Source of the DNA: Cystobacter fuscus | GTDB lineage: Bacteria > Myxococcota > Myxococcia > Myxococcales > Myxococcaceae | NCBI RefSeq assembly: GCF_002305875.1 | Contig: NZ_CP022098.1 | Span: forward strand, 11,656,001-11,720,000 | Length of the DNA: 64,000 nucleotides | Direction: 5' to 3' | In this document: positions 1 through 64,000 of the stretch, in pieces | Layout of the letters: every line of letters begins with the position of its first letter | Numbering within the stretch: the stretch's first letter is position 1 | Program-made: the position numbers and the translations under genes | The notes under the pieces: model-generated | Told to the model about the DNA's origin: nothing | Seen by the model: only the letters and a program-made list of their open reading frames with translations | Database searches by the model: none

Positions 1-67
1 TCTCATCCTGGAGGGCGTGAATGTGATCCGCCATCCGCTGCTTGAGCGTCTCCAAATCCACCGTCAT
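1..67 (-). CDS. Partial CDS, N-terminal 22 codons only
   Basis: An ATG at 67-65 opens a frame that reads MTVDLETLKQRMADHIHALQ and runs off the left edge. The ATG overlaps the TGA stop of the upstream secreted-protein gene (ATGA overlap), which suggests translational coupling and an operon with the next two entries. The visible part is helical and charged. The product cannot be identified from this much sequence. Confidence 0.6.
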   Translation of the reverse strand, partial: MTVDLETLKQRMADHIHALQDE

Positions 68-897
68 GGGTTCTCCTTGGGCGCCACGGGTGCCTCGAAT
101 TGCAGGGGAGCCGCCCCCTGCACGAGGTTGCCCGCCGCGTCGAATACATCGATCTTCGCCCGATAGCTTTTGCCATCTTCCAGGGCGAACGCCCCCCCGC
201 AAGCACCATGGCCCAACAGGGCCACGCCGTCATGCAACGGGAGCACATAGTGCTGGGGCGCCATGTTGTCCTTGTCCTTGCCGCGGCTGAGCGTCACCTG
301 CGCGTACGCGGGGCTGTCCTCGGACAGGGACATGCGCAGCTTGACGAAGCGCTCGCTGCCCTCGCGCGTGCGGCGGAAGATGCCCTCGCTCACCACGGGA
401 CGCTTGAGCCAGCGCGGACGCGCCAGATCCTGCCCCCGCCCGCTGTTCCACTCGGGCAGCGAGTGGCCCATGCTGTTGAGCACCTTCACCCCGGGCAGCA
501 CGTCATCCAGGCGCAACGTGTAGACGAGGCCCGGCTTGAGCGGGCTCGAGAGCCGCAGGATGACGAGGGTGCGTCCCAGGGTACTCGTCCAGCCGCGCTG
601 GACGCGCACCTCCACTTCGTGCCCCTCCGTCTGCATCCGCAAGATGCGGCCGGGCAGCTCCCCCACCTTCTCGGACAACGACCCCACCCCCTCGAGCAGG
701 AGGCGGGTGTTGGTGGGAACCACCGAGCCCGGCGCGGGAAACAATTGCACGCCGTCCGCGGGGCAGGCGGCATGGGCCGGAGGAACGAACAAACAGAGCG
801 TGAGCAGCAAGCCGACGAGTCGCACGAGGCCTCCGAGTCTGCGCCGGCCCGGCGTCGGAGGCCAGCGTCGCGAGACCCCTCGAACTCCGTCCCACAT
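64..897 (-). CDS. Hypothetical secreted (periplasmic) protein, 277 aa
   Basis: The N-terminus is Arg-rich, followed by a hydrophobic stretch ending in PPAHAAC, consistent with a Sec signal peptide cleaved around residue 43. The mature part opens with VQLFPAPGSVVPTNTRLLLE, a beta-rich Ig-like start often seen in myxobacterial exported proteins. I recognise no catalytic motif. A good ribosome site (GAGGTGG) precedes the ATG. The start lies 8 bp after the stop of the DUF3467 gene, and the stop overlaps the following partial gene, so the three are probably co-transcribed. Function unknown; a structural or binding role in the envelope is inference. Confidence 0.75.
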   Translation of the reverse strand: MWDGVRGVSRRWPPTPGRRRLGGLVRLVGLLLTLCLFVPPAHAACPADGVQLFPAPGSVVPTNTRLLLEGVGSLSEKVGELPGRILRMQTEGHEVEVRVQRGWTSTLGRTLVILRLSSPLKPGLVYTLRLDDVLPGVKVLNSMGHSLPEWNSGRGQDLARPRWLKRPVVSEGIFRRTREGSERFVKLRMSLSEDSPAYAQVTLSRGKDKDNMAPQHYVLPLHDGVALLGHGACGGAFALEDGKSYRAKIDVFDAAGNLVQGAAPLQFEAPVAPKENP

Positions 898-905
898 GTC
901 CCACC

Positions 906-1196
906 TCAGTTCATGGACGAACCCTCGCCCGAAGGGTCGAGGGGACCGAAGCGTGCCTCATAGGAGGCAAGACTTTCCTGCATCACGAGCAGCAGGCGCT
1001 TGACGTGTTTGGGGTTGAGGATGATTCGCGAGCGCACCTTGGCACGGACCTGGTGCGGCTGGACGTAGATGAAGTCCAGGGTGAACTCCGTCTCCGTGTG
1101 GTTGACCATCGCCATGTTCACGTACTGACCGTTGGCGACCTCGTCATCGAGTTGAATCTGCAGGGGGGCATCCGGGGGTTTGGGAACATCCGCCAT
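906..1196 (-). CDS. DUF3467 family protein
   Basis: A 96-residue protein starting MADVPKPPDAPLQIQLDD, followed by the DUF3467 signature (ANGQYVNMAMVNHTETEF, then LDFIYVQPHQVRAKVRSRII and NPKHVKRLL). The family is a small single-domain protein of about 100 residues and unknown function, common in Deltaproteobacteria. The ATG at 1196 fits family length. An in-frame ATG at 1208 and another at 1292 would only add a poorly conserved extension. It is the first gene of a probable three-gene operon with the secreted protein and the partial gene at the left edge. Confidence 0.8.
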   Translation of the reverse strand: MADVPKPPDAPLQIQLDDEVANGQYVNMAMVNHTETEFTLDFIYVQPHQVRAKVRSRIILNPKHVKRLLLVMQESLASYEARFGPLDPSGEGSSMN

Positions 1197-1338
1197 GACC
1201 GGCGGCATACCGCCCAAAACCCCTCGTGGCCAGACTTCCCAGGACCCCGTGATGGGCCCCGCCGACGGACGGTGGGTAGCCCGCCGCCTCACCGCGCCGC
1301 CCGAGGTGCGCTACCTCGCGCTGAAGAGCAGCGACCCT

Positions 1339-1358
1339 CCCCCCGGGACACCGGGGGG
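1339..1358 (-). terminator. GC-rich hairpin downstream of the alpha/beta hydrolase
   Basis: Perfect 8-bp stem (CCCCCCGG / CCGGGGGG) with a GACA loop, 34 bp past the stop of the minus-strand hydrolase. No T-run follows on the minus strand, so this is only terminator-like. The rest of the 1197-1391 gap shows nothing else I can support. Confidence 0.35.
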
Positions 1359-1391
1359 CCCCTGCTCGAGCGGGTGCCAGGCAAAGGTCCC

Positions 1392-2276
1392 CTACGCCAG
1401 ACTGGCGAGGATCCCAGCGACCTCCCGGGCCTTCAGGACGAACCCGACGTGGCTGGACTCGACGGTCCTCACGTCGAACCGGTTGTGCGGCGTCAGGGCA
1501 TCGGCCTCGGCGATCATCTTGTCCTGCATGGCGAGCGGGATCGATCGATCCTGGGTGAGACGGATGTAGCTGTGGGGGATCCGCCCCCAGGTGCTCGCAT
1601 CGACTCGCGCATCCGCCATCATGACCGAGATCGACTCGTCGGGCTGCAAGGTGTTGAGGAACGCCCGGAACTGGTCATCCGTGGCCTCGGCCATCAGGGC
1701 GGCTTTCGCATTGGCGAGGAAGCTCGGGTCCGACGACCGGTAGTTGGCCCGGCCCACGCCAATCTGCGTGGGATTTCCCACCGCCACTCCCGCCAGGCTC
1801 GGCAGCAGGCTCTCGTTGTTCTCCGGCGCCTGGCTGTACTCGGCGATGCTGGGCAGTTCGACGCAGCACCAGGCGGAGATATAGACGACCCTGGCGAGCA
1901 GATCGGGAATGGCGTTGCCGACTCCGCTGATGGTCACCCCGCCCATGCTGGCACCGACCAGGATGACCGGCCCATGCACGGCGACGCGCCGCACGATGTC
2001 GACGACGTGGTCCACGTTGTCCTGGAGGCTGAACCGGGCCATCGACGACGGCTCGTTGGCGAACGCCTCCAGGTCCTGGGGCGCCTGGTACGAAATGGGG
2101 AACTGCGCGTCGAAGCCATGGCCCGGTAGATCAACGGCGAGCGTGCGATGACCCAGCAGGGTGAGCTCGCGAAGCAGCGGAGCCCAGCTGAACGAATTGC
2201 TGCCGGCTCCGTGGACGAACACGAAGGTCGGCTGCCCCTTCTCGCGTGAAGCATCTCGGTGGGTTGCTTGAGTCAT
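1392..2276 (-). CDS. Alpha/beta hydrolase
   Basis: A 294-residue cytoplasmic single-domain alpha/beta hydrolase with no signal peptide. The oxyanion-hole region VHGAGSNSFSW is at residues 21-31, the nucleophile elbow GASMGG places the serine at 110, and the catalytic histidine is in SSHVGF near 276. The layout resembles the esterase/hydroxynitrile lyase-like branch (Abhydrolase_6). The substrate cannot be told from sequence. It stands alone, with 207 bp to the SDR gene upstream on the same strand and a hairpin downstream. Confidence 0.85.
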   Translation of the reverse strand: MTQATHRDASREKGQPTFVFVHGAGSNSFSWAPLLRELTLLGHRTLAVDLPGHGFDAQFPISYQAPQDLEAFANEPSSMARFSLQDNVDHVVDIVRRVAVHGPVILVGASMGGVTISGVGNAIPDLLARVVYISAWCCVELPSIAEYSQAPENNESLLPSLAGVAVGNPTQIGVGRANYRSSDPSFLANAKAALMAEATDDQFRAFLNTLQPDESISVMMADARVDASTWGRIPHSYIRLTQDRSIPLAMQDKMIAEADALTPHNRFDVRTVESSHVGFVLKAREVAGILASLA

Positions 2277-2483
2277 GGGATTCCGTTCTCGGCGAGGTGG
2301 GGGAGGCCGACCGCACCCACCCCACCGACGTCTGTAGGGACACCCTGTGGCCTATCCCTCCATGCCACTCTACCCCTCAAGCGAAGATGTCGGCCACCCG
2401 GTGTGGCCTCGCCTGACTCCATGCCACCCCACCCCGACCCGATGGACCCCCCTGGCCCTCCCTCCGGTACGGGCCCCGCTCAG

Positions 2484-3329
2484 CTACCTGGCCGGCGGGG
2501 GCTTGACCAGGAACCGCTCGCGCATGAACGCGAGGTAGGCCTCCTCGGACGTCTCGCGCCGCATCTTCACGAGTGGCTTGATTCCGTCGGTCGCCACGTA
2601 GCGCAAGCGGTCACTCGTGTCCGTGGCGGCCTCGTAGATGACCTCCGCGACTCCCTCGGACGTCGCTCCGGCGCGGTCGTCGCGCAGCCGGGCGAACACC
2701 TCGTTCGTGGCCCGAACGAAGGCCTCGTAACGCGGTGGCACGACGCTCTGGGAATACTCCTCGGCGCTTCGCGTCACGAAACGCGTATCCACCACACCAC
2801 CGGGCTCGACGAGCTTCACGCGCACGTTCTGCGACGTGAGCTCGTACGAGAGCGCTTCCGAGAATCCCTCGAGCGCGAACTTGCTCGCGCAGTACAGCGA
2901 GATCATCGGCAGGGTGAAGACGCCCGCGCCGGAACTCACGTTCACGATCGTTCCACCACCACGCGGGGCGAAGCAAGGCAGCGCCGCGCGAATCACGTCC
3001 ATCACGCCAAAGACGTTCACCTCGAACTGCTCGAGGATCTTCTCGCGGGGAGTCATCTCGAAGAGGCCGTGCAGCCCGAAGCCCGCGTTGTTGACGACGA
3101 CATCGAGGCCACCGAATCGCTCGACGCCCACCTTCAAGGCGGAATCGATGCTCGCGCGGTCTTGCACATCGAGCCGGGTCACGAGCACGTCGGGCAGCGC
3201 CGCGAGCTCCGGCATCGCCGAAGGCGAGCGCATCGTCGCGATGACATTCCAACCTCGAGCCGCGAAGTGCTTCGCCGAGGCGAGTCCGAAGCCCGTGGAG
3301 CAACCCGTGATGAGAGCGGTCTTTTTCAT
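2484..3329 (-). CDS. SDR family NAD(P)-dependent oxidoreductase
   Basis: A 281-residue classical short-chain dehydrogenase. The cofactor glycine motif is TGCSTGFG (residues 8-15), the structural NNAG motif lies in VVVNNAGFG, the catalytic serine is in NVSSGAG and the active-site pair is in YCASK. The start is placed at 3329 (MKKTALITG) because the glycine motif must lie at the N-terminus; the frame stays open to 3386. It faces a LysR gene across 76 bp, the classic arrangement for a LysR-controlled target. The substrate is unknown. Confidence 0.88.
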   Translation of the reverse strand: MKKTALITGCSTGFGLASAKHFAARGWNVIATMRSPSAMPELAALPDVLVTRLDVQDRASIDSALKVGVERFGGLDVVVNNAGFGLHGLFEMTPREKILEQFEVNVFGVMDVIRAALPCFAPRGGGTIVNVSSGAGVFTLPMISLYCASKFALEGFSEALSYELTSQNVRVKLVEPGGVVDTRFVTRSAEEYSQSVVPPRYEAFVRATNEVFARLRDDRAGATSEGVAEVIYEAATDTSDRLRYVATDGIKPLVKMRRETSEEAYLAFMRERFLVKPPPAR

Positions 3330-3380
3330 GAACTCGAACGTAAGACCCGGCGACTCATGGCACAATGCGATGATTCCTGG

Positions 3381-3394
3381 ATGCATTGATGCAT
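3381..3394. promoter_or_regulatory. Direct ATGCAT repeat in the SDR/LysR divergent promoter
   Basis: ATGCAT occurs twice, separated by TG, in the 76-bp gap between the divergent SDR and LysR genes and only 12 bp before the LysR start codon. Each hexamer is itself palindromic. It is a candidate operator for the adjacent regulator; this is inference from position and symmetry. Confidence 0.3.
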
Positions 3395-3405
3395 GGGATT
3401 CACCA

Positions 3406-4341
3406 ATGAAGAACGGACTTCACGGCACCGGACTCACCGAGCTGAACGCGGTGGTGGCGGTGGCCACCCACAAGAACTTCCGCGCCGCGGCGAGCGAGCT
3501 CGGGCTGTCACCGTCCACCTTGAGCCATGCCATCGCCTCGCTCGAGAAGCGCCTGGGTGTCCGGCTCTTCCATCGGACCACGCGCAGCGTCGCGCTCTCG
3601 GACGCGGGCGAAGACTTCCTCGCGCGCGTGAAGCCAGCCCTGGCGTCGCTCGCGGAGGCGATGGAGTCCGTGGATGCGCACCAGAAAACACCGACCGGCA
3701 CCTTGCGCCTCAACGCCTCGGCGCTCGTGGCGAGGCGGATCCTCATGCCCCTCGTCCTCGAGTACCTGCGGCGCCATCCGGACGTGCGCGTCGAGGTCGT
3801 GGCCGAGGACAGACCCATCGACATCGTGGCGGACGGATTCGACGCCGGTGTCCGGCTGGCCGGGAGCATTCCGCGCGACATGGTGGCGATCCCTTGCAGC
3901 GGCGACGTGCGCTTCATCGTCGTCGGCGCGAGGAAGTATCTGCGCGCTCGCGGCGTACCGAAGACACCCGAGGACCTCGTCGAGCACGACTGCATCCGCT
4001 ACCGGATGTCCAACGGAGGGATCTACCGCTGGGAGCTTTCACGGAGCGGTGAGGAACTCGCCGTGGAGGTGAAGGGACGGCTCACGCTCGATGACGATGG
4101 CGCCGTGGTCGCGGCGGCGCTCGGTGGCGCCGGGCTCGCGTACGTGAGCGCGTGGAATGTCGACGACGCGCTGAAGACGGGCCGTCTCGTCCAGGTGCTC
4201 GGCGAGTGGACCCCCCCGGAGCCCGGCGTGTGTCTCTATTACCCGGCACATCGCCACGCCTCGGCCAGCCTCCGCGCGCTCGTGGCGCTCATCCGCGAGT
4301 GGCACCGTCCCGAGAGGGCGGAGACCCACTCAGGGGGCTGA
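3406..4341 (+). CDS. LysR family transcriptional regulator
   Basis: A 311-residue LysR protein. The N-terminal winged helix-turn-helix (about residues 10-68) contains the typical FRAAASELGLSPSTLSHAI helix pair and VRLFHRTTRSVALSDAG. The C-terminal half is a periplasmic-binding-like effector domain (about 95-300). It resembles the subgroup that controls a neighbouring dehydrogenase. It is divergent from the SDR gene, so that gene is the likely target. The last 53 bp overlap the 3' end of the convergent histidine kinase gene. Confidence 0.9.
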   Translation: MKNGLHGTGLTELNAVVAVATHKNFRAAASELGLSPSTLSHAIASLEKRLGVRLFHRTTRSVALSDAGEDFLARVKPALASLAEAMESVDAHQKTPTGTLRLNASALVARRILMPLVLEYLRRHPDVRVEVVAEDRPIDIVADGFDAGVRLAGSIPRDMVAIPCSGDVRFIVVGARKYLRARGVPKTPEDLVEHDCIRYRMSNGGIYRWELSRSGEELAVEVKGRLTLDDDGAVVAAALGGAGLAYVSAWNVDDALKTGRLVQVLGEWTPPEPGVCLYYPAHRHASASLRALVALIREWHRPERAETHSGG

Positions 4342-6427
4342 CCTCCTTCAGCCGCGCCTCCACCAACGCACGCAACGCCTCGAGATCGAACGGCTTGTCC
4401 AGCCGGGCATTGTCCACGCGCGCGAGGAACTCGCGGGCCGTCGCCGTGAACGCCCCGCCCGTGATGAAGATGATGTCCCGGGCGCGCTCGGGCATGCGCT
4501 GGGCGATCGCCTCATGGAACTCCATCCCGGTCATCTCGGGCATCATCACGTCACAGAGGATCAGATCCCACGGCTGTCCCTGCTCCATCCACGCCAGCGC
4601 CGCCTGGGCCCGATCGAAGGCGATGACTTCGTGCGTCCGTCCCAGGGTGCGCTCCAGTGAAGAGAGCACCCTGGCCTCATCGTCCACCACCAGGAGGCGA
4701 CCGCGCCGCGGGGCCGTGACCTCGGCACGTGGGAGCACGGGCTGCTCGGGTGGAGCGCTCCTGGGCTCGCACCGCGCGGGAGGCGGGAGCACCACCCGGA
4801 ACACCGTGCCCTTGCCCACTTCGCTCTCGAACTGAAGCTCCCCTCCCATGTGGGTGATGAGCGTGTGGGAGATGGACAGCCCCAGCCCCATGCCCTCGCC
4901 CACGGGCCGGGTGGTGAAGAACGGCTCGAAGATGCGCGAGCGGATGGACTCCGGGATGCCATGGCCCGTGTCGCTCACCTCGATGAGCACCCGCCCCTCG
5001 GCGTCCACGCGCGTGGTGATGCGAATCTCATTCTGGTCCGCCGCGCCCTCGGGAACGGCGTGCGCCGCGTTCACCAGCAGGTTGAGGAACACCTGGACCA
5101 GTCGCGCCTCGTTCGCGTACACCGAGGGCACCTGCTCGTACTGCTTCACCAGGCGCACCCGGTGGCGGAGTTCGTTCCACGCCAGGGACACCGCCGAGTC
5201 GATGGTCCGGTGGAGCTCCAGCCACTCCAGGTGATCGTCTGCCGGACGGCTGAAGGCCATCAGGTCGCGCACGATGCGCCGGATGCGCTCGCCTCCCTCG
5301 TGCGCCTCCCCCAGGGCCTGGGTCAGCTCGTCCACATCGAGCACTCCGGCCGGACGCTCGCGCACCTCCGTCAGCGCGTAGCTCACGTTGGCCATGACAT
5401 ACGCCAGCGGGTTGTTGATCTCGTGCGCCACCCCGGCCGCGAGCGTGCCCACCGAGCTCATCCGTTCCGTCAGCGCCACGCGGGCACGCAGCGCCTCGCG
5501 CTCGCTGATGTCCACGCCCACGCCGATCAGGCGCAGCGGATGACCCTCGGCATCGCGCAGGATGGCGCACCGGCTGAACATTCGCGCCCACGTGCCATCG
5601 GCGCCGCGGAAGCGGTACTCGTCCGTCCACAGCGAGGCGCCCTGAGCGATGGCGCGATCGAGGCTCTCCTTCACCCGCGCCCGGTCCTCCGGGTGGAAGC
5701 GATCGAACCACCAGGAGATGTCGTTCCTCGCGTGCTCCAGCTCATCGCCGAGCAGCTCGGCGGCGCGCGGGTTCCACGTGAGCTGGTTGGTCTTCAAATC
5801 CCAATCCCAGATGGCGTCATGGGTGGCGCGCTGGAGGATGTCGATGCGCTCCTGGCTGGTGCGCAGCTCATCGATGAGCCGCCGCTGCTCGCTGTTCATG
5901 CGCCGCAGCTCCAGCAGACTGACCACCTGCCGGGCCAGGGCCTCGAGCGAGCGGGTCTGCTCCGGGGTGAGCTGGCGGGGTATGTGGTCGAAGACGCACA
6001 CGGTCCCCAGCGCAAGCCCCTGCGGGTTGATCAGCGGAGCTGCCGCATAGAAGCGGAAGCCCGAGGGCGCGGTGACCAACGGGTTGTCTCGGAAGCGGGC
6101 GTCGGCGGTGGCGTCCTGGATGATGAAGGGATCGGACTGAAGAATGGTGTAGGAACAAAAGCCATGCTCCCGCGAGATCCCCTCGAGCGCCGTGCCCACG
6201 CGGGACTTGAACCACTGGCGCACCTCATCCACCAGGACCACGAGCGCCACGGGTGTGTCACAAATCCGCGAGGCCAGGTGGGTGACGTCGTCGAAGGACA
6301 GTTCGGGCTCCGTATCGAGCACCGCATAGCTGCGCAGGGCCGCCAGCCGCTCCTGCTCGTTGCCGGGCAGTGGGACGACCACCGCGCACGTGGCGGGTGG
6401 CGAAGCGGAGTCGAGAACACGTTCCAT
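4289..6427 (-). CDS. Hybrid sensor histidine kinase/response regulator (GAF-PAS-HisKA-HATPase-REC)
   Basis: A 712-residue cytoplasmic kinase with no membrane segment. A GAF domain (about residues 20-170, with REHGFCSY and ARFRDNPLV) is followed by a PAS domain (about 198-312). The dimerisation box GVAHEINNPLAY puts the phospho-histidine at about 335. The ATPase domain has N-box NLLVNAAHAV, G1 DTGHGIP and G2 GMGLGLS. A C-terminal receiver has its Asp in LCDVMMPE (about 626) and Lys in LDKPF (about 678). The ATG at 6427 is preferred over 6448 because AGGAG sits 7 bp upstream. The 3' end overlaps the LysR gene by 53 bp tail to tail. No output gene is adjacent, so its partner is probably elsewhere. 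Confidence 0.92.
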   Translation of the reverse strand: MERVLDSASPPATCAVVVPLPGNEQERLAALRSYAVLDTEPELSFDDVTHLASRICDTPVALVVLVDEVRQWFKSRVGTALEGISREHGFCSYTILQSDPFIIQDATADARFRDNPLVTAPSGFRFYAAAPLINPQGLALGTVCVFDHIPRQLTPEQTRSLEALARQVVSLLELRRMNSEQRRLIDELRTSQERIDILQRATHDAIWDWDLKTNQLTWNPRAAELLGDELEHARNDISWWFDRFHPEDRARVKESLDRAIAQGASLWTDEYRFRGADGTWARMFSRCAILRDAEGHPLRLIGVGVDISEREALRARVALTERMSSVGTLAAGVAHEINNPLAYVMANVSYALTEVRERPAGVLDVDELTQALGEAHEGGERIRRIVRDLMAFSRPADDHLEWLELHRTIDSAVSLAWNELRHRVRLVKQYEQVPSVYANEARLVQVFLNLLVNAAHAVPEGAADQNEIRITTRVDAEGRVLIEVSDTGHGIPESIRSRIFEPFFTTRPVGEGMGLGLSISHTLITHMGGELQFESEVGKGTVFRVVLPPPARCEPRSAPPEQPVLPRAEVTAPRRGRLLVVDDEARVLSSLERTLGRTHEVIAFDRAQAALAWMEQGQPWDLILCDVMMPEMTGMEFHEAIAQRMPERARDIIFITGGAFTATAREFLARVDNARLDKPFDLEALRALVEARLKEVSPLSGSPPSRDGATRG

Positions 6428-6512
6428 ATCTGCTCCTACCGGTGCCATGACCCGGCCCCGGTCATCCGAGCCACTCTAAAGTCCCTCTCCGAGCCCTACC
6501 ACACATGGAGTG

Positions 6513-6561
6513 AAAAACATGGAGGGACAGCCACCCCGGCCGGGGCGGTTGTCCCTCCATG
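6513..6561 (-). terminator. Rho-independent terminator of the P450/ADH operon
   Basis: Perfect 12-bp inverted arms (CATGGAGGGACA at 6518-6529, TGTCCCTCCATG at 6550-6561) enclose a further GC-rich inner stem (CCCCGG/CCGGGG). On the minus strand the hairpin runs directly into TTTTT. It lies 25 bp after the P450 stop codon and is the clearest intrinsic terminator in the window. Confidence 0.8.
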
Positions 6562-6586
6562 AATCGAATGAAACCTCACCCACACC

Positions 6587-9500
6587 TCAGGCGAAGACGT
6601 CGGCCACCAGGCGGCCCTGCTTCTCCATTCCCTCCAGCCATGCCGTGGCCTCCGCCTCGGAGCAGCCCACCGTCTCCTGGTGGATCTTCGCCAGCGTCTC
6701 GCGGACCGCGGGCGCCATGCGCCGCCCATCCCCGCAGATGAAGAACAGGGCGCCCTGGTCGAGCAGCGCCTTCACCTGCTCGCGCTCCTTCCACAGCCGG
6801 TGCTGCACGAACATCACGTCGCCCTCGGGCTGGCGGAAGAAGGCGGGCAACACCTTCACCACGCCCTCTCGCTCCCACGCCGCCAGCTCCTCGCGGTAGA
6901 GGAAGTCCACCTCCGGGTGGTCACACCCGAAGAAGAACAACGCCGGCCCCGCCGCCTCCCCTCGCGCGTGGCGCAGGGCGCGCTCCTGGATGAAGCCCCG
7001 GAAGGGCGCCAGCCCCGTGCCCGCGCCCACCATGATGAGGGGCGTCGCGTTCGACGCCGGCGGATGGAAGGGCGCGTTCGGCGTGCGCACCGCCACCGCC
7101 ACCTGCTCGCCCGGACGCAGCCGCGCCAGGTAGCTCGAGCACGTGCCATGGAAGCGACCCTGGCCGCTCCACGCCTCCGCGTCCACCACCGCCACCGTCA
7201 ACGTGCACACCGTGGGGTCCGCCCTCGGCGAGGACGATACCGAGTACTGCCGCACGCGCATGGCCGGCAACAACTCGAGGAAGTCTCCGAAGGTGAGGAG
7301 GCACGAGGTGTACTGCTCCAACAGGTCCAACACGCTCACGCGCTTGTCGAGGATCTCCTTCTTGTAGCGCTCGGCGTCCTGGGCCAGGGCGGCCAGGTGC
7401 ATGGCGTGCGGCGGGCACGGGTTCTTCTCCGCCAGCCGCTCCAGATCCTTGCGCGTGGCGGGCGCCGACAACTCCACGTGCCGGCCGAGCAGTTCCTGCA
7501 CCGACACCGGCTTGTCCGTGGGCAGCGACGACGCCATGGCGCCCCGGGTCGAGTGCAGGACGACGGCGGCGTCCGTGCGCACCCCGAAGCGGCGCGCGGC
7601 ACGCTCCACGAGGTCCGGGTGATTCTCCGGCAGCACCGCGAGGTAGTCCCCCGCCGCGTACGTCACGCCCTCGGGCAGCTTGAAGGCGAGGTGCCGCTTG
7701 GAGCGCCCGAGCGGCGACGTCATGTCGACGAGCTCGCGGTTGTCCACCAGCGTGGCCAGCTCGAGCTTGTTCTGCTTCACCAGCTCCGTGCTCGAGGAGG
7801 GCACCACCTCCACCGTGTAGAGCGGCTCGGACGACACCGCGCGCGAGGACACGCCGAGCGCCGCGCCCACCTTCTCCCAGAAGGGCGCATACCAGTGCTC
7901 GAAGTCCCCGAAGAAATCACCCCGCGCATCCGCCTCGCCGCGCGCGACGAGTGCCTCGGCGCCCGCGGCGCTCAGCCGCTCGTCGAAGTGCTTGGGAATG
8001 GCCTGGTACGTCGCGGCCCAGTCCCGGTTGCCGCAACCGAACACCGCGTAGCGCACGCCCAGCAGCGAGCCCTCGGGGACGTTCGAAATCCACGTGTGGA
8101 AGGCCCGCGCGTTGTCAGGCGGCTGGCCGTTGTAGGAGGCCGTCACGAGGACGACGGCGCCCTCCTTGGGCAGCTTCCCGGTGTAGTCGTCCAGCGGCGC
8201 CACCTTCGCCGAATAGCCCCGCGCGAGCCCATCACTTGCGATGCGCCGGGCGAACGCCTCGGAGGCCCCCGAGTTGGAGCCGTAGAGCAGGAGCAGGGGC
8301 GTGCCATGCGAGGCCACTCCCTCCTGCTTCGGAGCGGGCGCGGCGGCACCGGGCGTGGGACGCGAGGCGAGCGGACGAGAGACGGGCTTGCGCACGCGGA
8401 CGCGCAGCTTGAGCCCCTCGGGCTTGAGCGTGAGCGTCTCACGGACGTGGAGCTCGTACGGCGCGGGCTCCACGAGGTGGAAGCGCTGGAGCATCATGGC
8501 CAGCACCAGCGTGGCCTCCTGGAGCGCGAACGCCCGGCCGATGCACGAGCGCTGCCCATTGCCGAACGGCTTCCACGCGTGCGGTGGAATGCTGTCGCGC
8601 ACCTCGGGGGCGAAGCGATCCGGATCGAAGCGCTCCGGGTCCTTCCACACCGTGGGATCGCGGTGCAGCATCGTGGTGAGCACCACCGCGGTGTTGTCGC
8701 GGCGGATGGGGTAGGTGCCCGCGATCAGCGTCTCCTCCGCCTTGGGGTGCACGGAGAACGCCGGCGCGGTGGGCCACAAGCGCAGCGACTCACGCAGGAT
8801 CTGATCGATGTAGTGCAGTTGGCTGACCTGCTCGAAGCGCGGCATCTCGTCGCCCAGCACCCGATCCACCTCGGCCTGGGCCTTCTCGAGCACCTCGGGG
8901 TGGCGCAGCAGGAAGTAGGTGGCGAAGGACAACAGGCCGCTCGTCGTCTCGTGACCCGCGATGAGGAAGGTCACCATCTGGTTGCGGATGTTCTCCTCGT
9001 CGAGCCCCTCGCCCGTGAGGGGATCCCTCGCGTCGAGCATGAGGCTGAGCAGGTCGCGCGGGGCCTCCTCGGGCGGGAGCGCGCGGCGACTGGCGATGAG
9101 CTCGCGCGTCACCTCGTGCATGTAGCCGATGTCCGCCTGGAACTGGCGCTGGGTGCGCAGCATGAGCTGCGTCTGGAGCGGGACGCGCCGGGCGCGATTG
9201 CCCGCCTCGGCCAGGGCGCGCACCATGGACTCGACGAAGGGGTGCATCTCCTTCTGATAGAAGCTGTTGAAGCGGTAGCCGAAGCCACACAGCGCGATGG
9301 TGTCGAGCGTGAGCCGCGTCATGTTGTCCGGCACGTCGAGCACGGCGTCCGGCCCGAAGCGCTCCCAGCGCGTGAACATCTGGTCGGCCACGTCGAGCAT
9401 GTCGTCGTGGTAGTTGCGCATGGCCGCGGGACCGAACGCGGGCATCAACAGGCGGTGGGCCTTGCCCCAGTTGGGCTCCTCCGTCATCGCGGTGAAGAGG

Positions 9501-9772
9501 CCGTCGCCCGCGAAGTCACGGATCTGCTTGAGCGCCCCGCTCACCTGCTTGTCGAAGCGGCTCTCGTCGCAGACATCGGCCACCAGCTCATGCGAGCTGA
9601 GAATCAGCGAGGTGCGCCCTCCGGGAAACGACAGCCGGAAGATGGGCCCCAGCTCGCGCGCGAGCTTCATCAGGTTCTGCATGGGCGTCTCGAAGCCGAC
9701 GTCCGGCACATTGCCGACGAGGGGACGCACATGGGGCTGGGGAATCGTGCTCGAATGGGAAGGCTTGTTCAT
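6587..9772 (-). CDS. CYP102-like self-sufficient cytochrome P450/NADPH-P450 reductase fusion
   Basis: A 1061-residue soluble fusion of the P450-BM3 type, expected to hydroxylate fatty acids or similar lipophiles with NADPH and O2. Heme domain about residues 15-465: I-helix AGHETT (272-277), ExxR (ESLR, 328-331) and heme loop FGNGQRSCIG with the Cys ligand at 410. A Pro/Ala linker follows, then an FMN flavodoxin domain (LLLLYGSNSGASE, about 493-635), then an FAD/NADPH reductase domain with RQYSVSSS and VGAGTGLAPFRGF, ending DVFA. The BM3 Phe87 and Arg47 positions appear kept (F93, R53), while Tyr51 looks like Ile57. A GTG at 9790 overlapping the upstream stop is the alternative start. It is the second gene of an operon with an alcohol dehydrogenase. 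Confidence 0.95.
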   Translation of the reverse strand: MNKPSHSSTIPQPHVRPLVGNVPDVGFETPMQNLMKLARELGPIFRLSFPGGRTSLILSSHELVADVCDESRFDKQVSGALKQIRDFAGDGLFTAMTEEPNWGKAHRLLMPAFGPAAMRNYHDDMLDVADQMFTRWERFGPDAVLDVPDNMTRLTLDTIALCGFGYRFNSFYQKEMHPFVESMVRALAEAGNRARRVPLQTQLMLRTQRQFQADIGYMHEVTRELIASRRALPPEEAPRDLLSLMLDARDPLTGEGLDEENIRNQMVTFLIAGHETTSGLLSFATYFLLRHPEVLEKAQAEVDRVLGDEMPRFEQVSQLHYIDQILRESLRLWPTAPAFSVHPKAEETLIAGTYPIRRDNTAVVLTTMLHRDPTVWKDPERFDPDRFAPEVRDSIPPHAWKPFGNGQRSCIGRAFALQEATLVLAMMLQRFHLVEPAPYELHVRETLTLKPEGLKLRVRVRKPVSRPLASRPTPGAAAPAPKQEGVASHGTPLLLLYGSNSGASEAFARRIASDGLARGYSAKVAPLDDYTGKLPKEGAVVLVTASYNGQPPDNARAFHTWISNVPEGSLLGVRYAVFGCGNRDWAATYQAIPKHFDERLSAAGAEALVARGEADARGDFFGDFEHWYAPFWEKVGAALGVSSRAVSSEPLYTVEVVPSSSTELVKQNKLELATLVDNRELVDMTSPLGRSKRHLAFKLPEGVTYAAGDYLAVLPENHPDLVERAARRFGVRTDAAVVLHSTRGAMASSLPTDKPVSVQELLGRHVELSAPATRKDLERLAEKNPCPPHAMHLAALAQDAERYKKEILDKRVSVLDLLEQYTSCLLTFGDFLELLPAMRVRQYSVSSSPRADPTVCTLTVAVVDAEAWSGQGRFHGTCSSYLARLRPGEQVAVAVRTPNAPFHPPASNATPLIMVGAGTGLAPFRGFIQERALRHARGEAAGPALFFFGCDHPEVDFLYREELAAWEREGVVKVLPAFFRQPEGDVMFVQHRLWKEREQVKALLDQGALFFICGDGRRMAPAVRETLAKIHQETVGCSEAEATAWLEGMEKQGRLVADVFA

Positions 9773-9786
9773 CGAAGAACCCCGGA

Positions 9787-10836
9787 TCACGGTTGGAGGA
9801 CGAGACGGATGGGATTGCCCTGCTTCTTCATCAGGCGCTCGACACCCAGGGGTGCGTCCGCCAGGGGCAGCACGGCGCTGACCGAGCGGGAGAAGTCGAG
9901 CCGGCCCAGCCGCGTGAGCTTCACGAGCTGCGGCAGGTGCTCGAGCCGCGAGCCGTAATGCCCCCGCACCTGCTGCATCGCCGCGCAGAAGCCGATGCCC
10001 TGGGAGAGCGACAGGGGAGCGGGAGTCAGGCCCACCAGCACGAGCCGGCCCCGAGGCGCCAACACCGACTGCGCCTGCTCACGCACGGGAGCCACGCCCG
10101 CCAGGTCCAGTGCCACGTCCAGGCCCCGCCCGTCCGTCCAGTGCAACACCTGCTCGCGCACGTCCGGCTGCTGGGGATCCAACGCCAGGTCCGCGCCCAG
10201 CGCCAACGCCCGCTCCCGGGCCTCCGGCAACGGATCGAAGGCGATGATGGGCGCCGCGCCGAACGCGCGCACCAGTTGCACGCCGTGCGCCCCCAGGCCG
10301 CCAATCCCCCAGATGCCCACGGACTCCGCGGGCCGCAGCGCCGCCGTGTCCACGATGGCCGCGTACGGCGTGGAGACCGCGTCGGGCAGGATGGCCGCCT
10401 GCTCGATGGGCAGCATGTCCGGAACGGCGATGAGCGTGTCCTGGCGGGCGAGCGCGTACTCGGCCCAGCCTCCGTCGTAGTCCACGCCACGCGTGAGCGG
10501 ACGCAGACACCCCGTCCGCGTCATGCACAGGGCACATGCCCCACACGACTGCCCCGCCTGGAGCAGGACGCGCTGGCCTGGCTTCCACCAGGTCCCCGTG
10601 CCCTCGCCGAGCTTCTCGATGACGCCCGCGACCTCATGGCCCAGGGTCACGGTCGTGAACCCCGGGCGAGGCTTCAGCCGCAGGGAACCGTCGATCAGAT
10701 GCACGTCCGACAAACAGATACCGGCCGCCAACACCTTGATGCGCACTTCACCCGGCCCTGGCTCGGGGATGGCCACCTGTTCCATCCCGAACTTCCCCGT
10801 CACGAGGTCGAGCCGACCCGCCAACATCGTCGCCAT
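9787..10836 (-). CDS. Zinc-dependent alcohol dehydrogenase (MDR superfamily)
   Basis: A 349-residue medium-chain dehydrogenase. Catalytic zinc ligands are Cys41 (GICLSD) and His67-Glu68 (GHEVAG). A structural zinc lobe is at Cys98, 101, 104 and 110, where the last gap is 5 residues instead of the usual 7. The Rossmann motif is GIGGLGAHG. AGAGGAG precedes the ATG at 10836. The stop abuts the P450 gene, so the two are surely co-transcribed. A natural reading is that the P450 makes an alcohol and this enzyme oxidises it; the substrate is inferred, not seen. Regulation is probably by the divergent Crp/Fnr protein. Confidence 0.92.
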   Translation of the reverse strand: MATMLAGRLDLVTGKFGMEQVAIPEPGPGEVRIKVLAAGICLSDVHLIDGSLRLKPRPGFTTVTLGHEVAGVIEKLGEGTGTWWKPGQRVLLQAGQSCGACALCMTRTGCLRPLTRGVDYDGGWAEYALARQDTLIAVPDMLPIEQAAILPDAVSTPYAAIVDTAALRPAESVGIWGIGGLGAHGVQLVRAFGAAPIIAFDPLPEARERALALGADLALDPQQPDVREQVLHWTDGRGLDVALDLAGVAPVREQAQSVLAPRGRLVLVGLTPAPLSLSQGIGFCAAMQQVRGHYGSRLEHLPQLVKLTRLGRLDFSRSVSAVLPLADAPLGVERLMKKQGNPIRLVLQP

Positions 10837-10896
10837 CTCGCTTCTCCTCTCGCGTCGAATCCGAGGAGAATGATGGGCACCCCACCTCCCAAACTC

Positions 10897-10912
10897 TGTC
10901 GCGACCGCGACA
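10897..10912. promoter_or_regulatory. Perfect palindrome TGTCGCGACCGCGACA, candidate Crp/Fnr operator
   Basis: Two 7-bp arms (TGTCGCG / CGCGACA) separated by AC lie in the 126-bp gap between the divergent ADH/P450 operon and the Crp/Fnr gene. The TGT...ACA ends match the general outline of Crp/Fnr-family half sites (TGTGA/TTGAT type), but the core is different. It is a candidate site for the adjacent regulator, and no other strong symmetry is visible in the gap. Confidence 0.5.
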
Positions 10913-10962
10913 CACTCGCGAAAAAGTGCCTCCAGGCGGGGCACCAAGAGGAGTGGCCCACC

Positions 10963-11670
10963 ATGAAGCCTGACCGCACGGCACTCGACTACCTGGAACT
11001 CTTCCGCTCCGGGAGCTGGTTTCGCGCCACCCCGGCCGACTTCCAGGAGAGGTTGCTCCGGCTCGGCGTCCTGCGCGCCCTGAAGACGGGCCAGCACCTG
11101 TTCTCCCGGGGCAATCTCCCCGCCGGCTTCTACGGCGTGGTCGATGGCGCCATCCGGTTGCGCACGCTCGGACCCTCCGGCCGGGAGGCCCTGCTCAAGT
11201 TCCTCGAGCCCCCCTCCTGGTGTGGGGAGATCGGCCTCTTCGACGGCCTGCCACTGACCCACGACGCCATCGCCGATGCGCCCACCGTCGTCGTCCATGT
11301 ACCGCACGCCCCCCTGGCCGCCCTGCTCGCGGAGCAGCCCGGCTATTGGTTCGAATTCGGCCGCCTCATGGCGCAGCACATGCGGCTCACCCTGCTGTCC
11401 ATCGACGAGGTCGCACACGAGGCCGTGCCCATCCGGCTCGCGCGGCGCCTGCTGCTCATCGCCCAGAACTACGGGGATCTGCACGCCCACAGCAGCCGGG
11501 TCATCGAGGTGCGGCAGGAGGAGCTGGCGATGATGCTCACCATCTCCCGGCAGACGACGAATCAGATCCTCAAGCAGCTCGAGGCCCAGGGCATCGTGGG
11601 GCTGCGCTACGGGGAGATCGAGATCCTCGACCTGGAGAAGCTGCGCGAGGTGGTGGCGGGCAATGGGTGA
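10963..11670 (+). CDS. Crp/Fnr family transcriptional regulator
   Basis: A 235-residue regulator. The N-terminal cyclic-nucleotide-binding fold spans about residues 25-130 (GQHLFSRGNLPAGFYGVVDG, then a phosphate-cassette-like stretch CGEIGLFDGLPLTHDA). The C-terminal helix-turn-helix spans about 160-225 (EELAMMLTISRQTTNQILKQ). There is no N-terminal cysteine cluster, so it is not an oxygen-sensing FNR of the classical type. The start at ATG 10963 has AAGAGGAG upstream. It is divergent from the ADH/P450 operon across a palindrome and is therefore its probable regulator; the ligand is unknown. Confidence 0.9.
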   Translation: MKPDRTALDYLELFRSGSWFRATPADFQERLLRLGVLRALKTGQHLFSRGNLPAGFYGVVDGAIRLRTLGPSGREALLKFLEPPSWCGEIGLFDGLPLTHDAIADAPTVVVHVPHAPLAALLAEQPGYWFEFGRLMAQHMRLTLLSIDEVAHEAVPIRLARRLLLIAQNYGDLHAHSSRVIEVRQEELAMMLTISRQTTNQILKQLEAQGIVGLRYGEIEILDLEKLREVVAGNG

Positions 11671-11755
11671 CGCGGGGCCCCGAGCGGGCTGACGAGGCAG
11701 CGCCGCGCACTCGGAGCGTGCACGCGGGACGCGCTTCCATTAGGCACTCCCCTGC

Positions 11756-12451
11756 ATGTCCCCCTCCCCGCCCGTGGTCGAGCTGAACGATGTCTCCAAG
11801 TCCTACGCCGAGGGCGATGCCGTGCGCGAGGTGCTCGCCGGCACGAGCCTCACCCTGCACGCGGGCGAGTTCGTCGTGCTGCTCGGCCGCAGCGGCTCGG
11901 GCAAGTCCACGCTGCTCAACCTCATCAGCGGCATCGACCAGCCCTCGCGAGGCACGGTGCGGGTGGCGGGGCAGGAGCTGGGCGCGCTGAGCGAACACGG
12001 GCGTACCCTGCTGCGCCGCGAGCGCATCGGCTTCATCTTCCAGGCCTTCAACCTGCTGCCCACGCTCACGGTGGAGGAGAACATCCTCCTGCCACTGGAG
12101 CTCACCGGGCGCGCGGGCCCGGCCTCGCGCGAGCGGGTGCGGGAGCTGCTCGACACGGTGGGCCTGGGCAACCGGGCCGCGAGCTTCCCGGACCGGCTCT
12201 CCGGTGGCGAGCAGCAACGCGTGGCGGTGGCCCGGGCGCTCGCCCATGCACCACCCCTGCTGCTCGCGGACGAGCCCACGGGCAACCTCGACGAGGCGAC
12301 GGGAAAGCGGGTGTTGGATCTGCTCGAGGAGCTCACCCGTCGCGAGCGCGTCTGCGCCCTCATCGTCACGCATGATCCGGGAATGGTCGCGCGCGCCCAC
12401 CGCGTGCTGCGACTGGAGGCGGGACGACTGCGAGAGGAGGCACGCCCGTGA
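11756..12451 (+). CDS. ABC transporter ATP-binding protein (LolD/MacB/AttE type)
   Basis: A 231-residue ATPase of the MacB/LolD class that drives extraction or export of substrate from the outer face of the inner membrane. Walker A is GRSGSGKST, the Q-loop is in FIFQAFNLLPTL, the signature is LSGGEQQR, Walker B is LLLADEPTGNLDE and the H-loop is in VTHD. It overlaps the permease gene by GTGA and is followed by a lipocalin-like secreted protein. This order matches the AttEFGH/COG5621 systems, although here a single long permease replaces two. Confidence 0.92.
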   Translation: MSPSPPVVELNDVSKSYAEGDAVREVLAGTSLTLHAGEFVVLLGRSGSGKSTLLNLISGIDQPSRGTVRVAGQELGALSEHGRTLLRRERIGFIFQAFNLLPTLTVEENILLPLELTGRAGPASRERVRELLDTVGLGNRAASFPDRLSGGEQQRVAVARALAHAPPLLLADEPTGNLDEATGKRVLDLLEELTRRERVCALIVTHDPGMVARAHRVLRLEAGRLREEARP

Positions 12452-15000
12452 AACAGCGCCTGCTCTTGCGCGCCAGCCTGCGCCACCTGGGCGGCCACCC
12501 GTGGCTCACCGCGCTGTCGCTGCTGGGCATCGCGCTCGGGGTGGCGGTGGTGGTGTCCATCGACCTGGCCAACGCGAGCGCCCTGCGCGCCTTCGAGCGC
12601 TCCACGGACACGGTGACGGGCCGCGCCACGCACCAGCTCGTCGGAGGCCCCTCGGGAGTCCCGGAGACGGTGTACCGCGACCTGCGCCTGCTGCCTGGCG
12701 CCCCCGCGTCCGCCCCGATGGTGGAAGGCTCCGTGCGCGCGCGAAGCGGCGACCAGCGGCCCCTCACCGTGCTCGGGGTGGACCCGTTCGCCGAGGGCCC
12801 CTTCCGTTCCTATGTGCCCCAGGGTGGAGGCCAGGTGGACATGGCCACCTTCCTCACCGAGCCCGGCGCCGCGCTGCTCACCGAGCGCACCGCGCGGGCC
12901 CTGGAGGTGAAGGCGGGAGACGCCCTGAGGGTGGCGGTGGAGGGCGTGGAGAAGCGGCTGCGCGTGCTGGCGGTGCTGACCCCCGGCGACGAGGGCAGCG
13001 CCCGGGCGATGGAGGGGCTCGTGCTCACGGATCTCTCCACCGCGCAGGAGCTGTTCGGCCAGGAGGGACGCCTCTCGCGCATCGATCTCCGGCTGCCGGA
13101 GGGAGCGGAGGCGGAGGCCGCGCTGGAGCGCCTGCGTCCGCTGCTGCCCGAGGGCGTGGAGGTGATGCGGCCACACGCCCGGGGCAACGCGGTGGCGCAG
13201 ATGACGCGGGCGTTCCGCACCAACCTCACCGCGCTGTCGCTGCTGGCGCTCGTGGTGGGCACCTTCCTCATCTACAACACGATGACCTTCTCGGTGGTGC
13301 AGCGGCGCGAGCAGCTCGGCCGGCTACGCGCGCTGGGCGTCACCCGGAATGAGCTCTTCGCGCTGGTGCTCGGCGAGGCGGGCGTGCTGGGCGCGGTGGG
13401 CACCGTGGCCGGCGTGCTGCTGGGCATCCTCCTCGGGCGGGGCCTGGTGGAGCTCGTCACCCGGACGATCAATGACCTGTACCTCTCGGTGAGCGTGCGG
13501 GGCCTCGCGCTGGAGCCCTTCACGTTGAGCAAGGGGCTGGTGCTCGGCCTGGGCGCCACGCTCGCCGCCGCGCTGCGCCCCGCGTGGGAGGCGGCCCGCT
13601 CGGCGCCCGCGCTCACCCTGCGCCGCTCCACCCTCGAGGACGTGGCCCATGGCCGGGCGCCGCGGCTCGCGCTGACGGGAGTGGCCGTGCTCGCCGCGGG
13701 CGTGGGGTTGCTCGCCCTGCCCACGCGGGAGCTGCTCCCCGCCTACGCGGGCCTCTTCTCGGTGCTGCTCGGCGCGTCCCTGCTGGTGCCCTGGCTCACG
13801 GCCCTGCTCGCGCAAGGGGCGGCGGGACCGTTGGGCGGCGCCTTCGGGTTGCTCGGGCGCATGGCGGCGCGTGGGGTGACGGCGAGCCTCAGCCGTACCG
13901 CGGTGGCACTCGCGGCGCTGATGGTGGCGGTGGCCACCACGGTGGGCGTGGGACTGATGGTGACGAGCTTCCGCGGCACCGTGGCGGACTGGCTCGGCTC
14001 GTCGCTGGTGGCGGACATCTATGTGTCCCCGCCCTCGCTCGTCGCCCGGCGGGGGGGAGCCGCCTTCCTCCCAGGGCTCGCCGAGCGCGTGCGCACCACC
14101 CCGGGCGTGGCCAGCAGCAGCACCATGCGCACGGCGCAGGTGCGCGTGGATGGAGTGCCCACGGACGTGCGCGCGGTGGACTTCGGCGCGACGCCCACGC
14201 GCCCCTACCGCTTCAAGGAGGGCGACGCTTCGCGCGTGTGGAAGGAGCTGGAGGCGGCCGACACCGTCATCGTCTCCGAGCCCTTCGCCTCCCACCGCCG
14301 CGTGGGGCCAGGCTCTCGCGTGGAGCTGGCGACGGACGGGGGCCCCGCGTCCTTCCGCGTGGTGGGCGTGTACTTCGACTATGGCTCGGACGCGGGCACG
14401 GTGATGATGCTGCGGAGCACCTGGCTGCACCACTTCCGCGACGAGACCGTGAGCGGCGTGGCCCTCTATGCAGCGCCGGGGCAGGACGTGGATGCGCTCG
14501 TGGCCCGGGTGCGCGAGCGCGTCGGCACCGGGCAGATGCTGGACATCCGCTCCAACCGCACCCTGCGCGAGACGTCGCTGGAAGTGTTCGACCGCACCTT
14601 CACCATCACCCACGTGTTGCGGCTGCTGGCCATCGGCGTGGCCTTCGTGGGCGTGCTCAGCGCGCTCATGGCGCTGCAGCTCGAGCGCGCCCGGGAGTTC
14701 GCCGTGCTGCGCGCCACCGGTCTCACCCCGAGGCAACTCTGGGCGCTCGTGTCGCTGCAAACGGGGCTGCTCGGTACGCTCGCGGGGTTGTTCTCCCTGC
14801 CGCTCGGCGTGGCGCTCGCGTACGTGCTCGTCCACGTCATCAACCAGCGCTCCTTCGGGTGGACGTTGCAGCTCGTGGTGGCTCCCCCGGTGCTCTTCCA
14901 GGCGCTGGGGCTGGCGCTGCTCGCGGCGGCGCTCGCGGGCCTGTACCCATCCTGGAAGATGTCGCGCGCCAACCCCGCGCGGGCCCTGAGGGAGGAGTGA
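12448..15000 (+). CDS. ABC transporter permease, FtsX/MacB family, double FtsX domain
   Basis: An 850-residue membrane protein that starts with GTG overlapping the stop of the ATPase gene. An N-terminal membrane segment (LTALSLLGIALGVAVVVSI) is followed by a periplasmic MacB-type domain, then a first FtsX domain (from about residue 255, SLLALVVGTFLIYNTM). A second helix set and large periplasmic domain (about 480-720) precede the C-terminal FtsX domain (about 730-845). With no partner permease nearby it probably acts as a single chain or homodimer with the LolD-like ATPase. The substrate may be a lipid or lipoprotein; this is family-level inference. Confidence 0.9.
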   Translation: MKQRLLLRASLRHLGGHPWLTALSLLGIALGVAVVVSIDLANASALRAFERSTDTVTGRATHQLVGGPSGVPETVYRDLRLLPGAPASAPMVEGSVRARSGDQRPLTVLGVDPFAEGPFRSYVPQGGGQVDMATFLTEPGAALLTERTARALEVKAGDALRVAVEGVEKRLRVLAVLTPGDEGSARAMEGLVLTDLSTAQELFGQEGRLSRIDLRLPEGAEAEAALERLRPLLPEGVEVMRPHARGNAVAQMTRAFRTNLTALSLLALVVGTFLIYNTMTFSVVQRREQLGRLRALGVTRNELFALVLGEAGVLGAVGTVAGVLLGILLGRGLVELVTRTINDLYLSVSVRGLALEPFTLSKGLVLGLGATLAAALRPAWEAARSAPALTLRRSTLEDVAHGRAPRLALTGVAVLAAGVGLLALPTRELLPAYAGLFSVLLGASLLVPWLTALLAQGAAGPLGGAFGLLGRMAARGVTASLSRTAVALAALMVAVATTVGVGLMVTSFRGTVADWLGSSLVADIYVSPPSLVARRGGAAFLPGLAERVRTTPGVASSSTMRTAQVRVDGVPTDVRAVDFGATPTRPYRFKEGDASRVWKELEAADTVIVSEPFASHRRVGPGSRVELATDGGPASFRVVGVYFDYGSDAGTVMMLRSTWLHHFRDETVSGVALYAAPGQDVDALVARVRERVGTGQMLDIRSNRTLRETSLEVFDRTFTITHVLRLLAIGVAFVGVLSALMALQLERAREFAVLRATGLTPRQLWALVSLQTGLLGTLAGLFSLPLGVALAYVLVHVINQRSFGWTLQLVVAPPVLFQALGLALLAAALAGLYPSWKMSRANPARALREE

Positions 15001-15001
15001 G

Positions 15002-16186
15002 ATGACGCGCGCGGGTGGACTGGTCATCGGCGTGGGAGTGGTGCTGGTGGGGCTCGCGACGGGAGCGGGGTGGGTGTCCCGCGAGGCGGCGCCTCCCCCG
15101 GCGCGGACGACCACCCTGAAGGTCTCCGAGGCGCTCGGGGCGAAGACGGGAGGAGACGAGGGGTACACACGAGCGCTCGAGCCCCGGGAGTTCCATTTCC
15201 CCGAGGACCATGGTCCCCACGCGGGCTTCCGCAACGAGTGGTGGTACTGGACGGGCCATCTCGCCACGGCGGACGGGCGCGAGTTCGGCTACCAGTTCAC
15301 CCTGTTTCGCAGCGCCCTGGCGCCCGGCGAGTCCGAGCGTGCGTCCGCATGGGGGGCGCGGCAGATCTACATGGGACACCTCACGGTCTCGGACCTCCAG
15401 GGGGGCCGCTTCCACGCCTTCGAGCGCTTCAGCCGGAGCGCGCTGGGGCTCGCGGGGGCACGGACCGAGCCCTTCCGGGTGTGGCTGGAGGACTGGAGCG
15501 CGGAAGCAGTGGGCGGCGAGCCCCTGCCCCTGCGGCTCACCGCGCGGAGTGGGGACGTGTCGCTGTCGCTCGTGCTGGAGGAGGGCAAGCCCGTGGTGCT
15601 CCAGGGAGACCGAGGCCTGAGCCGGAAGGGGTCCGAGCCGGGCAATGCCTCCTATTACTACTCACTGCCGCGCATGCCCACGCGCGGAGAGGTGACGATG
15701 GACGGCCGCGCCTTCACGGTGACGGGCGAGAGTTGGATGGACCGCGAGTGGAGCACGAGCGCGCTCGGCGCGGAGCAGGTGGGATGGGATTGGTTCTCGC
15801 TCCAGCTCTCGGATGGGAGCGAGCTCATGTACTACCAACTGCGCCGGCGCGACGGCACGGTGGATGCTTTCACCTCGGGCACCCTCATCCCCGCCCGGGG
15901 AGAGCCCGCGCACCTGACCGCGAAGGACGCGCGGCTGGAGGTGCTCGACACATGGAAGAGCCCCCGGACGGGCGTGGAGTACCCCGCGCGCTGGAGGCTC
16001 GTGCTGCCCTCGCGCGACCTCTCCCTGGAAGTGACGCCGGCGCTCGCCGACCAGGAGTTGCCCGTGACCGTGCGCTACTGGGAGGGCGCGGTGCGCCTGT
16101 CGGGCAAACACGAAGGCCAGCCCGTGGAGGGCCGCGGCTACGTGGAGCTGACCGGCTACGGAGACTCCCCTCCTCCCGCACGCTGA
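15002..16186 (+). CDS. Lipocalin-like secreted protein, AttH/CrtC (COG5621) family
   Basis: A 394-residue protein with an N-terminal hydrophobic export segment (about residues 5-25). Family motifs are FPEDHGPHAGFRNEWWYWTG (about 62-81), GYQFTLFR, MDREWSTS and GWDWFSLQLSDG. These define the predicted secreted hydrolase/carotenoid 1,2-hydratase-like family, which has two lipocalin-like beta barrels. It starts 1 bp after the permease stop, so the three genes form one operon. In AttEFGH-type systems the AttH protein is the exported partner of the ABC transporter. The enzymatic activity is not established for the family. Confidence 0.88.
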   Translation: MTRAGGLVIGVGVVLVGLATGAGWVSREAAPPPARTTTLKVSEALGAKTGGDEGYTRALEPREFHFPEDHGPHAGFRNEWWYWTGHLATADGREFGYQFTLFRSALAPGESERASAWGARQIYMGHLTVSDLQGGRFHAFERFSRSALGLAGARTEPFRVWLEDWSAEAVGGEPLPLRLTARSGDVSLSLVLEEGKPVVLQGDRGLSRKGSEPGNASYYYSLPRMPTRGEVTMDGRAFTVTGESWMDREWSTSALGAEQVGWDWFSLQLSDGSELMYYQLRRRDGTVDAFTSGTLIPARGEPAHLTAKDARLEVLDTWKSPRTGVEYPARWRLVLPSRDLSLEVTPALADQELPVTVRYWEGAVRLSGKHEGQPVEGRGYVELTGYGDSPPPAR

Positions 16187-16199
16187 GCGCCCACGCTGA

Positions 16200-16337
16200 A
16201 CTGATCAAACCCAACACGTACAACGGGACGGCAGGGCGAGCTTCCGCGAAGGCAGTAAGTGACTCGTAACCACGCTCGCGGACCCGCTCATACAGGCGGA
16301 CCTTCCAGTTACCCTCCCAAGGATGTCCGTCGCTCAT
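16200..16337 (-). pseudogene. 5' fragment of a gene, about 45 codons
   Basis: An ATG at 16337 opens [20 protein letters not shown] followed by [20 protein letters not shown] with good myxobacterial codon use. It then runs without a domain end into the antisense of the AttH-like gene. The conserved-looking start and sudden loss suggest the 5' remnant of a deleted gene. I have the impression of a family seen near myxobacterial accessory genes but cannot name it. Confidence 0.4.
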
Positions 16338-16393
16338 CGCCTTCTCCAGGGGGAGAATCTCACACTCGGCAACTCGTGGGGTACGTCAGGGGC

Positions 16394-17105
16394 ATGGCCA
16401 ACATACGCCCGATTGACCTCCTCCTCCTCGACAGCATCTTCGACATGAACAGCGGATATGTGCTGAATTTCTCCGACCGAACGATGGCACAGTTCTTCGC
16501 CGAGGAGCTGAACATCAACATAGATGATCCAGCATACCGGAAGGAGGGCACATCTAAGGCCAAGCGGCTCCGGTACTTTCTCAAGACGGCGGACGCGCCA
16601 ACAGCCGTGCGGACGCTCAACGCGCCATGGGAGTACCGGGAGGCGCTCAGACAGCAGGCGCAACGCGAAGAAACCGTTGCTAACGCGCACGGGCGTCTGC
16701 TCGAACTCATCAATCGTATTCAGGGAGGGCCCCGTCGTGAGCAGGCCCCTGCCGCCCACGCTTTCGATCGTGTGAAAGCGACGCAGCTTCGGGAGAGCCT
16801 GACTGAAACTTATCTCCTAGAAGCAAAGTGGCACGGGACCCCGATCGGCAACGCAGAGTTGCACGCCTTCCACGGCAAGGTGGAACAAAAGGCCGCTTGG
16901 ACCCGAGGCTTGTTCATCAGCCAGAGCGGTTTTACTGAAGATGGTTTGTACGCCTTCGGACGCGGCAAGCGCGTCATCTGCATGGATGGTCTCGACCTCT
17001 TATGATGCGCTCACTCGCGAGATACCAATGAACCACGTGCTCGAACGGAAAGTGCGTCGTGCTGCTGAAACGGGCGAACTGTTCGCTCGTGTCCGTGACC
17101 TATTT
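16394..17105 (+). pseudogene. Frameshifted restriction-endonuclease-like (PD-(D/E)XK) gene
   Basis: The frame from ATG 16394 gives 203 residues, from [14 protein letters not shown] to ICMDGLDLL, and then TGA at 17003-17005. The continuation DALTREIPMNHVLERKVRRA, then AETGELFARVRDLF, is in another frame from about 17002 to 17105, so a single base lost or gained splits the gene. The N-terminal domain (about residues 1-115, with [16 protein letters not shown] and [14 protein letters not shown]) and the Mrr-like part ([10 protein letters not shown] as the ExK motif, [14 protein letters not shown]) are recognisable. The segment before TYLLEAKW looks too short, as if the first half of the nuclease core were deleted. 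It is probably inactive, unless the shift is programmed or a sequencing error. Confidence 0.65.
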
Positions 17106-17248
17106 CCCAGCCAGGCTTGGTGCCCCATTTGGGATGCACAACTGGACGAAGTTGTTGTAGCGACGGAGCAGCTTGGGAATGAGAAGTTCGTCACGGCTTG
17201 GCATTCCCCCGATCGCGCTGGATGGTGGGGACCGCCAACCCAACCCTC
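17106..17248. other. Short unresolved stretch with a 34-codon minus-strand frame
   Basis: Between the broken endonuclease and the Imm52 gene there is no convincing complete gene. The minus strand carries an ATG-to-TAG frame (17204 to 17100) reading MPSRDELLIPKLLRRYNNFV and then QLCIPNGAPSLAGK. It looks like a protein C-terminus but is too short to assign. It may be another remnant of the decayed island. Confidence 0.25.
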
Positions 17249-18001
17249 TCACTCGTTCGCGGGCTCGGGCCTCGGCCACGCGATGAGACCCGCCCGATCG
17301 AGCAACTCGCGCACGCGGGAAGTAAACGCCACGTGCTCGGGGTTGCCCGCCGTCATGGGCTCGGGGGAGAGGACGAGGAGCCACCCCAGCGTTCCCACCG
17401 GCTCGATGCGCGCGGGCGCGGGCAGCGGGGGCAACCGTCCCCGGCGGCGCGACAGGTAGGTCAGCCAGCCCACCCGCACTTCGAACCCCCGCTTCTCCAA
17501 CAGGTCCACCATCTCTGAGGAGCCAGCCATGGCGAAGTCCGGGTCCCACGCGGTGGCCATGGCGGTGAGCACTCCGGTCAAAACAGAGGCGCTCAGGAGC
17601 CGCTCCCGTATCGGGCTCTCCCGGGTCACTTTCAGCAAGCATGAGTTGGGGCCGCCCCAGGGAGAGTATCCACCACAGTGGATACTGAGGTCCGTGGCCT
17701 CCTTCTTCGCATTCCACATCATCTGACTGAAGCCCAGATCCTCGATGACATGCTTACCGACGTCCGTGCGATTCCTGCCCTGGAGGAGCCACTTCTCCAA
17801 CGCCTCCACCTCTGTCCTGACAGGGTGGCCTGGCAACTCGCGGGGGAAGCCTCGGCCCGCTCTGTACCACTGGACGAAGGACGGGTCACACCGCGCCAGC
17901 ATGTGGAAGAAGAGTTCCGCACGCCGCGCACACTCCAGCGCCGTCTCCTTGCGCACTCCCCAGTACGCGCCCACGTAGTAGTCCTCCAAGTCCTCTATCA
18001 T
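17249..18001 (-). CDS. Immunity 52 (Imm52) family protein
   Basis: A 250-residue cytoplasmic protein. It shows the Imm52 pattern: an opening EDYYVGAYWGVRKET, then ECARRAELFFHMLARCDPSF, then W-rich segments (GYSPWGGPNSCLL) and RVGWLTYLSRRRG. Imm52 proteins neutralise polymorphic toxins with a Tox-REase-5 domain, which is exactly what the gene immediately upstream encodes. The start at 18001 is chosen for its GGAGGAG ribosome site, 14 bp after the toxin stop. An ATG at 18058 would extend into the toxin gene. The toxin and this gene form a two-gene operon. Confidence 0.85.
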   Translation of the reverse strand: MIEDLEDYYVGAYWGVRKETALECARRAELFFHMLARCDPSFVQWYRAGRGFPRELPGHPVRTEVEALEKWLLQGRNRTDVGKHVIEDLGFSQMMWNAKKEATDLSIHCGGYSPWGGPNSCLLKVTRESPIRERLLSASVLTGVLTAMATAWDPDFAMAGSSEMVDLLEKRGFEVRVGWLTYLSRRRGRLPPLPAPARIEPVGTLGWLLVLSPEPMTAGNPEHVAFTSRVRELLDRAGLIAWPRPEPANE

Positions 18002-18015
18002 GCGTGCTCCTCCGC

Positions 18016-19614
18016 TTAGCGCGCGGGTGATGTATGATGGATGGAGGTGTTGTTCCATCCTCTTCGCCTGAACTCCTTCCGAAGGAATCCAGCAACTTTG
18101 GCATCAGCAACATGCCACGTCAGCGGCAAGCCCAACTGTCGAGCCATCTTCCATTGTTTCTCAGCTTGTTCCATCATCTGGTTGTACTTCCCTGAGATCC
18201 TGAACCAGTACTTGGGAGTACCATCCGGGTTGAAGAAGGAACAGTAGCCGGGACCCTTGGCTTCCAGCAGTTCCTTGCCATTGAAGCCGTCGAACTCCAA
18301 CTCTTCAATCATGTACACATACCATGCTGGCCGCCCCGTGATCTGTTCCTGGTACTCTCGGGCCCGCCGGGACTCGGTCGTGGGCTTCTTGTACGTCCAC
18401 TTGCCGGGACCCTTCGCCACGGTCGTCTGAGCGGACTTCCCCTTCTTGCCGCTCGTGCCTCCGGTACGCCCCTGTCCCTTCCCCGCCATGTGGAGGAGGG
18501 AGAACTCACCCAGAGCCATGCCCCCGGTGGTGCTCGCGGCCCCTCCCACCACGGGCGTTCTGCCCAGCACCAGCTCACCCCTGGCCGTGAGTGACAGCAC
18601 TGGCAGTTCCGCCCCCAGCCCCCCCATGCGCCCCACCGTGGCCTCCGCCCCCCCGAGCAGCATGAGCACGTGTGTGGACACACGCGCCGCCTCGCGTATC
18701 TGGTCCTCCCGGGACATGGCCCCATAGCGCGCGAAGTACTCGGGCGAGGAGGCGATGAGGTGCGCCACCGTGGTGGGCAGTTGGGCCAGGTCCTCCACGG
18801 TGCGGATGGGATGCAGGAGGGAGTGGGCCGTCGCCACCACCATCTCCCCCAGGGCGACCTGGGCCCCATCGAGCGCGGCGTTGAGCCAGTCTTTGCCCAG
18901 GCCCAACTCGGTCAGGGGCGGGCCGTACGCGCGCCTCAAGGCCTCGTCCACCGGGTAGAAGACGCCGCCGCTCGAGAAGTAGAAGTCGCCCACCGCGAGG
19001 CGCCCCACCCGCCACTCGCCCTCCACCAGTTGGAGCTGCCCCATTCGCTGCAGGGGCGTACCGGTGAGCGCTGTCACCAGGTAACCATCGGGTCGCACCA
19101 TCACCAGCAGCCAGAAGCGCTCGGCACGCCACTTCAAGTCGGCGTACTCCACACGCTCACCGCCCGCGAGCACCTCGCTCAACAGCCAGCACAGCACCCG
19201 GCGCGGGGCGAAACTCCGGTACGTCACGGGCGTCCTGATCAACTGCTCCAGCAGTTGACGCGCCTGCCCCAGGTAGAGCGCCGCGCCCGCCGGGTGCCGG
19301 GCATCGTCCCCAAGGCCACTGGCCTCCTGCACCACCTGGAAGGGGTCCGCCGTGTCCTCGAAGATTCCGCCGGAGCCTCCCGCCGCCTCTCCGGACATGG
19401 GTGTAGCCTCGGGCCGCCGAGGTGCGGAGCCCTGTCGGTACGAGGAGGCCCGCGAGTGGAGGCCAATGCCTGTGGTCAGGCTCCCGAGAGGAGCACCCGT
19501 GGCGCACCCGGTCAGGAGAACGACAGCGGCCAGGGCCAGCAGCGCCTCACGGCGGCCCACCTTCACGACATGTCCACTCCCGGGAACGAGCCCGAGAGTC
19601 GCTGACGACAACAT
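18016..19614 (-). CDS. Tox-REase-5 domain lipoprotein toxin
   Basis: A 532-residue protein with a lipoprotein signal (LLALAAVVLLTGC, Cys37). A long central region (about 90-390) resembles the trafficking/pre-toxin part common in myxobacterial polymorphic toxins. A Gly/Lys-rich linker (about 395-420) leads to a C-terminal Tox-REase-5 nuclease domain (about 430-525): REYQEQITGRPAWYVY, FDGFNGKELLEAKG with a D...ExK-type core, and the end KEFRRRGWNNTSIHH. The domain is a PD-(D/E)XK nuclease predicted to cut nucleic acid of competitors. The cognate Imm52 gene follows 14 bp downstream. No secretion-system gene is nearby, so the export route is unknown. Confidence 0.82.
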   Translation of the reverse strand: MLSSATLGLVPGSGHVVKVGRREALLALAAVVLLTGCATGAPLGSLTTGIGLHSRASSYRQGSAPRRPEATPMSGEAAGGSGGIFEDTADPFQVVQEASGLGDDARHPAGAALYLGQARQLLEQLIRTPVTYRSFAPRRVLCWLLSEVLAGGERVEYADLKWRAERFWLLVMVRPDGYLVTALTGTPLQRMGQLQLVEGEWRVGRLAVGDFYFSSGGVFYPVDEALRRAYGPPLTELGLGKDWLNAALDGAQVALGEMVVATAHSLLHPIRTVEDLAQLPTTVAHLIASSPEYFARYGAMSREDQIREAARVSTHVLMLLGGAEATVGRMGGLGAELPVLSLTARGELVLGRTPVVGGAASTTGGMALGEFSLLHMAGKGQGRTGGTSGKKGKSAQTTVAKGPGKWTYKKPTTESRRAREYQEQITGRPAWYVYMIEELEFDGFNGKELLEAKGPGYCSFFNPDGTPKYWFRISGKYNQMMEQAEKQWKMARQLGLPLTWHVADAKVAGFLRKEFRRRGWNNTSIHHTSPAR

Positions 19615-19678
19615 GAGGAACCCCCCGTTGGTGATACGACTCCAACAGGGTAGTCCCCCTCCCTGACACCGTGCGTTT

Positions 19679-21199
19679 CTACAGGTCCTTCGCGGCGAAC
19701 GCCGGTTTCGCGAACGTCGGCAGCGGTAACGTCACGCTCGACGGCAGCCCTTCCATGATCCCCGTCCGCATGAACGCGTAGACGGCGGCCTTGGCCTTCG
19801 CATCCTCGCGCAACAAATAGAACGTCCCATCGTGCCCACCCCGGTGCACGACGATCGCATGTCCATGCGAGTAATAAGGCAGCACCTCCAGCGTGTTCTC
19901 GATCGGCGTCGACGTATCCCAGTCTCCGTGCACGAACACCACCGGAATGTCCGTCGGCACGACGCCGCGGAACGCGTCACCCATGTCGGCCGTCGGCCAG
20001 GCATCGGCGGCCGCCAGATACGGCGCGAAGTTCCATTCGCCCAGCACACCGACCGCCGGGTCGGTGCGCAGCCGATGCGCGCGGGCCGGCGTGACGCCGA
20101 GGCTCGTATCCACCAGCGGACCGATGACCGCGCTCTTGCCCGCCTTGCGCCCCTCGATCGTGTCGCGCGCCCAGTCGTCGTAGTGCCGGTGATAGAGGCT
20201 GAGCACGAAGGCCGGCCATTGACTGGCATCGGCCGAACGCTCGATCAGAGCGTTCTCGAAGTCGCCCACGCCGAGCGTCACCGCTACCGGTTTCCCCGAG
20301 TCCTTGTCCGTGACGGAAACGACGACCGGCGCGGCGGCGAGTCGATCGTGTACGGCACGCAGGGCGGCCATCGTTCCGCCTTCGGGTAGATAGGGTTTCA
20401 GGCCGGGATCACGGTCCGCATCGAAAGCGATCCGCTGCATCGAGGCATACACGTGGGACGGCATATCGTAGCCATTGTCGAGCGGTTCGACGCCGGAGAG
20501 GACCGCGCGCGCGACGGCCTCGGGATGCCGCTTCATCACCGCGAAACTCCACTGGGAACCGAAGCTGCCGCCGAACAGCGTGATGCTGCCGTAACCGAGG
20601 GCTTTTCGCAGGTCGTCCACATCATCGGCATACGCACCGATGTCGTATCCCGCGAGGTCCTTGCCCGGAAACGTGGCCAGCGCCCTGCGAGCCTTCGCCA
20701 GTGCACCGGCTTTCGACTGGGTGATCGTGGCAGGCTCATTCAGCGGAGAGTCCTCCGTACTCACCTCCAACATCTCGCCCCGAGAGGTGTAGCCACGCTG
20801 CTCGACCACCACCAGGTCGCCGACCACGCCGAAGTTGATCCACGACTTGAGGCGGCTGCGACCCGTGTTGTCGGATGGGTCGAATGCGCCGAGCACGGCG
20901 AGACCGGGGCCTCCGGGCAGCCAGAACACCGGCGGTGCTCCAGTGGGTCGCGGCGCGCGGATACGCGCGAAACCCACGCCAATGGCCCGGCTACCTGCCT
21001 TGTGCCGATTCTCCGGCACGTAGAACGTGCCGATCTCGTAATTCACCGTCACACCGTCGGCGGTGGTGAGCGTGCGGCTCTCGCTGACGAGGGAGCCGAC
21101 CTTGGGGGCTGACTCCGTCCCCATCGCCGTCGCGGTGATTCCCATCAGGGACATGGAAACGACGAACTTCATTCCGCGTGTGAAAATCACCCTTCTCAT
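19679..21199 (-). CDS. Secreted alpha/beta hydrolase, prolyl aminopeptidase-like (S33/TAP family)
   Basis: A 506-residue protein with an N-terminal signal (about residues 8-27, FTRGMKFVVSMSLMGITATA). The oxyanion-hole motif WLPGGPGLAV is near residue 93, the nucleophile is in FGGSFGSQ (Ser212), the acid is in HGDWDTSTP (about 424) and the histidine in HRGGHDGTF (about 463). This is the arrangement of tripeptidyl aminopeptidase-like hydrolases. The start at 21199 has GAGGGG upstream. The gene stands alone beside a transposase scrap. Its wording (TCG/GTC-rich codons, long insertion between core and lid) looks somewhat unlike neighbouring genes, so transfer is possible but not shown. Confidence 0.85.
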   Translation of the reverse strand: MRRVIFTRGMKFVVSMSLMGITATAMGTESAPKVGSLVSESRTLTTADGVTVNYEIGTFYVPENRHKAGSRAIGVGFARIRAPRPTGAPPVFWLPGGPGLAVLGAFDPSDNTGRSRLKSWINFGVVGDLVVVEQRGYTSRGEMLEVSTEDSPLNEPATITQSKAGALAKARRALATFPGKDLAGYDIGAYADDVDDLRKALGYGSITLFGGSFGSQWSFAVMKRHPEAVARAVLSGVEPLDNGYDMPSHVYASMQRIAFDADRDPGLKPYLPEGGTMAALRAVHDRLAAAPVVVSVTDKDSGKPVAVTLGVGDFENALIERSADASQWPAFVLSLYHRHYDDWARDTIEGRKAGKSAVIGPLVDTSLGVTPARAHRLRTDPAVGVLGEWNFAPYLAAADAWPTADMGDAFRGVVPTDIPVVFVHGDWDTSTPIENTLEVLPYYSHGHAIVVHRGGHDGTFYLLREDAKAKAAVYAFMRTGIMEGLPSSVTLPLPTFAKPAFAAKDL

Positions 21200-21316
21200 G
21201 GTGAGCCCCTCGTTGTCGGTGTCCGCGAAAGCTCGCGTGCACACCGCGGCCAGTCAAGCACACCGAGGGGGCTCATCAATCATCTCAATCCCAGACACGG
21301 GGCGGGACGGTACTGG

Positions 21317-21457
21317 GTGCGTCGAATCCAGTTCTTCGGCGCGACCTTGCAGGTGACTCCGCACTTCCACTCGCTGGTGCCGGACGGTGTTTTCGTGCCC
21401 AGGGAGGGCGGCGTACGCTTCGAGCCGTTGCCGCCGCCCACGTGGAGCACCTGCTGA
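21317..21457 (+). mobile_element. IS91-type transposase fragment
   Basis: An open frame without its own start reads RIQFFGATLQVTPHFHSLVP then DGVFVPREGGVRFEPLPPPT and stops. The FG..L...PHFH.LV.DGVF pattern followed by the F.P.PPPT segment is the core of Y2 transposases of the IS91 family (normally VHFH). Only about 46 residues remain, and no intact ends are visible. It lies in the 280-bp gap between the S33 hydrolase and GH5 genes. Confidence 0.6.
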
Positions 21458-21479
21458 GCAAGAGCGTGCTCGGGGGAGC

Positions 21480-23642
21480 CTAGCGGAGCACCGTGAGGTC
21501 CACGCGGTCCGCGGTGATGACGTATCCGGACGAGCTGGCGTTCTTGCGGCCGGAGACGGTGACCTTGAGGGTATGGGAGCCCGCGCTCAGCACGGAGCTG
21601 GTCCACAACAGCTTCTGCTCCTGGCGGGTGGCGGAGTAGAAGTCCACGTCCACCGCCGTCCCGTTGTCCACCGACACCGAGGCGATGCCGTGGTGCGAGG
21701 CCACCGAGCCGTACAGCTTCGCCTGCGTGCCGGAGAAGCGCACCACATAGGAGGAGCCCGTGGTGTTCGAGAAGTGGTCATCGCTCTGGAACTTGCCAGT
21801 GCCAGTGCCCGCCTCCCAGGTGCCGGTGTACTCGAACTGCTCCTGGCCCGTGCCCACCACGCTGTCATTGAGCTGCACCACCACGGCCTGCTCAGAGGCC
21901 GTCACCGTGACGGTGGCGCTCGTGCCCACGTTGCCGGCGGCATCCACCGCCTTGGCCACCAGCGCGTGCTGGCCCGCGGTGGCGCTCCAGGTGAAGGAGT
22001 AGGGAGAGGAGTCATCCTCGGCCAGCTTCGCCCCGTCCACCCACAGCTCCACCTTCGCCACGCCCACGTTGTCGCTGGCGGAGGCCTGCACCGTCACGCT
22101 GCCCACGGCCACGGTGCCACCGGTGGGCTGGGTGATGATCACGCTGGGAGCCGTGGTATCGCCGCCCTGCGTCGCCCGCGTCAGGTCCACGCGGTCCGCG
22201 GTGATGACGTATCCGGACGAGCTGGCGTTCTTGCGGCCGGAGACGGTGACCTTGAGGGTATGGGAGCCCGCGCTCAGCACGGAGCTGGTCCACAGCAGCT
22301 TCTGCTCCTGACGGGTGGCGGAGTAGAAGTCCACGTCCACCGCCGTCCCGTTGTCCACCGACACCGAGGCGATGCCGTGGTGCGAGGCCGCCGAGCCGTA
22401 CAGCTTCGCCTGCGTGCCGGAGAAGCGCACCACGAAGGAGGAGCCCGTGGTGTTCGAGAAGTGGTCATCGCTCTGGAACTTGCCAGTGCCAGTGCCCGCC
22501 TCCCAGGTGCCGGTGTACTCGAACTGCTCCTGGCCCGTGCCCACCACGCTGTCATTGAGCTGCACCGAGTCGCCCGTGGGGGGCGGCGGCACCGACGCCA
22601 GCGGGTAGTCGCGGATCATCGGGAGCATCGGATCGTTCGGCCCGAAGTTGAGCTCGCAGCCGGTGACGTTCGTCGCCTGCCACGTCCACACGAAGACGCC
22701 CGCCGCTCCGCCCGCGAGGTACTGCTGGAACTTCTGGCGCATGGCGTCCCGGCGCTGGGTGCGGTTCGTCCGGCAACCGCTGTCGGCGCCGTTGATGCCC
22801 GTCTCTCCGATGATGAGCGGCTTGTTCAGCGCGTTCATCGCGTTGATGGCGGGCGCGAAGTGCGGCGAGACGATGGTGTTGCCGTTGTTGTAGTCGTAGT
22901 CGTACTCGTGGAGGCTACCCACGTCCACGTTCGGCACGTCGTGGATGGACTGGAACCCGGACTGGCCTCCGTACGCCCACGGCGCCCACGAGCCCGAGCT
23001 GATCAGGTGGTTCGGATCGATCTGCTTGATGGTCGTGCTGACGTCGTTGAAGAAGGCCTTCAGGGTGGTGTTGTCGGTGTCACCCGGCTCGTTGATCAGC
23101 TCCCACATGCCCACGGAGGGCGAGTTCGCGAAGCGGGTGACGACCTGCTTCACCCAGGGCACATAGTTGGTCTTGTACCCGCTGGAGTACCACGAGCTCT
23201 GCTTGCCGCTGCCGTCCGAGCCGTTGTAGCCGTCCCACTCGCCGCAGTAGCTGCGCCCATCGGCCAGGGTGAGGATCAGCTTCTGGTTGTACTTCTCGGC
23301 CGCGGCCACCACCCGCTCCAGGTTCGCTAGGCCCTGAGGCTTGAACGCCCAGGCGCGGGTGAGCCCGTTGGGTCGCAGCCCGGCGAAGAACGCGTCGAGC
23401 TGCGAGTCGTTGGGCGCCGCGCCGCAGCCCGTCAGCGGGAAGGCGTTCAAGCCCACCATCTGGTACGGCGCGCCATTCAGGTACAGCTGCTTGCCCTGGC
23501 GGTAGAGGAAGTTGGCCGGCGCCAGCGCGCTCGTGCCCGTGGAGAGCCCCTCCTCGCCCTCCTCCAGGGGCGCGTTGCACGCGGCCAGGAAGGACAACAC
23601 GAGGAGTCCAGTGAGTCGATGACGGATGGAAAGGGTGTGCAT
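21480..23642 (-). CDS. GH5-like glycoside hydrolase lipoprotein with duplicated galactose-binding-like domains
   Basis: A 720-residue exported lipoprotein (LSFLAAC, Cys22). The catalytic (beta/alpha)8 domain (about 45-352) has the acid/base Glu185 in MWELINEPGD and the nucleophile Glu280 in LIIGETGIN, as in GH5 mannanases and related enzymes. A galactose-binding-like beta-sandwich follows (about 359-490), then an Ig-like domain (about 497-587, TTAPSVIITQPTGGTV), then a second copy of the beta-sandwich (about 590-720). The two sandwich copies differ at only about two residues. It is likely a surface-attached endo-acting polysaccharidase; the substrate (mannan versus another beta-glycan) is inferred. 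The start at 23642 was chosen so that the signal sequence is at the N-terminus. Confidence 0.88.
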   Translation of the reverse strand: MHTLSIRHRLTGLLVLSFLAACNAPLEEGEEGLSTGTSALAPANFLYRQGKQLYLNGAPYQMVGLNAFPLTGCGAAPNDSQLDAFFAGLRPNGLTRAWAFKPQGLANLERVVAAAEKYNQKLILTLADGRSYCGEWDGYNGSDGSGKQSSWYSSGYKTNYVPWVKQVVTRFANSPSVGMWELINEPGDTDNTTLKAFFNDVSTTIKQIDPNHLISSGSWAPWAYGGQSGFQSIHDVPNVDVGSLHEYDYDYNNGNTIVSPHFAPAINAMNALNKPLIIGETGINGADSGCRTNRTQRRDAMRQKFQQYLAGGAAGVFVWTWQATNVTGCELNFGPNDPMLPMIRDYPLASVPPPPTGDSVQLNDSVVGTGQEQFEYTGTWEAGTGTGKFQSDDHFSNTTGSSFVVRFSGTQAKLYGSAASHHGIASVSVDNGTAVDVDFYSATRQEQKLLWTSSVLSAGSHTLKVTVSGRKNASSSGYVITADRVDLTRATQGGDTTAPSVIITQPTGGTVAVGSVTVQASASDNVGVAKVELWVDGAKLAEDDSSPYSFTWSATAGQHALVAKAVDAAGNVGTSATVTVTASEQAVVVQLNDSVVGTGQEQFEYTGTWEAGTGTGKFQSDDHFSNTTGSSYVVRFSGTQAKLYGSVASHHGIASVSVDNGTAVDVDFYSATRQEQKLLWTSSVLSAGSHTLKVTVSGRKNASSSGYVITADRVDLTVLR
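21496..21879. repeat. Direct repeat copy 1 (384 bp), C-terminal binding domain
   Basis: It aligns without gaps to 22183-22566 at a constant offset of 687 bp. I count about five base differences, giving two amino-acid changes (Tyr/Phe and Val/Ala). It encodes the C-terminal galactose-binding-like domain of the GH5 protein. Confidence 0.9.
22183..22566. repeat. Direct repeat copy 2 (384 bp), inner binding domain
   Basis: Partner of 21496-21879. It encodes the first galactose-binding-like domain. Third-position identity is almost complete, so the duplication is recent or the copies are kept alike by gene conversion. Confidence 0.9.
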
Positions 23643-23779
23643 GTGCGTTGCTCGCGGATGAGGAAAAGGACCTCGCGGTCTTGCGCGGGCCTGGAGCAAA
23701 CACAGTGCCATCTCCGCACTTCATGAATTTCGAGGACTTATGGTGTTCCCAGCTCTCTCCCTGTTCTCTCCCCAGGACA

Positions 23780-23807
23780 GGACCTGTCCACTCGAGTGGA
23801 CAGGTCC
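23780..23807 (-). terminator. 28-bp perfect palindrome after the PPC lipoprotein gene
   Basis: The arms (14 bp each, meeting at CTC|GAG) form a continuous perfect palindrome just 8 bp past the stop of the minus-strand PPC gene and upstream of the GH5 gene. A terminator hairpin or a protein-binding palindrome is possible. No T-run follows on the minus strand. Nothing else is evident in 23643-23814. Confidence 0.45.
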
Positions 23808-23814
23808 GTTCGAG

Positions 23815-26800
23815 CTACTCGAAGATGGCCTTCACGTCATAGGAGCCACTGGTCCAATCGGTCGCGAGGTACCACGTTCCCACTGTCGGGTTGGTCCAGC
23901 TGCACCCCTGCGAGACGCCCGTATTCGTCGAAGCACAGTTGTACTTCGTGCTCGATGCGGGCTTGAGGCCCTGGACGTACAGGACGAGCTGTCCCGGGTC
24001 GCTCGACGTCTCCGTGGGGCCCCGGGTGGTGATGGTCAGCTTCGTCGCCCCCGAGGGCACCTCGATCTTGAACCGGCCGTTACCGGTGAGCTCCGTCACG
24101 GCCACTCCATTCATCAATGACGCGTAGGTCGTGTCGTCGTTCCAGCCATCGATGCCATCGTTGATGGTGACCATGTTTCCCCAGGACGCGGTCGCGGGCG
24201 TCTTGGATTTGATGGACACGCGCCGCTGCCCCGGGGAGCTGTACGAGAAGGAATCCGGGCACAGGGTGAAGCGACCGGACGTCGTGCACGTGAAGACGTT
24301 GTTGTAGGACATGTCCGCGAAGCGCACGTCGGTCGGCGGATTCACGCCCGACTGGATGTCGACCCGCATCATGTCCGCGGCCGAAGGGATGGTGACGGAG
24401 AAGAGCTGGGCTTCATTGGGACCGATGTAGATGTTCGGGACCGGTGTGCCCAGCGTCAGCGGGATGACCTCGTTGGTGATGCTGTACCGGGCGGTCAGCA
24501 CCACGTCCTTGAAGTCCGTCCTCCCCTCGACGCGGATGAGCCATGTCCCCGGTGCCGGGTTCTCGAAGACACAGACCTCCAGGTTGGTGGGGTCTTCGCT
24601 CCGGCAATCCGCTTCCGTGAGCGTCGGGCGGGAGCCCTGGCGGACGGCGAGGTCCGCATTGCCCCGGCCGCCGGACATGCCCACCACCAACCGGTTCTTG
24701 CCCTGAGGCACCTCCACCTTGAAATACTGCACGGAGCCCAGGGAGCCCTTGAACGCCACCACGTTCTCCCCGCTGGCCAGCGCCCTCACGCCCTCTCCGG
24801 GCGTCGTCGCGAAGGTCGTTACCAGGCGGGCACCCGTGAAGGACCCGGTGCCCCGGACGGCCACGTACCAGGTGCCTGGCCGCGGGTTGGCGAACTCGCA
24901 GTTCTCCTCGTTGTTGGGATGGGTGGACGCGCAGTCGGACGTCGTGCCCGGCGCCTCGCCGTACTTCACGTACAGGTCCGCGTTGCCCGTGCCGCTGCTG
25001 AGCATCACCCGGAAGTCGCTGAGCCCGGATGGGACTTCGACCTTCCACACGCGCTCACTGGTCGGCGAACCCGCGAACGGCTGCTCCTCGAAGCCCGGCG
25101 TCAGGAGCGGGAGGGTGGAGGAGGTCGTCGCCCGGACGATGCCCTGCAGCGCGGCCTTGCTCTCCACCAGGACGTACCACGCACCCGCCTGGGGATTGTC
25201 GATGACGCAGGAGCGGCCGGCCGGGACGTCGTTGTACGTCCAGGACGACCCCTTGCACGTGAACAGGGACGTCGCGGGAACGGCCCCGTACCGGACATAC
25301 AGTTGCGACGGGGTTCCGCCCTGGAAGACATGGTCCACGCGCAGCTGTGCCTGTCCTTCCGGAACGTCGATTCGCCAGTACCGGAACTCCCGCAGCGCGC
25401 TGGCGGTGAAGGCCACGGGAATGCCGTCCGCCAGCGGGGAGACCGGGCCGCCCCCGTACCACGCGGCCAGCATGCCGTAGACGATTCCCGGCGTGAAATA
25501 CACCGTGACGTAGTAGCGCCCGGGCTGGGGATTGACCAGCGAGCAGGGAGTCCTGCAACCGTCACTGAGATTCGTCGACCAGGTGCCGTACTTCACCATG
25601 GCCCAGTTGCCGACCTCGTTCGTGAGCGTGAAGTTGGCCTCCGACTGCCCGTCCGGAACGTCGAAGTAGTAGTGGAGGCGTTCGCCGCCGTACTGCACCG
25701 GCTGGTCCTGCGACAGCGCATACACCGGGGGATATCCCGCGGAGAAGCTCAGGCCCGAGAACGAGGTGAAACCGCGCACCAGGATGTACCAGGTGCCTGG
25801 CGCCGGAGCCTGGAACCTGCAGCCGGTGCCGCAGGCCGTGCCCTGTCCCCGCGTCGGTGGAGTGCCCTGCTGGACGAACATCTCGGCGACACCCGTCCCC
25901 TGCGTCGTCTGGACGTTCAGGTACGGCAGGCCCTCGGGAACGGTGATGGAGTAGTAACGGTCCTCGACCGGGCTGCCGGAGAGGCCGGTCACCTGCTGAT
26001 AGTTCTGCAGCGGTGTCACCGTTCCGTTGCTCGTGGAGGCCACCACGCGGGCAGTCAGATTCAAGCTGTAGAGCGCGGTGTTCGCCCGGAGTATCAGGTA
26101 CCACGTCCCCGCTTGTGGATTGTCGAAGGTGCACGAAGCGGGGCCGCTCGAGTAACTGGCGAGACAATCCACCGCGCTGTTCCCGGGGAACGGGTCTCCC
26201 CGCTGGACGTAGAGCGAGCGGATGACGGACGAGGTCTCCACCACGAGCCGGGACTGCCCCGAGGGGACGTTGAGCGTGTAATAGACCAGGTCATCCCTCG
26301 CCGCGCTGATGCCCGTCACCGTCTGCCCATTCGTGAGCGCCACGGGCGTCTTCGCCGTTCCGGTCACCCAGGGGAGGATCTGCGTCGGAGACTTGTTGGT
26401 CGTCAGCAGGACGTAGTACCGGCCCGCCTTGGGCTTGAAGATGTCACACGTGACGTCGCAGTCGTAGAGCGTATCCGTGGGACGGGCGCCCAGCCGCGCC
26501 TTCACCGTGCTGGTGCCCGAGGAGTCGATTTTGAACCGGCCCTTTCCCGCGGGGACGTCGACGAAGAACATCGTCGGCTTGTTGGAGTAGTGGAACAGGT
26601 TGACGTTGGGGGCGAGCGGCAAGGGCTGATTGAAATAGACGACCAGCTTCGCATTGTCGTACGCCGACTGGCCTTCGACCCTCACGCTCCAGGTGTCGGC
26701 GGCTGGAGCCTGCACGTTGCACCGCTCCTCGTTGTCGCTCCCGCGTGAGCTGCAGTCGTAGAGAATGTTGGTGGGAATCTCACCGCGCTTGACGGCCAGG

Positions 26801-27066
26801 TTCGCGTTGCCGGTGCCACCCATCAGCGCGAAGGAGACTTCCGAAAGACCGGCGGGAAGGTTGACGTAGAAGTAGGTCAGCGAGCCGGTGGCTCCGCTGA
26901 GCGTGATGGGGATGCCGTCCTTGAGCTCCGTTCCAGGCAGCGTGACGGCGCTCGCCACCTGGGATTCGAGGGGGGGTGGATCTCCGGTTCCCTCCGTGCG
27001 GCCGCAGCCCACGGCCAAACTCCACATGAGACCAACGAACAGGACACCGCGACATTCGATGCGCAT
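23815..27066 (-). CDS. Large lipoprotein of about ten tandem PPC-like (pre-peptidase C-terminal) domains
   Basis: A 1083-residue protein with a lipoprotein-type signal (SLAVGC, Cys21). The whole mature part is repeated modules of about 95-110 residues. Each has a Y-F/W-x-V-x-V-P-x-G strand, a G-x-x-x-L-Y-V/A-x-x-G strand, a Cys pair (DC...C) and a closing NPxPGTWY(V)xV. I count about ten modules. Such domains usually flank secreted peptidases and help with secretion or surface binding, but no catalytic domain is present here. It is probably a surface adhesin or carbohydrate/peptide-binding scaffold; this is inference. It sits between the small lipoprotein and GH5 genes, all on the minus strand with separate gaps. 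Confidence 0.82.
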   Translation of the reverse strand: MRIECRGVLFVGLMWSLAVGCGRTEGTGDPPPLESQVASAVTLPGTELKDGIPITLSGATGSLTYFYVNLPAGLSEVSFALMGGTGNANLAVKRGEIPTNILYDCSSRGSDNEERCNVQAPAADTWSVRVEGQSAYDNAKLVVYFNQPLPLAPNVNLFHYSNKPTMFFVDVPAGKGRFKIDSSGTSTVKARLGARPTDTLYDCDVTCDIFKPKAGRYYVLLTTNKSPTQILPWVTGTAKTPVALTNGQTVTGISAARDDLVYYTLNVPSGQSRLVVETSSVIRSLYVQRGDPFPGNSAVDCLASYSSGPASCTFDNPQAGTWYLILRANTALYSLNLTARVVASTSNGTVTPLQNYQQVTGLSGSPVEDRYYSITVPEGLPYLNVQTTQGTGVAEMFVQQGTPPTRGQGTACGTGCRFQAPAPGTWYILVRGFTSFSGLSFSAGYPPVYALSQDQPVQYGGERLHYYFDVPDGQSEANFTLTNEVGNWAMVKYGTWSTNLSDGCRTPCSLVNPQPGRYYVTVYFTPGIVYGMLAAWYGGGPVSPLADGIPVAFTASALREFRYWRIDVPEGQAQLRVDHVFQGGTPSQLYVRYGAVPATSLFTCKGSSWTYNDVPAGRSCVIDNPQAGAWYVLVESKAALQGIVRATTSSTLPLLTPGFEEQPFAGSPTSERVWKVEVPSGLSDFRVMLSSGTGNADLYVKYGEAPGTTSDCASTHPNNEENCEFANPRPGTWYVAVRGTGSFTGARLVTTFATTPGEGVRALASGENVVAFKGSLGSVQYFKVEVPQGKNRLVVGMSGGRGNADLAVRQGSRPTLTEADCRSEDPTNLEVCVFENPAPGTWLIRVEGRTDFKDVVLTARYSITNEVIPLTLGTPVPNIYIGPNEAQLFSVTIPSAADMMRVDIQSGVNPPTDVRFADMSYNNVFTCTTSGRFTLCPDSFSYSSPGQRRVSIKSKTPATASWGNMVTINDGIDGWNDDTTYASLMNGVAVTELTGNGRFKIEVPSGATKLTITTRGPTETSSDPGQLVLYVQGLKPASSTKYNCASTNTGVSQGCSWTNPTVGTWYLATDWTSGSYDVKAIFE

Positions 27067-27169
27067 GGTTTCGTTCCTAGGACCTTCAAGTCCTCGAGAT
27101 GCGGCGAGGACGGATTATTCACGGAAGGTCCGACATGAACGGTCACGCGGAGTAGGGGAAGGAGGAGTT

Positions 27170-27193
27170 CCTCCACCTGCCACCTGGTGGAGG
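27170..27193 (-). terminator. Hairpin downstream of the small lipoprotein gene
   Basis: An 8-bp stem (CCTCCACC / GGTGGAGG) with an 8-nt loop, 43 bp after the stop of the minus-strand lipoprotein gene. It has no clear T-run, so this is a tentative call. Confidence 0.3.
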
Positions 27194-27236
27194 CACCCAG
27201 GCCCATCACACGAGCCGTGTTCTCGCTCGCCGCGGG

Positions 27237-27710
27237 TCAGTTGACCACGATGCGGGAGACCTTCCCGTCCAACCCGTTGTCACGGATATAGGAGACCCGC
27301 ACCGAGGCATCCTCGTAGGTCTGCTGGAAGGTCTGGACGACGTACCCGTTCAAGCCCGCCGCCTTCACGGTGATGATCGCATAGTCGTCATCCGTGGCGC
27401 CGCTCGAGCTGTCATAGACCCGGATCTCCGCACCGGCCCGAACGTTGTAGAGCACCAGGGAGCGGGCCTCGTCGTTGGGGATGCCCGTCGGATTGCTCTT
27501 CGTCAGGTTGTAGGCCTGACCGGGATCGTCGGAGATGGTGCCCAGCAGGGTCTGGGTTCCCCCATTGCCCTCGTAGAACGCAATCGTTCCCGTCGCCAAC
27601 ATCTGGGTCTGGGGGCTGGAGGGCTCCAACTCCTCTCCAGACTGCTCGACGCCACAACCCATCACCATCAACGCGCCAAGGACTCCCACGCCAATCGACA
27701 TTCGCTTCAT
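27237..27710 (-). CDS. Small lipoprotein with a beta-rich, crystallin-like domain
   Basis: A 157-residue lipoprotein (LMVMGC, Cys19) with AGGAGC upstream of the ATG at 27710. After a Ser/Glu-rich linker the domain reads GTIAFYEGNGGTQTLLGTI, then NDEARSLVLYNVRAGAEIRV and YDSSSGATDDDYAIITVK. The aromatic Y-E-G-N-x-G opening and the NDE-R-S-L motif recall beta/gamma-crystallin or related calcium-binding beta domains, but the match is loose. Function unknown. It may belong with the secreted polysaccharide-related set around it. Confidence 0.65.
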   Translation of the reverse strand: MKRMSIGVGVLGALMVMGCGVEQSGEELEPSSPQTQMLATGTIAFYEGNGGTQTLLGTISDDPGQAYNLTKSNPTGIPNDEARSLVLYNVRAGAEIRVYDSSSGATDDDYAIITVKAAGLNGYVVQTFQQTYEDASVRVSYIRDNGLDGKVSRIVVN

Positions 27711-27798
27711 GTTTGCTCCTTCTTGAATTCCAAGATCAAACAGGAACACAGGATCAATACGGCGCGTCATCTATACGCCCTGGAACATGAGCCGAGTG

Positions 27799-28101
27799 TC
27801 AAATCTCCGTGTTGGTTGAGAAGTCGACAAACACGCAATACCGGTAAATCATCGCTCCACGCGTTCGAGTCCATCCACCGCACGCGCCCACGCCACCCAG
27901 CGCATAGAGTCTCGGGCGCCACTTGCCCTGACTGGAGCCCAGCCCCACCCAGAGGCCCTGGCCCTCCTTCGCTTCACCGAGGACATCGGCGCGGCCATCG
28001 CCGTTCACGTCTTCCCAGGAAAGCAGCCGCCCGACCGGAGGCAGCGGGCAGAAGAACAGGGCCCACAGCGACCCGTGACCGTCCTGTGATGGCGGGTCCA
28101 T
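27799..28101 (-). pseudogene. Fragment of an FG-GAP/VCBS-repeat protein
   Basis: About 100 codons ending at a TGA. They contain LLSWEDVNGDGRADVLGEAK followed by GLWVGLGSSQGKW, a typical FG-GAP/VCBS blade with its calcium-binding DxNxDGxxD loop. A single blade with no signal peptide or further blades suggests the leftover of a larger secreted protein. It lies in the 470-bp gap between the small lipoprotein and the DUF1801 gene, and nothing else is evident there. Confidence 0.5.
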
Positions 28102-28179
28102 GGGCGGTATTTCATGGCGCCATCCCTCGCGCGCCCCTACGCTCGCGTTGAACGACTGATCGACCCCGAGGAGCACATC

Positions 28180-28605
28180 GTGGCCGCGAAAGCCCCCCGT
28201 ACGAAGGCAGCGAAGCGTGGCGCATCCGCACCTGAGTCCGTCGAGGACTTTCTCGCGTCGCTCGAGCACCCGTTCAAGCAGGAGATCCTCGCCCTCAGGC
28301 AAATCATCCTCGGCGCCGACCCACGGATCGCCGAGGGCATCAAGTGGAATGCGCCGAGCTTCCGGACGGCGGAGTACTTCGCGACCTTTCATCTTCGAGC
28401 GAAGGACGGTGTGCAGGTCATCCTGCACCTGGGGGCGAAGAAGCGGGACGACCTGGGCTCGGGGGTCAAGCTCTCCGACCCGGAGGCGTTGCTGGAGTGG
28501 CTGGCCACGGACCGGGCGTCGGTGCGGTTTCGTGACATGAAAGACATCGACGCGAAGGGTTCCGCCTTCGCGTCTGTCATAAGACAGTGGCTTCAGTGGG
28601 TATGA
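28180..28605 (+). CDS. DUF1801 domain protein
   Basis: 141 residues, starting at a GTG (28180) with GAGGAG 6 bp upstream; an in-frame ATG at 28114 has no such site. After a basic N-terminus (AAKAPRTKAAKRGAS) the DUF1801 core follows: VEDFLASLEHPFKQEILALR, RIAEGIKWNAPSF and GVQVILHLGAKKRDDL. The family (YdhG-like) is a small cytoplasmic alpha/beta protein of unknown function. Its stop lies 1 bp from the convergent SDR stop. Confidence 0.8.
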   Translation: MAAKAPRTKAAKRGASAPESVEDFLASLEHPFKQEILALRQIILGADPRIAEGIKWNAPSFRTAEYFATFHLRAKDGVQVILHLGAKKRDDLGSGVKLSDPEALLEWLATDRASVRFRDMKDIDAKGSAFASVIRQWLQWV

Positions 28606-28606
28606 G

Positions 28607-29614
28607 TCACCGCTCCGAGAGGGTCGTGCCTGAAAGGCGTTCGCCCAGGCTCCAGAGGCGCCGGGCCGCTTCGGGGTCGACGGCATAGGGCATCACGCCG
28701 GTCTCCCGCGCCGAGCCCTCGAGATCCCCACGAGCCGTGGCCTTCTCATCTTCCACCCGGGCGATGTCGCAGTTCTCGCAGTAGACGCCTCCCAGACCGT
28801 CGAGCCGCGGGCTCGTCGCGCACCAGACGCTGGTCGCGGCTCCCTGCGCGACCGTCTTGATGTTCCTCGATGGGTCGACAATGGGCTCGCCGTGCGCGTC
28901 GAGGACGCCCACCGCCTGGAGTTCCTCGCGCGAGAGATGTTTGCCGAGACCCGTGGCCACGATGCTGCCCGGGTGGACGGCAAAGGCACGCACCCCAGAC
29001 GACTCGCCACGCGCGTCCAACTCGAGCGAGAAAAGGATGTTGGCTGTCTTCGATTGCCCATAGGCCGCCCAACGGTCATAGGTCCGCCGCTCGAAGTGGG
29101 GGTCCTCGAACACGACCGGAGAGTAGTGATGGCCCCAGGAGGATACCGAGATCACTCGCGCCCCGTTCGCCTGGCGCAGGGCGGGCCAGAGCCTCGCCAC
29201 GAGCTGGAAATGACCCAGGTAGTTCGTCGAGAACTGTGACTCATATCCCCGTGCATCGCGCGCCAGGGGACACGCCATGATTCCCGCGTTGTTCACCAGG
29301 AGGTGCAGTGGCCGGCCCGTCGCCAGGAACCTCCCGGCGAAGGCGTCGATCGAGGCGGGGTCGAGCAGGTCCATCACTTCGTGCTCGACGTTGGCGAGAC
29401 CCTCGAGCGCGGCCCGGGCATTGTTGGGATTCAGAGCCGGGACGATGACCCTGGCGCCCGCGGAACCCAATACCCGCGCGGTCTCCAGACCGAGGCCAGA
29501 ATCGCCTCCCGTGACAATGGCGATCTTGCCGGTCAGGTCCCGGCCGCGGATGACCTCGGCCGCCGTGGATGCGGCACCGAAGCCAGACTCGATTGGAATT
29601 TGGGGAGTAGGCAT
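28607..29614 (-). CDS. SDR family oxidoreductase (retinol dehydrogenase/WWOX-like)
   Basis: A 335-residue short-chain dehydrogenase. The cofactor motif is TGGDSGLGLE (about 35-44), followed by NNAGIM, SVSSWGHHYS and the active-site YGQSK. The C-terminal extension with SVWCATSPRLDGLGGVYCEN is typical of the light-dependent protochlorophyllide reductase/retinol dehydrogenase-like branch. It is divergent from an AraC regulator across 73 bp, so regulation by that protein is likely. The substrate is unknown. Confidence 0.88.
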   Translation of the reverse strand: MPTPQIPIESGFGAASTAAEVIRGRDLTGKIAIVTGGDSGLGLETARVLGSAGARVIVPALNPNNARAALEGLANVEHEVMDLLDPASIDAFAGRFLATGRPLHLLVNNAGIMACPLARDARGYESQFSTNYLGHFQLVARLWPALRQANGARVISVSSWGHHYSPVVFEDPHFERRTYDRWAAYGQSKTANILFSLELDARGESSGVRAFAVHPGSIVATGLGKHLSREELQAVGVLDAHGEPIVDPSRNIKTVAQGAATSVWCATSPRLDGLGGVYCENCDIARVEDEKATARGDLEGSARETGVMPYAVDPEAARRLWSLGERLSGTTLSER

Positions 29615-29687
29615 GGGCGAGAGATATCCCCGTGCCTCCGAATTTTTAATGCTTGAACGTACTGAAAACATGCGTGATCGTTCGAAG

Positions 29688-30647
29688 ATGAGCGATGATC
29701 CTTTCTCCGACGTCCTCCGGCTCGCGAATGCCCGCTCGGTCTTGTCGGGCGGCTTCACGGCTGGAGGTTCATGGGCGATCCGCGTTCCGGCGCCCGAGAA
29801 CATCAAGTTCTTCGCGATCGTGAAGGGTGAATGCCAGCTTCGCATCGATGGCGACGGGGCCCCCGTGCGAGTCGACGAGGGAGATGTGGTCTTCATTTCG
29901 GCGCAACGCTCCTTCGTTCTCTCGAGCGATCCACGGGCCATCCCAAAGGACGGGATGCGTGTCTTCGCCACGAGCACCACCCGGTTCCCGAAGCTGGGCC
30001 AAGGCGAAGACTTCTTCCTGCTCGGCGGACATGTGCGCATCGACGCGGCGAGCAGCGGCCTTCTGGAGGAACTGCTGCCCCCGCTGATGCATGTTCGAGC
30101 CGCTTCGCCGCAAGCGACGATGTTGAACTGGCTCATCGACCGGCTCGTTCACGAGCACGAGACGAACCTCTCGGGGGTCAGCCTCGCGTCGGAGCTGCTC
30201 GTCCAGCTCATGCTCGTGCAGACCTTGCGCGCGCATCTCGCGACAGCCAGCACCCTGCCGGCCGGGTGGCTCCGGGCCATGGGAGATCAGCGAATCGCTC
30301 CGGCGCTCCGGTTGATGCATCGCGAGCCAGGTCATCCCTGGCGGCTCGAGGAACTCGCCAAGGCGTCCGCGATGTCCCGGACCCACTTCGCCGTGCACTT
30401 CAAATCGGTCGCCGGGGTCTCGCCGCTGGCCTACCTGACCGCATGGCGGATGCGTCTGGCCCAGCGGGAATTGCGAGACGAGGACGCCTCGGTCGCCGAG
30501 CTCGCGCGATCATTGGGCTACACGTCGGAGAGCGCGTTCAGCAACGCCTTCAAGCGCGTCACGGGCCGTGCACCCAAGCACTACCGAAGCGCGGCGAAGC
30601 TCCACGCGCGAGCGGGCGCGCCAACCCCGGCTGTTCCCGTGCCATGA
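29688..30647 (+). CDS. AraC family transcriptional regulator with N-terminal cupin
   Basis: 319 residues. The N-terminal cupin_6-type sensor domain spans about 1-190 (NIKFFAIVKGECQLRIDG, VDEGDVVFISAQRSFVL). The C-terminal double helix-turn-helix spans about 205-300 (WRLEELAKASAMSRTHFAVH, GYTSESAFSNAFKRVTG, PKHYR). The start MSDDPFSDVL at 29688 matches where the cupin should begin; ATGs at 29649 and 29670 are in frame. Members of this branch often sit next to an SDR they control, which is the arrangement here. Confidence 0.88.
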   Translation: MSDDPFSDVLRLANARSVLSGGFTAGGSWAIRVPAPENIKFFAIVKGECQLRIDGDGAPVRVDEGDVVFISAQRSFVLSSDPRAIPKDGMRVFATSTTRFPKLGQGEDFFLLGGHVRIDAASSGLLEELLPPLMHVRAASPQATMLNWLIDRLVHEHETNLSGVSLASELLVQLMLVQTLRAHLATASTLPAGWLRAMGDQRIAPALRLMHREPGHPWRLEELAKASAMSRTHFAVHFKSVAGVSPLAYLTAWRMRLAQRELRDEDASVAELARSLGYTSESAFSNAFKRVTGRAPKHYRSAAKLHARAGAPTPAVPVP

Positions 30648-30697
30648 TGGCAGCGCCGTCCCACGGGCGGCACATCCCCGGGGACCGCGCCACACCG

Positions 30698-33600
30698 CTA
30701 CACCAACGGCAACAGCAGTGTGGCCGTGGCTCCCCTGCCCGGCCCTTCGCTCTCCAGCGAGAGCTGCCCGCCCAGCATCCGCGCCGCCAGTGCGCTCGAG
30801 TGCAAACCCAGGCCATGTCCCCCCTCGCGGGTGGTGAAGCCCTGGGTGAAGAGCCGCTCGTGGAACTCCGGCGCGATGCCCACGCCACTGTCCACCACCT
30901 GGATGCGCGCCATGTTGTCCGCCGCGTCGAGCCGCACGTGCAGCTGGCGCTGGCTGGTGGGAAGCGCGGTCATCGCGTTCTTGGCGTTGCTGATGAGGTT
31001 GATCAGGATCTGCAACACCTTGTGCTTGTCCACCCACACCAGGGGGAGTGAGGACAGCGACTGGACGATGCGGACGTCCTGGCGCTTGAGCGCGGGCAGC
31101 TGGATGCTCAAGGCGTCCTCGACGAGGCGCGACAGATCGCACTCCTCGGTGAGGAGCGTGCTGCGGGCGTAGGTCTGCTGCACCTGGACGATGGCCCGCA
31201 CGTGCTCGATGTGCTTGTTCATCGCCTCCAGGCCCTCCTGCAGCGTCGCGTGCTCGCGGAGCAGCTCCTCGGCGAGGCTCGAGAGATAGTTGGGCAGCTG
31301 GGTGCCGAGGGGGTCGCGGGTGAGGAAGTCCGCCAGGGCGCCCTCGTGCTCTTCGAACATCGAGGAGACCTGCTTCACCCGGAGCATGCGCGAGGTGCTC
31401 ACCGTCTGGGTCAGCACCTGGGCGTTGATGACGGCACTGGTGAGAACGTTGCCCACGTTGTGGAGCACGTTGGTGGCCACCTCGGCCATCCCCGCCGCGC
31501 GCGCCGTGTCCACCAGTTGGGCCTGGGCGTGCCGGAGCTCGCGTGTGCGCTCCTCCACCCGCTTCTCCAGCTCGTCGTTGGCGCGGCGCAGGGCGACCTC
31601 GGCCTGCTGGAGTTCCGTGTACAGCCGCGCGTTCTCGAGGGAGATGGAGGCCTGGGAGGCGAGGTGGCCGAGCAGGGAGATGCGCGCGGGAGAGAAGGCG
31701 TTGCTGGCCAGGCAGTTCTCCAGGTAGAGCACCCCCCGGAACTCTTCCTGGCGAACCAGGGGCAGGCACAGCACCGAGCGGGCCTCGCCGCGCTGCAGCC
31801 ACGCATCGGCCGTGAACGGGTGGGGCTGGGAGGCATCTCCGATGAGCACGTGCTCCCGGGTGCGCCGGACGTAGGAGAGAAGGGTCCACGGCAGGCGCTC
31901 GTCCCGAGGGCCGGCGGCGGGCCCCTCCAGCGCGGGATCCGCGAGGGCCACCACCGAGAGCTTGTCGCCCTGTGGGAACAACAGGGCGCCGCGCTGGGCA
32001 CCGGCGTTCTCGATGGCCACCCGCAGCAGCGTGTCCCCCAGCCTGTCCAGGACGATCTCCCCGGAGATGGCTTGCTGGGCCTTCACCAGGGTGAGCGCGT
32101 CGAGGTGCGTGGAGCTCGTGTCCGTGCTGGTATCCTCCGCGGACGGGAGGGAGCGCGGGTTCACCCATTGGGCATCCAGGTGCTGGACCTTGCCCAGGGC
32201 GCCCCAGCGCAGCCAGGCCTCCCTCGCCTTGTGGGCGTAGGCCTCGGCGATGGTGGACACCGCGCGCTCGGACCAGAAGCGCGACGCCAGCTCGCTGGCC
32301 AGGGCCAGGTCATGGATGCGCCCCTGCTCGCGCGCGGCCTGGATGGACTCCTCGTAGGCGCGCAGGGCCTCGGCCTCGTGGCCCAAGAGGCGCGCCAGCT
32401 CCGCGGACACCATGCGCTCGAGCGCGCGGAAGTTCTCGGGACAATGGCGCGTCCACTCCGCGAGCCGCGCCTGGTGCCCGCGGATCTCCTCGAGGGCCGG
32501 CCCCCGCTCCTCCGGTGTCATCTTCCCGAAGCAGGCGGCCAGGGTCAGGGCATGGAAGAAGTGGAACTGCAGGAGTTGGACGCGGCCCAGCAATGACCAG
32601 CTCAGCTGGGCGGCCCGGTCCGCCGCCTTCCGCGCCTCGTCGTACGCCCCGCCCAGGTAGCGCGACTGCATCTTGACGAGCCAGTACATGCACCGGGCGA
32701 TGGCCGTGCGCTCCGGAGTCAGCCGGGCTTCGAAGGCCTCCTCGGTGAAGTCCTCTCCGTCGAGCGACTGGAACGAGGCGGTGCGTCCTCGGAGCTGCTG
32801 GGTGAGCCGCTGGTAGATGAGGACGACGTCCCGCACATCCACGAAGCCGCTCGTCCGCGCGAAGTCCAGCCGCGCGACCGACTCCTGGTAGACCTCCTCC
32901 AGGGCATGCCCCAGCGTGAGCCGCTGCGAGACGATGTGCGTGCAGCAGAAGCCGGCGATCTGGAAATCGCTGGCCTGGAGCGCGTACTGGAAGGCGGCGC
33001 GCAGGCTGTTCAGGGACTCGGGGATGGGCTGGAGCCAGTGGCTGAGCATCCCCATGCCGAAGAGCGCCCTGCCCCGGAGCACGGCCACGTCGTAGCGCTC
33101 GGCGAGCGCGCACGCGAGCTGACCGAAGGCCAGGCTCTCCTGGTAGCGATTGAAGGCCAACCCCAGCACCATCCCATACGTGGAGTACCCGTGGACGGAG
33201 GCCGGCGTGTTGCCATGCCGGATGCTGAAGCAGACCAGCTTGCAGAGGTGGAGCAGGTACAGGTGCCGGTCCGTGTTGAGCGCCGACGTGTTGAGTGCCA
33301 CCAGGAGGCTCATCGTCGCCTCCTTCACCGGATCACTCAGGCGGGGCAGCTCGACGAGGCTGGCGATGGACCGCTCCCCGAGCAGGGCCCCCACCTCCTC
33401 CTGGGCGGCCACCACCTCCTCCCAGGAGGGGTGCGGTGAGAGCGGCATCCCCATCATCGCCAGGCCCTCCAGGAGGCTGTCGACGGCCACCTGGTTCTCG
33501 CCGGCGGCCACGTGCAGGTCGCACTTGAGCCGGTAGAGCGCGGCCATCTCCGCCGGAGTGCGCGGGCGGCCGCGGAGCTCCTCCACCATGCGGCGCGCCT

Positions 33601-35977
33601 GGGCGGCGTTGCCGCTCATGAACTCGCAGCTCGCGAGATCCAACCGGAGCTTGAAGGCCAGCGCGTGATCCACCACCCAGGGGTCTCCGGGGAGGAGCTG
33701 GAAGGCCATCGCCAGATAGGTAATGGCCGAGCGGTAGGCCGTCGACGCCTTGGCCCTCGTGCCGGCCTCGGCGTTCAGGCGCGCGACGCGGTGGCGCTCC
33801 TCGGGCTCGGTGAGCAACTCCGCTCCGGTATTGAGCTGCCCCACCACCTCGAAGAGGTTCTTGCGCACCTCCTCCGGCGACAGACTCGCCAGCAGCAGGC
33901 GGCCCACGCGCAGGTGGACGGCCTTTCGCTGCGCCTCGGGGATGAGGGTGTGGGCCGCCTGGTGGATGCGGTCGTGGAGGAAGCGGTACTGCTCCGGGCC
34001 GGTGGTGGCCAGCACGCCCTCCTGGAGCGCCAGCTCGAGGCCCTGCTCCACCTCGCCCGGCTCCTCCATTCCCGAGATGAGCAGCAGGGTGTGCAGCGAG
34101 AAGGTGTTTCCCACGCAGGCCGCCAGCCGCAGCAGGTGCTGCGTCCGGGGGGGGAACTGGCGCAGCTTGGCCACCATGAAGTCGACGACGTTGTCGGAGT
34201 AGCCCTTCTGCCGGGCGCCCTGCTCATCCCAGCGCCAGGAGCCCTCGGGCGTGCGCACCAGCAGCCCGTCCTGGTGGAGCGTCTGCAGGAAGCGCAGGAG
34301 GAAGAAGGGGTTGCCTCCGGTCTTCTCACGGGCCAGCGCCGCCAGCGGCCCGACGAGCTCCGCGCTCGCGCCGGGGAGCGTGTCCATGACGAGCCGCCGG
34401 ACATCCTCGAGGCTCAGCGGCTCGAGCTGGACGTGGGACATCCGCGCGCCCGCCTGGCGCAGCTGCTCCAGCGTCTGCGTCAGCGGGTGGGAGGAGTGGA
34501 CCTCGTTGTCGCGATAGGCGGCGATCAGCAGCAGCGGCGGTGTCTCCGGGTGGGTCAGCAGATGCAGCAGCAGCTGGAAGCTGGCCAGGTCGGCCCACTG
34601 GAGATCATCCATGAAGATCACCAGCGGGTGTCCCAACGTGGCGAAGACGCCGAAGAACCGGCAGAGCACCCGATGGAAGCGCTTCTGGAGCTGGGAAGGC
34701 GGCAGCTCCTGGACGGGGGGCTGTCTGCCCGCGACGAGCTCGAGCTGTGGGACGAGGTCCACCAGGACCTGGCCCTGGCCCTCCCAGGCGTCACTCAGGC
34801 CCTGACGCCACCGCGCCAGCTCCTCGTCGGTGCCGCCGAGCAACTGCCGCACCAGCCCCTGAAGGGCCTTGGCCACGGTGGCGTAGGGGATGTCCTGCTG
34901 GAACTGGTCGAACTTGCCACTGAGCAGGAAGGAGCGCTGCCGCACCACGGGCTTGTGCAGCTCGTTGACCACCGAGGACTTGCCGATCCCCGAATAGCCG
35001 CTGACCAGGACGAGCTCCGGGCGGCCGCGCTCGGCGACGCGCTCGAAGGCCTGGAGCAGGACCTTCGCGTGGCTGTCGCGCCCATAGAGCCGCTGGGGGA
35101 GCTGGAAGCGGCTGGGGTAGTCGTGCCGGCCCGGCACGAAGTCCTCGAGCACCCCCCGGCTCAGCCCCTCCCGGCATCGCTCGAGATCGGCCTTGAGTCC
35201 CTCGGCGCTCTGGTAGCGCTCCTCGGCGACCTTGGCCAGCAGCTTCATCACGATGGCGGACAGGGCGGGGGGCAGCCCCTGCACCCGTGCCGTCAGGGGC
35301 CGCGGGGCCTGCGCCATGTGGGCGTGGAACCACTCGAGCGCGTCGCGACCCTGGAAGGGGCGCTGGCCCGCCAGCAGCTCGTAGAGGGTGATTCCCAGGG
35401 AGTAGAGGTCCGTGCGGTAGTCCACCGAGCGATTCATCCGCCCGGTCTGCTCCGGGGACATGTAGGCCAGCGTGCCTTCGACCAGGGAGGCTTGCGTCAC
35501 GTCCACGTGCTCGACGAGCTGGAGGCTGGCGATGCCGAAGTCGATGAGGCGCGTCTCCCCCGAGGGCGTGAGGATGATGTTCGAGGGCTTGATGTCCTTG
35601 TGGACGATGCCGCGGCGATGCAGCTCCGCGACCGTCGAGGCCACGGCGATGGCCAGGTCCACCGCCCGGGTCACCTCGAGCGGCTCGCCGGTGGACTCGG
35701 ACAGGGGCGTGCCGTCCACGTCTTCCAGGAGGAGCACGGGCCGGCCCTGGAGCTGCTCACATGCGTGGGCCCGGATGACGCCGCGCACGTCCCGGAGCCG
35801 CTGCAGGATGCCGAACTCGCGAAGGTAGCTCTCGCGCTCACGAGGGCCGGGAGCTGAAACCCGCGGCGTCTTGAGGATGAGCCGCAGACCATCGGAACCA
35901 CGCACCGCGCGAAACAGCAGGCTCGTGCCCGTCGTCTTGAACGCCCCGAGCAGGGAGTAGCCAGGAATATTCAGCAT
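30698..35977 (-). CDS. Trifunctional Ser/Thr protein kinase - AAA ATPase - GAF - histidine kinase
   Basis: A 1759-residue cytoplasmic signalling giant. The protein kinase domain is about 8-268, with Lys36, catalytic loop HKDIKPSN (Asp128), LIDFG and MSPEQ. An AAA_16-type ATPase follows (Walker A GYSGIGKS, 327-334; Walker B-like VIFMDDLQWAD). A long helical repeat region (about 700-1260) leads to a GAF domain (about 1300-1450) and a coiled coil. The dimerisation box is unusual, VLHNVGNVL (His about 1506), followed by an ATPase domain (NLISNAKNAM, VDSGVGIAP, GHGLGLH). This architecture is known in cyanobacteria, myxobacteria and fungi as a multi-sensor kinase. The downstream partner is not adjacent. 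It converges with the AraC gene across 50 bp. Confidence 0.93.
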   Translation of the reverse strand: MLNIPGYSLLGAFKTTGTSLLFRAVRGSDGLRLILKTPRVSAPGPRERESYLREFGILQRLRDVRGVIRAHACEQLQGRPVLLLEDVDGTPLSESTGEPLEVTRAVDLAIAVASTVAELHRRGIVHKDIKPSNIILTPSGETRLIDFGIASLQLVEHVDVTQASLVEGTLAYMSPEQTGRMNRSVDYRTDLYSLGITLYELLAGQRPFQGRDALEWFHAHMAQAPRPLTARVQGLPPALSAIVMKLLAKVAEERYQSAEGLKADLERCREGLSRGVLEDFVPGRHDYPSRFQLPQRLYGRDSHAKVLLQAFERVAERGRPELVLVSGYSGIGKSSVVNELHKPVVRQRSFLLSGKFDQFQQDIPYATVAKALQGLVRQLLGGTDEELARWRQGLSDAWEGQGQVLVDLVPQLELVAGRQPPVQELPPSQLQKRFHRVLCRFFGVFATLGHPLVIFMDDLQWADLASFQLLLHLLTHPETPPLLLIAAYRDNEVHSSHPLTQTLEQLRQAGARMSHVQLEPLSLEDVRRLVMDTLPGASAELVGPLAALAREKTGGNPFFLLRFLQTLHQDGLLVRTPEGSWRWDEQGARQKGYSDNVVDFMVAKLRQFPPRTQHLLRLAACVGNTFSLHTLLLISGMEEPGEVEQGLELALQEGVLATTGPEQYRFLHDRIHQAAHTLIPEAQRKAVHLRVGRLLLASLSPEEVRKNLFEVVGQLNTGAELLTEPEERHRVARLNAEAGTRAKASTAYRSAITYLAMAFQLLPGDPWVVDHALAFKLRLDLASCEFMSGNAAQARRMVEELRGRPRTPAEMAALYRLKCDLHVAAGENQVAVDSLLEGLAMMGMPLSPHPSWEEVVAAQEEVGALLGERSIASLVELPRLSDPVKEATMSLLVALNTSALNTDRHLYLLHLCKLVCFSIRHGNTPASVHGYSTYGMVLGLAFNRYQESLAFGQLACALAERYDVAVLRGRALFGMGMLSHWLQPIPESLNSLRAAFQYALQASDFQIAGFCCTHIVSQRLTLGHALEEVYQESVARLDFARTSGFVDVRDVVLIYQRLTQQLRGRTASFQSLDGEDFTEEAFEARLTPERTAIARCMYWLVKMQSRYLGGAYDEARKAADRAAQLSWSLLGRVQLLQFHFFHALTLAACFGKMTPEERGPALEEIRGHQARLAEWTRHCPENFRALERMVSAELARLLGHEAEALRAYEESIQAAREQGRIHDLALASELASRFWSERAVSTIAEAYAHKAREAWLRWGALGKVQHLDAQWVNPRSLPSAEDTSTDTSSTHLDALTLVKAQQAISGEIVLDRLGDTLLRVAIENAGAQRGALLFPQGDKLSVVALADPALEGPAAGPRDERLPWTLLSYVRRTREHVLIGDASQPHPFTADAWLQRGEARSVLCLPLVRQEEFRGVLYLENCLASNAFSPARISLLGHLASQASISLENARLYTELQQAEVALRRANDELEKRVEERTRELRHAQAQLVDTARAAGMAEVATNVLHNVGNVLTSAVINAQVLTQTVSTSRMLRVKQVSSMFEEHEGALADFLTRDPLGTQLPNYLSSLAEELLREHATLQEGLEAMNKHIEHVRAIVQVQQTYARSTLLTEECDLSRLVEDALSIQLPALKRQDVRIVQSLSSLPLVWVDKHKVLQILINLISNAKNAMTALPTSQRQLHVRLDAADNMARIQVVDSGVGIAPEFHERLFTQGFTTREGGHGLGLHSSALAARMLGGQLSLESEGPGRGATATLLLPLV

Positions 35978-36040
35978 CCAGGCGAAGCCTAGCGCCTTGG
36001 GTGCGCTTCCATGAAGTGCCGGGCCCCCGAACCGGCGACT

Positions 36041-37297
36041 TCAACGTGTCGCCGCCATGGAAGGCGGGTTGAGCTCTCCGTCGAGCCACGTCCGCAGTTG
36101 CGCGAGCGCGTCGCTGAAGCGTGCATGGCCCACCTCCGGCTCGAGATCCTGGTTGGCGCGCAAGGACTGGTTGGGAATCCGGCCCTGGATCCACGCGTCG
36201 CAGAAGGAGTCGATGAGCAGCACGTGCTCCTTCTTCACGGCGTCCATGCCGAGCTCCGAAACCCGCTGGTAGAAGCCGGGATCCACCTTCTCCGGGTACA
36301 TCCAGCGGCCGTTGCGTTTGACGGGACGCAGGACGGGACTCAGCCGGATGACCGGCCCATCCTGGACGACGTCACGCTCGTCCCGGGGCAGCCGGTGTCC
36401 CAGGGTGACGTGCGCGACGAAGCTGGCGGCATCGGGTGGGTCATCGACGATGCAGAGCGCCGCCTTGCGGATGTCACTGACGAGGCCCGGCTCCTCGGGG
36501 ATGTGCAACAGCCGCTTGTCCTCCACCTCTCCGGTGGCATCGGGCGGGAGGGACAGCACCATGCCCGTGCCCAGGCTGAGCACGCGAATGGCGGCGGGAT
36601 CCACGCGCGCCGTGCCGTCACCCGTGTGGCTCAAGACCTCCACCACCCCGGCCATCGTGGGGTTGTTGTAGCCGCCCATGGCCCCGTCCCAGAAGCGCCG
36701 GTCCAGGAAGGCGGCGGGCTCATCGAAGAACGTGATGGGCGCGTTGCTCGAGGCATGCACCGCCTGGGCGAAGGTCGGATTCCTCGCGGGCGAGCGCGAG
36801 GCCGCCGGGCTCCGTGGCCGGGTCCGGAAGAAGATGGCCCGCCGGCGGTCGTAGTCGAACGCGGTGATGACGATGTCCGCCAGCCCCTGACCGGCCCGCG
36901 CCTTCCACTCCTCCATCGTCAGCCGGGCGAAGCCCTCCAGCTTCGACTCCGAGAAGGCCCGCTCGAGCCCCTCCAGCTTCTTGCGCGCCGCGTAGCGCGC
37001 CTCCAGGTCCTGGAGCGCTGGAATGGCCGCCAGCATGCGCTGGTACCACGGCCGCTCGACGAAGATGCTCCGGCGCCTCGTCTCTTCGCGGAAGAGTTGC
37101 AGCAGTTGCCCCAGGGTGAAGTCCGCCGCCAGACCCGCGGCGACGATGCTCCCTCCCGAATTGGCCACGACGAGCTGGAATCTCCGAAGCACCTCGTGGC
37201 CACGCGTCTCGGGACCGAAGAGCTCGATGAGCGCCCGGACCTCGATGAGTGCCCAGGTGCCTCCTCCATCCAGCGACAGAATCTTGAAGTGCTCCAT
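36041..37297 (-). CDS. Patatin-like phospholipase
   Basis: A 418-residue patatin-fold acyl hydrolase. The oxyanion-hole glycines are in LSLDGGGTWALIE (residues 7-19). The nucleophile Ser47 is in VANSGGSIVA, where the first G of GxSxG is Ala, and the catalytic Asp204 is in WDGAMGGYNNP. It has no signal peptide. It is expected to release fatty acids from lipids. The start at 37297 has GAGGGGGC upstream; the frame stays open much further but without conserved sequence. It is divergent from the GH76 gene. The 63 bp between its stop and the kinase gene start hold nothing I can support. Confidence 0.85.
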   Translation of the reverse strand: MEHFKILSLDGGGTWALIEVRALIELFGPETRGHEVLRRFQLVVANSGGSIVAAGLAADFTLGQLLQLFREETRRRSIFVERPWYQRMLAAIPALQDLEARYAARKKLEGLERAFSESKLEGFARLTMEEWKARAGQGLADIVITAFDYDRRRAIFFRTRPRSPAASRSPARNPTFAQAVHASSNAPITFFDEPAAFLDRRFWDGAMGGYNNPTMAGVVEVLSHTGDGTARVDPAAIRVLSLGTGMVLSLPPDATGEVEDKRLLHIPEEPGLVSDIRKAALCIVDDPPDAASFVAHVTLGHRLPRDERDVVQDGPVIRLSPVLRPVKRNGRWMYPEKVDPGFYQRVSELGMDAVKKEHVLLIDSFCDAWIQGRIPNQSLRANQDLEPEVGHARFSDALAQLRTWLDGELNPPSMAATR

Positions 37298-37570
37298 GGT
37301 GCGCCCCCTCATGCACAAGGACACCTGGAGGACGGCCCCGGGTGGAAGCAGGCCCGGCTCCGGACGTCGGCTCCCGAACGACCGCATGCACGGATTCGAG
37401 GCGATGACGGCTCTCCCCGGACCTCGGATGACCGGTACCCGGCATCGCCTGCCCCGGCCAGACTCCCCGTGGCGAAGTCCTCCGACCAACAGTCCGCCCG
37501 CGCCCGAACTTTCTTCATCCAGCGACGAACCTCGGCCCTGGCAGTCATCTCCCACGTCTTCCTGTTTTAC

Positions 37571-37598
37571 TTGATTTAAACAAATAATAGGTTATACA
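37571..37598 (+). promoter_or_regulatory. Sigma70-like promoter of the GH76 gene
   Basis: TTGATT (37571-37576) and TATACA (37593-37598) are separated by 16 bp inside a strikingly AT-rich patch of an otherwise GC-rich 343-bp divergent gap. Transcription would begin around 37605, leaving a short leader before the ATG at 37641. No other feature is evident in 37298-37570. Confidence 0.6.
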
Positions 37599-37640
37599 AG
37601 TCTCCCCATCATGGGCAGGAAAATGCATGAGGGGAAGAGA

Positions 37641-39797
37641 ATGAGGGGAGCCAGGCTGCGCCTCACCACGCTGCTTGCATCCACCGTGCTGGTGGGCTGC
37701 GGCGGTGCACGGGAGACAGACAACGCGGACCCAGCGAACAACGACACGGTGAGTGCCCCTGGCGCGCGGGCCACCACGGTCCAAGCCGTCTTGTCCTGGG
37801 TACCGCTGAGGCTGAACGTCTACTACACCTTCGGTGTCACGACGCCGAACTATACCAACCGCGTCCTGCGGCACTACGACAGCCTGGCGCGCACGGACGT
37901 CATCGGGACTTCCGCGACCGAGAAGGCCGACTCGAGCTTCCGCGTCGTGGCCGGCCTGGCCGACAAGGATTGTTACTCGCTGGAGTCGCAGAACCATCCG
38001 GGGAGATACCTGCGGCATTCCAACTCACGGGTTCGCCTCGACAGCCGCGACAACACCCGTGTGTTCGACGAGGACGCCACGTGGTGCACACGCCCTGGCT
38101 TGTCGGGACAGGGCGTCAGCCTCGAGTCGTACAACCTCCCCGGCCGCTACATGCGCCACATCAACGCGGAGGTGTGGCTCTCGCAGCCAGGCGGCCCGCT
38201 GCCCAGTGATGCGGCGGCCAGCTTCAACGAGGACTCGAGCTGGAAGGCAATCAGCCAGGCCAGCAGTGACTTCAAGGCCTGGGGAGACGAAACCCTCTCC
38301 AGGATAGAGCAGGACTTCAGGAGGCCCGGCAGCAACCTCTACTACGAGGGCACGGATCGCCAGGCGACCGCCTTCAACTGGGACGCGGGCGTTCAGCTTC
38401 ATGCCTTGATCGCTGGCGGGAGAATCCAGCAGGCCGAAGCCTTCGCGAACGAAATGCACCAAGCCTACTGGTGCTACACGAAGAACCGCTGGGCGTACAA
38501 CGCCGTGGCCTATGGCTGCGGAGATCGTTACTACGACGACAACGCCTGGATCGCCAAGGGCTTGATGGAGCTGTACCAGAAGACCAACAACGCCACCTAC
38601 CTGAACAGGGCCCGGGAGGTCCTGGCGTTCAGCATGAGTGGAGAGAACACCGCGGGAAGCAGCCCGAACGGAGGCATTCGTTGGCATGAGGGGGACACCG
38701 GCGGCCACTGCCTGTGCGCCACGGCGCCCACCGCGGTGACCAACCTGATGATCTACCGGGCCACCGGAATCCAGCAGTACCTGACCGACGGCTCGAGGCT
38801 CTACAACTGGGTGAAGGCCAATCAGTTCGGCTACGGCCCCGGCTACCGGGGGTACGAGAACGCCGTGATGACCCAGGCGGCCCTCCTGCTGTTCAAGATC
38901 ACGGGCAACTACACCTATCTGGATGACGCGCGCCACCTCGGCTTCGCCATGGAGTCGACGTACATCGACTGGCAGACCCGCGCGCTGAGGGAGACCGGGC
39001 AGTGGGGCGGTCACGACATGACCAATGCCTATGTGGACCTCTACGAGACGGATGGCGACATCAACTGGCTGAACATCGTCGCGGGCTACCTCCAGTTCGT
39101 GCGCGACCATGGCAAGGACGCGAATGGCAGGTACCCCGAGTGGTGGAATGCCGTGGGGCAGCCCGGCAATCCCGTCCTGTTGTACCAGGCCTCCGCCGCT
39201 CGCGCTTTCGCCAGGATGGGGAACACCCGCGGGGGCACGGCCAAGCAGAGGGATCCCGTCGCGGTCTTCAAGGACTGCAACTACACGGGTGTCTGGGGCG
39301 CGGGCTTCTGGATTGGCCGCTACAAGTTGAGCGATCTCCAGTTCCACGGAATCACGGGCAAGGACATCTCCTCCGTGAGGGTCCAACCCGGCTACAAGGT
39401 GACCTTCTACGAGAATGACAACTTCTCAGGCGCCTCACTCGTCAAGACCGCGGATGACGGCTGCCTCGTCGGCGCGGGGTGGAATGACCGTGTCAACTCG
39501 ATGGTCGTCGAAGCGGTGTCGCCCACCGTCGTGGTCCACAATGACTGCAACTTCACCAGCCCGGGAATCAACCTCCCCGTGGGCAGCTACGACGAAGACA
39601 CCATGAGGACCCTGGGCCTGAGCCCTGATGTCATCTCTTCCCTCCAGGTGGCCGACGGGTACGAAGCGGTGCTGTACGACGGCGGCCGTTTCGATCAGGC
39701 CTCCCTCACCACCGGCACCAACAGTTGTCTGGTGGGCGCGGGCTGGAACGACAAGACCGCCTCGCTCATCGTGAGGAAGAAGGCCACCGCCAGGTAG
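37641..39797 (+). CDS. Lipoprotein: AbfB-like domain, GH76 catalytic domain, two crystallin-like domains
   Basis: A 718-residue exported lipoprotein (ASTVLVGC, Cys20). An N-terminal AbfB/CBM42-like beta-trefoil (about 50-205) shows repeated SLESQNHPGRYLRH and SLESYNLPGRYMRH. The GH76 (alpha/alpha)6 domain (about 210-530) has the paired catalytic aspartates in RYYDDNAW (299-300), as in alpha-1,6-mannanases. Two C-terminal beta/gamma-crystallin-like domains (about 545-628 and 630-715) end with matching SCLVGAGWND-type segments. It probably degrades mannan-type polymers such as fungal walls; this is inferred from GH76. GGGGAAG precedes the chosen ATG; ATGs at 37611 and 37623 are alternatives. 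Confidence 0.88.
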   Translation: MRGARLRLTTLLASTVLVGCGGARETDNADPANNDTVSAPGARATTVQAVLSWVPLRLNVYYTFGVTTPNYTNRVLRHYDSLARTDVIGTSATEKADSSFRVVAGLADKDCYSLESQNHPGRYLRHSNSRVRLDSRDNTRVFDEDATWCTRPGLSGQGVSLESYNLPGRYMRHINAEVWLSQPGGPLPSDAAASFNEDSSWKAISQASSDFKAWGDETLSRIEQDFRRPGSNLYYEGTDRQATAFNWDAGVQLHALIAGGRIQQAEAFANEMHQAYWCYTKNRWAYNAVAYGCGDRYYDDNAWIAKGLMELYQKTNNATYLNRAREVLAFSMSGENTAGSSPNGGIRWHEGDTGGHCLCATAPTAVTNLMIYRATGIQQYLTDGSRLYNWVKANQFGYGPGYRGYENAVMTQAALLLFKITGNYTYLDDARHLGFAMESTYIDWQTRALRETGQWGGHDMTNAYVDLYETDGDINWLNIVAGYLQFVRDHGKDANGRYPEWWNAVGQPGNPVLLYQASAARAFARMGNTRGGTAKQRDPVAVFKDCNYTGVWGAGFWIGRYKLSDLQFHGITGKDISSVRVQPGYKVTFYENDNFSGASLVKTADDGCLVGAGWNDRVNSMVVEAVSPTVVVHNDCNFTSPGINLPVGSYDEDTMRTLGLSPDVISSLQVADGYEAVLYDGGRFDQASLTTGTNSCLVGAGWNDKTASLIVRKKATAR

Positions 39798-39815
39798 GCC
39801 ACCGGTCCTCGGTCC

Positions 39816-39884
39816 AGGTGTCAGAGGATTCGAGGCGACGCTCCCCGAGGCTCCCCGAGGCGCTAGACGAATCCTCTGACACCT
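39816..39884. repeat. Perfect 17-bp inverted repeat between GH76 and histidine kinase genes
   Basis: AGGTGTCAGAGGATTCG at 39816-39832 is exactly complementary to CGAATCCTCTGACACCT at 39868-39884, around a 35-nt loop that includes a 10-bp tandem (CTCCCCGAGG twice). It separates two convergent genes and could act as a bidirectional transcription stop. The right arm belongs to the tandem repeat array listed next. Confidence 0.65.
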
Positions 39885-42460
39885 TCCGCGGCGGAGACGA
39901 CTCCTCTGACACCTTCCGCGGCGGACGAATCCTCTGACACCTTCCGCGGCGTGACAGCGCAAGAGGCGGAGCGCGGCAGCCACACGGCGAACGTGGTCCC
40001 CTCCTCCTCACTGGAGCGCACCTCGACGCGGCCCCCGTGCGAGCGGGCGATCTGCTGGACGATGAAAAGACCCAGACCCAGGCCGGACGACGAACATCCG
40101 GAGTCCGACGCCCGCCGGAAGGGCTCGAAGATGCGCGGGAGCAGCTCCACCGGAATGGGTGGGCCCCCATTGCGGACCTCCACGCACACGGTGTCCCCGT
40201 CCTCGCGCAACATGAAGTCCACGGGGATGTCATCGGGGCTGTAGTCCAGCGCGTTCTTGCCCAGGTTGCCGAGCAGTTGCGCGAGCCGGTCCGGGTCCCA
40301 CTCGCCCTGGAAGTTCCCCGCCGTGATCAGCCGGAGCTTCCGCTGGGGATTGCCGACCTCGAGTTCCTCCATCACCTGCCGGCAGATGGCGAGGAGATTG
40401 GCCGGGCGGGGGCTGATGGGAATACCGCCCCCCAACCGCCCGCGAGTGAAGTCGAGCAGGTCGCCAATCATCCGCCCCATGCGCTCGGCGCTGATGGCGA
40501 TACGGCGCACGGCTTTCTGGTGGTGCTGGGTCGCGCAATCCGAGCGCATCATCGCGTTGACGGACAGGAGGATGGCGTTGAGCGGATTGCGCAGATCATG
40601 GGAGACAATGCCAATGAAGCGCTCGCGGAACTCCGCCGCCTGCCGCAGCTCCGTCTCGGCGCGCTTGTGATCGGTGACATCGGTGTTGACGGCGACCGCG
40701 CCCACGATGTCTTTCCCCATGCGAACGGGAGCGGCGGCACAGCGCACCACCACGTCCCTGCCCGTCATCAGATGGCGGGCAAGGACCTCCCGAGTGGTCG
40801 GCTGCCCCCGGATGGCCCGCATGAAGGGCTCCTCTTCCGGCGTGAGCCGATGGCCGTCCTCGGCGGAGCGGTTCTGCAGTCGCTGCCCCAGGACGGCGAC
40901 GTGCTGATTGAGCTCTTCCAGTGATTCGAAGCCCAGCATCTGCAGTGCCGGGGTGTTGGCCAGCCTGATACCGGAGGCATCACCCACGTACAGGGCATCC
41001 GGAATGCTCTGGATGACGGCCTCGAGGATGGCCGCGTTGCGCGCCAGTTCCTGCGCGGCATACTTGCGCTCGGTGATGTCCAGGACCGTGCCCAGGAAGC
41101 GGATGGGCTGCCCCGAGGCATCGTGGTAGACCCGGCCTTGTGCACTCAGCCAGCGCTCCTCCTGGTTCCCGACGGTCAGGATACGGTACTCCATGGCGCA
41201 GCTCCCCGCGCCGCCTGGAGTGAGGGCCTCCCGCACGTCATGTTGCACCTGGACACGGTCTTCGGGATGCACGCACGAGAGGAAGGTGAAGTAATCCACG
41301 GGAGTATCCGCTGAAATCCCGAAGAGGGAGCGCAAGCGCTCGTCCCACACCAACGCGCCCGTGGTGAGGTCCATGTCCCAGATACACAGCCCCATGGCCT
41401 CCGCCGCCAGACGGAGCCGCTCCTCGGCGACGCGCACCTTCTCGGCGGCGAGCGTCTCCATCCGCCGGCGCGACCGCACCAACTCCGTCGCGTCCGAGGC
41501 AACGACGATGACGGCTTCCACCTGGCCCTGGGCATCGCGCAGAGGTTCGTAGACGAAGTTGAAGTACCCTTCCTCGAGGGCTCCGCCTTCCAGGCGCGCC
41601 TGCTTGACGGGCAGTTCCGTCGCGACGTGGGACACACCGGTGGCGAGCACCCCCTCCAGACGCTCCTCGAGGCCCTGGCCCGCGACCTCGGGCAGGGCCT
41701 CGAACAGGGGCCTGCCCAGCACCTGCTCGGGGCGGCGGCCCCAGAGGCCGCACACCAGGGGATTGGCCAATTCGATGATGTGGTGGGGCCCCCGGAAGAT
41801 GGCGATGGCGGTGGGCGCATGCATGAACAACGAATGGAGCCACTCCCTCCGAAGCTCGGCTTGCGTGCGGGCCTGGGCCGTCTGGGTCAGGGACTCGTCG
41901 CGCTCGCGCACCACCTGGTGCAGTTCCTGGTTGGCCTCCTGGAGACCCTGGCTTCGGTGGAGCAGTTCCACCTCCATCTCCAGATTCCGGCTCTGGAGGA
42001 CCGCCGTGCGCTCCCTTTCCTCCTCGCGGAGGCGAGACAGGCGCACGGAGTCCGTCACGTCCTCCACCCGGAGGATGAGGTAGAGCACCTCGCCCTCGGG
42101 AGAGAGGACGGGGGTGTTGATGGGGCTCCAGTACCGCTCCTCGAAACCACCCCCCTCCTCCTCGGGACGCCGGATGTCGTACTTCTGCACGGCCATGGTG
42201 TCTGGCGCGCGGGTGGTCATGGCCCGCTCGAGCGAGGCGCGCAGGTTGCGCCCCCCTGTGGCGTCCGAATCGGCCGGGTTGTCGGGAAACACCTCGAACA
42301 AGGGACGGCCGAGGATGCCCTCGCGAGTCGTCAAGGTGGCACGCAGGTAGGCATCGTTCACCGCCACGGGGGTGAAGTCCGCGTCTGGGATGACCACCAG
42401 GAAGGGACTCGGGCTCTTCTCGAAGAGCAGCTGGAAGTCAGGCGGGGACGGCAGAGACAT
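39863..42460 (-). CDS. Multi-PAS sensor histidine kinase
   Basis: An 865-residue cytoplasmic kinase. Four PAS-type sensor domains are recognisable: about 8-135; about 205-320; about 335-470, with a PAC end GTVLDITERK; and about 480-600. A coiled coil lies between the first two. The HisKA box IGIVSHDLRNPLNAI gives His621, and the ATPase domain has NLGKNALDYS, EVRNGGPPIP and GLGLGLFIVQQI. There is no receiver domain. After WLPRSASCAVTP the protein ends in a repeat-encoded tail (SEDSSAAEGVRG-type units), so the original stop seems to have been lost. An upstream in-frame ATG at 42559 is possible. It is divergent from a small unknown gene. Confidence 0.9.
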   Translation of the reverse strand: MSLPSPPDFQLLFEKSPSPFLVVIPDADFTPVAVNDAYLRATLTTREGILGRPLFEVFPDNPADSDATGGRNLRASLERAMTTRAPDTMAVQKYDIRRPEEEGGGFEERYWSPINTPVLSPEGEVLYLILRVEDVTDSVRLSRLREEERERTAVLQSRNLEMEVELLHRSQGLQEANQELHQVVRERDESLTQTAQARTQAELRREWLHSLFMHAPTAIAIFRGPHHIIELANPLVCGLWGRRPEQVLGRPLFEALPEVAGQGLEERLEGVLATGVSHVATELPVKQARLEGGALEEGYFNFVYEPLRDAQGQVEAVIVVASDATELVRSRRRMETLAAEKVRVAEERLRLAAEAMGLCIWDMDLTTGALVWDERLRSLFGISADTPVDYFTFLSCVHPEDRVQVQHDVREALTPGGAGSCAMEYRILTVGNQEERWLSAQGRVYHDASGQPIRFLGTVLDITERKYAAQELARNAAILEAVIQSIPDALYVGDASGIRLANTPALQMLGFESLEELNQHVAVLGQRLQNRSAEDGHRLTPEEEPFMRAIRGQPTTREVLARHLMTGRDVVVRCAAAPVRMGKDIVGAVAVNTDVTDHKRAETELRQAAEFRERFIGIVSHDLRNPLNAILLSVNAMMRSDCATQHHQKAVRRIAISAERMGRMIGDLLDFTRGRLGGGIPISPRPANLLAICRQVMEELEVGNPQRKLRLITAGNFQGEWDPDRLAQLLGNLGKNALDYSPDDIPVDFMLREDGDTVCVEVRNGGPPIPVELLPRIFEPFRRASDSGCSSSGLGLGLFIVQQIARSHGGRVEVRSSEEEGTTFAVWLPRSASCAVTPRKVSEDSSAAEGVRGVVSAAEGVRGFV
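39866..39951. repeat. Three tandem copies of a 28-bp repeat within the kinase 3' end
   Basis: Copies at 39866-39893, 39896-39923 and 39924-39951 share GACGAATCCTCTGACACC followed by TTCCGCGGCG. Only one base differs in the middle copy, and 2 bp are inserted between copies one and two. Read on the minus strand they encode the last ~28 residues of the PAS histidine kinase (SAAEGVRG units). A fourth, inverted partial copy is at 39816-39832. Confidence 0.8.
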
Positions 42461-42709
42461 GGGAGTGGTGAAGCAGGTCAGGCGAGGAGTCGCGGGGAGG
42501 GGATTGCCCGGGCGAGATGGCTCGCCAGAGGCTGGCCGTCTGGCGGTACCTTCCGCCATGACCCCACTGTTCAACAGTGTGACTTCCCCGAGGCTTCTGC
42601 TCATCGGCTCGAATGCCAGGCACACAACCAGTTGGCCCGCGCGCGACACCAGGGACGTCCAGACGTTTCCTCACCCATCCGCTCGTCGAGCCATGGAAGA
42701 TTCCAGCCC

Positions 42710-43288
42710 ATGGACCAGAGCACGCGCGAGCACTTCACCCACCTGCACGGCACGGACGTCGAGTCCCGTGCGGCCTCCTTCCAGCACCTGCTGGAGCTCA
42801 CACAACAGCCGGTGGATTGGGCGTATGAAGTCTGGGATGAGTTGCTGAAGCTCGTGCGAGAGGGCGACAACCACCAGCGGGCCATCGGGGTGCAATTGCT
42901 CAGCGGCCTGGCCAGGAGCGACCCCCAGCAGCGGATGTTGAAGGATCTCGATCAACTCATGGCCGTGACGAAGGATGAAAGGTTCGTCACGGCCCGGCAT
43001 TCCCTTCAATCGCTCTGGCGGGTGGGGATCGCCAGCCCAGCCCTCCAGAAGAAAGTGGTGGACCGCTTGAGCCAGCGCTTCCGGGACTGCACCAGCGAGA
43101 AGAACGGGACGCTCATCCGCCATGACATCCTGGAGGTCTTCCGGAAGATCTACGACAGGGTGCAAGACGAGCAGCTCAAACAGCATGCCCTGGCGCTGAT
43201 TGAAACCGAAGAAGACCCGAAGTACCGCAAGAAGTATTCGGGGCTCTGGAAGGACCTCGTCGCCAAGAAGCGTGGCGCGAAGGGATAG
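42710..43288 (+). CDS. Hypothetical protein, alpha-helical (HEAT-like), 192 aa
   Basis: A cytoplasmic, all-helical 192-residue protein starting MDQSTREHFTHLHGTDVE. Its regular helix pairs (SFQHLLELTQQPVDWAYEVW, LLKLVREGDNHQRAIGVQLL, HSLQSLWRVG, VVDRLSQRFRDC) are what HEAT/ARM-type scaffolds look like, and it ends in a basic tail (KKYSGLWKDLVAKKRGAKG). I recognise no enzyme motif. It is divergent from the multi-PAS kinase across about 250 bp, in which I see no clear site. Function unknown. Confidence 0.7.
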   Translation: MDQSTREHFTHLHGTDVESRAASFQHLLELTQQPVDWAYEVWDELLKLVREGDNHQRAIGVQLLSGLARSDPQQRMLKDLDQLMAVTKDERFVTARHSLQSLWRVGIASPALQKKVVDRLSQRFRDCTSEKNGTLIRHDILEVFRKIYDRVQDEQLKQHALALIETEEDPKYRKKYSGLWKDLVAKKRGAKG

Positions 43289-43316
43289 GGACAAGCACGT
43301 CTGGCGAAAAGACAAT

Positions 43317-44024
43317 CTACAGCGTGAACACCTGCTCGGGAGGCGCGTCGCGCGCGTCCCACGGCCGCGAGTTGTAGGCGAGCGACTCGGCCAGACGCTC
43401 GGGCTTCTCCGCGCGCGGCGTCCTCATCAACTGGAGGAAGGCCTCGCGGTCCAGGCGCAGACGCGGGTTGGTGACGCGCTCATGGCCAATCGTGCTGAAC
43501 GTGCGCCCGCCATAGTCATGCGCGGGAAACACGAGCGTGTCGTCGGGCAGCGACAGCAGGCGCTCCAGGCTCTCGTACTCGGCCTCGGGGTCGCCCGTGG
43601 GCAGGTCCGTGCGGCCCGTGGCGCCGATGAGCAGCGTGTCGCCCGTCAGCACCCGGTCGTCCAGCACCAGCACGAGCCCATCGGCCGTGTGACCCGGGCT
43701 CGCCCAGACCTTCACGCGCACGTCGCCCACCGCGAGCACGTCCCCCTCGCCGAGCGGCCGTTGCACCGCGTGCGCGGGCGCCCCCATGTGCACCGCGTTC
43801 ATCATCCGCGCGAGCTCCCGCCCCCCGGACAGATGGTCCGCATGGGTATGGGTGTCCACCACGGCGATCAACTGCAGCCGATCCTTGCCCAACCGCCGCA
43901 GATAGCCCGGCACGAGCTCCAGCACCGGATCCACGATGATCGCCTCGCGCGTCCACGCGCTGGCGATGAGATACGTGCGACAACTGGCCCCGCCGTTCAG
44001 CTCCTCGAAGATGAGCCCCTTCAC
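43317..44024 (-). CDS. MBL-fold hydrolase, ETHE1-like persulfide dioxygenase
   Basis: 235 residues starting at GTG with GGGGG upstream. Metallo-beta-lactamase motifs are VDTHTHADHLSG, the SPGHTADG histidine, the bridging Asp in LTGDTLLIGATGRTDL and the last His in FPAHDYGGRT. The GRTD and PAHDY pair is characteristic of ETHE1/persulfide dioxygenases, which use mononuclear Fe(II) and O2 to oxidise glutathione persulfide to sulfite. The protein is cytoplasmic. It stands alone, with no rhodanese or sulfide:quinone reductase gene beside it. Confidence 0.87.
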   Translation of the reverse strand: MKGLIFEELNGGASCRTYLIASAWTREAIIVDPVLELVPGYLRRLGKDRLQLIAVVDTHTHADHLSGGRELARMMNAVHMGAPAHAVQRPLGEGDVLAVGDVRVKVWASPGHTADGLVLVLDDRVLTGDTLLIGATGRTDLPTGDPEAEYESLERLLSLPDDTLVFPAHDYGGRTFSTIGHERVTNPRLRLDREAFLQLMRTPRAEKPERLAESLAYNSRPWDARDAPPEQVFTL

Positions 44025-44146
44025 CCCAACCCCCGTCGTGCCGCGAGTGGTACCCGCGTCAAGCTAGCCACGGTCCAGGCCCCGGCGAGGTCCAGTGGCG
44101 TCCCGGACCCCCCAGACGCTCGGAAGTCGACGCTCCGGGGCGGGCA

Positions 44147-44683
44147 TCAGCGGGCGGCGGTGGGCACGGCCGCGTTCAGGTGCGCGTGAAGTGTCTGGGT
44201 GCTGACATACAGGAACTGCGCGTCCCCGAAGGCCAGCCCGTCTCCATCGAGCAGCGCCTGCTCCTCGCCACCGAGCTGCACCGAGTTGACATAGGTGCCG
44301 TTCATCGAGCCCGCGTCGCGCAGGGTGCAGCCCCCATCCGCCTCGCTCCAGCGCAGCATGGCGTGCACCTTCGACACGGACGGGTCATGCACCACGACGG
44401 AGCAGCTCGCCTCCAGCCGGCCCACGGCGAAGACCTCGCCATCCTGCTTGGGGCGAAGGAAGAGCACCTGCAGGTGCTCGAAGCCCTGCAACATGGCCAG
44501 CAGCCGGTCCGTCAACCGCGAGCGGTGCGCCATGAACACCGTGCGCGAGCCACCCATCTGCTGGGCCACCATCTGGAACACGAGCGAGGGCGGCTGCTGG
44601 ATGAGCGCCACGGGGCCGTGTTCGGCCACGAACGTCTCCACCTCCACCCGGGCCCGCGCCCGTAATTCCTTCACCGAGGGCAT
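44147..44683 (-). CDS. FHA domain protein
   Basis: 178 residues with a C-terminal forkhead-associated domain (about 85-165): FAVGRLEASCSVVVHDPSVS (the GR motif, with Ser), KVHAMLRW (KVHA in place of SRxH), DAGSMNGTYVN and LLDGDGLAFG. FHA domains bind phosphothreonine, so this protein probably receives a signal from one of the many Ser/Thr kinases of the organism. The N-terminal half (about 1-80) is helical and unrecognised. It is divergent from glpK across 99 bp. Confidence 0.82.
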   Translation of the reverse strand: MPSVKELRARARVEVETFVAEHGPVALIQQPPSLVFQMVAQQMGGSRTVFMAHRSRLTDRLLAMLQGFEHLQVLFLRPKQDGEVFAVGRLEASCSVVVHDPSVSKVHAMLRWSEADGGCTLRDAGSMNGTYVNSVQLGGEEQALLDGDGLAFGDAQFLYVSTQTLHAHLNAAVPTAAR

Positions 44684-44782
44684 GGCGCGCCACGCTAGGC
44701 GCGCGCGCCGCGCGTGCCAAGAGCCTTGGCTCGGGTATGGTGCACCCCCACACCCTCCAGGCAGCCGTAGGAGAGCGCACTC

Positions 44783-46267
44783 ATGGCGAAGGCGAAGTAC
44801 GTGCTGGCAGTGGACCAGGGGACCACCGGGACCCATGTCTCCATCCTCGATGACAGACTCCGGGTGGTGGGGAGCTCCTACCGGGAGTTCCCCCAGCACT
44901 TCCCCAAGCCCTCGTGGGTGGAGCACGACCTGGACGAAATCTGGGCCACGGTGGAGCAGTGCATCCGCTCGGCCCTCAAGGACGCCAGGCTGTCGGGCAA
45001 GCAGATGGCCGCGGTGGGCATCACCAACCAGCGGGAAACGACCGGCCTCTGGGAGCGCGCGAGCGGCAAGCCCCTCTCACGCGCCATCGTGTGGCAGGAC
45101 CGGCGCACGTCCGAGCACTGCGCCCGGCTGCGCGAGCAGGGCGAGGAGGCCCGCGTGCGCGAGACGACGGGCCTCGTGCTGGACCCGTACTTCTCCGCCA
45201 CCAAGCTCTCCTGGCTGCTGGAGCACGTGAAGGGAGCGCGCAAGCGCGCCGAGAAGGGCGACGCGTGCTTTGGCACCATCGACACCTGGCTCGTCTACAA
45301 GATGACCGGGGGCCAGTCGCACGTCACGGACGTCACCAACGCCAGCCGCACCCTGCTCATGGACGTGAAGCGCCTGGCATGGGACGACTCGCTGCGCGCC
45401 CTCTTCGGCGTGCCGGCCGCGTGCCTGCCGGAGATCCGCGGCTCGGCGGAGTCCTATGGCACCACGCACGGCATGCGCTCGCTGCCCGACGGCATCCCCA
45501 TCACCGGCATGGCGGGCGACCAGCAGTCGGCGCTCTTCGGCCAGGCGTGCTTCTCTCCCGGAGAGGCCAAGTGCACCTACGGCACGGGCGCCTTCCTGCT
45601 GATGAACACGGGCGACACGCCGGTGACGTCGAAGGCGGGGCTGCTCACCACGGTGGCGTGGAAGATTGGAGACCAGACGACGTACGCGCTCGAGGGCAGC
45701 TCCTTCATCGCCGGGGCCGCGGTGCAGTGGCTGCGCGACGGGCTCAAGGTCATCAAGAAGTCCTCGGACGTGGAGGCGCTCGCCTCGAGCGTGAAGGAGA
45801 GTGGCGACGTGGTGTTCGTCCCGGCGCTGGCGGGCCTGGGAGCGCCGCACTGGCGGCCCGAGGCGCGCGGCCTGTTCGCGGGCATGGACCGCTCCACCAC
45901 GGTGGCGCACCTGGCGCGCGCGGCACTCGAGGGCGTGGCGATGCAGATTCATGACCTGGCCGAGGCGATGCGCCAGGACAGCGGCCGGCAGATTCCCGCC
46001 TTCAAGGTGGACGGGGGCGCGTCGGCCAACAACCTGATGATGCAGTTCCAGGCGGACATGCTGGGCACCGAGGTGGTGCGCCCCAAGGACCTGCAGACGA
46101 CGACGCTCGGAGCGGCGTTCCTCGCGGGCCTGGGCGCGGGAGTGTGGAGCAGCACGGACGCCATCCGCCAGGCGTGGAAGGTGGGCAAGGTCTTCAAGCC
46201 GAAGATGAAGCCCGAGGTGCGCGAGAAGTACCTGACCAAGTGGCGGCGCGCGGTGGAGCGCGCCTGA
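44783..46267 (+). CDS. glpK: Glycerol kinase
   Basis: A 494-residue FGGY-family kinase that phosphorylates glycerol to sn-glycerol 3-phosphate with ATP. Motifs are VLAVDQGTTGTHVSI at the N-terminus, GITNQRETTGLWER, AIVWQDRRT, GTIDTWLVYKMTGG, the GDQQSALFGQACF segment and FKVDGGASANNLMMQFQADM. Length and motif order match GlpK throughout. No glycerol facilitator or GlpD gene is adjacent; instead a pterin dehydratase gene follows 16 bp downstream. Confidence 0.96.
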   Translation: MAKAKYVLAVDQGTTGTHVSILDDRLRVVGSSYREFPQHFPKPSWVEHDLDEIWATVEQCIRSALKDARLSGKQMAAVGITNQRETTGLWERASGKPLSRAIVWQDRRTSEHCARLREQGEEARVRETTGLVLDPYFSATKLSWLLEHVKGARKRAEKGDACFGTIDTWLVYKMTGGQSHVTDVTNASRTLLMDVKRLAWDDSLRALFGVPAACLPEIRGSAESYGTTHGMRSLPDGIPITGMAGDQQSALFGQACFSPGEAKCTYGTGAFLLMNTGDTPVTSKAGLLTTVAWKIGDQTTYALEGSSFIAGAAVQWLRDGLKVIKKSSDVEALASSVKESGDVVFVPALAGLGAPHWRPEARGLFAGMDRSTTVAHLARAALEGVAMQIHDLAEAMRQDSGRQIPAFKVDGGASANNLMMQFQADMLGTEVVRPKDLQTTTLGAAFLAGLGAGVWSSTDAIRQAWKVGKVFKPKMKPEVREKYLTKWRRAVERA

Positions 46268-46283
46268 GAGGAGAGAGAACACC

Positions 46284-46595
46284 ATGGCCTACGACAAGAC
46301 GCAGTTGAGCGCCGCGGAACTCGAGCGTTTCCTCGCCGAGCACACCGCGTGGAAGCAGGAGGGAGGGATGCTGCGGCGCACCTACGAGGCGCCGAGCTTC
46401 CTGGCGGGCATCGAGTTCGTGACCCGGGTGGCGAAGGCGGCCGAGGCGGCGGACCATCACCCGGACATCGACATCCGGTGGCGCAAGGTGACGCTGGCGC
46501 TGGTGACGCACGACGCGGGCGGGCTCACCTGGCGCGACACGAAGCTGGCGGCCGAGGCGGACACCCTGTTCGCCCAGGTGGCGTCCGCGAGCTGA
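46284..46595 (+). CDS. phhB: Pterin-4a-carbinolamine dehydratase
   Basis: A 103-residue protein with the PCD signature: EAADHHPDIDIRW carrying the catalytic His pair, LALVTHDAGGLTWRD, and WKQEGGMLRRTYEAPSF near the N-terminus. It dehydrates 4a-hydroxytetrahydrobiopterin formed by aromatic amino acid hydroxylases and can also act as a small dimerisation factor. AGGAGAG precedes the start. It is co-transcribed with glpK, although no hydroxylase gene is nearby. Its stop overlaps the ATG of the next gene (TGATG). Confidence 0.9.
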   Translation: MAYDKTQLSAAELERFLAEHTAWKQEGGMLRRTYEAPSFLAGIEFVTRVAKAAEAADHHPDIDIRWRKVTLALVTHDAGGLTWRDTKLAAEADTLFAQVASAS

Positions 46596-47830
46596 TGCGC
46601 GCGGGACTGCTCCTCGCGGGGGTGGTGCTGGCGGCGCCGGGGGCGTGGGCCCAGGACGACGTGCCCACGAGCACCCGGCCCGAGCGGCTGTACCTCAACT
46701 CGGGGGTGCTCATGGGCTCCTCGCGAGAGGTGGGGCTGGGCGGAGCCTACGTGGGCATCGCCGAGGGCGCGGTGGGCTTCGCGAGCAACCTGGCGGCGCT
46801 CGCGCACCGCTCCCCCCGCCTGGACAAGGAATGGGACGTGGGCGTCACCCTGTCCTGGATGGACCTGCCGCTGGCGGAGGCGCGCGGCAAGGATCTGGAC
46901 AACGACGGCGCGCCCGACGACGCCCCGGAGACGTTGCAGCTCTTCGGTGCCGTCATGTTGCAGTACCACAACGTGGGTCTGGGCTTCTCGCTGCGCAACT
47001 ACAGTGTGGGCTACTGCAACACGCCCGCGTGCGACCGGGATGATCTCATCCGCGTGTCGCAGCTCCACGCCTCGCTGGCGGGCGCGGTGGCGCTGGGCCG
47101 GGACGACTTCATCCTCGGCTTCGGCATCTACAGCGCACAGGCCATCTTCAATCACAAGGGCGAGGGTGACTGGTTCTACGGCAACACGGGCGTCGCGTTG
47201 GATCTGCTCTACCGGCCCCTCGGACGGCCCTACCGGCTGGGCCTGTCGGTGCGGCCGGAGCTGCGGGGAGCCTGGAAGCGCCAGGAGGGGCAGGAGCCCT
47301 TCATCGCGGGCCGGCAGATCTACTCGGCCGTGGTGTCCCCCTCGACGGTGTCCCTGGGCCTGAGCTGGCGCATGGGCGAGGGAGCCGAGCTGTACAACCG
47401 GCTCTCGCCCGCCGCGCGTCAGCAGATGCTGGAGGGCGACTACTTCGCCGAGGTGCCCCCCGAGCTCGACAGCCGGGCCGTCGAGGGACGATGGCTCTTC
47501 AGCGTGCAGGCGGACCTGCTCTCCCCGGTGGAGAACGCGGTGTCGGTGCACTCCTTCACGGCGCTCACCCCCGCCGAGCGCGTGGGTTCATCCGCCCTGG
47601 TGCAACCACGCGCGGGGGTGGAGTACGAGCCATTCCTCGGACGGCTGCGCCTGCGGATGGGGGCGTTCATCGAGCCCTCGCCCTTCGAGGGCCGCTCGCC
47701 CCGACCGCACCTCACCGGAGGCTTCGAGCTGTTCCTCTTCCGCTATCTGGATGACTGGGCGGTGACGGCCTCCTTCGACCTGTCCCGGCGCTATTCCGAC
47801 TTCGGCATCTCCGTGGGCTTCTGGCGCTGA
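46595..47830 (+). CDS. Outer-membrane beta-barrel-like protein
   Basis: 411 residues with a clear signal peptide (MRAGLLLAGVVLAAPGAWAQ). A GGAYVGIAEGAVGFASNLAAL segment near the N-terminus is typical of FadL/PorV/UPF0164-like barrels. Alternating strand patterns follow, ending in an aromatic strand (SDFGISVGFWR). It probably spans the outer membrane. The ATG overlaps the upstream stop, so it is translated together with the pterin dehydratase. Substrate and precise family are not recognised. Confidence 0.75.
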   Translation: MRAGLLLAGVVLAAPGAWAQDDVPTSTRPERLYLNSGVLMGSSREVGLGGAYVGIAEGAVGFASNLAALAHRSPRLDKEWDVGVTLSWMDLPLAEARGKDLDNDGAPDDAPETLQLFGAVMLQYHNVGLGFSLRNYSVGYCNTPACDRDDLIRVSQLHASLAGAVALGRDDFILGFGIYSAQAIFNHKGEGDWFYGNTGVALDLLYRPLGRPYRLGLSVRPELRGAWKRQEGQEPFIAGRQIYSAVVSPSTVSLGLSWRMGEGAELYNRLSPAARQQMLEGDYFAEVPPELDSRAVEGRWLFSVQADLLSPVENAVSVHSFTALTPAERVGSSALVQPRAGVEYEPFLGRLRLRMGAFIEPSPFEGRSPRPHLTGGFELFLFRYLDDWAVTASFDLSRRYSDFGISVGFWR

Positions 47831-47851
47831 GCCCATTCCGGGCTCGAGGGC

Positions 47852-48130
47852 TCAACCCCGGCGGCCTGGACGACGCCTCGCGGCCTGACGGCCTCCGGGC
47901 AACTGCCGTCCCGCGTCTTCCAGGTGGGCGGAGCGCAGGGGCCGCGCCGCGTGGGTCTCGACGCCATTGGCATCCTCGGGCAGCGGCCGATCCTCCTCCC
48001 GCCGGAGCGGGGGAGCACCGAGCAGCCGGGGATCCGGCTGCCAGTTGAAGAGCAGGATGGCGATCAACACCATCATCACCACCGTGCGCCGCAGGGACGC
48101 GGATTCCTGGAAGAGTGGATGTGGAGTCAT
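47852..48130 (-). CDS. Small single-span membrane protein
   Basis: A 92-residue protein starting MTPHPLFQESASLRRTVVMM, with one membrane segment (about 15-29, VVMMVLIAILLFNW) and a charged, Arg-rich C-terminal half. GGGAGG precedes the ATG. It lies 29 bp after the dapE stop and probably shares that operon. Function unknown. Confidence 0.6.
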   Translation of the reverse strand: MTPHPLFQESASLRRTVVMMVLIAILLFNWQPDPRLLGAPPLRREEDRPLPEDANGVETHAARPLRSAHLEDAGRQLPGGRQAARRRPGRRG

Positions 48131-48159
48131 CAGCCTCCCAACAACCGCCGGGGAAGATC

Positions 48160-49236
48160 TCAGCCCGCCTGCTTCAGGAACAGCGCCAGTTTCTCGTAGG
48201 CCACCGCCAGCGCGGGAATGGGGGCGCTCTCGTTGGCCTGGTGGGCCTGGGCCGTCTCGCCCGGCCCGAAGTTCACCGCGTCCACGCCCAGCTCGGAGAA
48301 GCGCGCCACGTCCGTCCACGCCTGCTTCGACGCCGCCGGCAGGCCCGTGAGCGCCATCAACCGCTGGAAGAGCACGTTGTCCGCGCACACCCGACCGCTC
48401 GGCGCCAGGTCGATGAACTCCAGCTCCGCCGCGTCGCCCACCAGCTCGCGCACGTCCTCCTGCGCCCGGGCCACCGACTTGCCCGGCGCGAAGCGGTAGT
48501 TGAGGTTGAGCTCGAAGGACTCCGGCACCACGTTGCGCGCGCGCCCACCCGCGGCCTTGGTGATGCTCATCACCTCGTGGAAGGTGAAGCCATCCTGCAC
48601 CACCTCGCGCCGGGGCCGGGTGAGCAGGTGCGCGAGCAGCGGCCCCGCCTTGTGGATGGCGTTCTCCCCCTGCCAGGGCCTCGCCGAGTGCGCGCTGCGG
48701 CCCTTGAAGCGCAACGTCACGTGCATCGTGCCCACGCACCCCACCTGCACCACCCCGTCCGTGGGCTCCATGGCGATGCCGAACTTCACCCGCTTGAGCT
48801 CCGGACGCGCGTCGAACAGCGGCCCCAAGCCACTCTCCAGGTAGGGGCCTTCCTCGCGCTCGTAGAGCACCCACACCAGGTTCACCGGCAGCCGCTCACG
48901 GGGCAGATCCTCGGCGAGCGCCATCATCACCGCCAGCCCGCCCTTCATGTCCGAGGCGCCCAGGCCGAACACCCGCTCGCCCTCGATGCGCGCCGGCCGG
49001 TCCTCCGGGTGCGCGGGCACGGTGTCCAGGTGGCCCACGAGCGCCACCGTGGGCCGCTCGTCCTGGAGGTGGCCCAGCACCAGCGAGTGGCCCAGGCGGA
49101 ACACCTCGCTCGCGGGCAGATGCGAGCGGGCCCAGTGCTCCACGTGATCGGCGAGTGCCCGCTCCTCGCCAATGGGGCTGGGGATGCGGCACAGGGCCAG
49201 GGTGGACTGCGCGAGGCGGGTGGCGAGGTCGGTCAT
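48160..49236 (-). CDS. dapE: Succinyl-diaminopimelate desuccinylase (M20 peptidase family)
   Basis: A 358-residue M20 metallohydrolase. Metal ligands are in VALVGHLDTVPAH and GLGASDMKGG, the catalytic Glu pair in VLYEREEGPY and another ligand in AMEPTDG; the dimerisation domain begins at GTMHVTLRFKGRSAHSARPW. It removes succinate from N-succinyl-LL-diaminopimelate on the lysine/peptidoglycan path. The presence of dapD two genes upstream in the same operon supports dapE over other M20 members. The start at 49236 fits family length. Confidence 0.88.
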   Translation of the reverse strand: MTDLATRLAQSTLALCRIPSPIGEERALADHVEHWARSHLPASEVFRLGHSLVLGHLQDERPTVALVGHLDTVPAHPEDRPARIEGERVFGLGASDMKGGLAVMMALAEDLPRERLPVNLVWVLYEREEGPYLESGLGPLFDARPELKRVKFGIAMEPTDGVVQVGCVGTMHVTLRFKGRSAHSARPWQGENAIHKAGPLLAHLLTRPRREVVQDGFTFHEVMSITKAAGGRARNVVPESFELNLNYRFAPGKSVARAQEDVRELVGDAAELEFIDLAPSGRVCADNVLFQRLMALTGLPAASKQAWTDVARFSELGVDAVNFGPGETAQAHQANESAPIPALAVAYEKLALFLKQAG

Positions 49237-49261
49237 GGACAAGGAGGCTCCCGGAGGGCCG

Positions 49262-50404
49262 TCAGTAGAGCAGTCCATCCTCGGGCTGCAAGGGGGGAGG
49301 CAGCTCCGTCTCGCCGAGCATCTGCCGCAGGTTGATCTCGATGGTGCGGCTGAGCGCCGTCATGGGCGTGTCGCTGTAGCTGTTCTCGAAGGGGGTCTCG
49401 ACGTCGCGGCCCACGGCATCCATGGCGATGAAGAGGAAGGCGATGATGGCGGTCACGAAGGGCGTGAGAATGCCGAGATCGGCCACCACGCCGAGCGGGA
49501 GCAGGGCGAGGTAGGCGCGCACCATGGCGTGGGGCAGCACGTCGTACTGGCGCGGGATGGGGGTGTTCTTGATGCGCTCGCAGGCCCCGAGGATGTTCAT
49601 CAGGTCGGTGAGCGAGTTGTTGAGGATGGTCAAGCGGAGCATGGACTCGACGCCCGGGACCTCGCCGAGGACGCGGCGCAGCCGCGCCGACATCCACACG
49701 ACGATGGCCGTGGGCACGTTCTGCTCCTCGCGCAGCGCGTCCATCACGGACGGGTGGAAGAAGGGCTGGATGGCGGGGAAGGGATCCTGGCGCCGCAGGT
49801 GACAGCGCAGCGCGTTCACGAAGCCGATCTGCGCGTACACCAGCTCGCGCGCGTCCGCGGTGATGGACTCGAAGCTCACCGGGATGTCGGCGCGTCCATC
49901 CGGCGAGGCCTGGAGCACACCGAGGGTGGCCGGGTCCACGGGCACGTGGGGAGCAATGAACGCGCCCCGCGCCTTGCCGAAGCGGTCGCGCACGGCGCCA
50001 TCGCTCACCCCCAGCGTGCCACCATGGGGAGACGTCTCCACCGCCGTGCGCAAGAGGCGCGAGGCGGCCCGCGGCACGCTGGAGACGGAGGAGGACTCGT
50101 TGGACAGGGAGCCGGGCAGGAAGGTGAGTACCTGACGGGCGAACGTGCGCGACGTGTTCACCAGCGAGCCCCACAGCGTGCGCGCCTCCCACCACCGGTC
50201 ATAGGCGGAGTTGTTGCGGAAGGTGAGCAGGATGCCGACGGTCGCGGCGAGCACCGTCACGGGCAGCGCTGGCACCGCCAGGAAGGTGAGCTCGAACTCG
50301 CTGTACGCGATGACCACCGCGGTGGCGACCAGGACGTGCAACGCGACCGGACGGCCCGTGTACTTGAGCACGATGCGCCAGGACGGCGTCTTGCCAACAA
50401 TCAT
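49262..50404 (-). CDS. Bestrophin-like (UPF0187) membrane protein
   Basis: A 380-residue integral membrane protein of the bestrophin/YneE family, which forms ion channels. Family motifs are TFRNNSAYDRWWEARTLWG (about residues 67-85), RIKNTPIPRQYDVLPH and AMDAVGRDVETPFENSYSDT. Hydrophobic helices lie at about 20-60 and 288-325. AAGGGA precedes the ATG at 50404. It sits between dapD and dapE in an apparent operon, an odd partner for lysine biosynthesis enzymes. Confidence 0.88.
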   Translation of the reverse strand: MIVGKTPSWRIVLKYTGRPVALHVLVATAVVIAYSEFELTFLAVPALPVTVLAATVGILLTFRNNSAYDRWWEARTLWGSLVNTSRTFARQVLTFLPGSLSNESSSVSSVPRAASRLLRTAVETSPHGGTLGVSDGAVRDRFGKARGAFIAPHVPVDPATLGVLQASPDGRADIPVSFESITADARELVYAQIGFVNALRCHLRRQDPFPAIQPFFHPSVMDALREEQNVPTAIVVWMSARLRRVLGEVPGVESMLRLTILNNSLTDLMNILGACERIKNTPIPRQYDVLPHAMVRAYLALLPLGVVADLGILTPFVTAIIAFLFIAMDAVGRDVETPFENSYSDTPMTALSRTIEINLRQMLGETELPPPLQPEDGLLY

Positions 50405-50458
50405 CGCATCCCTTCCCGGGGTGGCCACGCCACCCCCTGAAACCCGCTACCGGCGGCC

Positions 50459-51283
50459 CTAGACGGAGACGGAGAAGTCGCGCAGCGCCGAGTTGAGGCT
50501 CGTCTTCTTGTCGGTGCTCTCCTTGCGCTGCCCGATGATGAGCGCGCAGGGCACCATGTAGCGGCCCGCCGGGAACTGCTTCTCCTTCATGCCGGGGATG
50601 ACCACGCTGCGCGCCGGCACGCGGCCCTTGTAGACCTTCTCCTCGGGGCCGGAGACGTCGATGATGGGCGTGGAGGCGGTGAGCACCACGTTGGCCCCGA
50701 GCACCGCCTCCTCTTCCACCACCACGCCCTCCACGACGATGCAGCGGCTACCGATGAAGGCGCCGTCCTCGATGATGACGGGCGAGGCGGTGGGCGGCTC
50801 GAGCACGCCCCCGAGCCCCACGCCTCCGGACAGGTGCACGTCCCGGCCCACCTGGGCACAGCTGCCCACCGTGGCCCAGGTGTCCACCATCGTTCCCGCG
50901 CCCACGCGCGCGCCGATGTTCACATAGCCGGGCATCACCACCGCGCCCCGCTCCACGTGCGCCCCGTAGCGCACCACGCCGGGCGGCACCACCCGCACGC
51001 CCGCCGCCTCCAGCCCCTTCTTCAACGGAATCTTGTCGAAGAACTCGAAGGGCCCCACCTCCATCACCTTCATGTCGGAGATGCCGAAGAAGAGGAGGAT
51101 GGCCTCCTTCACCCAGGCATTCACCTTCCAGCCCCCGGCGCCCTTCTCCGCGACCCGCAGGGCCCCCGAGTCCAGCAGCGCCAGCGTCTCGCGCACCGCC
51201 TCGGCGTACCCGGATTCCTTCAACTTCGCCCGGTCCGCGAATGCCGCGGACACCTTCTGGGACAGCTCTTCGATGGAGGACAT
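50459..51283 (-). CDS. dapD: 2,3,4,5-tetrahydropyridine-2,6-dicarboxylate N-succinyltransferase
   Basis: A 274-residue left-handed beta-helix acyltransferase that adds succinyl from succinyl-CoA to tetrahydrodipicolinate. The N-terminal helical domain (about 1-95) is followed by hexapeptide repeats (VVMPGYVNIGARVGAGTMVD, GVLEPPTASPVIIEDGAFIG) and the typical FPAGRYMVPCALIIGQRKES end. The acidic KVNAWVKEAILLFF motif is standard for DapD. It is in one direction with bestrophin, dapE and the small membrane protein, with gaps of 54, 25 and 29 bp. Confidence 0.95.
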   Translation of the reverse strand: MSSIEELSQKVSAAFADRAKLKESGYAEAVRETLALLDSGALRVAEKGAGGWKVNAWVKEAILLFFGISDMKVMEVGPFEFFDKIPLKKGLEAAGVRVVPPGVVRYGAHVERGAVVMPGYVNIGARVGAGTMVDTWATVGSCAQVGRDVHLSGGVGLGGVLEPPTASPVIIEDGAFIGSRCIVVEGVVVEEEAVLGANVVLTASTPIIDVSGPEEKVYKGRVPARSVVIPGMKEKQFPAGRYMVPCALIIGQRKESTDKKTSLNSALRDFSVSV

Positions 51284-51332
51284 GGTCACTTCTTCAAGCA
51301 CGAAACGCCCGGGGACGCACCATCCTCCTGCC

Positions 51333-51641
51333 TCAAGCCGGAGCCTGCGAGGACTCGGCCAGGGGGTGGATGGCCGTGACGATCTCCGTGCGCCACCGGT
51401 CTCCCGCGGGCTCCAGCGCCGCATGCCCCCTGCCCGACACGATCACCCCTCGTCCCGACACTCCCTGGACGTGCGACAGGGGCACCGCCCACAGCGCCTT
51501 CGAGGGGCGCCGATGGACGAACAACACCGTCTGACCAATCGCCTTCACGCGCCCCAGCAGCGTCCCGTCTTCGTCCCACACCTTCATCGCGTGCTGGATC
51601 GAGCGCCGCTCGAAGGGGGAATTCAACCAATCCGCGTTCAT
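51333..51641 (-). CDS. Small protein with PRC-barrel-like domain
   Basis: 102 residues starting MNADWLNSPFERRSIQHAMK, with a strong GGAGGTGGAG ribosome site. The segment VWDEDGTLLGRVKAIGQTVL followed by VHRRPSKALWAVPLSHVQGV has the look of a PRC-barrel or DUF2171-like small beta barrel (D-x-x-G-x-x-x-G-x-V pattern). Its stop is 49 bp before dapD, and it may lead that operon. The family call is tentative. Confidence 0.6.
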   Translation of the reverse strand: MNADWLNSPFERRSIQHAMKVWDEDGTLLGRVKAIGQTVLFVHRRPSKALWAVPLSHVQGVSGRGVIVSGRGHAALEPAGDRWRTEIVTAIHPLAESSQAPA

Positions 51642-51878
51642 GGCTCCACCTCCCTGGACCCAACCTCGAACCGACAATGTGGGGCCGGGGCCGTCCGGAG
51701 GGGAGTCCCCCTCCGCGCCGATTCCCTGGCTGCTCACGAAGGCAGGTCACCCGGACAGGCAAACCACCCGGAGGCAGGCACGGACGGGGCCTGCCTCCCC
51801 GGGTGGCGGGGGCCCCTGCGAGCGACGAGGCTCCAGAGGATTGACGCCCAGGCCAACTGGCGCCATGCACCCCTTCCC

Positions 51879-53315
51879 ATGGCTCCTCCCCGTCCTCCCC
51901 TCGCCACCGCCTACGACGCCGAGCACTTCCGCCAGCTCGGGCACCAGCTCGTGGATCAGCTCGCCGACCACCTCGCCCGCACCACGCGCCGCGAGGGCCC
52001 GGTGCTGCCCTGGGCACCGCCCGAGGTCCACATCGCGAACTTCCCCGCGGACTTCCCCGAGGAGCCCACGGGGGACGTCCCGGCCCTGCTCGCCCGCGTG
52101 GTGGAGGGCTCGCACCACCTGCACCATCCCCACTACGTGGGCCATCAGGTCTCGGCGCCCCTGCCCCTGGCCGCCCTGTGTGACTTCGTCTCCTCGTTCC
52201 TCAACAACGGCATGGCCGTGTACGACATGGGGCCCATCGTCACCGCCATGGAGCACAACGTGCTCGGCTGGATGGCGGGGACGCTCGGCCTGCCCAAGGG
52301 AGCGAGGGGCGTGCTCACCTCGGGAGGCTCGGCGGGCAACCTCACCGCGCTGCTCGCCGCGCGCCAGGCGAAGGCCGGCTTCGATGCGTGGAATGGAGGC
52401 GCCACGGCCGGACCGCCGCTCACCGTGCTCGTCCCCGAGACGGCCCACTACTGCCTGGCGCGCGCCACGCGGGTGATGGGCTGGGGCAGCGGGGGCGTCA
52501 CCCCCGTTCCGGTGGACGCGCGCTACCGCCTGCGTCCGGAGGCGCTGGAGGACGCGCTCGCCACGGCCCGGCGCGCCGGCCGCCATCCCATCGCCGTGGT
52601 GGCCAGCGCCGGCTCCACCGCCACGGGCGCCTTCGATCCACTCGAGGCCGTGGCGGACTTCTGCGCGAAGCACGGGCTGTGGTTCCACGTGGATGGAGCC
52701 CATGGGGCGTCGACGGCGCTCAGTCCACGCTATCGCCACCTGGTGAAGGGCATCGAGCGCGCGGACTCGGTGGTGTGGGACGCGCACAAGATGATGATGA
52801 TGCCGGCGCTCATCACCGCCGTGCTCTTCCGCGAGGGACAGCGCTCCTTCGACGCCTTCGCGCAGGAGGCCAGCTACCTCTTCACGGGGCAGGACACGCG
52901 CTCGTGGCACGACGTGGCGATGCGCACGCTCGAGTGCACCAAGGAGATGATGGCGCTCAAGCTGTACACGTGCCTGAAGGTGCTGGGCACGCGGATTTTC
53001 GCGGACGCCGTCACGGCGAGCTTCGATCTGGCGCGGCGCTTCGCCGAGCGGCTGGAGGCCGCCGGGGACTTCGAGCTGGCCGTATCCCCGGACTGCAACA
53101 TCGTCTGCTTCCGGCACACGCCGGAGGGGGTGCCCCCGGGCGAGTTGGATGCGCTCCAGGTGCGCCTGCGCGAGTCGCTCGTGCGGAGCGGGGACTTCTA
53201 CCTCGTGCAGACGACGCTGGGCGGGAAGGTGTGGCTGCGCACCACGCTCATCAACCCGCTCACCACGGACGCGGACCTGGAAGCCCTGCTGGAGGCCCTG
53301 CGCCGGGCGGCGTGA
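51879..53315 (+). CDS. Group II PLP-dependent amino acid decarboxylase
   Basis: A 478-residue pyridoxal-phosphate decarboxylase of the aromatic amino acid/glutamate/tyrosine group. Recognisable are HHPHYVGHQVSAPLPLAAL, TSGGSAGNLTALLAAR, ETAHYCLARA, ASAGSTATGAFDP, FHVDGAHGAS and the PLP lysine in WDAHKMMMMP. The C-terminal end carries RTTLINPLTTDADLE. The amine product cannot be told from sequence. It is divergent from the PRC-like/dapD operon across 237 bp, in which no clear site is visible. The start at 51879 was chosen by family alignment; its ribosome site is weak. Confidence 0.88.
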   Translation: MAPPRPPLATAYDAEHFRQLGHQLVDQLADHLARTTRREGPVLPWAPPEVHIANFPADFPEEPTGDVPALLARVVEGSHHLHHPHYVGHQVSAPLPLAALCDFVSSFLNNGMAVYDMGPIVTAMEHNVLGWMAGTLGLPKGARGVLTSGGSAGNLTALLAARQAKAGFDAWNGGATAGPPLTVLVPETAHYCLARATRVMGWGSGGVTPVPVDARYRLRPEALEDALATARRAGRHPIAVVASAGSTATGAFDPLEAVADFCAKHGLWFHVDGAHGASTALSPRYRHLVKGIERADSVVWDAHKMMMMPALITAVLFREGQRSFDAFAQEASYLFTGQDTRSWHDVAMRTLECTKEMMALKLYTCLKVLGTRIFADAVTASFDLARRFAERLEAAGDFELAVSPDCNIVCFRHTPEGVPPGELDALQVRLRESLVRSGDFYLVQTTLGGKVWLRTTLINPLTTDADLEALLEALRRAA

Positions 53316-53318
53316 GGG

Positions 53319-53813
53319 CTAGCGGAATGAATCCACGATGAAGACCCCAGCGTGAGTGTGATCGAGGACGGCGGTTCCCGGCTGGGAGTCGGGCCGCTTG
53401 CGCAACTGTCCCAGACCGAGGCGCGCGACAGCACACACGGGGATCTTGTTGCCGCCATTCATCGGCTGGGCCTCGTAGTAGCGGATGACAGCCTGTGAAC
53501 CGCTGGTCCAGACGCGTCCATAGAGCCGCGAAGGCGCATCCAAGAGGCCCAGATTGTCCTCCAACATGCTCTCGATGGGCCCATCGTACAGCGTGATGGG
53601 ACTGGCCGATTGATTCGCGTCGACCTGAACCAGAGTCGCCTCGCCGACGAACATGCGCAGATAGTTCATCGCCTTGCGCGCCTCTTCCGGGCACGCCTCC
53701 GGCCCTGGAGTTCCATCCGGACGAAGGGAGACTCCTCCCGCGGGGGTCACACATCCGGCCAACGACAGGAGCAGGACGGAGCAGCACGAGCGCACAAGCT
53801 TGGGAGAAATCAT
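53319..53813 (-). CDS. Hypothetical lipoprotein, 164 aa
   Basis: The lipoprotein signal is SCCSVLLLSLAGC (Cys21). The mature part holds EACPEEARKAMNYLRMFVGE, then GRVWTSGSQAVIRYYEAQ and KIPVCAVARLGLG. It is a beta-rich, single-domain protein. AGGAGCGGAGCC precedes the ATG at 53813. The gene begins 10 bp after the stop of the truncated DUF2381 gene and converges with the decarboxylase gene (3 bp). Similar small lipoproteins commonly accompany DUF2381/kinase genes in myxobacteria; the function is unknown. Confidence 0.7.
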   Translation of the reverse strand: MISPKLVRSCCSVLLLSLAGCVTPAGGVSLRPDGTPGPEACPEEARKAMNYLRMFVGEATLVQVDANQSASPITLYDGPIESMLEDNLGLLDAPSRLYGRVWTSGSQAVIRYYEAQPMNGGNKIPVCAVARLGLGQLRKRPDSQPGTAVLDHTHAGVFIVDSFR

Positions 53814-53823
53814 GGCTCCGCTC

Positions 53824-54096
53824 CTACTTCGCAATGACCTTGTTGCGGACCACCGCCAGCGGCTCGAGCCGACCCTCCCAGCCGAGCATCTTCGTCTTGT
53901 CCGGATCCACCGCCTTCTCGAACCGGAGCGTGGTGACGACCTGCGCCTTCACGTAGACACGGTGGGTGGTATGGCCCGGGTGCTCGGAGAGCAGGAGGGA
54001 ACGAACGACGGGCTTCTCGCTCCCATCCGCCCGGGCCGTCGACGCCATGAGGAGCACGAACCAGATGAGTTGCAGAGCCGTCCTGGGAAGTCGCAT
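53824..54096 (-). pseudogene. Truncated DUF2381 family protein, 90 aa
   Basis: A signal peptide (MRLPRTALQLIWFVLLMAST) is followed by the N-terminal part of DUF2381: PVVRSLLLSEHPGHTTHRVY, VKAQVVTTLRFEKAVDPDKT and WEGRLEPLAVVRNKVIAK, then stop. Full DUF2381 proteins, which are largely myxobacterial, run to about 300 residues and continue after this point. This copy therefore keeps only the first beta domain. It may be a degraded copy or a shortened functional protein paired with the following lipoprotein. Confidence 0.65.
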
Positions 54097-54203
54097 TGTC
54101 CGGGCAACTTATGAAGGCGGGTGTGGGGCCGTCAAGCCACTGGCGCTGCAACGGGAGGCGTGACTGCCACGTCCCCCGCTGGCCAGAGCGATCGCTCTTC
54201 AGG

Positions 54204-54335
54204 GCGAAGTCTACATCGTGGACGCTCGTCGAGTTTGCCGGGGCAGCGCAGACTCCTATCGTCAGCAACCGGGTCACGTCCGTGCTCCGCGAGCAGGCGC
54301 CGCAGGATGTTCAACTCCTTCGCCTACGGTTGAAT
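54204..54335 (+). pseudogene. Possible immunity-type (Imm11/DUF1629-like) gene scrap
   Basis: In the 249-bp gap one plus frame reads WTLVEFAGAAQTPIVSNRVT then SVLREQAPQDVQLLRLRL. The TPIVSxRV...L...APxDVQL pattern resembles the middle of Imm11/DUF1629 proteins, which are common in myxobacteria. There is no convincing start or end. This is a weak call. Confidence 0.25.
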
Positions 54336-54345
54336 CACGGACCCG

Positions 54346-54948
54346 CTATTCGAGCACGATGCCCAGGCGGGTGCGCGCCTCCGCCAATGAAAGCGTGAAG
54401 AGCTGCTCCAGAGGCTCGGCGATGAGGCACCGGGCTCGCCGGGCCAGGGCCTCGCCGCGCGCGGAGGCCTCGCGCAATGCGGCGCCCTGCCCCGGGCGGA
54501 CGAGGGGGTAGAGCCGTCGGCCCCACCGGGCCGCGCGATCGTAATCGGGGCTGTAGTGCTGGGCGGACACGAAGGACCAGACGCCGAGTTCACCCACGAG
54601 GCTGGTGTCGAAGCCGAGCAGCACATGGAAGGCGTCGTGAAGCAGGGGGTAGCGGACTTCCAGGCGAGAGGTCCTCGCCAACTCCATCGCCACTTCCCGC
54701 GAGACGATGAAGGGCTTCAATCCCTGGTCATCCATGAAGCGCACATACTCACGCCCGAAGGTTCCCTCGGGAAGCCGTCGCAGCGCATCGAGGTCGATCG
54801 ACGGAAAGGGCTCCTCGAGCCTCTCCAGCTTCGCATCGAGTTCGGGATAGGCCCTGCCACCCGTCGCCGCGCCTTTCAGGGCCGCCGCATCGCCGATCCG
54901 GCCCGCCCTCGCGCTCTGCACCGCGCGCCACAGCATGTTCCACTTCAT
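54346..54948 (-). CDS. Coq4 family protein
   Basis: A 200-residue protein with the Coq4 metal motif LLHDAFHVLLGFDTSLVGEL (HDxxH followed by a distant Glu) and the following WSFVSAQHYS segment. Upstream, EGTFGREYVRFMDDQGLKP is also family-like. Coq4 organises, and in bacterial homologues catalyses, a late ring-modification step in ubiquinone synthesis. Myxobacteria mainly use menaquinone, so the role here may differ. It stands alone, with no ubi gene beside it. Confidence 0.82.
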   Translation of the reverse strand: MKWNMLWRAVQSARAGRIGDAAALKGAATGGRAYPELDAKLERLEEPFPSIDLDALRRLPEGTFGREYVRFMDDQGLKPFIVSREVAMELARTSRLEVRYPLLHDAFHVLLGFDTSLVGELGVWSFVSAQHYSPDYDRAARWGRRLYPLVRPGQGAALREASARGEALARRARCLIAEPLEQLFTLSLAEARTRLGIVLE

Positions 54949-55091
54949 GGTGCCTCCTCCGCTCCCTTCGCTGGAGCCGGGCTGCTGGGCTCGGGAGTCT
55001 ACTCGGAGTCCGTCGAAGAGTCAGGCTTCACCCGCCAGGATGGAGGGCGGAGCCAGCGGGAGACCATGAAAATGCATGGTAGAAGACCGGT

Positions 55092-55379
55092 ATGAACCGG
55101 AACATGCTTCTCTTCTTGATTGTCTTCATCGTGGGATGCGCGGCGGGAATGTCGATGGACTCGCGCGCACTGGCGCAGGGCACCCCAGCACCCACTCCCG
55201 CGCCGTCCTCACCTCCCCTCCAGAAGTGGGAGTATTTCTGCGAGAGAAATGTCAACGACAGGGAAGTCAATGAAACCGCGAACAGGGCGGGACAAAAGGG
55301 ATGGGAGTTGGTGGGCGTGACGTCCACCAATATAACGATTGGCAACCTGCTCGCTTGCTACAAGCGTCCCGTGCCTTGA
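55092..55379 (+). CDS. Small exported protein with DUF4177-like domain
   Basis: 95 residues. An N-terminal hydrophobic segment (MLLFLIVFIVGCAAGM) is followed by a Pro/Ala linker and a short domain KWEYFCERNVNDREVN, then NRAGQKGWELVGVTSTN and ACYKR. The WEY...AGxxGWELVGV pattern is that of DUF4177-type mini domains. A Cys in VGCAAG could be a lipobox. It is probably anchored at the membrane facing the periplasm. Function unknown. Confidence 0.65.
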   Translation: MNRNMLLFLIVFIVGCAAGMSMDSRALAQGTPAPTPAPSSPPLQKWEYFCERNVNDREVNETANRAGQKGWELVGVTSTNITIGNLLACYKRPVP

Positions 55380-55403
55380 GCCAACCTCGGCGAGGAAGGC
55401 CGC

Positions 55404-56606
55404 TCATAACTTGCGCAGGGCGCGGCCGAGCACGGGCAAGAGCGCCAGGACGAACACGTTGAGCCCGATGGACCAGGCCACCAATGCCTTCCACCACCGA
55501 GCTTCCACATGCCGGGTGCCCAGCGCCATCAGCACCCACAACACCGGCAGGAAATCCAGGCTGAAGCGCTGCGCGTTCAACTGCACCCAGCCGTTGTTGT
55601 AGTAGTTCAGCATGTGGACGAGGCACAGGCCCACCATGGTCCAGGCCGCCCACCGGAAGCGGCGCTCCGGCCGCGCCGCCAGCGCCACGAAGAGGAAGGG
55701 ACTGGCCAGGGTGAGCGACGTGCCCATGCCATCGATTCCCACGGGCGCCAGCATCCTTGTCCCACCGAAGTTGAAGTGGGGCCCCTCCAGGAACATGTGG
55801 AAGAAATTGAAGGGCACGTACGCGGGATGGAACAGGCCGTAGCGCTCCACACGCGCGGCCAGGAAATCCTCCAGGGGCATTCCCGCGTAGCCCGTGTTGA
55901 AGGGGTCGCCGAAGCGCAGGGCATTGAGCAGCAGGTACACGCCGCCACAAACGCCCACCAGCACGACCGCCAACGCTCCCTCGCGCACCTGCCGCCGGCG
56001 GCCCTCCTCCGCGTGACGCCACCACACCACCCACAGGATGAAGGGAATCAAATAGACGCACAGCTGGCGCGACAGGAAGGCCAGTCCCGCCCACAGCCCT
56101 GCCCGAGCGCCCCGCGCCGGTCCCAGCGCCTCCTCCAGGGCCAGCAGCGAGCACGTCACCGCCACCACGTGCGCGAGGAACCACACGCCCTCGCTCTGCA
56201 CCACGCAGAACCAGAAGGCCGTCCCCGCCAGCAGCGCCGCCACCAGCCAGGGGCGATCCGCCTCGGGGATGTCCAACCGCCGCAGCACCCGCCAGGCGAG
56301 CCACGCCACGAAGCCCGCGAGCACCAGCGCCACGGCCCGGTAGGGCACGTGCTCGTGCCCCGTGAGCGCCACCACCGGCAACACCACCAGGGTGGGGAAC
56401 GGAGGAAAGGCCACGTAGTAGCGGTCTCCGTACAGGCTCAGGTCCTCCATGGGACCCGGCACATCCAGCCGCCCCGCCAACCAGCTCTGGGCCTGTAGCC
56501 CGTAGAGGTTGGGTCCACCGTAGTAGGGCAGACGCAGACTCAGGCCGAGCGCGACCAGGGCCAGGAGGACGAGAAGGACTTTGCGCGAGGAAGTCGGGAG
56601 GACCAT
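55404..56606 (-). CDS. Polytopic membrane protein, GT-C glycosyltransferase-like
   Basis: A 400-residue protein with about ten membrane segments, beginning VLLVLLALVALGLSLRLPYY. The first loop carries GPNLYGLQAQSWLAGRLDVP and DLSLYGDRYYVAFPPFPTLV, which resemble the acidic first periplasmic loop of lipid-linked-sugar glycosyltransferases (GT-C, PMT/ArnT class). The catalytic Asp pair is not clear. It is divergent from another membrane protein of similar style, so both may modify an envelope glycan. The donor and acceptor are unknown. Confidence 0.7.
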   Translation of the reverse strand: MVLPTSSRKVLLVLLALVALGLSLRLPYYGGPNLYGLQAQSWLAGRLDVPGPMEDLSLYGDRYYVAFPPFPTLVVLPVVALTGHEHVPYRAVALVLAGFVAWLAWRVLRRLDIPEADRPWLVAALLAGTAFWFCVVQSEGVWFLAHVVAVTCSLLALEEALGPARGARAGLWAGLAFLSRQLCVYLIPFILWVVWWRHAEEGRRRQVREGALAVVLVGVCGGVYLLLNALRFGDPFNTGYAGMPLEDFLAARVERYGLFHPAYVPFNFFHMFLEGPHFNFGGTRMLAPVGIDGMGTSLTLASPFLFVALAARPERRFRWAAWTMVGLCLVHMLNYYNNGWVQLNAQRFSLDFLPVLWVLMALGTRHVEARWWKALVAWSIGLNVFVLALLPVLGRALRKL

Positions 56607-56717
56607 GGGCGGAGGGCGCGGGTACTTACCACAGCCACCGCGCCCCCATCGCCTCCCGGCATGACACGCGAGCGCGCGGCACGTCTGTGCTATGGAGGCC
56701 CGCGACAGCCCCCCACC

Positions 56718-58304
56718 ATGACCTCCGACACACTGCCCACGGCGGAGCCCCGTCTCCCTCCGCGCTCCCTGCTCCTGGCCACCTGCGCGCTGTTCCTCGG
56801 CGTGGTGCTGTGGCACGCATGGCTCAGTGACGACGCCTACATCCTGCTGCGCTCGGTGGACCACACGGTGCGTGGGTTCGGTCCGCGCTGGAACATCGCC
56901 GAGCGGGTACAAGCCTTCACCTGCCCGCTGTGGACGCTGCTCGTCACCGCCGTCTACGCCCTCACGCGCGAGGAGTTCTTCACCACCCTGGCCCTCTCCG
57001 TCGCGGTGACCCTGGGGGCGCTCGCCCTGTGCCTGCGCGCGGCGCCCTCGCGCACCCACGCCCTGCTCGCGGTGCTGGCGCTCACCGGCTCGCGGGCCTT
57101 CGTGGACTACGCCACCTCCGGTCTCGAGAACCCGCTGTCGCACCTGCTGCTGGGCGCCTTCCTGCTCGTGTTGGCGCGGCCGGAAGCCGGGGGCTCGTAC
57201 CGGATGGGGCTGCTGTCGCTGCTGGCGTCCCTGCTGATCACCAACCGGATGGACCTGGGGCTGGTGGTGGGGCCGGCGCTGCTCTGGGAGGCGTGGCACG
57301 CGCGGAGCTGGCGCACCGCGGGGCTGCTGGTGCTGGGCCAGGTGCCCTTCCTCGCGTGGGAGGTCTTCTCGCTCGTCTATTACGGCTTCCCCTTCCCCAA
57401 CACGGCCTACGCCAAGCTCAACACCGGAGTGCCCTCGGGGGAGATCGCGATCCAGGGACTGCACTACCTGGACATCTCCACCCGCTATGATCCGCTCACC
57501 TCGGTGGCGCTGCTGGCGGGCTGCGTGACGGCGGTGCGATCGCGCCGGCCGGTGCTGGTGGCGGGCGCGGTGGGGGTCGCCCTGTACCTGCTCTACGTGG
57601 TGCGCGTGGGCGGAGACTTCATGGCGGGCCGCTTCTTCACCGCGCCCCTCTACGCGTCGGTGATGCTGGGGCTGCTCGCTCGGCCCACGCTGTCCGCCCG
57701 TGGAGTGCGGCAGGCGCTCGTCGTGCTGGTGCTGGCGCAGGTGCCCGGTCCGCTCGGTGCCGCCGTGGCCGAGGCGGCGGGCGTGAAGCCCCTGCGCTGG
57801 TACAACACGCGGCAGAGCGAGCCCCAGGGCATCACCGACGAGCGCGCCGTCTACGCGGAAGGCGCCGGCCTCCGCCACTGGCGCCCGGGACGACCGTGGC
57901 CCGCCTACTACTTCTGCGACGAGGGACGCGCGGACCGCGCCAGCCACCCCGAGGGCGCGGTGCTCCCGGCCTACAGCATCGGCATGAAGGGCTTCTGCGC
58001 CGGGCCCGCCCTCCATTACGTGGACATCTACGCCCTGGCGGATCCACTGCTCGCGCGCACGGTGCGTCCGCGGCGCGACTGGCGCATCGGCCACTTCGAT
58101 CGCGACGTGCCCGACGGCTATCTGGAGACGCTGAGCACCGGGCACAACGTCATGAAGGATCCCGCGCTCGCCGAGTACCTGGACAAGCTACTCCTCGTGG
58201 TGCGCGGGCCGCTCTTCACCCGGGAGCGCTGGCGCGCCATCTGGGAGCTCAACCGCCAGCGCACCGCGCCCGCGCCGGAGCCCGCGCGCGAGCAAGGGCG
58301 CTGA
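56718..58304 (+). CDS. Polytopic membrane protein, GT-C/AftB-like glycosyltransferase
   Basis: 528 residues with about ten membrane helices and a soluble C-terminal domain (about 355-528). The first loop WLSDDAYILLRSVDHTVRGF then GPRWNIAERVQAFTCPLWTL carries the DDAY motif and the N-x-x-ERV-x-x-x-T-x-PLW pattern of GT-C arabinofuranosyl/mannosyl-type transferases. These use polyprenyl-phosphate sugars on the outer face of the inner membrane. Divergent from the preceding membrane protein across 111 bp. The sugar is unknown. Confidence 0.75.
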   Translation: MTSDTLPTAEPRLPPRSLLLATCALFLGVVLWHAWLSDDAYILLRSVDHTVRGFGPRWNIAERVQAFTCPLWTLLVTAVYALTREEFFTTLALSVAVTLGALALCLRAAPSRTHALLAVLALTGSRAFVDYATSGLENPLSHLLLGAFLLVLARPEAGGSYRMGLLSLLASLLITNRMDLGLVVGPALLWEAWHARSWRTAGLLVLGQVPFLAWEVFSLVYYGFPFPNTAYAKLNTGVPSGEIAIQGLHYLDISTRYDPLTSVALLAGCVTAVRSRRPVLVAGAVGVALYLLYVVRVGGDFMAGRFFTAPLYASVMLGLLARPTLSARGVRQALVVLVLAQVPGPLGAAVAEAAGVKPLRWYNTRQSEPQGITDERAVYAEGAGLRHWRPGRPWPAYYFCDEGRADRASHPEGAVLPAYSIGMKGFCAGPALHYVDIYALADPLLARTVRPRRDWRIGHFDRDVPDGYLETLSTGHNVMKDPALAEYLDKLLLVVRGPLFTRERWRAIWELNRQRTAPAPEPAREQGR

Positions 58305-58407
58305 GCCTCCGTTGCGTATCCATCCCTACCTCCTCGCCATGCGCCGCGGCCGGTGGTGGGGCGGCTAGGGTGGAAGCGCACCCAAGCAGGAACGAGGAGG
58401 CATTCCG

Positions 58408-59190
58408 ATGAAGGGACTCACGGGCAAGGTGGCACTGGTGACGGGGGGAAGCTCGGGGATCGGGCTGGCGACGGCGAGGGAGCTGGGACGGGCCGGGGCC
58501 AAGGTGGCGCTGGTGAGCAGGGGCAAGGAGCGGGGCGAGGCGGCGGAGCGGGCCCTGCGGGAGGAAGGGCTGGAGGCGTTCTACGTGCCAGCGGACATGG
58601 GGCGGAGCGAGGACATCCGGCGGATGGTGGGCACGGTGGTGGAGAAGTGGGGGCGGCTGGATGTGGCGGTGAACAACGCGGCGCTGGGGGACATGATGCT
58701 GGTGCCGCTGACGGAGCTGCCGGAGGAGGAGTTCGATCGAATCGTCGGGGTGGACCTCAAGGGCGTGTGGCTGTGCATGAAGTACGAGATCCCCGAGATG
58801 TTGCGAGCGGGAGGCGGGGCGATCGTCAACGTGTCGTCCATCAACGGGCTGACAGGATCACCGATGGGATCGGCGTACACGGCGGCGAAGCACGGGATGC
58901 ATGGGCTGAGCAAGACGGCGGCCATGGAGTTCGCGCGGCAGGGCATCCGGGTGAACGTGGTGTGCCCTGGAGCGCACCGCACCCCCATGCTGGAGGGAGT
59001 GATGGAGAAGCTGTCTCCGGGAGACCCGAGGAAGGCGGAGGAGCAGTACTACCTGGCGAGGATTCCCATGGGGCGATTGGGAGCGCCCGAGGAGTGCGGC
59101 AGGGCCATCACCTGGCTGCTGTCGGAGGAGGCCTCGTACGTGAATGGCTGTGTGATGACGGTGGACGGCGGGCTCATGGCGGGAGTGTGA
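58408..59190 (+). CDS. SDR family oxidoreductase
   Basis: A 260-residue classical SDR of the FabG/glucose dehydrogenase style. TGGSSGIG is near the N-terminus (about 13-20), then NNAALGD, NVSSINGLTG, the catalytic YTAAKHG, the PGAHRTPM segment after strand 6, and the C-terminal YVNGCVMTVDGGLMAG. AGGAGG precedes the start. It is a single gene downstream of the membrane glycosyltransferase, with 103 bp between. The substrate is unknown. Confidence 0.9.
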   Translation: MKGLTGKVALVTGGSSGIGLATARELGRAGAKVALVSRGKERGEAAERALREEGLEAFYVPADMGRSEDIRRMVGTVVEKWGRLDVAVNNAALGDMMLVPLTELPEEEFDRIVGVDLKGVWLCMKYEIPEMLRAGGGAIVNVSSINGLTGSPMGSAYTAAKHGMHGLSKTAAMEFARQGIRVNVVCPGAHRTPMLEGVMEKLSPGDPRKAEEQYYLARIPMGRLGAPEECGRAITWLLSEEASYVNGCVMTVDGGLMAGV

Positions 59191-59257
59191 ACCTCCACCC
59201 TCTTCAGCGGGGGGGTGCGCTGGCTCCCTTCCCGGCCCGGACATTAAGCTGCCCGCC

Positions 59258-60211
59258 ATGAGCCCTCCGCTGTCCGCCATCTCACCGGAAGCCTCCGCCC
59301 CGGTGCTCACCGAGGCACGACTGGCTCCCTTTCCCCGATGGGCGGGCGCCGCGGTGTGGTTGCCCCTGGCCGTGAGCTACAACCTGGGCCTGGACGCCGA
59401 AGGCCTCGCCCGGCTGTTCCGTGGCACCAGCGCTCCCGTCTCGGTGCTCGGCGTGCTCGTCTTCCTGTGCGCCCTCTTCTCGCTGAGCCGTTGGGGCCTC
59501 CGGCTCATGCTCTCCAAGAAGCATCCGTATGAGCCCTGGCTCTGGGAGCAGACCTGGCGGCGCGAGCTGCACGACCAGAAGCTGGGCCAGTTCCTGGTCG
59601 CATGGCCCATCAGCCTCTTCCTCCTGGCGTTCCTCTCCGTCCTGCATTGGCTGATCTACCGAGAAGCCTTCAGCCAGGGACATGTGTTGCCCGGAGCCTT
59701 GCTGGCCCTCGTCCTGCTCCTCTTCGACGCCACCATCTTCATGAATGTGTTCCGGCCCACGGTGCTCGGCACCCTCGCCCTGCTGCGCTTGGGCCGGATG
59801 CGCCTGCACCTGCCAGGAGTCCCCCTGGAGCTCGGCACCCACTGCCAGGTGCACCTGGAGGCCCAGCCGAGCCTCGCCCACCTGTCGGACGTGAAGGTCG
59901 AGCTGCGACGCGTGCGGGAGTGGGCGGAGACGACGGGCTCCGGCGACGAGCGGAGCACCCAACTGGTGACCCACATCGAGCACTCGCATGCGTACACCGT
60001 GGACGCGGCGGCCCTGCGCGAGGGCAGGGATCTCGCCCTGACCCTCGAGCTGCCCGAGGGCGGGCCCGAGCACTCGACGGCGCTCCATGCCTCGCGCCGT
60101 TGCTACTGGGAGCTCAAGCTCTCCAGCGAGGTGCCCGGCGTGGACCTGGACATCACCTTCGTGCTCCCCGTCTATTTCACCGTGGGCGGGAACCCCGCGC
60201 GGGCGTGCTGA
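59258..60211 (+). CDS. Hypothetical membrane protein, 317 aa
   Basis: Membrane segments lie at about 28-45, 60-80, 112-133 and 142-165, followed by a soluble beta-rich C-terminal domain (about 180-317) with THCQVHLEAQPSLAHLSDVK, YWELKLSSEVPGVDLDITFV and LPVYF. This C-terminal part looks like an arrestin/SPO0M-like sandwich (W-x-L-x-x-x-x-x-x-P-G-x-D, then V-P-V), a pattern found in DUF3592-type membrane proteins. Function unknown. It converges with the GNAT gene, with 3 bp between the stops. Confidence 0.7.
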   Translation: MSPPLSAISPEASAPVLTEARLAPFPRWAGAAVWLPLAVSYNLGLDAEGLARLFRGTSAPVSVLGVLVFLCALFSLSRWGLRLMLSKKHPYEPWLWEQTWRRELHDQKLGQFLVAWPISLFLLAFLSVLHWLIYREAFSQGHVLPGALLALVLLLFDATIFMNVFRPTVLGTLALLRLGRMRLHLPGVPLELGTHCQVHLEAQPSLAHLSDVKVELRRVREWAETTGSGDERSTQLVTHIEHSHAYTVDAAALREGRDLALTLELPEGGPEHSTALHASRRCYWELKLSSEVPGVDLDITFVLPVYFTVGGNPARAC

Positions 60212-60214
60212 CCC

Positions 60215-60736
60215 TCAGTCCAGCGCCATCGTCATGCGCACCAGCCGGTTCATGCGCAGCCCCTGCTCCAGGGGACCCACCCATTTCTCCTCCCGGAAGC
60301 CCATGCGCGCCCAGAAGCGGCGGCCCGCTTCATTCTGCTCCACCGCCGCCAGCCTGAGCAGCCGGCCGCCTTCGGCCCGCCCCCAATCCGCATAGGCCCG
60401 GAGCACGGCCTCGCCACGTCCCTGGCCACGAACCTCGGGCGCGAGCAACAGCAACCCCAGGTACCATTCCCCAGGCGAAGGGTAGTCCCTCAGTCCCTCG
60501 AGAACTCCGACGCTCCGCCCGTGCGCATCGCGCAGGGCCAGCAGGTGTGGCTGCTCCGGCGTCAGGCCCGGAGGACGCTCGGAGGGCATCCGGCGGGCTT
60601 CGTCCCCGGTGGCGGGCCGACCATAGACGAGCTGGTGGTAGTCCTCGCACTGCTCGAGCAACGGTTGCAAGCACTCCACGTCGGCGTCGGCCACACGCTC
60701 GGCGATGAGGTCCGCGGCGCGGAAGAGGAGGGTCAT
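60215..60736 (-). CDS. GNAT family N-acetyltransferase
   Basis: A 173-residue single-domain acetyltransferase. The acetyl-CoA pyrophosphate loop VRGQGRGEAVL (about 100-110) follows the strand WYLGLLLLAPE, and the C-terminal motif NEAGRRFWARMGFREE is standard for GNATs. The substrate (amine, peptide or antibiotic) cannot be told. It lies 36 bp downstream of the LysR stop on the same strand. Confidence 0.85.
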   Translation of the reverse strand: MTLLFRAADLIAERVADADVECLQPLLEQCEDYHQLVYGRPATGDEARRMPSERPPGLTPEQPHLLALRDAHGRSVGVLEGLRDYPSPGEWYLGLLLLAPEVRGQGRGEAVLRAYADWGRAEGGRLLRLAAVEQNEAGRRFWARMGFREEKWVGPLEQGLRMNRLVRMTMALD

Positions 60737-60772
60737 GCGCCCTTCCTAGCACGCCTCACCTGGTGACCCTGG

Positions 60773-61678
60773 TCAGCGCACCTTCATGAAGGCCTGGAGG
60801 CGGGGGACCATGAAGTCGAGGAAGGCGCGTACCCGCCGAGGCACGCGCTGACCTCCGAGATGGAGCGCGTGGACTTCCTCCGCGTCGCCCGTGCCATCTC
60901 CGGCCAGCACCTCGACCAGCCGGCCGGCGGCGAGGTCCGCCGCCACATGGTAATCACCGAGCCGGGCGAGCCCGACCCCCGCGATGGCCATCCGCCGGAC
61001 CGTCTCGCCGTTGTTGGCGAGCAGGCTGCCCCCGACGATCCGGTCGACGATGCGCCCGCCCTGCCTGAGTGGCCAGACGGGCGCGGACCGGCGGAAGTTG
61101 AAGCCCAGGCAGTTGTGGCGATCGAGCTCCTCGATCGTGCGGGGCACCCCGTGCCGCTCGAGATAGGCGGGTGAGGCCACGATCTTGCGCCGTGCGGTGC
61201 CAATCCTGAGCGCGATCAGGCTGGAGGAATCCAGTGCGCCCACGCGAAAGGCCACGTCGGTGCGGTCGAGATAGAGGTCGACGATCTCATCGGAGAGCGA
61301 CAGGTCGACGCGGATATGGGGATGCGCCGCCCAGAAGGCGGGCAACAGCGGCTCCACCCCGCGCGCGCCAAAGGCGACCGAGGCGTTGACCCGCACCGTC
61401 CCGCTCGCATGTTGCGCCCCGTGGGAGAGGTCTCTCTCGATGTCGTCGAGTTCGGTGAGCAGCGACGTGCTGCGCTCGTAGTAGACCTGCCCCTCGTTGG
61501 TGAGGGAGAGACGGCGCGTGGAGCGCTCGATGAGCCGCACCCCCAGCCGTGTCTCGATGCGGCCAATGAGCTTGCTGACGGTGGAGGGGGTCATCATCAT
61601 CTGCCGCGCCGCCTCGGAGAAGCTTCCCGCCTCCACGACGCGCACGAACACCTGCATCTCACCCGCACGATTGTCCAT
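60773..61678 (-). CDS. LysR family transcriptional regulator
   Basis: 301 residues. The N-terminal helix-turn-helix (about 5-62) is MQVFVRVVEAGSFSEAARQM, then TPSTVSKLIGRIETRLGVRL and RSTRRLSLTNEG. The effector domain follows (about 88-295). It belongs to the CrgA/YafC-like group. It is divergent from the Old Yellow Enzyme/epimerase operon across 127 bp that contain a clean inverted repeat. Those genes are therefore its likely targets, perhaps induced by an electrophile. Confidence 0.9.
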   Translation of the reverse strand: MDNRAGEMQVFVRVVEAGSFSEAARQMMMTPSTVSKLIGRIETRLGVRLIERSTRRLSLTNEGQVYYERSTSLLTELDDIERDLSHGAQHASGTVRVNASVAFGARGVEPLLPAFWAAHPHIRVDLSLSDEIVDLYLDRTDVAFRVGALDSSSLIALRIGTARRKIVASPAYLERHGVPRTIEELDRHNCLGFNFRRSAPVWPLRQGGRIVDRIVGGSLLANNGETVRRMAIAGVGLARLGDYHVAADLAAGRLVEVLAGDGTGDAEEVHALHLGGQRVPRRVRAFLDFMVPRLQAFMKVR

Positions 61679-61689
61679 TCCACATTCCC

Positions 61690-61712
61690 ATCTGTGAACC
61701 GCCTTCACAGAT
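61690..61712. promoter_or_regulatory. LysR operator: ATCTGTGAA-N5-TTCACAGAT
   Basis: Perfect 9-bp inverted arms with a 5-bp spacer, 12 bp before the LysR start and 94 bp before the OYE start. The inner T-N11-A geometry is the standard LysR-box shape. The position allows autorepression and activation of the divergent operon. Confidence 0.65.
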
Positions 61713-61805
61713 CATGTGGTGCCGTGCCGGATTATCAAGCGCGGCGTGCACCTGCATCTTGTGCGGCACAAGGGCGGGCCACCGCCGCAACGCTGGACTT
61801 TCGTC

Positions 61806-62918
61806 ATGAGCAAACTCTTCGAACCGGTCGCGCTCGGCGGCCGTACGCTCTCCAACCGCATCGCGATGGCGCCGATGACCCGCGCCCGCAGTCCGGACGG
61901 GATTCCCAACGAGTCGAACGCGCTCTATTACCGCCAGCGCGCGAGCGCCGGATTGATCGTCACGGAAGGCACGCCGATCTCCCCCGCGGCCGAGGGCTTC
62001 CTCTACATCCCCGGCCTCTACAAGCCGGAGCAGGTGGCCGGCTGGCGCAAGGTGACGACCGCCGTGCATGAGGCGGGTGGCACCCTCTTCACCCAGCTCT
62101 GGCATGTCGGCCGGGTGAGCCATGTGTCCATCCAGCCCGGTGGCGTCTCGCCCGTGAGCTCCACCACGCGGACCGCGCACAACTCCCAGGCCTGGGGCCT
62201 GCGCGCGGACGGTACGCCCGGCCCCGTCGATGTCTCTCCGCCCCGCGCCCTGACCACCCAGCAGGTGCGCGAGACGAGCCAGGACTTCGTGAAGGCCGCC
62301 GGGAACGCGATCGCCGCCGGCTTCGATGGCGTCGAGCTGCACGGCGCCAATGGCTATCTCTTCGAGCAGTTCCTCAACCCGTGGGTCAACGACCGCGGCG
62401 ATGAGTACGGCGCGCAGCGGCTGGAGAACCGCGTCCGCTTCCTCCTGGAGACGGTCGATGCCGTGGTGGCGCGCATCGGTGCGTCCCGCACGGCGATCCG
62501 CCTGTCGCCCTATGGCGGCCTGTTCGACATGCCGGCTTATGCGGAGGTCGAGGAGACCTACCTGCACATCGCGCGCGAGCTGTCGGCGCGTGGCATCGCC
62601 TACGTGCACCTGATGGACCAGAAATCGCGAGGCAGCGCGGCGATTCCGGCGGGGTTCCTCCAGAAGTTCCGCGAGGCCTACTCCGGCACGCTCATCCTGG
62701 CGGGAGGCATGACCCGCGAGCGCGCGGAGGAGATGATCCACGCGGGGCTGATCGACATCGCCGCCTTTGGCGAGCCCTTCATCTCCAATCCCGATCTGGT
62801 CGAGCGCCTGCGCCAGGGCTGGCCGCTCAGGCCCGCGGACCGCTCGCTCCACTACGGGGGCGACGCGCACGGCTACACGGACTACCTCACCTACGCGGAA
62901 GAAAGGAGCGCGGCATGA
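61806..62918 (+). CDS. Alkene reductase, Old Yellow Enzyme family (NemA-like)
   Basis: A 370-residue FMN-dependent ene-reductase that reduces activated C=C bonds or nitro esters with NAD(P)H. N-terminal SNRIAMAPMTRARS binds FMN, followed by FTQLWHVGRVSH. The substrate-binding HGANGYLFEQFLNP places His/Asn plus the proton-donating Tyr, and RLENRVRFLLE and LILAGGMTRERAEEM complete the barrel. Length matches NemA/OYE. It overlaps the next gene by ATGA, forming a two-gene operon under the divergent LysR. Confidence 0.95.
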   Translation: MSKLFEPVALGGRTLSNRIAMAPMTRARSPDGIPNESNALYYRQRASAGLIVTEGTPISPAAEGFLYIPGLYKPEQVAGWRKVTTAVHEAGGTLFTQLWHVGRVSHVSIQPGGVSPVSSTTRTAHNSQAWGLRADGTPGPVDVSPPRALTTQQVRETSQDFVKAAGNAIAAGFDGVELHGANGYLFEQFLNPWVNDRGDEYGAQRLENRVRFLLETVDAVVARIGASRTAIRLSPYGGLFDMPAYAEVEETYLHIARELSARGIAYVHLMDQKSRGSAAIPAGFLQKFREAYSGTLILAGGMTRERAEEMIHAGLIDIAAFGEPFISNPDLVERLRQGWPLRPADRSLHYGGDAHGYTDYLTYAEERSAA

Positions 62919-63808
62919 AGATCTTCGTGACGGGAGCAAGCGGCTATATCGGCGGTTCCGTTGCCGCCTTGCTGGTGAAGAAGGGCCATCAGGTGCGCGG
63001 CCTCGTGCGCAACCCGGACAAGGCCGAGGGCGTGCGCGCCCAGGGCATCGAGCCGGTGATGGGCTCACTGGACGACGCGGCGCTGCTGGAGGCGGAGGCG
63101 CGGGCGGCCGACGCGGTGATCAACGCCGCCGACAGCGATCATCTGGGCGCGGTGCAGGCACTGCTCGCCGGGCTCGCGGGCTCGGGCAAGCGCTTCCTCC
63201 ACACGAGTGGCTCCAGCATCGTCGGTGACGAGGCGATGGGTGAGCCCTCCGAGCGCACCTTCACCGAGGAGACGCCCGTGAAGCCCGAGCCGGACAAGGA
63301 GCACCGCGTCGCCCTCAACAAGCGGATCCTCGAGGCCGCACCCGGCGTCCACACAGTCATCCTCTGCAACAGCCTCATCTACGGCCACACGCTGGGCCCG
63401 CCCGCCCAGAGCGTCCAGCTTCCCCCACTCGTGCGCGAGGCGAAGGAGACGCGGATCGCCCGCTACATCGGGCGTGGGCTGAACATCTGGTCCAACGTCC
63501 ACATCGCCGACATGGCGGAGCTGTACCTGCTCGCGCTGGAGAAGGCGCCCGCCGGCAGCTTCTACTACGTCGAGAATGGCGAGGCCTCGTTCGAAGACAT
63601 CGCCCGCGCGATCGCCCGCCGTCTCGGTCTTGGACCGGCGCAAGCCCTGCCGGCCAGCGAGGCGATAGCGAAGTGGGGCCGAGAGCTGGCGGTGTTCGCG
63701 CTCGGCTCCAACAGCCGCGTCCGCGCGGACAAGGCGAGGGCCGAGCTCGGCTGGAAGCCCACGCATGGCTCGGTCACCGAGTGGATCGAGCGGGAGCTGG
63801 CCGCCTGA
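62915..63808 (+). CDS. NAD(P)-dependent epimerase/dehydratase (extended/atypical SDR)
   Basis: A 297-residue protein. The N-terminal cofactor motif is MKIFVTGASGYIGG (TGASGYIG, residues 6-13), then GLVRNPDKAEGV and HTSGSSIVGDEA. The SDR active-site Tyr-Lys pair is not in the normal place; NKRILEAAP follows KEHRVALNK. The C-terminal half has LGWKPTHGSVTEWIERE, as in epimerases. It may act as a reductase on the same carbonyl substrates as the OYE; this is inferred from the overlap of the genes. Confidence 0.87.
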   Translation: MKIFVTGASGYIGGSVAALLVKKGHQVRGLVRNPDKAEGVRAQGIEPVMGSLDDAALLEAEARAADAVINAADSDHLGAVQALLAGLAGSGKRFLHTSGSSIVGDEAMGEPSERTFTEETPVKPEPDKEHRVALNKRILEAAPGVHTVILCNSLIYGHTLGPPAQSVQLPPLVREAKETRIARYIGRGLNIWSNVHIADMAELYLLALEKAPAGSFYYVENGEASFEDIARAIARRLGLGPAQALPASEAIAKWGRELAVFALGSNSRVRADKARAELGWKPTHGSVTEWIERELAA

Positions 63809-63814
63809 GCAGAC

Positions 63815-63833
63815 CCCTGGACATGGTCCAGGG
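63815..63833 (+). terminator. Hairpin after the epimerase gene
   Basis: An 8-bp perfect stem (CCCTGGAC / GTCCAGGG) with a 3-nt ATG loop starts 7 bp past the stop of the OYE/epimerase operon. No T-run follows, so it is a probable but not canonical terminator. Confidence 0.4.
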
Positions 63834-63927
63834 CTTAGCCGTCGTCCGCCCTGCGGCTTGTTCAGCCAGAGAAGCCTCGCCCAACCCGGACATCACCGCT
63901 ATCGTCTCGTCCCATCTGGCGGGGTCG

Positions 63928-64000
63928 ATGAGCGAGCCGAAAGAACTACTCGATGACCTGGACATTGAACCGTGCATCGAGACGGTCACCGGCGGTATGC
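63928..64000 (+). CDS. Partial small CDS, possible Gly-Gly leader peptide
   Basis: ATG at 63928, with GCGGGG 3 bp upstream, reads MSEPKELLDDLDIEPCIETV then TGGM before the window ends. The acidic, leucine-rich start followed by a TVTGG double-glycine recalls leader peptides of ribosomally made peptides cut by C39-type peptidases, but only 24 codons are visible. The same frame is open from an ATG at 63823, which however lies in the loop of the preceding hairpin. The product is unknown. Confidence 0.35.
   Translation, partial: MSEPKELLDDLDIEPCIETVTGGM

Follow-up and report, generated by a model that had tools for sequence, protein, structure and literature searches.

The closest described systems are BM3R1–CYP102A1 (P450 BM3) and FatR–CYP102A3 of Bacillus, in which a TetR-type repressor is displaced by fatty acids (PMC3814354). 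The locus described here shares with them a one-chain P450–reductase, a dedicated neighboring regulator and a palindrome (PMC3814354), whereas their regulator is a TetR-type repressor and the regulator here is of Crp type and, judged by its geometry, a putative activator. A second point of reference is provided by CRP/GlxR and the class II CRP promoters, with which the locus shares the fold, a 16-base TGT-N10-ACA site and a predicted site center near −41.5. E. coli CRP recognizes the half-site TGTGA and has the helix stretch SRETVGR; in contrast, the half-site here is TGTC[GA], the helix stretch is SRQTTNQ, and the Arg that contacts the cAMP phosphate is replaced. The third comparison is with pairs of a Crp gene and an Mpo1-like gene (PF06127), which share the regulator family, the kind of palindrome and the spacing to a −10-like hexamer, except that the partner here is a P450, or an alcohol dehydrogenase (ADH) and a P450, instead of an Mpo1-like gene. 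The accessible parts of the literature that we searched hold no account of a Crp–Mpo1 pairing or of a Crp-controlled CYP102 in myxobacteria, and the accessible part of PMC11900375 does not mention repressor, operon, Archangium or Cystobacter.

Our analysis of a 64,000-nucleotide stretch of the Cystobacter fuscus genome (the window) suggests that a Crp-type activator dedicated to genes for the oxygenation of fatty acids has probably been redeployed onto a CYP102-type enzyme. The features of the locus are as follows.

6513–6561, minus strand: Rho-independent-type terminator, a GC-rich hairpin (6518–6561) followed by T5 (6517–6513).
6587–9772, minus strand: CYP102-type self-sufficient P450 (P450-FMN-FAD-NAD fusion), from Pfam, PDB matches and motifs.
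9787–10836, minus strand: medium-chain zinc-ADH-like protein, 349 aa, with Pfam ADH_N and ADH_zinc_N.
10870–10875, minus strand: predicted −10-like hexamer CATCAT of the ADH–P450 operon, bases 22–27 from the operator edge.
10893–10916: extended symmetric region of 24 bases, from comparison with genome G003.
10897–10912: predicted Crp operator TGTCGCG-AC-CGCGACA, fitting TGTCG-N6-CGACA, from sequence and conservation.
10963–11670, plus strand: Crp/Fnr-family regulator with Pfam cNMP_binding (PF00027) and HTH_Crp_2 (PF13545).
11756–16186, plus strand: ABC transporter, FtsX-like permease and CrtC/lipocalin-like genes after Crp, which could share the Crp transcript.

The initial annotation had described a fusion of the P450-BM3 type that shares an operon with a zinc ADH, closed by a strong terminator, and this description holds. 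The ADH gene comes first in the minus-strand operon, with 14 bases between its stop codon and the P450 ATG. Counted from the chosen ATG at 9772, the P450 fusion is 1061 aa long (the longest frame opens at GTG 9790), and the Pfam domains p450, Flavodoxin_1, FAD_binding_1 and NAD_binding_1 follow one another in this single chain. Among PDB entries, the chain best matches full-length bifunctional P450/NADPH-P450 reductases and BM3 heme domains, and the motifs FGNGQRSCIG and AGHETTSG start at residues 403 and 272, respectively. The label CYP102-type denotes this domain order and these PDB matches and is not meant as a formal CYP family name. The ADH alignment shows a GHE and a four-Cys stretch, which we take to be the zinc residues. 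The terminator hairpin, folded in a 70-base stretch, has an energy of about −39.8 kcal/mol; the terminator scan reported just part of it.

The regulator beside the P450 was proposed to be of a kind other than BM3R1, and its Pfam domains bear this out: it is Crp-type, and no TetR-type regulator adjoins the CYP102-type gene in the window. Its top PDB match, both by sequence and by fold, is Mycobacterium tuberculosis CRP (model pLDDT 81.2), with Crp proteins bound to cAMP among the nearest structures. Within the recognition region, residues S195, R196, Q197, N200 and Q201 are invariant among 14 aligned Crp proteins, all of which contain the helix stretch SRQ[TS]xNQxLK. The sensor domain carries no phosphate-contact Arg of the cAMP-binding CRP subgroup, a residue that in cAMP-binding Crp proteins presumably touches the cAMP phosphate. 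Specifically, this position is L98 in the Crp of the window and Leu in that of G001, and Ser in that of G002, whereas the remaining 11 of the 14 rows have Arg; the Arg is thus replaced, by Leu or Ser, in the three genomes that carry the ADH. An FNR type was considered and ruled out, since a single Cys leaves no Cys cluster for an Fe-S center.

The gap between the ADH and Crp genes is 126 bases long and contains the palindrome, which the initial annotation had called a perfect 16-bp palindrome. The two arms of 7 bases are indeed perfect, yet the description is overstated because the two bases at the center are unpaired (7+2+7). By itself the palindrome is only mildly unusual: when the gap was shuffled 4000 times with dinucleotides preserved, 111 of the shuffled sequences held a 7+(0–2)+7 palindrome, and we therefore dropped it as stand-alone evidence. 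What gives it weight is that it is conserved and rare. The whole 12.35 Mb genome contains a single TGTCGCG-N2-CGCGACA, and the palindrome is present between the divergent genes in all four genus genomes examined. In G003, which lacks the ADH, the gap has diverged and the palindrome reads ACTCTGTCGC-CGTC-GCGACAGAGT, a longer symmetry in which 20 of 24 bases pair. Of the three-gene neighborhood proposed for relatives, Crp and P450 with the palindrome are found in 4/4 genus genomes, and the ADH lies between them in three (G000–G002).

Relatives of the P450 elsewhere in the family have other neighbors. A search of 96 family genomes (E ≤ 1e-150) gave 20 P450 places, eight beside a divergent TetR-type gene (c5), eight beside a TetR-type gene in the same direction (c4), and four with Crp; for one protein of each group, c5 and c4, Pfam confirmed the TetR-type domains. 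In the P450 tree, the c5-linked and Crp-linked copies are joined at 100/100, with the c4-linked copies apart, and a single clade of the four Crp-linked P450s is weakly backed (55/44). Each group has its own upstream element. The c5-linked copies have in common an ATGCGAATTTCGC-like stretch, the c4-linked copies are preceded by TTATAG/CTATAAG-like palindromes, and the TGTCG site occurs upstream of the Crp-linked operons only, the top match in the 260 bases upstream of the 16 TetR-linked copies reaching 8 of 10 fixed bases. An order-wide search (145 genomes, E ≤ 1e-50) found a Crp of the window type in 13 genomes, and it was seen together with a P450 of this branch only in the four genus genomes (the surroundings in G137 were covered over 3.7 kb). 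At a separate locus, L010 (6881–13454; genome of 4.23 Mb), about 1.3 kb separates a c4-type P450 and the TetR-type gene beside it from a Crp–Mpo1 pair, so that two oxygenation units under different regulators adjoin each other.

To place the regulator, we used its named relatives, the best 80 of 445 confirmed candidates, at 45–55% identity. They come mostly from Pseudomonas, and some from Archangium, Burkholderiales, Hahella and others. An Mpo1-like gene lies near Crp in 78 of these best 80 loci (tblastn, fetched stretches), and no P450 or ADH match (E ≤ 1e-10) was found in the fetched stretches of any of the 80; the Pfam identity of the Mpo1-like protein was checked on that of L010. Yeast Mpo1 is reportedly a 2-hydroxy-fatty-acid dioxygenase. 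Upstream of Crp, TGTCG-N6-CGACA is matched at 8 or more of its 10 fixed bases in 76 of the best 80 loci and at 9 or more in 72; among 3807 random control windows drawn from those loci, 486 reach 8 or more, 87 reach 9 or more, and none matches all 10. The family form of the site is TGTC[GA]-N6-[CT]GACA, and a site of this kind also precedes 10/10 Mpo1-linked myxobacterial Crp genes that were read, four of the best 80 loci overlapping with these ten. By reading, the Mpo1-like gene is divergent from Crp in 75 of the 80, with the site in 75/75, and is on the same strand as Crp in three (L168, L179 and L197), with the site in 0/3; the site therefore goes with the divergent layout. The two named loci without Mpo1 differ, L156 having the site and L150 lacking it. 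At L156 (2438–6699, a Burkholderiales genome bin), a single case, Crp faces an FAD-binding dehydrogenase and a thiamine-diphosphate-type enzyme across a similar palindrome.

An Mpo1-like gene was not found around the P450 module in the four genus genomes. In a Crp tree comprising 24 of the 80 named loci and 14 other rows, the genus clade does not group with the other myxobacterial Crps, which counts against redeployment as we propose it; the row closest to it, at 82/81, comes from a Burkholderiales locus that has no Mpo1.

The spacing between the site and a −10-like hexamer is nearly constant. Toward the enzyme gene, NANNNT occurs at offset 22 or 23 from the palindrome in 72 of the 73 distinct named loci, compared with 26/73 for the next best non-adjacent offset in that direction and 8/73 for the same offsets on the Crp side. 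Because the spacing was spotted after the sequences had been viewed, these other offsets and the Crp side serve as the controls. By reading, 15 myxobacterial sites show the same hexamer spacing. If the hexamer is the −10 element, this constant offset places the center of the site near −41.5/−42.5, and the operon would start near 10863 with a leader of about 27 bases that carries GAGGAG before the ADH. A site centered near −41.5 is in the class II position of Crp activation. We infer that Crp would bind the palindrome and activate the leftward ADH–P450 promoter from this position, in place of a −35 box.

It is rather unlikely that Crp is instead a repressor and autorepressor, blocking the ADH–P450 promoter and its own until a signal releases it, as the TetR-type BM3R1 does for CYP102. 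The position of the palindrome, between two divergent genes and with a predicted overlap of the −35 region, suits such a role, as does the known control of CYP102 by repression that fatty acids relieve (PMC3814354), but the near-constant distance to the −10-like hexamer is that of a class II activator. A promoter scan found no sigma-70-type promoter, which also goes against repression but says little, because only 0.2 were expected.

The ADH was proposed to act with the P450 in a dedicated oxidise-then-dehydrogenate pathway. A two-step pathway of hydroxylation and then oxidation, with Crp as its trigger, appears unlikely on the present evidence. In its favor, the two genes share one operon at a distance of 14 bases, their order is kept in G001 and G002, and the ADH is 97% identical among G000–G002. 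Against it, the ADH was not found in G003, the fourth genus genome (E ≤ 1e-70), where Crp and P450 adjoin, and across the family it adjoins the P450 at 3 of 20 places, being absent from G003 and not adjoining the other 16. The pathway claim is not supported because the ADH is missing from one genus genome and from most of these places. Furthermore, relatives of the ADH have different neighbors elsewhere: in three Archangium-type genomes (L117, L118 and L119), relatives with 76% identity adjoin one conserved other gene, which is MaoC-like in L117, the one tested, with an HMG-CoA-synthase-like gene nearby. Since the ADH leader of G000–G002 aligns with the P450 leader of G003, the ADH appears to have been inserted behind an existing leader or, less simply, to have been lost from G003. 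The coupling to the ADH is a local addition, and operon membership is the sole evidence of a pathway that we found. An AibC-type reductase was also considered for the ADH and rejected, with just 33–35% identity to two MDR proteins that adjoin CoA-transferase-like genes.

That Crp adjoins the P450 by chance, heading the rightward ABC transporter, FtsX and lipocalin genes, with a palindrome that controls only those and Crp itself, is very improbable: the same ABC-FtsX-CrtC-like genes stand behind Crp in 4/4 genus genomes, but the −10-like element and its spacing are on the P450/ADH side, and at other loci the usual gene opposite this Crp type is an Mpo1-like one, with other genes behind Crp in the myxobacterial loci read.

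The initial annotation had called the module self-contained, which is too narrow, as the same site also precedes a catalase-like gene elsewhere in the genome.

L136, 1569–2669, and loci L235 and L237: catalase-like gene with an exact Crp site upstream.

The exact site is present upstream in all three genus genomes that hold this gene (G000, G002 and G003), and the gene is likely a second target of Crp, as judged from this placement. The Pfam Catalase match spans just residues 37–117 of 366, and the structure model is poor (mean pLDDT 46.8) and was left unused. A relative with 71% identity in G080 lies in a locus with no site above 7/10, and a Crp of the window type was not found there (E ≤ 1e-30).

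Across the four genus genomes, TGTCG-N6-CGACA occurs exactly 22 times, compared with 8 for the reversed control. Nine of the 22 sites are tied to Crp–P450/ADH (4), Crp–Mpo1 (2) or the catalase-like gene (3), and the other 13 are not tied. Nine genus loci with exact sites were viewed: the sites of L129 and L134 lie inside called genes, that of L138 overlaps a gene end, L137 is the catalase-like gene, and five lie between or outside called genes, with no recognizable target. The exact site of L221 lies within an apparently coding stretch. A longer form, CTGTCGC-N4-GCGACAG, was rejected as a marker of the regulator: it is unspecific, occurring in 15 of 92 family genomes (control in 6). The sequence of the site alone does not prove the regulator, because 11 of these 15 genomes are outside the genus and a Crp of the window type was not found in them (E ≤ 1e-30).

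In Pseudomonas, eight genomes were checked for the pattern TGTCRGSYAGSYGACA with up to one mismatch, and all eight contain matches (1–5 per strand, control 0–2). Exact TGTCRGSYAGSYGACA occurs at one place in six genomes and at two in G151, each time including the Crp–Mpo1 site, and at none in G152, whose Crp site carries one mismatch. These counts fit a regulator with one or few targets.

The predicted partners of the regulator (BM3-type P450, Mpo1-like and catalase-like proteins) point to fatty acid oxygenation or the handling of the oxidized products, so that a lipid-derived signal may be inferred; the P450 itself would act on fatty acids. On the preferred reading, Crp would belong to a set of regulators, most of them facing a single divergent Mpo1-like gene, whose dedicated role is to control how fatty acids or hydroxy fatty acids are oxygenated. 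A copy in the genus would have taken over a CYP102-type gene whose relatives adjoin TetR-type genes, and later, most simply in the G000–G002 branch, the ADH would have been inserted upstream of the P450, behind its old leader. Going further, we tentatively suggest that a widespread, undescribed Crp-family activator might sense a fatty acid, hydroxy fatty acid or lipid peroxide instead of cAMP, might mainly control one Mpo1-like gene in Pseudomonas and relatives (TGTC[GA]-N6-[CT]GACA at −41.5), and might have been redeployed in the myxobacterial genus to a small lipid-oxidation regulon of CYP102-type P450, ADH and catalase-like genes.

Among close relatives, one enzyme family presents three regulator neighbors with upstream elements of three kinds, a natural example of one regulator replacing another. 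For the Crp family of Pseudomonas and others, the analysis supplies a site together with a likely target and a predicted way of acting. If redeployment is true, an enzyme kind that is normally repressed would have been turned into an activated one.
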